A stretch of DNA of 22,181 nucleotides from positions 1-22,181 of IMG/VR virus record IMGVR_UViG_3300006928_000105, one strand, 5' to 3'. Positions 1 to 22,181 of this stretch are shown here, piece by piece. Within the stretch, counting starts at the first letter, position 1; every line of letters starts with the position of its first letter. The position numbers and the translations under genes are program-made. The notes under the pieces are model-generated. The model was given only the letters and a program-made list of their open reading frames with translations. It was not told the origin of the DNA and made no database searches. The DNA comes from a virus.

Positions 1-6
1 AGATAA
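1..6 (+). CDS. 3' end of an upstream gene (last codon plus stop)
   Basis: Positions 4-6 read TAA and overlap the ATG of the first complete gene by one base (TAATG), the same junction seen at many other gene boundaries in this window. I therefore infer that a coding sequence ends here with AGA TAA. Nothing can be said about its product. From gene order in related phages it could be a portal-region gene or another small basic protein. Confidence 0.35.
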   Translation, partial: R

Positions 7-302
7 TGGCACAAAGAAAAGAAAAACCTATACGACGAACCACAGGCAAAGGCGGTAATTATCGCTCCACTAAGTCTGGTGCAGGTATGACAAAAAAAGG
101 TGTTGCCGCTTATCGTCGTAAAAATCCTGGCTCTAAATTAAAAACTGCTGTTACAGGAAAAGTTAAGAAAGGCAGTAAAGCAGCAAAAAGAAGAAAGTCT
201 TATTGCGCAAGATCATTAGGTCAGTTAAAAAGAAGCTCGGCAAAAACTAGAAACAATCCTAATTCAAGAATTAGGCAAGCAAGAAGAAGGTGGAAATGTT
301 AA
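6..302 (+). CDS. Small basic phage protein, 98 aa, C-terminal CAR...RRRWKC motif
   Basis: About a third of the 98 residues are Lys or Arg and there is a single acidic residue, so the protein must bind nucleic acid, a polyanion or an acidic partner, or be packaged with DNA. The centre has a GMTKKGVAAYRRKNPGSKLK segment followed by a GSKAAKRRKSYCARS motif and an RRRWKC C-terminus. I recall this pattern from a family of small uncharacterised proteins common in marine phages and some large algal viruses. The two cysteines (Cys67 and Cys98) are part of that family pattern. It is the first of five consecutive tiny basic genes and abuts the next gene with no spacer. The function is unknown; a DNA-condensing or virion-core role is inference only. 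Confidence 0.8.
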   Translation: MAQRKEKPIRRTTGKGGNYRSTKSGAGMTKKGVAAYRRKNPGSKLKTAVTGKVKKGSKAAKRRKSYCARSLGQLKRSSAKTRNNPNSRIRQARRRWKC

Positions 303-605
303 ATGGTTAAATCAACAAAAAATAAAAAAACTGTTAAAAAAGTTGTTAAAGGTTTGAAAAAAGCAAGTAAATTACATGCTAAACAAGCAAAGTCATTATC
401 AGCTCTTAAATTAAAAAAAGGTGGTGCGGTAAAAAGTAAATCTCGTGTTAATGAAGCTGGTAACTATACAAAACCAAGTATGAGAAAAAATTTATTTAAT
501 AAAATAAAAGCAGGAAGTTCTGGTGGTAAACCAGGTCAGTGGTCTGCCAGAAAAGCGCAAATGCTAGCTAAACAATATAAAGCAAAAGGTGGCGGTTATA
601 AATAA
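303..605 (+). CDS. Small basic phage protein, 100 aa, GGKPGQWSARKAQ motif
   Basis: The Lys-rich 100-aa protein has a low-complexity basic N-terminus (residues 1-45, including a KKGGAV segment also echoed in the 39-aa protein downstream). Its conserved C-terminal half carries NYTKPSMRKNLFNKIKAG, then GGKPGQWSARKAQMLAKQYK, ending GGGYK. I recognise the WSARKAQ...YK..GGGY pattern as an uncharacterised small-protein family found in phages and algal viruses. The ATG directly follows the previous stop, and its own stop overlaps the next ATG by one base (TAATG at 603-607), so the three genes are probably translationally coupled. No enzymatic motif is visible. A nucleic-acid-binding role is suggested only by charge. 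Confidence 0.8.
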   Translation: MVKSTKNKKTVKKVVKGLKKASKLHAKQAKSLSALKLKKGGAVKSKSRVNEAGNYTKPSMRKNLFNKIKAGSSGGKPGQWSARKAQMLAKQYKAKGGGYK

Positions 606-847
606 TGGCTCTTAAAAAGACACAAAAATCTTTAAAAAGATGGGGCAAACAAAAGTGGAGAACGCCTAGCGGTAAAAAATCATCTGTAACTGGTGAGGTA
701 TACGCTCCATCAGCTACTATTAAAAAATTAAAATCTACTAAAAAAGGAAAAGCTAAACTTGCGCGGGCTAATCAAAAAAAGAGAGCTGCAACAAGAAAAG
801 GCAAACAACATGCTAAACATGGTTTACATAAAGGTAAAAAAAGGTAA
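605..847 (+). CDS. Small basic phage protein, 80 aa, KSLKRWGKQKWRT motif
   Basis: The 80-aa protein is extremely Lys-rich. It opens with LKKTQKSLKRWGKQKWRTPSGKKSS, followed by TGEVYAPSATIKKLKS, and ends in a run of basic residues with KKRAATRKGKQHAKHG. I recall the KSLxxWxKQxWxTxSGKxSxxTGExY pattern from small proteins encoded by many phages and some algal viruses; their role is not known to me. It has only one acidic residue (Glu31). It overlaps the preceding stop by one base. It is the third member of the basic cluster, and its charge fits binding to DNA or to an acidic scaffold or capsid surface, which is inference. Confidence 0.8.
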   Translation: MALKKTQKSLKRWGKQKWRTPSGKKSSVTGEVYAPSATIKKLKSTKKGKAKLARANQKKRAATRKGKQHAKHGLHKGKKR

Positions 848-858
848 TAATAGATACT

Positions 859-1020
859 ATGGTTAAAGGAAAAAAAAGTTCTGGGAAAAGACCAGGTTTA
901 TATGCTAATATTCATGCCAAAAGAAGAAGAGGCGAACGCATGAGAAAAAAAGGAGCAAAAGGCGCTCCTACTGCGGCAAACTTTAAAAGAGCTGCACAAA
1001 CAACTAAAAAAAGGAGTTAA
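859..1020 (+). CDS. Small basic phage protein, 53 aa, GLYANIHAKRRR...GAPT motif
   Basis: This short gene is easily missed. It encodes 53 residues, about 36 percent Lys/Arg. The pattern GLYANIHAKRRRGERMRKKG...GAPTAANFKRA matches a very common tiny phage protein family (GLxANIHAKRxRI..G..E.MR..G..GAPT) that I know from many aquatic phage genomes and that has no established function. Start choice: ATG at 859 is the only ATG preceding the conserved core; the next in-frame ATG would remove it. The stop at 1018-1020 lies 2 nt before the next ATG, and the AAAGGAG near its 3' end (around 1010-1016) serves as the ribosome binding site of that next gene. Conservation of the motif makes me confident that it is translated. 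Confidence 0.85.
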   Translation: MVKGKKSSGKRPGLYANIHAKRRRGERMRKKGAKGAPTAANFKRAAQTTKKRS

Positions 1021-1022
1021 TT

Positions 1023-1142
1023 ATGATGAAAAAATCTAAAGGTTACAGAGGCGGCGGTGCTGTAAAAAAATCTAAAGGATATAGAAAAGGTGGCGCTGTT
1101 AGAAAAAAATCCAAAGGATCAAAAAGAGGCGGAAAAAAATAA
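1023..1142 (+). CDS. Tiny repetitive Lys/Gly-rich protein, 39 aa
   Basis: The 39-residue product has 17 Lys/Arg, no acidic residue, and is built of about three degenerate repeats: KKSKGYRGGGAV, KKSKGYRKGGAV and RKKSKGSKRGG. The repeat is visible in the DNA as well (aaaaaatctaaagg repeated with period 36). A good AAGGAG ribosome binding site lies 5-10 bases upstream; ATG at 1023 or 1026 could be the start, and I chose the first. Lys/Gly/Ala/Val repeats of this kind recur in small phage proteins of unknown role. It closes the five-gene basic cluster. Its small size and repetition leave some chance that it is not a stable protein. Confidence 0.65.
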   Translation: MMKKSKGYRGGGAVKKSKGYRKGGAVRKKSKGSKRGGKK

Positions 1143-1163
1143 AATAAGATTTGGGGAGATTTA

Positions 1164-1841
1164 ATGTCTTATTTAATATCTAATGTCCCATACTTTAAGG
1201 TGTGGGTAAGAAAAGAATTTACGTCTGGTCATCAAAAATATCATGGTGAATTTATTCACGGATTAGCGTTTGCAGTTAATTCTATTCCAGACAGATCTTT
1301 ATCATTTCAAGTTGTTTTTACTGGATGTGAAATAGATTACGATGATCATGAAACAAAAAATGTTCACGGTGGTGCTATGTGGGCTAGAATGCCTATACAA
1401 GGTTTAGTAGCTGATATACCACTGGATGAATGGCCTGACAGAATGGAAAATCATTTATGTCAACCGTGGGACTGCATGTCTCATCATCATTCAGTAATAG
1501 TTATGGACAGAACATCATCATCGCCTTGGTATGCAAAAATAGACGGTGAATTTTATTTAGCTAAATATATTTTTACTGTTGATTATACTGAACATGAAAT
1601 AGCAGATAGTCCAGATCAACATAAACAAAGTCATGTATTGTATTTGACAGAAGGTAAATGGAAGGGAAATATTGTAGCGTTGCCAAACAACAGGGTTAGA
1701 GTAACAAATCCTGCATTATGGCAAACTGGAGAAGGTGCGCCAGATTTTATTCCTAGTCAACAAATTCATAGTAGCGAAGAACACGAAAGCTATACAGACT
1801 CAAATATTACTTTTGATAATTTATACAATAAATCTAAATAG
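1164..1841 (+). CDS. Conserved phage protein of unknown function, 225 aa
   Basis: This is a soluble 225-aa protein with no signal peptide or membrane segment. It is rich in His and aromatic residues, with conspicuous stretches YLISNVPYFKVWVRKEF, NVHGGAMWARMP, PWDCMSHHHSVIV, GEFYLAKYIFTVDYTE and WKGNIVALPNNRVRVTNPALW. I recall near-identical motif strings from uncultured marine phage genomes, where it sits upstream of the head genes; no function is known to me. The cluster of His and Asp residues (HxxxNVHGG, CMSHHH) could bind a metal, but that is speculation. The GGGGAG ribosome binding site is well placed before ATG 1164. Codon use matches its neighbours. Confidence 0.8.
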   Translation: MSYLISNVPYFKVWVRKEFTSGHQKYHGEFIHGLAFAVNSIPDRSLSFQVVFTGCEIDYDDHETKNVHGGAMWARMPIQGLVADIPLDEWPDRMENHLCQPWDCMSHHHSVIVMDRTSSSPWYAKIDGEFYLAKYIFTVDYTEHEIADSPDQHKQSHVLYLTEGKWKGNIVALPNNRVRVTNPALWQTGEGAPDFIPSQQIHSSEEHESYTDSNITFDNLYNKSK

Positions 1842-1898
1842 GTTTACATATTAAAGTTTTTGGTTGACATTTGTAGACAAATAACTACTTATGTATTA

Positions 1899-2096
1899 AT
1901 GCAAGATTTTGAAGTAATTCAGCATGTGTTAAAAATTGTTAGGGAAAGACAAGAAGACCTTGCCTCTCAGCTTATAACAGGTTCTGTAGAAAATTGGGAA
2001 ATTTATCAAAATATTGTAGGGCAGTTGCAATCGCTAAGTTATGTAGAGTCTGAAGTTAAGTCAATAATGAACATAATGGATGGCAATGATGGTTAA
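1899..2096 (+). CDS. Small helical phage protein, 65 aa, unknown function
   Basis: The reading frame is open from a TTG at 1860, but the ATG at 1899 (MQDFEVIQHVLKIVRERQ...) is the more likely start. The sequence from there reads as a compact amphipathic helical protein, and the 13 extra upstream residues look unlike it. Neither start has a strong ribosome binding site. The product is charged, with predicted helices around residues 3-24 and 30-58. The pattern DFEVIQHVLKIVRERQEDLASQLITGSVENWEIYQNIVGQLQ resembles a short phage protein family often seen near head or co-chaperonin genes; its role is unknown to me. The 3' end overlaps the start of the GroES-like gene by 17 bases. Confidence 0.7.
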   Translation: MQDFEVIQHVLKIVRERQEDLASQLITGSVENWEIYQNIVGQLQSLSYVESEVKSIMNIMDGNDG

Positions 2097-2541
2097 AGAG
2101 TTAGTAGTTCCTGATAAATATGTAAAAGAAAAAAAATCAGGTTTTAAGTCAGCGTGGGTTAAGGAAGAAGATAGATATCTTGATCCTACAAAAATTAATT
2201 TAACATTAAAAGAAAAACTTCCAAACCCTACGGGTTGGAGAATGTTGATTGTACCTTATCAAGGTAAACAAAAAACTGACGGAGGTATTCACATACCAGA
2301 TCAAATAAGAGAAAGAGAAGCTTTAGCTACTTCTACTGGTTATGTATTAAAAACTGGACCAAACTGCTATAAAGACAAGAATAAATTTCCTGAAGGACCT
2401 TATTGTAAAGAAGGTGATTGGGTTTTAATTGCTCGTTATGCAGGCACTAGAGTTAAATTAGAAGATTTTGAAGTTCGCATTTTAAACGATGATGAAATTT
2501 TAGCAACAGTAGCAGATCCTGCTGATGTAAAAAACTTTTAG
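2080..2541 (+). CDS. Phage-encoded GroES-like co-chaperonin (Cpn10), 153 aa
   Basis: Residues about 50-145 align with the GroES/Cpn10 fold: the first strand GWRMLIVPY, a mobile-loop-like TDGGIHIPDQIRE (residues 67-79), GYVLKTGP, the CKEGDWVLIARYAGTRVKLEDFEVRIL core and the terminal DEILATV. This family caps GroEL-type chaperonins to fold substrates; phage versions (T4 gp31 is the classic functional analogue) serve folding of the major capsid protein. No GroEL gene is seen here, so it would work with the host chaperonin. Unlike host GroES (about 97 aa), it has an N-terminal extension of about 48 charged residues. ATG 2080 is used as start, but ATG 2086 or 2089 are possible. It sits directly upstream of scaffold and capsid genes, which fits a capsid-folding role. 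Confidence 0.88.
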   Translation: MAMMVKELVVPDKYVKEKKSGFKSAWVKEEDRYLDPTKINLTLKEKLPNPTGWRMLIVPYQGKQKTDGGIHIPDQIREREALATSTGYVLKTGPNCYKDKNKFPEGPYCKEGDWVLIARYAGTRVKLEDFEVRILNDDEILATVADPADVKNF

Positions 2542-2550
2542 GAGATAACA

Positions 2551-3465
2551 ATGGAAAACATAGAAAACGAAGTCCCAGAAGAAGAAAATATTGTTCTTGA
2601 AAATAAAGAGGAAGAAAATCCTAATGAGGTAGAAATAAAAGATACTTCAGATAATTCTACAGAAGAACAATCTTTGTCTGAAGAAGAGTTAGATAAAAGA
2701 AAAAATAAAACTCAAACTCGTATTAATGAATTAACAAGAAGACGGCGTGAGGCTGAAGAAAGAGAAGCTGCTGCTTTAGAATATGCAGATGCTATGAAAA
2801 GAAAAGCTGAGTCTTTACAGTCTAAAGTAAATAATACTGATGTTGGTTACGCTACTGAATTTGAAGCTAGGGTGTCCTCTCAAGCTGAACAAGCTAAATC
2901 TGCTTTAGAAGAAGCAACAGAAGCTAATGATCCAAAAAGAATTGCAGCGGCTACAGCAGCTATGGCTCAAGTAGAGATTGAAAAGGAAAGAGTTAGACTT
3001 TATAAAAATCGTATAAAACAACAAAGTCAGCAACCTCAAACAATTGAACCAGACTTTCAACCTCAAGCTCCAGTCAGAAAACCAGACCCTGATCCAAAAG
3101 CAGTTTCATGGGCTGATAAAAATGAATGGTTTGGAGATGATAGAAAATTAACAAGTGTTGCTATTGGTCTTCATAGTGATCTTATTAGTGAAGGTTTTGA
3201 CGGTTCTTCAGATAGTTATTATGAGGAATTGGATAAACGCTTGAAACCTTGGCTTGGCGCTGCTGGCAAGGAAACTGAAGAATTTACAGAAACTAGCACA
3301 ACTCGTAACTCACCTGTAGCTTCTGTAACAAGTGGAAGAGGAGTTGCAAAAAAATCAAAAACTGTTAAATTAAGTAGATCCCAACTGGAGATTGCCAAAA
3401 AACTTGGTGTTCCGAAAGAGGAATACGCCAAAGAAGTGGTAAAACTTCAAGGGAATAGGAGCTAA
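2551..3465 (+). CDS. Probable head scaffolding protein, 304 aa
   Basis: The N-terminus (residues 1-50) is strongly acidic, followed by a long Glu/Lys/Arg/Ala-rich helical, coiled-coil-prone region (about 50-155). A Pro/Gln-rich linker comes next (about 155-185), then a conserved-looking segment SWADKNEWFGDDRKLTSVA, and a basic C-terminus ending with a short helix (KLSRSQLEIAKKLGVPKEEYAKEVVKL). Acidic, helical, Cys-free, with a basic C-terminal helix and a location just upstream of the capsid gene: this is the typical profile of a phage scaffolding protein, which directs procapsid assembly and contacts the capsid protein through its C-terminus. The assignment rests on composition and position rather than on a diagnostic motif. 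A ribosome binding site AGGAG lies 6 bases upstream. Confidence 0.72.
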   Translation: MENIENEVPEEENIVLENKEEENPNEVEIKDTSDNSTEEQSLSEEELDKRKNKTQTRINELTRRRREAEEREAAALEYADAMKRKAESLQSKVNNTDVGYATEFEARVSSQAEQAKSALEEATEANDPKRIAAATAAMAQVEIEKERVRLYKNRIKQQSQQPQTIEPDFQPQAPVRKPDPDPKAVSWADKNEWFGDDRKLTSVAIGLHSDLISEGFDGSSDSYYEELDKRLKPWLGAAGKETEEFTETSTTRNSPVASVTSGRGVAKKSKTVKLSRSQLEIAKKLGVPKEEYAKEVVKLQGNRS

Positions 3466-3467
3466 AA

Positions 3468-3965
3468 ATGGCTAAAAAAGAAATTATCGATGAACCTGTA
3501 GCTAATGAAGCAGCGGACAGAGATTCACGGAATAAAGACACAAGAAAAGCTTCAACACGCCCTGTACAATGGCGGCCAGCTAATAAATTGTACGCCCCGG
3601 ATGCTCCAGACGGATTTATTCACCGTTGGATTCGAGCGGAAACACTAGGACAAGAAGATAAATCTAATGTCCATCGCCGAATGCAAGAAGGTTTTGAATT
3701 AGTAAGAGCGGATGAGTATCCAGATTCTGATTTACCGGTAGCCGATGGTAAGCACGCAGGAATTGTCGGACTAGGAGGTTTGTTGTTAGCAAGATTCCCA
3801 GAGGAATTAAGGTCCCAGAGAAACAAATATTATAATGATAGATCTGGACAACAAATGGAAGCAGTTGACAATGACTGGATGAGGGATAATAACCCTTTAA
3901 TGCCAAAGGACGCACCGGAAAGAAGATCACAAGTATCATTTGGTCAACCCCGAAACGATAAGTAA
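3468..3965 (+). CDS. Conserved head-associated phage protein, 165 aa
   Basis: The product is soluble and charged. Recognisable segments are RPVQWRPANKLYAPDAPDGFIHRWIRAE, EGFELVRADEYPDSDLPVADGKHAGIVGLGGLLLARFPEEL, RNKYYNDRSGQQMEAVDNDW and a C-terminal RRSQVSFG. I recall this order of motifs from marine podovirus genomes, always between scaffold and capsid genes, without a known function. The segment HAGIVGLGGLLLARFPEELRSQRNKYY suggests one buried strand/helix element followed by an amphipathic helix. Position and conservation suggest a role in capsid assembly or as a minor head protein. ATG 3468 lies 2 nt after the scaffold stop, with a GGAG ribosome binding site inside the scaffold 3' end, so the two are probably coupled. 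Confidence 0.7.
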   Translation: MAKKEIIDEPVANEAADRDSRNKDTRKASTRPVQWRPANKLYAPDAPDGFIHRWIRAETLGQEDKSNVHRRMQEGFELVRADEYPDSDLPVADGKHAGIVGLGGLLLARFPEELRSQRNKYYNDRSGQQMEAVDNDWMRDNNPLMPKDAPERRSQVSFGQPRNDK

Positions 3966-3995
3966 TTATTGTTTCACAACTAAAAGGAAAAAAAT

Positions 3996-4580
3996 ATGGC
4001 AAATCAAGATGCCCCCTTTGGTTTACGTCCGATTAAAATGGTAGGCGGCGGTGATTTCACTGGCGGTCAAGATAGATTTACTTTAGCAAGCGGTTACAAT
4101 ACCAACATCTTTCAAGGGGATCTCGTAGAACCTCTTGCTGCGGGAACAGTTGGAAGAGTACCTGCTGGTCAAACAAATCGTATTCTTGGCGTGTTTAATG
4201 GAGTTAGATATACTAATCCAACTACAGGCACACCTACTTGGGCGAACACCTATCAACAACCTGTAGCAGCATCAGACATAGAAGTCTTTGTTATTACAGA
4301 CCCAAACGTTGTATATGAAGTACAAGCTGATGCAGCATTCCCAACATCAGGATTATTTGCAAATTATGATATTGTAGATAATTCACCTGTTGGAAGTTCA
4401 ACAGCTGGTATCTCACATGTAGAACTTGACGTAGGAACCGGCGCGACAACAGCAGGACTGCCTTTAAAAGCACTGCAAATTAGTACAGAACCAGAAAATG
4501 ACGATCCGTCAACTGCTAATACTAATGTTCGCGTTATTATTAACAATTCAGTGTATTCCGCTGGAACAGCTGGCGTATAG
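3996..4580 (+). CDS. Probable capsid decoration / minor head protein, 194 aa
   Basis: The N-terminus NQDAPFGLRPIKMVGGGDFTGGQDRFTLASGYNTNIFQGDLV is a pattern I associate with phage structural proteins encoded next to the gpT-like major capsid gene. The rest is Gly/Thr/Ala/Val-rich, predicted all-beta, with no Cys, no signal peptide and no membrane segment. It is encoded 9 nt before the major capsid gene. Decoration proteins that trim the capsid lattice are often encoded there, and the composition fits, but I see no diagnostic motif that would decide between decoration and another minor head protein. A ribosome binding site AAAAGGA precedes ATG 3996 after a 30-nt gap. Confidence 0.68.
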   Translation: MANQDAPFGLRPIKMVGGGDFTGGQDRFTLASGYNTNIFQGDLVEPLAAGTVGRVPAGQTNRILGVFNGVRYTNPTTGTPTWANTYQQPVAASDIEVFVITDPNVVYEVQADAAFPTSGLFANYDIVDNSPVGSSTAGISHVELDVGTGATTAGLPLKALQISTEPENDDPSTANTNVRVIINNSVYSAGTAGV

Positions 4581-4589
4581 GAGGTTTAA

Positions 4590-5498
4590 ATGGCTATATC
4601 ACGCGCACAACTCGCAAAAGAACTAGAACCAGGCCTCAACGCTTTATTTGGACTTGAATATGCCAGATATGGTGATGAATCCGCAGAGATTTTTGAAACA
4701 GAATCTTCTGATAGAGCATTCGAAGAAGAAGTAATGCTTGTAGGATTCGGCAATGCTGCTGAAAAAGCTGAAGGCGCAGGCGTACAATACGACTCTGCTT
4801 CAGAAGCTTATACTTCAAGGTATACTCACGAAACAATCGCACTTGCGTTTGCATTAACTGAGGAAGCTGTAGAAGACAATCTTTATGATCGTCTTGCAAA
4901 CAGATATACCAAAGCATTAGCTAGGTCTATGAATCACACAAAACAAGTTAAAGCGGCTAACGTTTTAAACAACGCATTTAACAATGCATTTACTGGAGGC
5001 GACGGCGTTGAACTTTGCTCAACAGCTCACCCACTTTCATACGGCGGTACATTCGCTAATGAGCCAGTTACAAATGCTGACTTAAATGAAACTTCTCTTG
5101 AAAACGCACTAATTGATATTAGTAATTTCGTTGACGAAAGAAATATGATTGTTGCTTTAAATGGTACAAAACTCGTTATTCCATCACAACTAAGATTTGT
5201 TGCTGACAGAATATTAGAGTCTACTATGCGTCCAGGAACTGCTGATAATGACATCAATGCGATGAGAAATACCAGCGCTTTACCTGGTGGTTATGTAGTT
5301 AACCATTTCTTAACAGACCCAGATGCATTCTTCGTTATGACTGATGCACCTAATGGTTTAAAACACTTCGAAAGAAGCCCGTTAAGAACAGCTATGGAAG
5401 GTGACTTCAACACAGGAAATATGAGATACAAAGCTCGGGAGCGTTACAGCTACGGGTGGTCAGATCCTCGTGGAATCTATGGTTCTACAGGTGTTTAA
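4590..5498 (+). CDS. Major capsid protein, HK97-fold, Mu gpT-like family, 302 aa
   Basis: The sequence has the features of the Mu-like gpT major head subunit family. The N-terminal helix contains LAKELEPGLNALFGLEYARY. It is followed by an E-loop-like region (AEGAGVQYDSASEAYTSRYTHETIALAFALTEEAVEDNLYDRLANRYTKAL), the spine/P-domain helix region (ARSMNHTKQVKAANVLNNAF), an FVDERNMIVALNGTKLVIPSQL beta segment, and a C-terminal A-domain ending DFNTGNMRYKARERYSYGWSDPRGIYGS. About 300 residues is the usual length. It self-assembles into the icosahedral shell, probably with the scaffold and GroES-like proteins encoded upstream. The start has an excellent GGAGG ribosome binding site 6 nt upstream. A strong terminator follows the stop codon, so capsid transcripts likely end here. 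Confidence 0.9.
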   Translation: MAISRAQLAKELEPGLNALFGLEYARYGDESAEIFETESSDRAFEEEVMLVGFGNAAEKAEGAGVQYDSASEAYTSRYTHETIALAFALTEEAVEDNLYDRLANRYTKALARSMNHTKQVKAANVLNNAFNNAFTGGDGVELCSTAHPLSYGGTFANEPVTNADLNETSLENALIDISNFVDERNMIVALNGTKLVIPSQLRFVADRILESTMRPGTADNDINAMRNTSALPGGYVVNHFLTDPDAFFVMTDAPNGLKHFERSPLRTAMEGDFNTGNMRYKARERYSYGWSDPRGIYGSTGV

Positions 5499-5519
5499 TT
5501 AACACTCAATATTCTGAGG

Positions 5520-5549
5520 AAAAGGGTAGTTTCGGCTACCCTTTTTTTT
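5520..5549 (+). terminator. Rho-independent terminator after the major capsid gene
   Basis: A perfect 10-bp stem (AAAAGGGTAG at 5520-5529 with CTACCCTTTT at 5536-5545) closes a 6-nt loop (TTTCGG) and runs into eight consecutive T residues (5542-5549). It lies 22 nt past the capsid stop codon. This is the only strong intrinsic terminator that I see in the window, and it separates the head operon from the downstream genes. Confidence 0.93.
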
Positions 5550-5552
5550 GTC

Positions 5553-5581
5553 TTGTGTTTTGATTCGATATTTCATATTAT
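5553..5581 (+). promoter_or_regulatory. Candidate promoter after the capsid terminator
   Basis: A TATTAT -10-like box (5576-5581, 5 of 6 to TATAAT) is preceded at exactly 17 nt by TTGTGT (5553-5558, 3 of 6 to TTGACA). The stretch is very A+T-rich and sits between a terminator and the next gene, where a promoter is needed. A second -10-like TATACT lies at 5585-5590. Because A+T-rich sequence yields such matches by chance, this is a candidate only. Confidence 0.4.
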
Positions 5582-5590
5582 AAATATACT

Positions 5591-5627
5591 TTGACAATCA
5601 TTTTGATTGACAGACACTCAACTGACA
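5591..5627 (+). repeat. Three TGACA repeats and a small inverted repeat in the 5' leader of the next gene
   Basis: TTGACA occurs at 5591-5596 and again at 5607-5612, and CTGACA at 5622-5627, so TGACA recurs with spacings of 16 and 15 bases. Between the first two is a perfect inverted repeat CAATCA-TTT-TGATTG (5595-5609). The block ends 4 nt before the GGAGAT ribosome binding site region of the gene at 5641. It could be a protein-binding operator, a -35 array or an mRNA leader structure. No known operator is recognised. Confidence 0.4.
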
Positions 5628-5640
5628 AAGGAGATATAAA

Positions 5641-6126
5641 ATGAGTAAGACAACTTTTTCAGGTCCTATTAAATCAGGTCCTGTACAATCAACAACAGGT
5701 ACTAACGTACAAAGCAATATTGCTGACGTAGGTTTTACAGTAGTTTCACAATCTGCTGCTGTAACACAAACTGCTACAGACCCAGCAACAACTATTATTA
5801 TTCCTGCTTTTAGCAGAATTTTATCAATTCAATTATTTGTAACAACAGCTTGGAATGGCGCTGCTTCAACAGCAGGTCTTGGATGGGATGATGGTACAAT
5901 TGTAGATGCAACAGCCTTAACTACTGCAACTTCTGTTGCTGGTGGAACAATAGGAATGGACACTGATAATATTGAGCCGGGTGCAAATGCTACTAGAACA
6001 AATAATTGGTTAGATACTGGCACAAACAAAAAAAGAATTAGACTTTTAAGTTCTAATGCTGGTGCAGGTGTAGGAACTCTTGTAGTAAATTACGTTCAAG
6101 CACAAAGCAAAGTATTTACTGTTTAG
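5641..6126 (+). CDS. Probable virion structural protein, 161 aa
   Basis: The product is rich in Thr, Ala, Ser, Gly and Val, with no Cys, no signal peptide and no membrane helix. It is predicted all-beta, as expected of a capsid-surface or fibre-like protein. The N-terminus SKTTFSGPIKSGPVQSTTGTNVQSNIADVG and the central AFSRILSIQLFVTTAWNGAAS pattern resemble short structural proteins that I recall from marine phage genomes just after the capsid gene. It is the first gene after the terminator and the candidate promoter. It also has a clear AAAGGAGAT ribosome binding site, so it may be highly expressed on its own transcript. Whether it decorates the head or belongs to the neck is not decidable here. 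Confidence 0.65.
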   Translation: MSKTTFSGPIKSGPVQSTTGTNVQSNIADVGFTVVSQSAAVTQTATDPATTIIIPAFSRILSIQLFVTTAWNGAASTAGLGWDDGTIVDATALTTATSVAGGTIGMDTDNIEPGANATRTNNWLDTGTNKKRIRLLSSNAGAGVGTLVVNYVQAQSKVFTV

Positions 6127-6135
6127 GAGGCTTAA

Positions 6136-6471
6136 ATGGCTGGACCAACTGAAGTCGCAAACTTAGGAGCAAGTGCTACTCAAGTTTTAGTTAATCCAAA
6201 ATCTTCAGCTCCGAATGTTAAAAACATTGGAGGACCTAGTACTTTTGCTTATTTTAAAGGTGCTTATTTTGAAGCTGGTGCTGGAGGTGAGGGTACTTTA
6301 AAAATCCAAACTCAAGTTAACGGCACATGGACTACTAAAACTGAATATGCTTTAGCAGCAAATGCGGATGACTCTGTGTATGTTCCTGGAACACTAGGAA
6401 TACGTTTAAAAGACGGACTAAGAGTTTTGACTAACGCTAATATTGCTAACGCTCAAATATTTTATACCTAG
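6136..6471 (+). CDS. Small probable virion structural protein, 111 aa
   Basis: A beta-rich soluble protein without Cys, with strand-like stretches TFAYFKGAYFEAG, GTLKIQTQVNGTWTTKTEYALAA, DDSVYVPGTLGIRLKDGLRVLTN and a short C-terminal AQIFYT. The paired strands, Gly turns and length of about 110 aa fit a small jelly-roll or immunoglobulin-like head-decoration or neck protein, which is inference from composition and neighbourhood. It follows the 161-aa structural gene by 9 nt with a very strong TAGGAGG ribosome binding site. I do not recognise a named family. Confidence 0.62.
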   Translation: MAGPTEVANLGASATQVLVNPKSSAPNVKNIGGPSTFAYFKGAYFEAGAGGEGTLKIQTQVNGTWTTKTEYALAANADDSVYVPGTLGIRLKDGLRVLTNANIANAQIFYT

Positions 6472-6485
6472 TTTAGGGGGTTATA

Positions 6486-6722
6486 ATGGAAATGGATTTA
6501 CTCTGGAATGTTGGGTTAACCATTCTCATAGCCCCTGGAACTTATGCTATTGCTAATTTATTTGTTAGAATGAATAAAGCACAACAAGATATAAATGATT
6601 TTAAAGTTGAAGTAGCTAAAGAATATGTTTCTAAAGAAGATTATCAAGATAGTCTTGAACAGGTTTTAAGAAGATTTGATAAAATAGAAAGTAAAATTGA
6701 TAGGATTATTGAAGGTGGCTAG
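6486..6722 (+). CDS. Membrane-anchored coiled-coil protein, 78 aa (possible lysis or virion protein)
   Basis: One N-terminal hydrophobic segment (about residues 5-25, LLWNVGLTILIAPGTYAIANLF) is followed by a charged, heptad-like helix (about 28-78) with the pattern KEYVSKEDYQDSLEQVLRRFDKIESKIDRII. Small phage proteins with this architecture are common; some are annotated as holin-like or spanin-like, others simply as hypothetical. No endolysin gene is adjacent, so a lysis role is not supported by context, and a structural or membrane-associated role is as likely. The preceding TAGGGGG serves as ribosome binding site. The last codons overlap the small gene that follows. Confidence 0.6.
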   Translation: MEMDLLWNVGLTILIAPGTYAIANLFVRMNKAQQDINDFKVEVAKEYVSKEDYQDSLEQVLRRFDKIESKIDRIIEGG

Positions 6723-6840
6723 TGGTCGTTCTCAGTTTTCTAAACTTACTAGCACTTACAGTGGTAAATCTAAGCGTAAAAAAAACAAAGGATGTGGAAA
6801 AGTTATATCCAATAGAAGAAAGACAACAAGGTACACATAA
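6715..6840 (+). CDS. Small basic phage protein, 41 aa, GTG start, GCGKVISNRRKTTRYT C-terminus
   Basis: This short frame fills the otherwise unexplained 117-nt gap before the adaptor gene. From GTG 6715 it reads VASGRSQFSKLTSTYSGKSKRKK and ends KGCGKVISNRRKTTRYT. Its stop overlaps the adaptor ATG as TAATG (6838-6842), the junction type used throughout this region. I recall small marine phage proteins with the same GRSxF start and CGxVxxxRRKxTxY ending, also next to adaptor genes. An AGGA (6702-6705) sits 9 nt upstream. A TTG at 6709 is an alternative start. A different overlapping frame (GTG 6722 to 6868, 48 aa, hydrophobic N-terminus then charged) is also open and cannot be excluded. The function is unknown. 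Confidence 0.6.
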   Translation: MASGRSQFSKLTSTYSGKSKRKKNKGCGKVISNRRKTTRYT

Positions 6841-7520
6841 TGACATTAAGCGGATCAACAAACTTTGAATTAAATGTAACAGAATACATCGAAGAAGCTT
6901 ATGAAAGATGTGGTTTAGAGTTACGCAGTGGTTATGATTTAGAAACTGCTAAAAGGTCTATGAATTTATTGTTTGCTGATTGGGCTAACAGAGGCCTTAA
7001 TCAATGGACGGTTCAACAAACAATTACAACATTAACGCAAGGCACTAATTATATATCGCCTGGTGCTGATACTATTGATGTTTTAGATGCAGTTTTAAGA
7101 AGAACAGTTAACGGAAAAACTAGCGATATGTCTATGAATATGATAAGTCGTGCAGAATTTTTAAACATTCCTGATAAAGAAAATCAAGCTAGACCTAATC
7201 AATATTTTTTAGATAAACAAATTAATCCTAAACTTTATTTATGGCCAACACCAGAAAACAGTACTGATCAAATTGTATTTAATCGATTAGTTCGTATGGA
7301 CGATGCTGATTCTCCCACGAACACTGTTGATATGCCTTTTCGTTTTTATCCATGTCTTGCTAGTGGTTTAGCTTACATGTTATCTGTTAAAAAAGCTCCT
7401 GATAGAATGCAAATGTTAAAAGCAGCTTATGAAGATGATATGAGAAGAGCTATTGATCAAGATGAGTCTAGAGCTTCGTTTAATGTAGCTCCAGACATGA
7501 GAAGTTATAGGTTAAGATAA
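6840..7520 (+). CDS. Head-to-tail adaptor, P22 gp4-like, 226 aa
   Basis: The N-terminal helical region ELNVTEYIEEAYERCGLELRSGYDLETAKRSMNLLFADWANRGLNQWTV is the signature that I associate with the gp4-like tail accessory/adaptor family. It is followed by a beta region (TITTLTQGTNYISPGADTIDVLDAVLRRT), then LYLWPTPENSTDQIVFNRLVRM and a C-terminal amphipathic helix pair (FYPCLASGLAYMLSVKKAPDRMQMLKAAYEDDMRRAIDQDE). Such proteins form a ring under the portal and begin the short tail in podoviruses. Length is close to the family norm. The start and stop codons overlap the neighbours by one base each (TAATG), suggesting coupled translation and stoichiometric production. Confidence 0.82.
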   Translation: MTLSGSTNFELNVTEYIEEAYERCGLELRSGYDLETAKRSMNLLFADWANRGLNQWTVQQTITTLTQGTNYISPGADTIDVLDAVLRRTVNGKTSDMSMNMISRAEFLNIPDKENQARPNQYFLDKQINPKLYLWPTPENSTDQIVFNRLVRMDDADSPTNTVDMPFRFYPCLASGLAYMLSVKKAPDRMQMLKAAYEDDMRRAIDQDESRASFNVAPDMRSYRLR

Positions 7521-7852
7521 TGTCTTATGCATTAGGAAAATTTGCTATTGCTCTTTGTGATATTTGTGGGCAACAGTATAAATTAAGTGAATTAAGAAAA
7601 CAATGGAATAACTGGAAGGCTTGTTCTGAATGTTATTCACCTAAACAACCTCAACTAGAAATACCTACAAATACTGTTGATCCTGAAGCTTTATATGAAC
7701 CAAGACCAGATATGGATGTAGAAGCTGGTGATGGTGTTGTAAGAACGGAAAATCCAGGATTTGTCAATACAGAGGAAAATGTGATAGGATCAAGCTTTAG
7801 ATTTAATTCTATAAATGGAAATATTGGAACAGTAAAAGTAACAACTACATGA
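7520..7852 (+). CDS. Zinc-ribbon-like phage protein, CxxC...CxxC, 110 aa
   Basis: Residues Cys13-x2-Cys16 and Cys35-x2-Cys38 form a spaced pair of CxxC knuckles, the usual arrangement for a structural zinc. The remainder contains a PKQPQLE...DPEALYEPRPD stretch and a beta-prone C-terminus (SSFRFNSINGNIGTVKVTTT). I recall this pattern (CxxCG..Y..S.LR.QW....CxxCY.PKxPQL...DPEAL.EPRPD) from marine phages, next to adaptor genes, without a proven role. Zinc binding is predicted from the cysteines alone. It lies between two adaptor-like genes and shares a TAATG junction with the first, so it is probably a neck or virion component rather than a transcription factor, though the latter cannot be excluded. 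Confidence 0.72.
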   Translation: MSYALGKFAIALCDICGQQYKLSELRKQWNNWKACSECYSPKQPQLEIPTNTVDPEALYEPRPDMDVEAGDGVVRTENPGFVNTEENVIGSSFRFNSINGNIGTVKVTTT

Positions 7853-7859
7853 GTAATAA

Positions 7860-8504
7860 ATGGCTTATACATACACAACATTAAAAGCAGCTATCCAAGA
7901 TTTTGTAGAAGATTCTGGTTCTACATTTATTGCTAATTTAGATAACTTTATTCAAAACGCAGAACAGAGAATTTTTTCTGAAGTAGATCTTCCTTTAGAC
8001 AGAAAGAACTCTACAGGTAACTTAACAACTGCTAATAAATATTTAGCAACACCAGAAGATTTTTTATCAACATATAGTTTAAGTGTTATATCAAACAATA
8101 CTCATCATTTTTTATTAAATAAAGATGTTAATTTTGTTCAAACCTATAATCCTGATCCTAGTGTAAAAGGTCTTCCAAAATACTATTCTTTATGGGACGA
8201 TAATACCTTTATTGTAGGACCGTGTCCTGATCAAGCTTATGAGGTCGAGCTTCATTATTATTACAAACCTGAGTCTATAACAACATCAGCAACAGGTAAT
8301 TCTTGGTTAGGAACAAATGCACAAAACGCTCTTCTTTACGGATCATTGGTAGAAGCTTACACTTTTTTAAAAGGTGAGCCAGATCTTATTAAACTTTATA
8401 ACGATAGATATAGAGAAGCATTATCTAGATTAAAAAATCTTGGTGAAGGCCGCAATCGTACCGATGAGTATCGTTCCACTATTATAAGGCAGAGGGTAAC
8501 ATAA
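7860..8504 (+). CDS. Second adaptor/neck protein, gp4-like fold, 214 aa
   Basis: It shares the layout of the upstream adaptor. An N-terminal helical region (TLKAAIQDFVEDSGSTFIANLDNFIQNAEQRIFSEVDLP) is followed by a beta region (LATPEDFLSTYSLSVIS...HFLLNKDVNFVQTYNPDP). The fragment LPKYYSLWDDNTFIVGPCPDQAYEVELHYYYKPESI comes next, then a C-terminal helical part (NALLYGSLVEAYTFLKGEPDLIKLYNDRYREALSRLKN). This is the pattern of the phage adaptor/connector protein family that I know from podovirus-like marine phages. A likely role is to form or extend the ring between portal and tail hub. Sequence identity to the first adaptor is low, so the two are at best distant paralogues. It overlaps the next gene by one base. 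Confidence 0.72.
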   Translation: MAYTYTTLKAAIQDFVEDSGSTFIANLDNFIQNAEQRIFSEVDLPLDRKNSTGNLTTANKYLATPEDFLSTYSLSVISNNTHHFLLNKDVNFVQTYNPDPSVKGLPKYYSLWDDNTFIVGPCPDQAYEVELHYYYKPESITTSATGNSWLGTNAQNALLYGSLVEAYTFLKGEPDLIKLYNDRYREALSRLKNLGEGRNRTDEYRSTIIRQRVT

Positions 8505-8794
8505 TGTTTTCACAAAAAGTAGAAATGACAACAGGTGATGTCAAAGTCATAACAACGCAAAACAGAGGTAAAACTCCAGAAGAAGTCGCTGAGATGGCAA
8601 TGGAAAGAATTATTCATGTAAGCGGTGAAGCACCTGATATTATAAAACAACAAATTAACGCTTACCAACAACAGCTTTTTCATGTATTAGTATATTATAT
8701 GAAAGAAATGGTTCAAAGCGATCGAACTAATGTCATTAACCTTCTTGAGAAAGAAGGTCATAGTTCGTTAGCTGACTTAATAAGGAGAATGTAA
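8504..8794 (+). CDS. Conserved helical phage protein, 96 aa
   Basis: It begins with a short beta segment (VEMTTGDVKVITTQNRGKTPEEVAEMAMERII), followed by two or three helices, and ends NLLEKEGHSSLADLIRRM. The pattern TTxNRGxTPEExAExAxxxIIxVSxxAPxxIxxQ...YYMKEMVQSDRTNVxxLLEKxGH is one that I recall from a widespread small phage protein of unknown function, common next to adaptor genes in marine podoviruses. The TAATG junction with the preceding gene suggests coupled synthesis. It is soluble with no metal ligands. Its exact role (neck assembly, adaptor partner) is unknown. I am confident of the gene but not of the function. Confidence 0.78.
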   Translation: MFSQKVEMTTGDVKVITTQNRGKTPEEVAEMAMERIIHVSGEAPDIIKQQINAYQQQLFHVLVYYMKEMVQSDRTNVINLLEKEGHSSLADLIRRM

Positions 8795-8796
8795 GA

Positions 8797-9267
8797 ATGG
8801 CAATAACTCAAGCAATGTGTAGTTCCTTTAAGCAGGAATTATTACAAGGTCTTCACAACTTCACTAATGGAAGTGGTGGTGGCACTACAACATCAACTGG
8901 TACTGGTAATACTTATTACTGTGCGTTGTATACTAACTCAGCAAGTTTAGGAGCTACTACAACAGCATATACTACCTCTAACGAAACCACGAATACTGCT
9001 GGATCAGCGTATAATGCTGGTGGACAAGGTTTAACTAACGTAACACCTTCTTTAGATGGTACTACAGCTATTACTGATTTTGGCAATGTAACTTGGTCTG
9101 CAAGTTCATTAACAGCTAGAGGGGCTTTAATATATAATTTTAGTCAATCTGGTAATAATGCAGTATGTGTATTAGATTTTGGGAGTGATAAAACAAGCTC
9201 TGCTGGTGATTTTACAATTAATTTCCCGGCTCCAGCTGCGTCTACTGCGTTAATTAGAATAGCTTAA
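8797..9267 (+). CDS. Conserved virion structural protein, 156 aa, beta-rich
   Basis: The N-terminus MAITQAMCSSFKQELLQGLHNFTN begins with a short helix. The rest is Gly/Thr/Ser-rich beta sequence with YYCALYTNSASLGATTTAYTTSNET, GGQGLTNVTPSLDGTTAITDFGNVTWS, LTARGALIYNFS, AVCVLDFGSDKTSSAGDFTINFP and a C-terminal ALIRIA. I recall this string of motifs from many marine phages, where it occurs between neck and fibre genes. Its role is not established; a virion surface or tail component is likely from composition and position. It has three cysteines (Cys8, Cys42, and one near residue 128) of unclear role. Start ATG 8797 follows the preceding stop by 2 nt, with an AAGGAG ribosome binding site inside that gene. 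Confidence 0.72.
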   Translation: MAITQAMCSSFKQELLQGLHNFTNGSGGGTTTSTGTGNTYYCALYTNSASLGATTTAYTTSNETTNTAGSAYNAGGQGLTNVTPSLDGTTAITDFGNVTWSASSLTARGALIYNFSQSGNNAVCVLDFGSDKTSSAGDFTINFPAPAASTALIRIA

Positions 9268-9287
9268 TTAAATAAAAGGAAAGGCTA

Positions 9288-10922
9288 ATGGCTCTCAAGT
9301 TTTTTGACAGAACCAAACAAGATGCCACAACTTCTGGAACTGGCACTTTTACCCTTTCTGGTACAGCGGCTGATGGTGGTTTTAGAACATTTGCCTCTGT
9401 CCATGCTAGTGGTGATGAAGTATTTTACTGTGCTGTTGACAGCTCTAGTGGTAATTTTGAAGTTGGCCAAGGAACTCTTACATCCGGAGGTAACTGGACT
9501 TTAACTCGTGACATAGTTAAAAGCTCAACCAACTCAAATAACAAAGTTAATTTTGCCTCACCACCAGAAATATTCTCCACATATCCAGCTGAAAACGCTG
9601 CTTTTTCTGATACAACCCTTGCAAGTAATGTTGTTGAAACAGACGCTGTTTTTGACGAAACATTGACAGCTAACAAAGCTCTTAGTGGTCAATTTAAGGG
9701 TACTCTTCAATTTAACAAAGCCTTCTTTACTATTTCTGATTATACAGTTGCATCAGGTCAAACATTAACTGTTACTGATAGTGCTGATTTATATGCTGTT
9801 GATATAGCCTCTGGAACAGTTATGGATAGAACAGCAGATTTTACCGATGATGTAACTATTTCTTCCGATACTATGTTTTCACCAGGTATTAATGCTTACG
9901 CTACTGTTACAATAGCAAATAACGTAAAAGCCACTGTTTCTCCTGTAGGAACAACTTTTGTAAATAATGGTGCAGGTATAACAACAGGTGGCCCAATATC
10001 ATGGAAACTACCAACATCAGATGGAGCTGCTAACACAGAAATTGTTACAGATGGTAAAGGTGGTTTTGCTCTTAAAGGTGCAGCAGCAACAAGTTCAGAT
10101 GGCACTGTTATTTTAAGTCCAACTACCGAAATTCTTATTTCTACATTTGATTTCAATTCTTACACACCTTCTGCTCCAATAGAAAGTTTAGAAGTTTTGG
10201 TTCCTAATACTGTTGCAGCTAGTGCTGATCTTATAGAAAGTTTTAGAATAAAGTGGGTAGGTGTTAATCTTGGAGGAGCAGCTAATTCTACTAATTATCA
10301 GGAGAGTTTAATACATTCTCTTGCTCCTATAACTTCTGCTGGTGGCGATGTAATATTCGATAACACCTCTGCTGAGTGGCAAAGTTATGGAATTACCAAA
10401 AACAATAGCACTAGTTGGTCAAGCGCTCAAGGTTTTACAAGCGGTAAAGGCAGAACATGGAGTGTTTCAAATGGTAGTTACGAATCTAATACCTATGGCT
10501 ATGCTTTATGGGGTTATCAAGGTGCGCCTCAAATGTCTTCAAGAGGTAGTTCTAGTTACTATGGTCCTACTATCGAGAACAATCCTTTTACAAGTGATGA
10601 AAATACTTACATGAGAACTAATATAACTGGTGAAATTTATGTAATGAACAATAAATACAGTTTCGACACCCAACAAACTTTTCAATGGAATGGATATAGT
10701 GGCACTTATAGTTTTAATCAATATAATTATATGGGCGGTGGTAGACCTTCACAAAATCAAAACAATACTGTTTATCATTCACAAACTGGTCGAGCAAAAG
10801 GTATGAGGATGTATTTTTTGCCATATGATAAAAATAGACAAGGTAGTTGGGGTCTTGTTTCTGGAAGAATAGAAGTTTTTGCTACTTTGAAACAGGATGC
10901 TGCACAAATAACAGTAGCATGA
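9288..10922 (+). CDS. Tail fibre / receptor-binding protein, 544 aa
   Basis: Residues 1-105 (FFDRTKQDATTSGTGTFTLSG...GGFRTFASV...VNFASPPEIFSTYPA) match the N-terminal anchor domain that I know from many phage fibre proteins (xVxETTTTxGTGxxTLxG...YPA). Residues 120-235 are a beta-strand shaft. Residues 239-262 carry the linker motif WKLPTSDG...TDGKGGFAL, the same element seen in four other proteins of this island. Residues 265-544 are a Tyr/Asn/Ser/Gly-rich C-terminal domain ending SGRIEVFATLK, likely a sugar-binding beta-sandwich receptor-binding tip. It is expected to trimerise. The gene has a strong AAAGGAAAGG ribosome binding site. Two consecutive stops (TGA TAA) end it. Confidence 0.8.
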   Translation: MALKFFDRTKQDATTSGTGTFTLSGTAADGGFRTFASVHASGDEVFYCAVDSSSGNFEVGQGTLTSGGNWTLTRDIVKSSTNSNNKVNFASPPEIFSTYPAENAAFSDTTLASNVVETDAVFDETLTANKALSGQFKGTLQFNKAFFTISDYTVASGQTLTVTDSADLYAVDIASGTVMDRTADFTDDVTISSDTMFSPGINAYATVTIANNVKATVSPVGTTFVNNGAGITTGGPISWKLPTSDGAANTEIVTDGKGGFALKGAAATSSDGTVILSPTTEILISTFDFNSYTPSAPIESLEVLVPNTVAASADLIESFRIKWVGVNLGGAANSTNYQESLIHSLAPITSAGGDVIFDNTSAEWQSYGITKNNSTSWSSAQGFTSGKGRTWSVSNGSYESNTYGYALWGYQGAPQMSSRGSSSYYGPTIENNPFTSDENTYMRTNITGEIYVMNNKYSFDTQQTFQWNGYSGTYSFNQYNYMGGGRPSQNQNNTVYHSQTGRAKGMRMYFLPYDKNRQGSWGLVSGRIEVFATLKQDAAQITVA

Positions 10923-10964
10923 TAATTTGCAATACAATAAAATATAGGTTAAAAAGGTAATATT

Positions 10965-11801
10965 ATGGCATCGTTAATAAAAACAAATAAAATAAGTACT
11001 CCAGGCGGTCAGGATTTTACACTGCCTACAACTTATCCTAGTGCTACAGTTGATTTAACATCAACAAGTGGTGGTCAATTAGGTTATGGAACGGCTAATC
11101 CTATTGTTCAAAATATGTCTACATCAACAGGTAAAATTGCAGAACGTTTTTGTGATAAAATAAGAGTAAATAATGCATCTAGCACTGTTGCAAATGCAAC
11201 ATTAAGTGCTTTACCATCTGATGTAACAGACGTATCAAGCATCGTTAGAACTCAAGTAGATTTTGCTGGAGTATGTTTTGTGGGAACAGCTTTACCACAT
11301 GTTCAACTTTTAGATGCTAGTAATAATAATGTTATAAATTCTAATTTATATGAGCAATACAGGTACTCTGAATCTTACTCCGGTGGTAGTGGAACTACAA
11401 ATAATAATGTTGAGACTACTGCCTCAAATAATGGGTTCAAATTAAATTATACTCAGACTGTAAAAGGAGCTGCTAAAAGTGGAGAAATTTTTACAAAAAC
11501 TACCAATGAAGATAACTTAGCTTTAATGTGCGGATATGTTATTGTAAATCAATATAATTTATCAGATGGAGCTGGAATAACTAACAGCGGCATTTTAATA
11601 GAAAGCAATATTAATTATAATTATAATGGAACTTACACTGATTCAGGCAGAGGTTGTATGGTTCATAAATGGGCTAGATATTTTAATACAAGTGGAACTA
11701 CTATTAATCCATATACACAAGTTAAAATTTATGACACTAATGGAAACAACATTAATGAAGGAATATTTGTTTCATACTCTCATATTAACGTAAATAAATA
11801 A
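10965..11801 (+). CDS. Short fibre-tip-like protein 1 of a tandem trio, 278 aa
   Basis: The N-terminal 40 residues (IKTNKISTPGGQDFTLPTTYPSATVDLTSTSGGQLGYG) match those of the two following genes and the internal linker of the longer fibres: a TNKI element, LPTT at 20-23 and a Gly-rich turn at 35-38. The remainder (about residues 50-278) is a Ser/Thr/Asn/Tyr-rich beta protein with hydrophobic strands (VRTQVDFAGVCFVGTALPHVQLLD, DNLALMCGYVIVNQYNL) and a C-terminal VKIYDTNGNNINEGIFVSYSHINV. This fits a phage receptor-binding or fibre-tip domain. The N-terminal element is presumably an attachment module. Its C-terminal part shares little visible identity with its neighbours, suggesting divergence or domain swapping after duplication. 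Confidence 0.68.
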   Translation: MASLIKTNKISTPGGQDFTLPTTYPSATVDLTSTSGGQLGYGTANPIVQNMSTSTGKIAERFCDKIRVNNASSTVANATLSALPSDVTDVSSIVRTQVDFAGVCFVGTALPHVQLLDASNNNVINSNLYEQYRYSESYSGGSGTTNNNVETTASNNGFKLNYTQTVKGAAKSGEIFTKTTNEDNLALMCGYVIVNQYNLSDGAGITNSGILIESNINYNYNGTYTDSGRGCMVHKWARYFNTSGTTINPYTQVKIYDTNGNNINEGIFVSYSHINVNK

Positions 11802-11810
11802 GGAATAAAA

Positions 11811-12674
11811 ATGACAGTTAGAACAGAAAAAATACAATCATTAACAGGATCAGCTCCTTTAACTTTGCCTAAAACTCTTCCCTCTTCAAAAACAAATTTA
11901 AAAGTAGATTCTTCAGGTAATCTGACCACTAGTTCAGTTTCTCCTACTTTTTCATCTTTAGGTAAAGCTGGTGAAACAGGATGGGTTCTTTTAGGTAGTA
12001 CACAAACAAATGATTTTAGTAATGGATGTGAAGTAAGTATTGAAGGAAGTGGATATAGTGGTTCAGATATATATATGTATAGAATAGAATTTGATATTGA
12101 AGGTAATAGATCACAAAATAGTGGTAATAATTTTATGATAGCTCCTTATGCTGGAACTACAAATATATCAAACGCTTATTTTAGCTATAATGGTTTTTAT
12201 AATAGAAATAATAGCACTGGTAATGGGGCTTATAATACTGGAGCGCAAACTGGTACATATAATGGATATGAAATGTATTTTGCTAGTAATTTTTCTGGAA
12301 ACTCAAATGGTAGTTATGATTATGAAAGTATGTTTGATCCAGCTGGAGGAAATGAAAATTATTCTTACAAGGGTGGTATGAGAGGTAATATAAGATATTA
12401 CAATGGTGCCGGAATGAGAGCTTTTCAAATAGATCCTGTAGGTTTATATTGCGATGAATGGAACTCCTCTTACTATAACAACAGTCAAGGATATTATTTT
12501 AAGCAAATTTTTAGAAAAGGACAAACTAAGTACAATAACGCAACAAATTCTTCATTTGCAGATAAATTTAGAATACATAATGCAAGTTATTCAGGTGGTA
12601 ATAACGGAGCAGGAAATTCCTCTTTTTTTCAAAGAGGCATGATGACTCTTTATGGAATACCAAAAACAGGTTAA
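11811..12674 (+). CDS. Short fibre-tip-like protein 2 of a tandem trio, 287 aa
   Basis: The N-terminus (TEKIQSLTGSAPLTLPKTLPSSKTNLKVDSSGNLTTS) carries the shared connector element: a basic start, LP at residues 19-20, PSS, then DSSGNL at 33-38. The body is unusually rich in Gly, Asn, Ser and Tyr (for example YNGFYNRNNSTGNGAYN and GGNENYSYKGGMRGNIRYYNG). It ends with FFQRGMMTLYGIPKTG, whose xxGxxTLYGI ending is one that I associate with C-terminal beta-sandwich domains of phage fibres. Tyr- and Asn-rich surfaces suit binding of host surface glycans. The AAGGAAT ribosome binding site overlaps the stop of the preceding gene. Role as a host-recognition tip is inferred. Confidence 0.7.
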   Translation: MTVRTEKIQSLTGSAPLTLPKTLPSSKTNLKVDSSGNLTTSSVSPTFSSLGKAGETGWVLLGSTQTNDFSNGCEVSIEGSGYSGSDIYMYRIEFDIEGNRSQNSGNNFMIAPYAGTTNISNAYFSYNGFYNRNNSTGNGAYNTGAQTGTYNGYEMYFASNFSGNSNGSYDYESMFDPAGGNENYSYKGGMRGNIRYYNGAGMRAFQIDPVGLYCDEWNSSYYNNSQGYYFKQIFRKGQTKYNNATNSSFADKFRIHNASYSGGNNGAGNSSFFQRGMMTLYGIPKTG

Positions 12675-12685
12675 GGAATAATAAT

Positions 12686-13588
12686 ATGTCAACATTAGCA
12701 ACAAATAAAATAGGAACATTAGCTGGTACAGCTGATATGTCTTTACCAACAACAAGACCTTCTTCAACAAAATCAGCTTTTTTAGATAGTGCTGGAAACT
12801 TAACATTTGAAGAAACGTCTATTCCAGTAGAATTTTTTGTAGCAGACGGGACAGCATTTGTTTCTTCTGTTCTAGTAGATACAGCTTACTTAACAAGTGC
12901 TGGTTACCCAGCAAGCGTTTTTACTAATGGTGGCGGTGTTTCATCCTTCATATATGGGGTTAGATTAGGTATGTGGAATTTATCAGACGCAATTAAAACA
13001 AATTATCTTTTTCAAAAAAATTTAAGATGGTTTGAGTTAAATGCTTGGGGTAATGGTAATGCTGATAATAGCTCATATTGGTGTCTAAATATATTAAATC
13101 CTAGTGGAGGCATGTTGTATACTCAAAACCAATCTATGGGGCAAAAACATTTTTCTTTAGACGGTAATACTAGTACTAGTCAGGGAGGAAATATGACCAC
13201 GCAAACATGGTACTCTGGAGCCGCAGGAACCAATCAATATGGAGGTATTTTGTCTTCTAGGTCACTTAATTCTGGAAGCACTGAGCCATCTCCTTGGAGT
13301 GTGAGAACAAGAATAAAAGCTGCTGTTAATTATGGTTTTAGAATAGATGCTGAAGGAACTATTAGTAATTCTAATTCTTATGGTCCTGACTATACCTACA
13401 AAACATGGTGTCCTAGAGTTGATCAAAATATAGATGATACAACTTTAACTAGAGGTGGTCCTTGGGGTGATTTTGGTGGTTTTTATTTTGGAACTAGTCA
13501 AGAGAATTCAGATTATGCACCAGCTGCACAATTTGGGTCTTTTGTTTTAAAAGCTCAAATAAAACCAACAGCAGTTGTTTTAACATAG
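12686..13588 (+). CDS. Short fibre-tip-like protein 3 of a tandem trio, 300 aa
   Basis: The N-terminal 40 residues (LATNKIGTLAGTADMSLPTTRPSSTKSAFLDSAGNLTF) again carry the shared element: TNKI at 6-9, LPTT at 20-23, PSS at 25-27 and DSAGNL at 34-39. It is closest to protein 1 at the start and to protein 2 at the DSxGNLT part. The body is a Gly/Ser/Trp/Tyr-rich beta protein (YGVRLGMWNLSDAIKTNYLF, WFELNAWGNG, GFRIDAEGTISN) ending GSFVLKAQIKPTAVVL. No signal peptide, membrane helix or enzymatic motif is visible. A ribosome binding site AAGGAATAA precedes ATG 12686. It lies directly upstream of the assembly-chaperone-like gene. Confidence 0.68.
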   Translation: MSTLATNKIGTLAGTADMSLPTTRPSSTKSAFLDSAGNLTFEETSIPVEFFVADGTAFVSSVLVDTAYLTSAGYPASVFTNGGGVSSFIYGVRLGMWNLSDAIKTNYLFQKNLRWFELNAWGNGNADNSSYWCLNILNPSGGMLYTQNQSMGQKHFSLDGNTSTSQGGNMTTQTWYSGAAGTNQYGGILSSRSLNSGSTEPSPWSVRTRIKAAVNYGFRIDAEGTISNSNSYGPDYTYKTWCPRVDQNIDDTTLTRGGPWGDFGGFYFGTSQENSDYAPAAQFGSFVLKAQIKPTAVVLT

Positions 13589-13599
13589 AGAGGATTAGG

Positions 13600-14019
13600 A
13601 TGGCTTTACCAACAAAAAAAACTTTAACTAGAGGAAAAGTAAGTGTAAGAAACGAAAACTTTGAAAGAGTTTTGGTTGATGAAAGTGATGAAGAATTAGC
13701 TCTTCGTCAAAGTTTGCATAATGCATATATAGAAAATTATGTTGAAAATACAATTAATAGTTTTAACACTATGATTGATGACGTTCATAAGTCTTTTGAT
13801 TGGACTCAGTTGGTTGACACCACTTTAACAGAAGACTCTCAAAAAAAATTTACAGATTATAGAGCTAATTTAAAAAAAATAGGAAAGAAATATTTTAATG
13901 CTAAAAACGAACCTTTAGATGTTAAAGATAATTTTTGGAATGAAGGTTTTCCTATGGGAACTCTTATTCCAGAACCACCAACCCCAGAATATAAACCAGA
14001 AGAAGAAGAAGAGGAGTAA
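13600..14019 (+). CDS. Probable tail-fibre assembly chaperone, 139 aa
   Basis: Residues 67-94 (DWTQLVDTTLTEDSQKKFTDYRANLKKI) carry the pattern DWTQLxDxxLxxxxKxxxxxYRxxLxxI, which is diagnostic in my experience of the phage tail assembly chaperone family (the small proteins encoded beside tail fibre genes). The N-terminal half is helical and charged (residues 25-65), and the protein ends in a Pro-rich acidic tail (EPPTPEYKPEEEEEE) that could be a flexible or binding segment. It directly follows the three fibre-tip genes and precedes two further fibre-type genes, exactly where such a chaperone is usually found. Chaperoning of fibre trimerisation is the likely role. Confidence 0.75.
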   Translation: MALPTKKTLTRGKVSVRNENFERVLVDESDEELALRQSLHNAYIENYVENTINSFNTMIDDVHKSFDWTQLVDTTLTEDSQKKFTDYRANLKKIGKKYFNAKNEPLDVKDNFWNEGFPMGTLIPEPPTPEYKPEEEEEE

Positions 14020-14064
14020 AATCAAATACTCGTATTTTCTTAAAGAATAGGATAATATAAAAAA

Positions 14065-15426
14065 ATGTTTGGTTTTAGTTCATTTGCACAAGATACCTTT
14101 GCATCATCAGGGTCAGGTCCTGTTAGTGTTACCGTTGATGCGACTGGAGTTGTTGGCACACTTACATTAGGAAATGAAACAACATCATTTGACATGGTGT
14201 TTGATGTTACAGGATTTAATTTACAAACATCACTGGGAACTCCTCTTGTATTCGAGGGTACCACTGCAACTATTACACCTTTAAATGCCTTACAGTCATC
14301 TCTTGGAAACATTACTGTCTTCACAGGAATGTTTGTTAATGTAAACAATACAAATCTTTTAATGACAGCAGAACTTGGTAATGCTGAAGCCAATTTACCT
14401 GTTCTTATAAATGCTACGTCACCAGGTGCTTTAACAGCTAATTTAGGTCAAGAAACAGTTATTGCTGGTAGTGTTACAGCTAAACCAAGACAAGATGAAA
14501 CATTTAATGTAACCGTTGCAAATGGTGGTAGTGGTAATGTTTATTACATGAATTACTTTAAGCAGACTACCGTTGATAGTTTGCATCCTCCATTTACATA
14601 TAGATTTGATCAATCTGATTCTAGCAATGGTAATCATCCTTTAAGATTTTCTACAGTACCTGATGGTACACACGCAAGTAATGAAACATTTACCATTACC
14701 GTACAAAATGTTAATGGAGCAAATAAGTATTTTGTTAATGGCGTTCAACAACAAATGCCTATTGCCTTAAAAAAAGGCTCAACCTATAAATTTGATCAAT
14801 CGGACAATACTAACAGTAATCATCCATTAAGACTTTCTACAACAGATAATGGCACTTGGGCTGGCGGATCAGAATATACTGACGGAGTTACAGTAGTAGG
14901 AGTACCCGGTCAAACTGGTGCTTATACACAAATTGTTGTAGCTAATAACGCTCCGTCTCAACTTTATACTTATTGCACTAATCATAGTGGTATGGGCTTT
15001 GGTGTTCCAATTACAGAAGGTGTTGAGTATACAACAGGAGTTGTTAAAAACGGTGTGCCGGGAAATCCTGGTGCTTATGTAGAGATAACACTAGCAGATG
15101 ATACACCACAGCTGTATATATATTGTCAAAATCATAGTGGAATGGGCTTTAAGCTTGATCAAGATTATAATGCTGAAATTATTGGAACAACTCAATTAAA
15201 TAGTGTAATAATACAATCATCAGTATTTATTCAGGTTACAAATGCTGATTTAGATACATTTGCTGAACTAGCGGATGCATCAACGATAATAGTTTCTGGT
15301 TCGGCATTAGTAAGTCCAACAGGCGTGTCGGCTACAGGATTTATTTCTTCGAGTGACCCAGCTGTTAATGTTTGGGCCGTTATAAATGATTCACAAACGC
15401 CTGGATGGACGGAGATAGCAGCATAA
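14065..15426 (+). CDS. Virion protein with nested cupredoxin-like domains, 453 aa
   Basis: The start (MFGFSSFAQDTF) resembles phage structural proteins opening FGFSxFAxxxF. Residues 30-138 hold five degenerate repeats of about 23 residues, each marked by an LG pair (residues 35, 57, 80, 104, 127). Residues 143-362 hold two cupredoxin-like domains: the signature FDQSDxxNxNHPLRxST occurs at 181-197 and 243-259, and YxYCxNHSGMGF at 301-312 and 351-362. The order is first half, first half, second half, second half, so one domain appears inserted in the other. His191/His253 plus Cys304-His307-Met310 and Cys354-His357-Met360 are the expected copper ligands of such folds. The C-terminus ends VNVWAVINDSQTPGWTEIAA, a pattern typical of phage structural proteins. 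The role (adhesion, virion surface) is inferred. Confidence 0.78.
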   Translation: MFGFSSFAQDTFASSGSGPVSVTVDATGVVGTLTLGNETTSFDMVFDVTGFNLQTSLGTPLVFEGTTATITPLNALQSSLGNITVFTGMFVNVNNTNLLMTAELGNAEANLPVLINATSPGALTANLGQETVIAGSVTAKPRQDETFNVTVANGGSGNVYYMNYFKQTTVDSLHPPFTYRFDQSDSSNGNHPLRFSTVPDGTHASNETFTITVQNVNGANKYFVNGVQQQMPIALKKGSTYKFDQSDNTNSNHPLRLSTTDNGTWAGGSEYTDGVTVVGVPGQTGAYTQIVVANNAPSQLYTYCTNHSGMGFGVPITEGVEYTTGVVKNGVPGNPGAYVEITLADDTPQLYIYCQNHSGMGFKLDQDYNAEIIGTTQLNSVIIQSSVFIQVTNADLDTFAELADASTIIVSGSALVSPTGVSATGFISSSDPAVNVWAVINDSQTPGWTEIAA

Positions 15427-16871
15427 TGGCAAGTACATATTCAAATTCTTTACGATTAGAACTTATGGCAACCGGAGAACAAGCTGGTACTTGGGGTTCA
15501 ACTACTAATAGAAACTTAGGAACTTTGTTGGAACAAGCAATTTCTGGTGTAGAAACAATAACAATTACTGGAAATACAACTCTTTCAACTAATAACGGAC
15601 AAGTAGATCAATCAAGAAATGCAGTTTTAGAAGTTAATGGGTCAATAGGCTCTGCTGCTTCTATATTTATTCCTGCTCAAGAAAAAATATATATTGTTAA
15701 AAATTCTACAGTAGGTGGTCACGATATAAATGTACAGGTTGCTGGACCTACAGGTTCTGCTGTAGCTATTCCTAATGGAAAAACAGGTATTGTTTATAGT
15801 ACAGGGTCAAACGTTAATTTAGCTTCTAATTTTGCAGATACTTTTGATATGGGTAATATACGCATTACAGGAAATACAATTAGTTCTACTAATACAAATG
15901 GTAATATTGCTATTGAACCTAATGGTAATGGCACCGTAAATGTAAGTAAAAATTTAAACGCTGCAAGTAACTTTACAGTAACAGGAGTAACAACTCTTAA
16001 CGGAAACACAACAATTGGTGATAATACATCTGATATAACAACAATTAATAGTAACACTATAACTACCCCTAATGGTCTAAATTTTGACACAAACACTCTT
16101 GTTTTAAATCAAGCAAATAATCGTATAGGTATAGGCCAACAAAATCCTTCATCTTCACTACATGTTTCTGGAAGAACTATAACGGATGACTTAACTATTG
16201 GTGGTACTGGTGGTTATCAATTACCAAGTAGTTCTGGAACAACTAGTCAAATCTTACAAATGAACAGTTCTGGTAATATGCAATTTGTTGATATTGGTAG
16301 TATTGGTGCATGGTCTACTGTAGGAAAAGCTACTAGTGCTGGTGCAAACTCTATGACAGTTTTTAGTGCTACAAGTTATGATATTTATTGGGCTGTATTT
16401 AGACTTCTTTATGATACTTCTATCGCCACTGATTTTAGAGTTGGTTTAGTAGATTCTGGGGGAACAAGAGTTTCTGCTAGTAATATATTTAATAATAGTT
16501 ATATCTATCAAGATGTTTCCAGTGCTGGAACTGTTAGCTCTACAGCTGTTAAAGTTTCTGGTGTTGCTGATGCTATTATTGCCTCATCACCCGCTCCAAG
16601 TTCAAGCACAGAAGTTGTTGTCGAAGGTACAGTGTATTTAGTGCGTGCGCCAGGATATAGCACTGGTCAAAACTATTATGGAAATGCTCAAGCAACTTCT
16701 ACAAAAGACGGTGGTGCTTCTGGCAATATAGATCAAACAACTCAGAGTTATTTTAAAGAAGCATCTGCAAACTCTACTGCTGTTTTTGGTTTAATATTTA
16801 CACAACAAGGTGGTAATACTTTAAAATCAGGATCTCGTGTAGATGTTTATGGTGCATCTTTCCCATCATAA
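15426..16871 (+). CDS. Tail fibre protein, 481 aa
   Basis: I start at ATG 15426, which overlaps the preceding stop as TAATG; the ATG at 15405 would add seven residues inside the upstream gene. Residues 1-45 (MASTYSNSLRLELMATGEQAGTWGSTTNRNLGTLLEQAISG) are a classic phage fibre N-terminal domain (STYSxxLRLELxATGExxGTWGxxTNxNL). Residues 45-260 are an Asn/Thr/Gly-rich beta-helical-looking shaft. Residues 264-288 carry the linker YQLPSSSG...NSSGNMQFV shared with the other fibres here. Residues 293-481 form a C-terminal beta domain ending GSRVDVYGASFPS, similar in ending to jelly-roll fibre tips. It probably trimerises and mediates host contact, perhaps with the chaperone encoded at 13600. Confidence 0.8.
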   Translation: MASTYSNSLRLELMATGEQAGTWGSTTNRNLGTLLEQAISGVETITITGNTTLSTNNGQVDQSRNAVLEVNGSIGSAASIFIPAQEKIYIVKNSTVGGHDINVQVAGPTGSAVAIPNGKTGIVYSTGSNVNLASNFADTFDMGNIRITGNTISSTNTNGNIAIEPNGNGTVNVSKNLNAASNFTVTGVTTLNGNTTIGDNTSDITTINSNTITTPNGLNFDTNTLVLNQANNRIGIGQQNPSSSLHVSGRTITDDLTIGGTGGYQLPSSSGTTSQILQMNSSGNMQFVDIGSIGAWSTVGKATSAGANSMTVFSATSYDIYWAVFRLLYDTSIATDFRVGLVDSGGTRVSASNIFNNSYIYQDVSSAGTVSSTAVKVSGVADAIIASSPAPSSSTEVVVEGTVYLVRAPGYSTGQNYYGNAQATSTKDGGASGNIDQTTQSYFKEASANSTAVFGLIFTQQGGNTLKSGSRVDVYGASFPS

Positions 16872-16879
16872 GGTGACTA

Positions 16880-18964
16880 ATGGCGTTAGAAAATATACAG
16901 TTTAAACAAGGTGTTGTAAAAGATGGCACACGTTACACCAATAAAGGCGGTTGGTACGATTCAGATAAAGTAAGATTTCGTTATGGTTTTCCAGAAAAAA
17001 TAGGTGGATGGGAAAAAAGAGGTAACTCAACTTTTCAAGGCATTTGCCGTAGTTTAAATCAGTGGGCTGCTATTGATGGTTCACAGTTTATTGGTGTTGG
17101 AACTAATTTAAAATTTTATATTTCTGTTGGTGAAGCTTATAATGATATCACACCTATTCGATCAACTGGAAACATTAACAATCCTTTTACAACAACAAGT
17201 GGATCAACCTTAGTAAATGTTACCGATACGGGACATAATGCTCAAGCTAATGACTTTGTTACTTTTTCTGGGTCAAGTGCTGTTGGTGGTATAGCTGCCG
17301 CTGATTTTAACAAAGAACAACAAATTGTAACTGTTATTGATAATGATAATTATACAATAAATGTAGATAATGCAGCTAGCTCTAACGCTGGACCTGGCGG
17401 TGGAACGGTTACAGCGACGTATCAAATAAACACAGGATCAACAGATTATACAGCTGGTGTAGGTTTTGGAGCTGGTTTTTGGGGTGGAACACAAATAGGT
17501 GTTGCGACAACAGTTTCTACAGGAACTACATCTAACTCTGCAACTACAATAAATGCATCATCTACAACTGGTTTTACAACAAACGGAACAATACTTATTG
17601 GAGAAGAATTAGTAACTTACACAGGAAAAACAGCTGGAAGTTTTACAGGTTGTACACGAGGTCAATCTGGAACTACAGCAGCTTCTCATAGTGCAAGTAC
17701 AACTATACAACAAGCTGATACTTTTATTGGATGGGGTAATGCGGCAACATCATTGACTGATGGTCAACAATTACGTTTATGGGGTAAAGATAATTTTGGT
17801 GAAGATTTAGTCTTTAACGTACAAAATGGTGGTGTTTATTATTGGGATAAATCAACCAATGTAACATCAAGAGCAATACCTTTGTCTACTATACCGGGTG
17901 CTGATTCTCAAGCACCTACTTTTGCTACACAAGTTCTTGTAAGTGAATTAGGAAAACATGTTGTTTGTTTAGGGGCCAATCCTGTTGGCTCAACAACGCA
18001 AGACCCTATGTTAATTAGATGGTCTGACACAGAAAATCCATCTACATGGGAAGTTCTTAATGGTAATTCCGCTGGTGATTATAGATTATCTTCTGGCAGT
18101 AAAATTATTGGAGCAATAAAAACAAGACAAGAAATTATTATTTGGACCGACACTTCTTTATATGCCATGTCTTATACTGGTACTAACTTTGTGTTTAGTT
18201 TTAGTTTAATAGCTGAAGGTACTTCTATTATTAGTCCTAATGCTGCTGTTAACGCTAATAACGTTATTTACTTTGCTGACAATGAAAACTTCTATGTGTA
18301 TGACGGCAGTGTTCGTACGCTTCCATGTACTGTAAGAAATTATGTTTTTGATGATATTAATATATCACAACGTTATAAAATATTTGCTGGTCGTAATGAA
18401 AACTTTAATGAAGTTTCTTGGTATTATCCAAGCGCTGACTCTACTGAAGTAAATCGCTATGTTACATTTAACTATGTTGATAATACTTGGGTTGTAGGAA
18501 CTTTAGACAGAACTGCTTGGGATGATGTAGGAACGTCAGTAACTAATCCAATTGCTGCTGGCACAAATAACTACTTATATAATCAAGAAACAGGTGACGA
18601 TGATGATGGATCACCTATGATAGCCTTTATAGAATCAAGTGATGTTGACATAGGTGCTGGTAATCAAATTATGTTTATAAGACGTATTTTACCTGATGTA
18701 TTTTTTTACGGAACAAATGCTACTCAGTCTTTAGATTTAACGGTAAAAGTTAGAGACTTTGGCTCTAGTTTAAATCAACCAACAACAGACCAAACATTTA
18801 CTTTTCAAACAAACGCTTCTAATACTGGAGATACTGGAAGCCAAGAATTATATTCACGCATAAGGAGTAGACAAGCTATCTTTAAGTTTGAAACAAATAC
18901 ACTAGGACAGCAGTGGAGACTTGGCGGAATACGTTTAGATATGAGAGCGGACGGCAGAAGATGA
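16880..18964 (+). CDS. Tail hub / DNA-stabilisation protein, P22 gp10-like, 694 aa
   Basis: The N-terminus (FKQGVVKDGTRYTNKGGWYDSDKVRFRYGFPEKIGGW) and the core string from about residue 300 to 494 match the family of P22 gp10-like tail accessory proteins. The core string has LRLWGKDNFGEDLVFNVQNGGVYYWD, MLIRWSDTENPSTWEV, AGDYRLSSGSKIIGAIKTRQEIIIWTDTSLYAM, ISPNAAVNANNVIYFAD and FYVYDGSVRTLPCTVRNYVFDDIN. These form a beta-propeller-like hub below the adaptor and hold packaged DNA in the capsid. Two likely inserted beta modules lie at about residues 99-184 and 207-280, the second with GEELVTYTGKTAGSFTGCTRGQSGTTAASH. The gene overlaps the next one as ATGA (18961-18964). Confidence 0.82.
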   Translation: MALENIQFKQGVVKDGTRYTNKGGWYDSDKVRFRYGFPEKIGGWEKRGNSTFQGICRSLNQWAAIDGSQFIGVGTNLKFYISVGEAYNDITPIRSTGNINNPFTTTSGSTLVNVTDTGHNAQANDFVTFSGSSAVGGIAAADFNKEQQIVTVIDNDNYTINVDNAASSNAGPGGGTVTATYQINTGSTDYTAGVGFGAGFWGGTQIGVATTVSTGTTSNSATTINASSTTGFTTNGTILIGEELVTYTGKTAGSFTGCTRGQSGTTAASHSASTTIQQADTFIGWGNAATSLTDGQQLRLWGKDNFGEDLVFNVQNGGVYYWDKSTNVTSRAIPLSTIPGADSQAPTFATQVLVSELGKHVVCLGANPVGSTTQDPMLIRWSDTENPSTWEVLNGNSAGDYRLSSGSKIIGAIKTRQEIIIWTDTSLYAMSYTGTNFVFSFSLIAEGTSIISPNAAVNANNVIYFADNENFYVYDGSVRTLPCTVRNYVFDDINISQRYKIFAGRNENFNEVSWYYPSADSTEVNRYVTFNYVDNTWVVGTLDRTAWDDVGTSVTNPIAAGTNNYLYNQETGDDDDGSPMIAFIESSDVDIGAGNQIMFIRRILPDVFFYGTNATQSLDLTVKVRDFGSSLNQPTTDQTFTFQTNASNTGDTGSQELYSRIRSRQAIFKFETNTLGQQWRLGGIRLDMRADGRR

Positions 18965-19137
18965 CACAAGTACCTGAACAAGTTCTTACTAAAACAACCT
19001 TATCATTGCCAGGAGATGCATACGAACAGTCTTATTTTCGTAGGTTAGTTGGTGATATTCAAAGAATTTTTAACAGTATACAGACACCTACGGAGGCAAG
19101 AGAATCATCTGAAAGTTTTTCTTGGTTTATTAATTAA
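18961..19137 (+). CDS. Small phage protein, 58 aa, unknown function
   Basis: The open frame extends upstream into the hub gene, but ATG 18961 overlapping its stop (ATGA) is the natural start and gives MTQVPEQVLTKTTLSLPGDAYEQ... of 58 residues. The residues before it are out-of-frame readings of the hub gene. The protein is soluble, with a probable helix (YEQSYFRRLVGDIQRIFNSIQTP) and a C-terminal SFSWFIN. Its stop overlaps the next ATG (TAATG). Coupled on both sides, it is probably made in a fixed ratio with the hub and the 109-aa protein and may be a hub-associated or assembly factor. I do not recognise a family. Confidence 0.62.
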   Translation: MTQVPEQVLTKTTLSLPGDAYEQSYFRRLVGDIQRIFNSIQTPTEARESSESFSWFIN

Positions 19138-19466
19138 TGGCAAGTGCTTACTTAAATGTTGTTAAAAATGGTTTAAGTTCTGGTAATACGGATATTTATG
19201 TTTGTCCAACTGGTGGACAAGCTATCATTAAAGTAGTAAATATATATAATACCACTGGTGGTGCTGTTAATTCTACTGTAAGTGTCTTTGACAGTTCTAC
19301 AAACACGACAGGTATATGGGATACGAGTTCAGTTGCTGCAACAACGCAAGAAGGAGTTCTTCAAAACGGAGAAGTTATTAACCTGGAAGCAGGTGATAAA
19401 TTAATAATTAATGCTGGTACAGGAACAGCACTAGATGTTATTGTATCATTATTGCAGATAACGTGA
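19137..19466 (+). CDS. Small probable virion structural protein, 109 aa
   Basis: A beta-rich protein with strand segments AYLNVVKNGLSS, IYVCPTGGQAIIKVVNIYNTTGG, STVSVFDSSTNTTGIW and a clear C-terminal beta pattern NGEVINLEAGDKLIINAGTGTALDVIVSLLQIT. The LEAGDKLxxxA ending recurs in small phage surface or neck proteins and reads like a cupin/jelly-roll or immunoglobulin-like fold, but this is a composition-based guess. A single Cys (residue 23) sits in the second strand region. It is coupled by TAATG to the 58-aa gene and followed after 7 nt by the large internal-protein candidate. Function unassigned. Confidence 0.62.
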   Translation: MASAYLNVVKNGLSSGNTDIYVCPTGGQAIIKVVNIYNTTGGAVNSTVSVFDSSTNTTGIWDTSSVAATTQEGVLQNGEVINLEAGDKLIINAGTGTALDVIVSLLQIT

Positions 19467-19473
19467 GGATTTC

Positions 19474-20634
19474 ATGAGCTGGATAACAGATTTATTTACT
19501 GACATAGGAACATACGGAAGAGAATTTATAGACCCTGAAAATCTCGCTAAATCTTTAGGAACAGCTGGTGTCATGTCTTTATTTGGTGGCAACAGTGATG
19601 ATTTCGCAAGAAACTTTTTAATGACTAACTTAGGAAGAACTATTGGCGGAGTAAGAAAAGGTAAAAAACCAACACCTAAAAGTTTATTACAACAATACAA
19701 TCAATTAACTCCTACTCAAAAACAACAATATGTAAGTAATTTTGAGTCTGGCAATCTTTCTGAAAAACAATTTAATGATTATAAAAATCTTTTTGGAGGT
19801 CAAGGTTCGGGAACGTCTTACGAAGATTATGTAAAAGTATATGGTAACAAACCAGCATTAAGCGGTCCTCCTCCTATGAATCCTGATCCATTTAATCAAA
19901 ATCAAGACCCTTATGGCGGTTCATTGCAAAACGCATCTTTTAGTCCAGCTAGTCAAACAACAATATCAGGTGGTAGCGAGGTGGCTGAGGTTACAAATTA
20001 TGATCCTGCTGGTTTATTTGGTAGTTCGGCGCCAACAACAGGGATTGCATCTGTGCAGCAACAAGGTCCAATGGGAACACAATTTACTACAGAAAAAGTA
20101 CCGGGTGGAACAATTTTAACCAACTCTTCTACTGGATTAACAATTTTTTCTGAAGCAGGTACTGGAGCAAAAACTGTTTTAACGCAAGCAACAAAAAAAG
20201 CTCCAGGTTTTGGAGAAGGGATAGGATATTTTGCAGACAGGTTAGAAAAATATCCTCAAATAGCAATAGGTGAAGAAATTCTAAAAAAATTAAATCCTGA
20301 CTATTTTGAAAAAAGAGACTTTCAACAAGAAGCTGAGGATAGAGATAAAAGATTAAGAAATGAATTTAGAAGAGAAACATTAGATCCTGCAAGAGGTGGT
20401 TTTTCAAGAACTATGAGAGCAAGGCGTTATGCTTCTGGAGGCATAGCTGACTTACGATCTGGTGGTGCAGCTAATGGTCCAGGAACTGGTACTAGCGATT
20501 CTATTCCGGCACGATTATCAGATGGTGAGTTTGTTATGACTGCTGAAGCCGTAAGGAATATGGGTAACGGTTCAAGAGAAAAAGGTACACAAAAAATGTA
20601 TGACCTTATGAATAACCTTGAAAGGAGAATGTAA
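19474..20634 (+). CDS. Virion-associated protein, probably an internal/ejection protein, 386 aa
   Basis: The N-terminus (MSWITDLFTDIGTYGREFIDPENLAKSLGTAGVMSLFGG) contains a hydrophobic/amphipathic helix. Residues 66-160 are Gln/Asn/Pro-rich and probably disordered, with basic patches. Residues 335-354 hold GPGTGTSDSIPARLSDGEFV, followed by MTAEAVRNMGNGSREKGTQKMYDLM to the end. I recall this C-terminal motif from many marine phage virion or tail proteins, including tape-measure-like proteins. In a short-tailed phage the natural equivalent is an internal or ejection protein. The stop overlaps the next ATG (TAATG), pairing it with the 363-aa protein. Assignment to ejection is contextual. Confidence 0.62.
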   Translation: MSWITDLFTDIGTYGREFIDPENLAKSLGTAGVMSLFGGNSDDFARNFLMTNLGRTIGGVRKGKKPTPKSLLQQYNQLTPTQKQQYVSNFESGNLSEKQFNDYKNLFGGQGSGTSYEDYVKVYGNKPALSGPPPMNPDPFNQNQDPYGGSLQNASFSPASQTTISGGSEVAEVTNYDPAGLFGSSAPTTGIASVQQQGPMGTQFTTEKVPGGTILTNSSTGLTIFSEAGTGAKTVLTQATKKAPGFGEGIGYFADRLEKYPQIAIGEEILKKLNPDYFEKRDFQQEAEDRDKRLRNEFRRETLDPARGGFSRTMRARRYASGGIADLRSGGAANGPGTGTSDSIPARLSDGEFVMTAEAVRNMGNGSREKGTQKMYDLMNNLERRM

Positions 20635-21725
20635 TGGCAGAGATAGGACAATCAACTCAGTCTTATATGGATCCTGTTAAAAGGGAATTATTAAACTTCT
20701 TAGTTCAAGAGTCTATGAACTTAGTTAGCGGTATGCAACCTAAGTTAGATGAGGCTGGTAATATTATTTACAGCACAACACGAAAAGATTCTTTAGGTAA
20801 TCCAATGCCAGAAATGGAATATATTGGTCGTCCATTTAGTCAAGATGCTGTTACTAGAAATATAGCTCCATTAACTGGTTTAGAAGAATCAGCGTACCAA
20901 GCCGCAGGCGCAGGTATAGGGCAATTTCAACCTTATCTACAAGATGCTAAATCCTTATATGGTGAAGCTGGAGCATTACAAAGAGAACAAACACCTTTTA
21001 TAACAGAAGGAATTTTAGGTACTAGAAAAGGTATGGATATAGTAGAAAGTACCTTACCTATTTATGAAGGGCTTAGAGATAGAAATCCTTTTACAGAAGA
21101 AGTTGCTGATAGATTAACTGATAGATTACGAGAACAAGAAGCTGTTCAATTAACAAATTTGGCTAGATCAGCGGCAGAAAAAGGTGCTTTAGGTGGTTCT
21201 CGATACGCAGTAGAAAGAGCTAACATACAAGACAACACATCAGAAACTTTAGCAAATTCTTTAGCTAATTTATATAACACTAACTTTCAAAATCAACGTC
21301 AAGCTGATCAAGTAGCAGCACAAGGTATATCAGGTCTTGGTAGTACTTATGCAAACATGGCACAACAAGTTACAAATACAGCTGGAGGATATGGTCAGGT
21401 AGGGTCTGGTTTAAGTAGTTTAGCCGGAGACTTTACAGGACTAGGACAAGCTGCTCAAAATATGTATGGAAGTGATTTAAATCAAGCAAGAACCTATGGT
21501 CAGTCATTAAGAGACTACAATCAAAATTTATTAGATACACGACAGTCTAATCTTTATGCTGAACAATCGTTACCATTCCAGTTATTAGGATACATGTCTG
21601 GCGTAACAGGAAGCCTACCAAACAACACTTATTCAATTAATACACCTTTACCAAATCAAGGTGATGCTTATGGAATGGCGTCAGGAATTGCAGGAGTAGG
21701 ACCGTTTGGCGGAGGTTCTGTATAA
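20634..21725 (+). CDS. Probable internal virion / DNA-ejection protein, 363 aa
   Basis: It is mainly helical and Ala/Gln/Gly-rich without Cys. Recognisable stretches are LVQESMNLVSGMQPKLDEAGN, GLEESAYQAAGAGIGQFQPYLQDAKSLYGEAG, NPFTEEVADRLTDRLREQEAVQLTNLARSAAEKGALGGSRYAVERANIQ, and repeated long amphipathic helices (residues about 195-300). A Gly-rich C-terminus (ASGIAGVGPFGGGSV) follows. I recall the RxxAxxGALGGSRxxVERA pattern from marine podovirus genomes at the 3' end of the structural operon, where proteins that leave the virion with DNA are usually encoded. Long helices, low Cys and position near the hub support an ejection role, but I have no catalytic motif or structural proof. Confidence 0.68.
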   Translation: MAEIGQSTQSYMDPVKRELLNFLVQESMNLVSGMQPKLDEAGNIIYSTTRKDSLGNPMPEMEYIGRPFSQDAVTRNIAPLTGLEESAYQAAGAGIGQFQPYLQDAKSLYGEAGALQREQTPFITEGILGTRKGMDIVESTLPIYEGLRDRNPFTEEVADRLTDRLREQEAVQLTNLARSAAEKGALGGSRYAVERANIQDNTSETLANSLANLYNTNFQNQRQADQVAAQGISGLGSTYANMAQQVTNTAGGYGQVGSGLSSLAGDFTGLGQAAQNMYGSDLNQARTYGQSLRDYNQNLLDTRQSNLYAEQSLPFQLLGYMSGVTGSLPNNTYSINTPLPNQGDAYGMASGIAGVGPFGGGSV

Positions 21726-22181
21726 TGCCTAATTGGAAAAATAGACCTATGATGATGAAGTCTGGCGGTTCTGTAAATAAAGAAACATTAATAGATCTTG
21801 CAAAAAGATTACAAGAAGAAAGAGTTGACTTTGGTCCACTTTATTCAAACAAGAAATCTAGAGGAGCCAGATTTGGTGTTAGAGATGGTATTCTTGATCT
21901 TATACAAGATAGAGAGTCTGGTAAAAAATCTTTAAAATATTCTAGAGGCCCAGCATCTTTAGAGGCGTATACAGATGATCCTTACGCTGGCTCTGGCGTT
22001 AAAGGAAATATAACTTTACGTTTTAATCAAGGAGGAGAAGTTAAAAGTTTTGTGCCTGGAGCTAATCCTTTTAATCCAGAAGATAAAACAATATATATGG
22101 ACCCCTTTACACGCAATCCAGCTAAATTTCAATTTATGAATGATCGACAAATAAATGCTATAATAAATACTCATCAAAGAA
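21725..22181 (+). CDS. Virion or ejection-associated protein, 3'-truncated by the window (152+ aa)
   Basis: ATG 21725 overlaps the preceding stop (TAATG). The frame stays open for 152 codons to the window edge, so at least the C-terminus is missing. The visible sequence begins MPNWKNRPMMMKSGGSVNKE and contains helical basic segments (LIDLAKRLQEERVDFGP) and GARFGVRDGILDLIQDRESG. It then runs through GVKGNITLRFNQGGEVKSFVPGANP and NPEDKTIYMDPFTRNPAKFQF to a final NDRQINAIINTHQR. I do not recognise the family. By position it should be another internal or ejection protein; large proteins at this place often carry a protease or lytic domain, which cannot be judged from the visible part. Confidence 0.72.
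   Translation, partial: MPNWKNRPMMMKSGGSVNKETLIDLAKRLQEERVDFGPLYSNKKSRGARFGVRDGILDLIQDRESGKKSLKYSRGPASLEAYTDDPYAGSGVKGNITLRFNQGGEVKSFVPGANPFNPEDKTIYMDPFTRNPAKFQFMNDRQINAIINTHQR

Follow-up and report, generated by a model that had tools for sequence, protein, structure and literature searches.

The gene at positions 14065-15426 of the window (the whole 22,181-nucleotide stretch of viral DNA analyzed here) appears to encode a tail-fiber-like protein in which one domain of predicted cupredoxin fold is inserted in another, with both domains carrying the residues expected of a type-1 copper center. The reading that we favor, to which we give a probability of about 0.65, is that of a tail-fiber-like component whose nested domains are of the type-1 copper type and act as a stabilizing or adhesion module. 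The coordinates of the features are given in Table 1.

Gene context and domain arrangement

The encoded protein matches PHROG 27200, 30742 and 693 over the domain, with E values of 9e-24 to 3e-29, and two of these three families are annotated as 'tail fiber protein'. The gene is flanked by a tail-fiber-like gene cluster and by a virion structural gene, so that homology and gene context both point to a tail-fiber or virion protein; the gene neighborhood and the annotation of the relatives suggest a tail-fiber-like component of the virion. The short N-terminal repeats likely form a beta-repeat shaft, and the C-terminal ending is common among related marine phage proteins. The stop codon overlaps a possible next start as TAATG (15424-15428), and translational coupling is likely.

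The window is related to the 60-kb pelagiphages, its major capsid protein being 67% identical to that of HTVC023P. In the tail-fiber-like gene island at 9288-14016, three genes begin alike, with ...TNKI...LPTT.PS...; identity to the relative L006 is 34-66% over the island and 96-98% for the flanking genes. This variability fits a host-contact region, and the island is probably a hypervariable one. Elsewhere in the window, three small Lys/Arg-rich proteins (98, 100 and 80 residues) are encoded in a row at 6-847, preceding the capsid genes; the protein of 1164-1841, within the virion gene region, matches PHROG 3704, annotated as ferredoxin (E 1e-32); and 2080-2541 encodes a co-chaperonin GroES (PHROG 3188, E 9e-19), whose gene precedes the capsid gene also in HTVC023P and 023Pt_psg01.

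It is clear that the domain occurs in the protein as a half, a whole and a half. The A3 profile of the domain, which draws on 58 diverse relatives and excludes known ligand-less members, matches the window in three pieces, at 14509-14712 (model positions 2-68, E 3e-19), 14692-15006 (1-104, E 2e-46) and 15016-15156 (57-104, E 9e-19), values which exclude chance. This corresponds to the order described in the earlier note, in which two first-half motifs are followed by two second-half motifs; the span of 14491-15150 given there was correct within a few residues, and every residue that it named as a ligand is found exactly in the translation. The boundaries in Table 1 were taken from the profile search and from pairwise codon alignment because MAFFT often mis-registered the nested rows.

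Table 1. Features of the nested-domain gene in the window
Feature	Residues	Position	Strand	Basis
CDS, tail-fiber-like virion protein carrying the nested domains	1-453	14065..15426	+	PHROG matches, gene context
N-terminal part, short repeats of the type TGVxxTxxLGxxT	1-141	14065..14487	+	sequence
Outer cupredoxin-like domain, first half (strands 1-4)	146-207	14500..14685	+	profile, model
Outer-domain ligand	His191	14635-14637	+	translation
Cassette shared with the nested protein of L003	181-316	14605..15012	+	nucleotide identity
Inner complete cupredoxin-like domain	208-316	14686..15012	+	profile, model
Inner-domain ligands	His253, Cys304, His307, Met310	14821-14823, 14974-14976, 14983-14985, 14992-14994	+	translation
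Outer cupredoxin-like domain, second half (strands 5-8)	320-362	15022..15150	+	profile, model
Outer-domain ligands	Cys354, His357, Met360	15124-15126, 15133-15135, 15142-15144	+	translation
C-terminal part, ending VNVWAVINDSQTPGWTEIAA	363-453	15151..15423	+	sequence, relatives

The same three-piece pattern recurs in the relatives L001, L002 and L003. The nested form is rare, being found in 3 of 335 distinct proteins and in two lineages, with the domain single in 312 and in tandem in 19. Given that metagenomic contigs can be chimeric, such rarity would suit an artefact of assembly in which two related genes were joined. This explanation is hardly credible, because the same architecture and the same left junction are found in contigs from different metagenomes (window/L001, L002 and L003) and the reading frame is open throughout the nested gene. 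One further candidate for nesting, L105, with a half match followed by a full one, was rejected, as the half is a degenerate separate stretch that is without the His and has no second half. In another relative, L090, the domain at residues 38-115 is interrupted by a GWGRSTWSSGEW-type stretch in the loop behind the GTPG motif, and thus this loop also tolerates inserts.

Predicted fold, family membership and distribution

The AlphaFold2 model of the inner domain, obtained with the A3 alignment, has a pLDDT of 98.2 and a pTM of 0.89 and consists of eight strands and a short helix. Its best PDB matches in Foldseek are CotA laccase, the three-domain copper nitrite reductase and CueO (probability 0.94-1.00, TM to query 0.50-0.57, E 0.013-0.09), with amicyanin lower in the list. 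The nested region was modeled with a pLDDT of 85.6 and a strand pattern of 4 + 8 + 4, from an input alignment whose depth is high for the inner domain and low (three rows) for the outer one. This model is weakest at the left junction, at about residues 202-204, and in Foldseek it matches laccases, nitrite reductase and rusticyanin best, with immunoglobulin folds interspersed among them. The predicted model has the eight strands expected of the Greek key of cupredoxins, the strand topology being inferred from the fold match. The structural proposal of the earlier note, one beta-sandwich inserted in a loop of another, is supported by these predictions: the inner domain is modeled with confidence and finds cupredoxins, and the outer strands lie as 4 + 4 around the 8 inner ones, while against the fold reading stand the single-domain Foldseek E values, which are never below 0.01, and the pTM of 0.59 for the nested model. 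A cupredoxin fold is predicted for both domains, and the outer one would fold from two separated halves around the inner one.

Profile comparisons point to the same family. The five best matches of the A3 profile among PDB sequences are cyanobacterial-type plastocyanins (E 0.015-0.05) with the four ligands aligned; these matches were obtained from profiles only, and a phmmer search of the PDB with the single window protein gave none. The domain also matches four marine bacterial proteins at E values of 1e-10 to 1e-14 (for a search space of one), all four of which exceed the Pfam Copper-bind cut-off; hhalign places the A3 domain at 97.8% against these four and at 84% against two plastocyanin-like proteins. 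In the window protein itself the domain is unannotated by Pfam and NCBIfam, no cupredoxin model of either collection reaching its cut-off there and Copper-bind (PF00127) giving no match at E 1, although the latter matches 10 of the 58 relatives (best E 2e-5). The Pfam scan of the whole window protein returned sub-threshold matches only, to CBM_4_9 and others. A carbohydrate-binding identity, for which several members show weak CBM_4_9 matches, was set aside given that the fold search and the ligands favor a cupredoxin. The Cys-x2-His-x2-Met spacing, which the earlier note had regarded as shorter than the plastocyanin type, does not set the protein apart: it is also present in three of the four bacterial proteins that pass the Copper-bind cut-off and is thus ordinary for the group. 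Amicyanin has this spacing as well.

The domain was found in 104 of 50,697 GenBank phage records, all of them marine as far as they are named (phages of Synechococcus, Prochlorococcus, Pelagibacter and Methylophilales, and unassigned marine phages), and in none of the plasmid records. Among the matches listed, the annotations are tail fiber, virion or structural protein, baseplate wedge and hypothetical protein, and viral structure models contain the same domain in many cyanophage proteins. Marine bacterial genomes also carry it, including within very long proteins of Flavobacteria, and some of these contigs may be phage-derived. Five of the bacterial proteins begin with a lipobox-like sequence (ACGGGGG or SCGGGGG); their domains have all the ligands, and they are probable surface lipoproteins.

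Insertion and recombination of the inner domain

The earlier note had raised the question of whether homologues lack the inner domain, and such homologues were indeed found. A single contiguous domain lies at the syntenic place in L004, L005, L006, L007/L008 and L167-L177, with adjoining genes that are up to 96-98% identical to those of the window in L006 and about 95% identical in L004. The inner copy is therefore a real insertion. At the break site the uninterrupted relatives read ...DGTHGGGTEYTTGV..., and the window reads ...DGTHASNE, then the inner domain, then VEYTTGV...; in the predicted model this site lies between outer strands 4 and 5.

The outer domain of the window is 80-86% identical to the single domains of these relatives and 53% identical to its own inner domain, which in turn is 75-77% identical to the domains of three other relatives (L093, L153 and L161) and about 83% identical to the inner domain of L003. 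In the tree, a branch with 100/100 support unites the outer domain with its single-domain relatives, and the inner domain falls on the other side of it. These identities and the tree indicate that the inner domain did not arise as a copy of its host domain; as judged from the sequences compared, it came from another lineage of marine phages.

The nucleotide identity between the window and L003, whose outer background differs, rises from about 47-53% over residues 151-180 to 82% over 181-195 and 98% over 196-210, the last of which span the left junction; it then remains at 78-96% up to residue 315 and falls to 58% beyond. In the comparison with L002, identity is 97-100% in the flanks and drops to 88% in the inner domain, which indicates that this domain has been exchanged or diversified again. 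No match covering 80% of the left junction was found in the GenBank phages. Exchange of the cassette between phages is apparent in these identity profiles, and their simplest reading is that the nested form would have arisen once and the cassette would then have been passed on by recombination, the crossovers lying in the conserved motif FDQSDSSN...HPLRFST and close to the right junction.

Putative copper sites and comparison with known systems

Both window domains have the full His/Cys/His/Met set of a type-1 site, aligned to the ligands of plastocyanin. The earlier note had left it to the homologues to tell whether the ligands are invariant; they nearly are, with all four present in 325 of 332 distinct domains, and where they are lost they are lost together. 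The relatives were fetched by motif, and to lessen this bias subsets without one of the search motifs were used: domains with the first motif and without the second keep the Cys, His and Met in 37 of 38 cases, and those with the second and without the first keep the first His in all 116. In the A3 alignment, which excludes the known ligand-less members, no column other than those of the four ligands is invariant. At least two ligands are missing in seven of the 332 domains and three or four in six, in about three lineages, compared with 0.007 such domains expected under independent loss; these six retain the remaining conserved core residues wholly or for the most part. Joint loss of the ligands with the fold core kept is predicted by a metal site and not by a plain structural core. 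Three two-domain proteins (L089, L272 and L276), in which one copy lost all four ligands and the second keeps them, are natural controls for a metal-binding test.

This pattern bears directly on the alternative that the beta-sandwich is a structural or adhesive module only, with the four conserved residues in its core and no metal in the virion. Such a module would suit tail fibers, in which beta-sandwich decorations are abundant, and the PHROG and GenBank annotations of the relatives as tail fiber or structural proteins; nonetheless, it is a minor contender, since the ligand columns are the most conserved ones and their joint loss left the other core residues in place, the ligand-less copies suggesting that the fold does not depend on the ligands. 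Electron transfer, in which redox-active blue copper on the virion would act on the redox chains or oxidative defenses of the host, has in its favor that most characterized single-domain cupredoxins with the His/Cys/His/Met set carry electrons or belong to copper enzymes. It is very unlikely here, given that the protein has no redox partner or enzyme domain and that the domains occur in fiber-like proteins of phages and, in bacteria, in apparent lipoproteins and in very long proteins. Somewhat less unlikely, though still improbable, is a bound metal other than copper, zinc for instance, stabilizing the tail as iron does in T4 gp37: metal-stabilized tail tips are known and HxH iron motifs of marine phages have been discussed (PMC11705849), but the set and order of the ligands are those of type-1 copper and align with plastocyanin and with Copper-bind proteins.

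The nested copper-type reading leads to the following mechanism. A domain of predicted cupredoxin fold lies among the short beta repeats of a tail-fiber-like protein, and a second, complete one, derived from another lineage of marine phages, has entered its strand 4-5 loop. Each domain would most likely bind one copper ion, and the metal would lock and present the exposed loop face for host-surface contact or particle stability, not for electron transfer. The insertion doubles the copper-type faces per chain, presumably to some benefit, and the cassette is swapped between phages by recombination at conserved motifs. Copper binding by the domains is quite probable, and stabilizing or presenting the contact face of the tail fiber is their likely role, held with a little less confidence. 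Docking on a copper-related surface protein of the host is speculative. The general picture would be a copper analogue of the proposed iron-bearing phage tails, with type-1 copper domains on the tail fibers of marine phages of cyanobacteria, SAR11 and Methylophilales and, in some, a domain that has entered a relative of itself and moves as a recombining cassette, possibly for docking on copper-handling host surface proteins; it is tentative and more doubtful than the reading for this protein.

If copper is bound, the virus particles, which abound in the sea, would hold protein-bound copper on the structures by which they recognize the host, which would bear on adsorption, on marine copper chemistry and on copper uptake by the host. 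Copper aside, the protein is a clean natural case of one domain lodged within a loop of a related domain, and the uninterrupted relatives at the locus, together with the trace of recombination, make it useful for the origin of nested architectures. It also brings to notice a domain that lacks annotation and is widespread in marine phages and marine bacteria. In the open-access literature, no description was found of a cupredoxin nested in a cupredoxin, nor of a cupredoxin or plastocyanin domain in phage tail proteins, which for the latter is weak evidence of absence; the main text of a cyanophage virion proteomics paper makes no mention of a possible relative.

There is precedent for cupredoxins, for inserted domains and for metal on phage tails, each taken alone. 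With the plastocyanin/azurin family (PF00127; plastocyanin, amicyanin, pseudoazurin) the window protein has in common the predicted fold class and the aligned His...Cys-x2-His...Met ligands, and it differs in lying below the Pfam cut-off, in being a larger fiber-like chain and no free carrier, and in having one domain split. Multicopper oxidases, small laccases and the three-domain nitrite reductase, which provide the top Foldseek matches, likewise have several cupredoxin domains per chain. Their domains are in tandem, with further copper centers shared between them, whereas those of the window are nested, the His-x-His motif is absent from the translated sequence and a second copper type is not evident. 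Marine phage tail-fiber proteins (PHROG 27200, 30742 and 693; S-TIM5, HTVC028P and P-HM1 among others) contain the homologous domain with the same ligands, in their case single or in tandem. Finally, iron-binding HxH motifs occur in T4 gp37 and in marine phage tail fibers (PMC11705849); a metal on the tail fiber, putatively copper here, would be common to both, and the metal, the fold and the ligand set differ.
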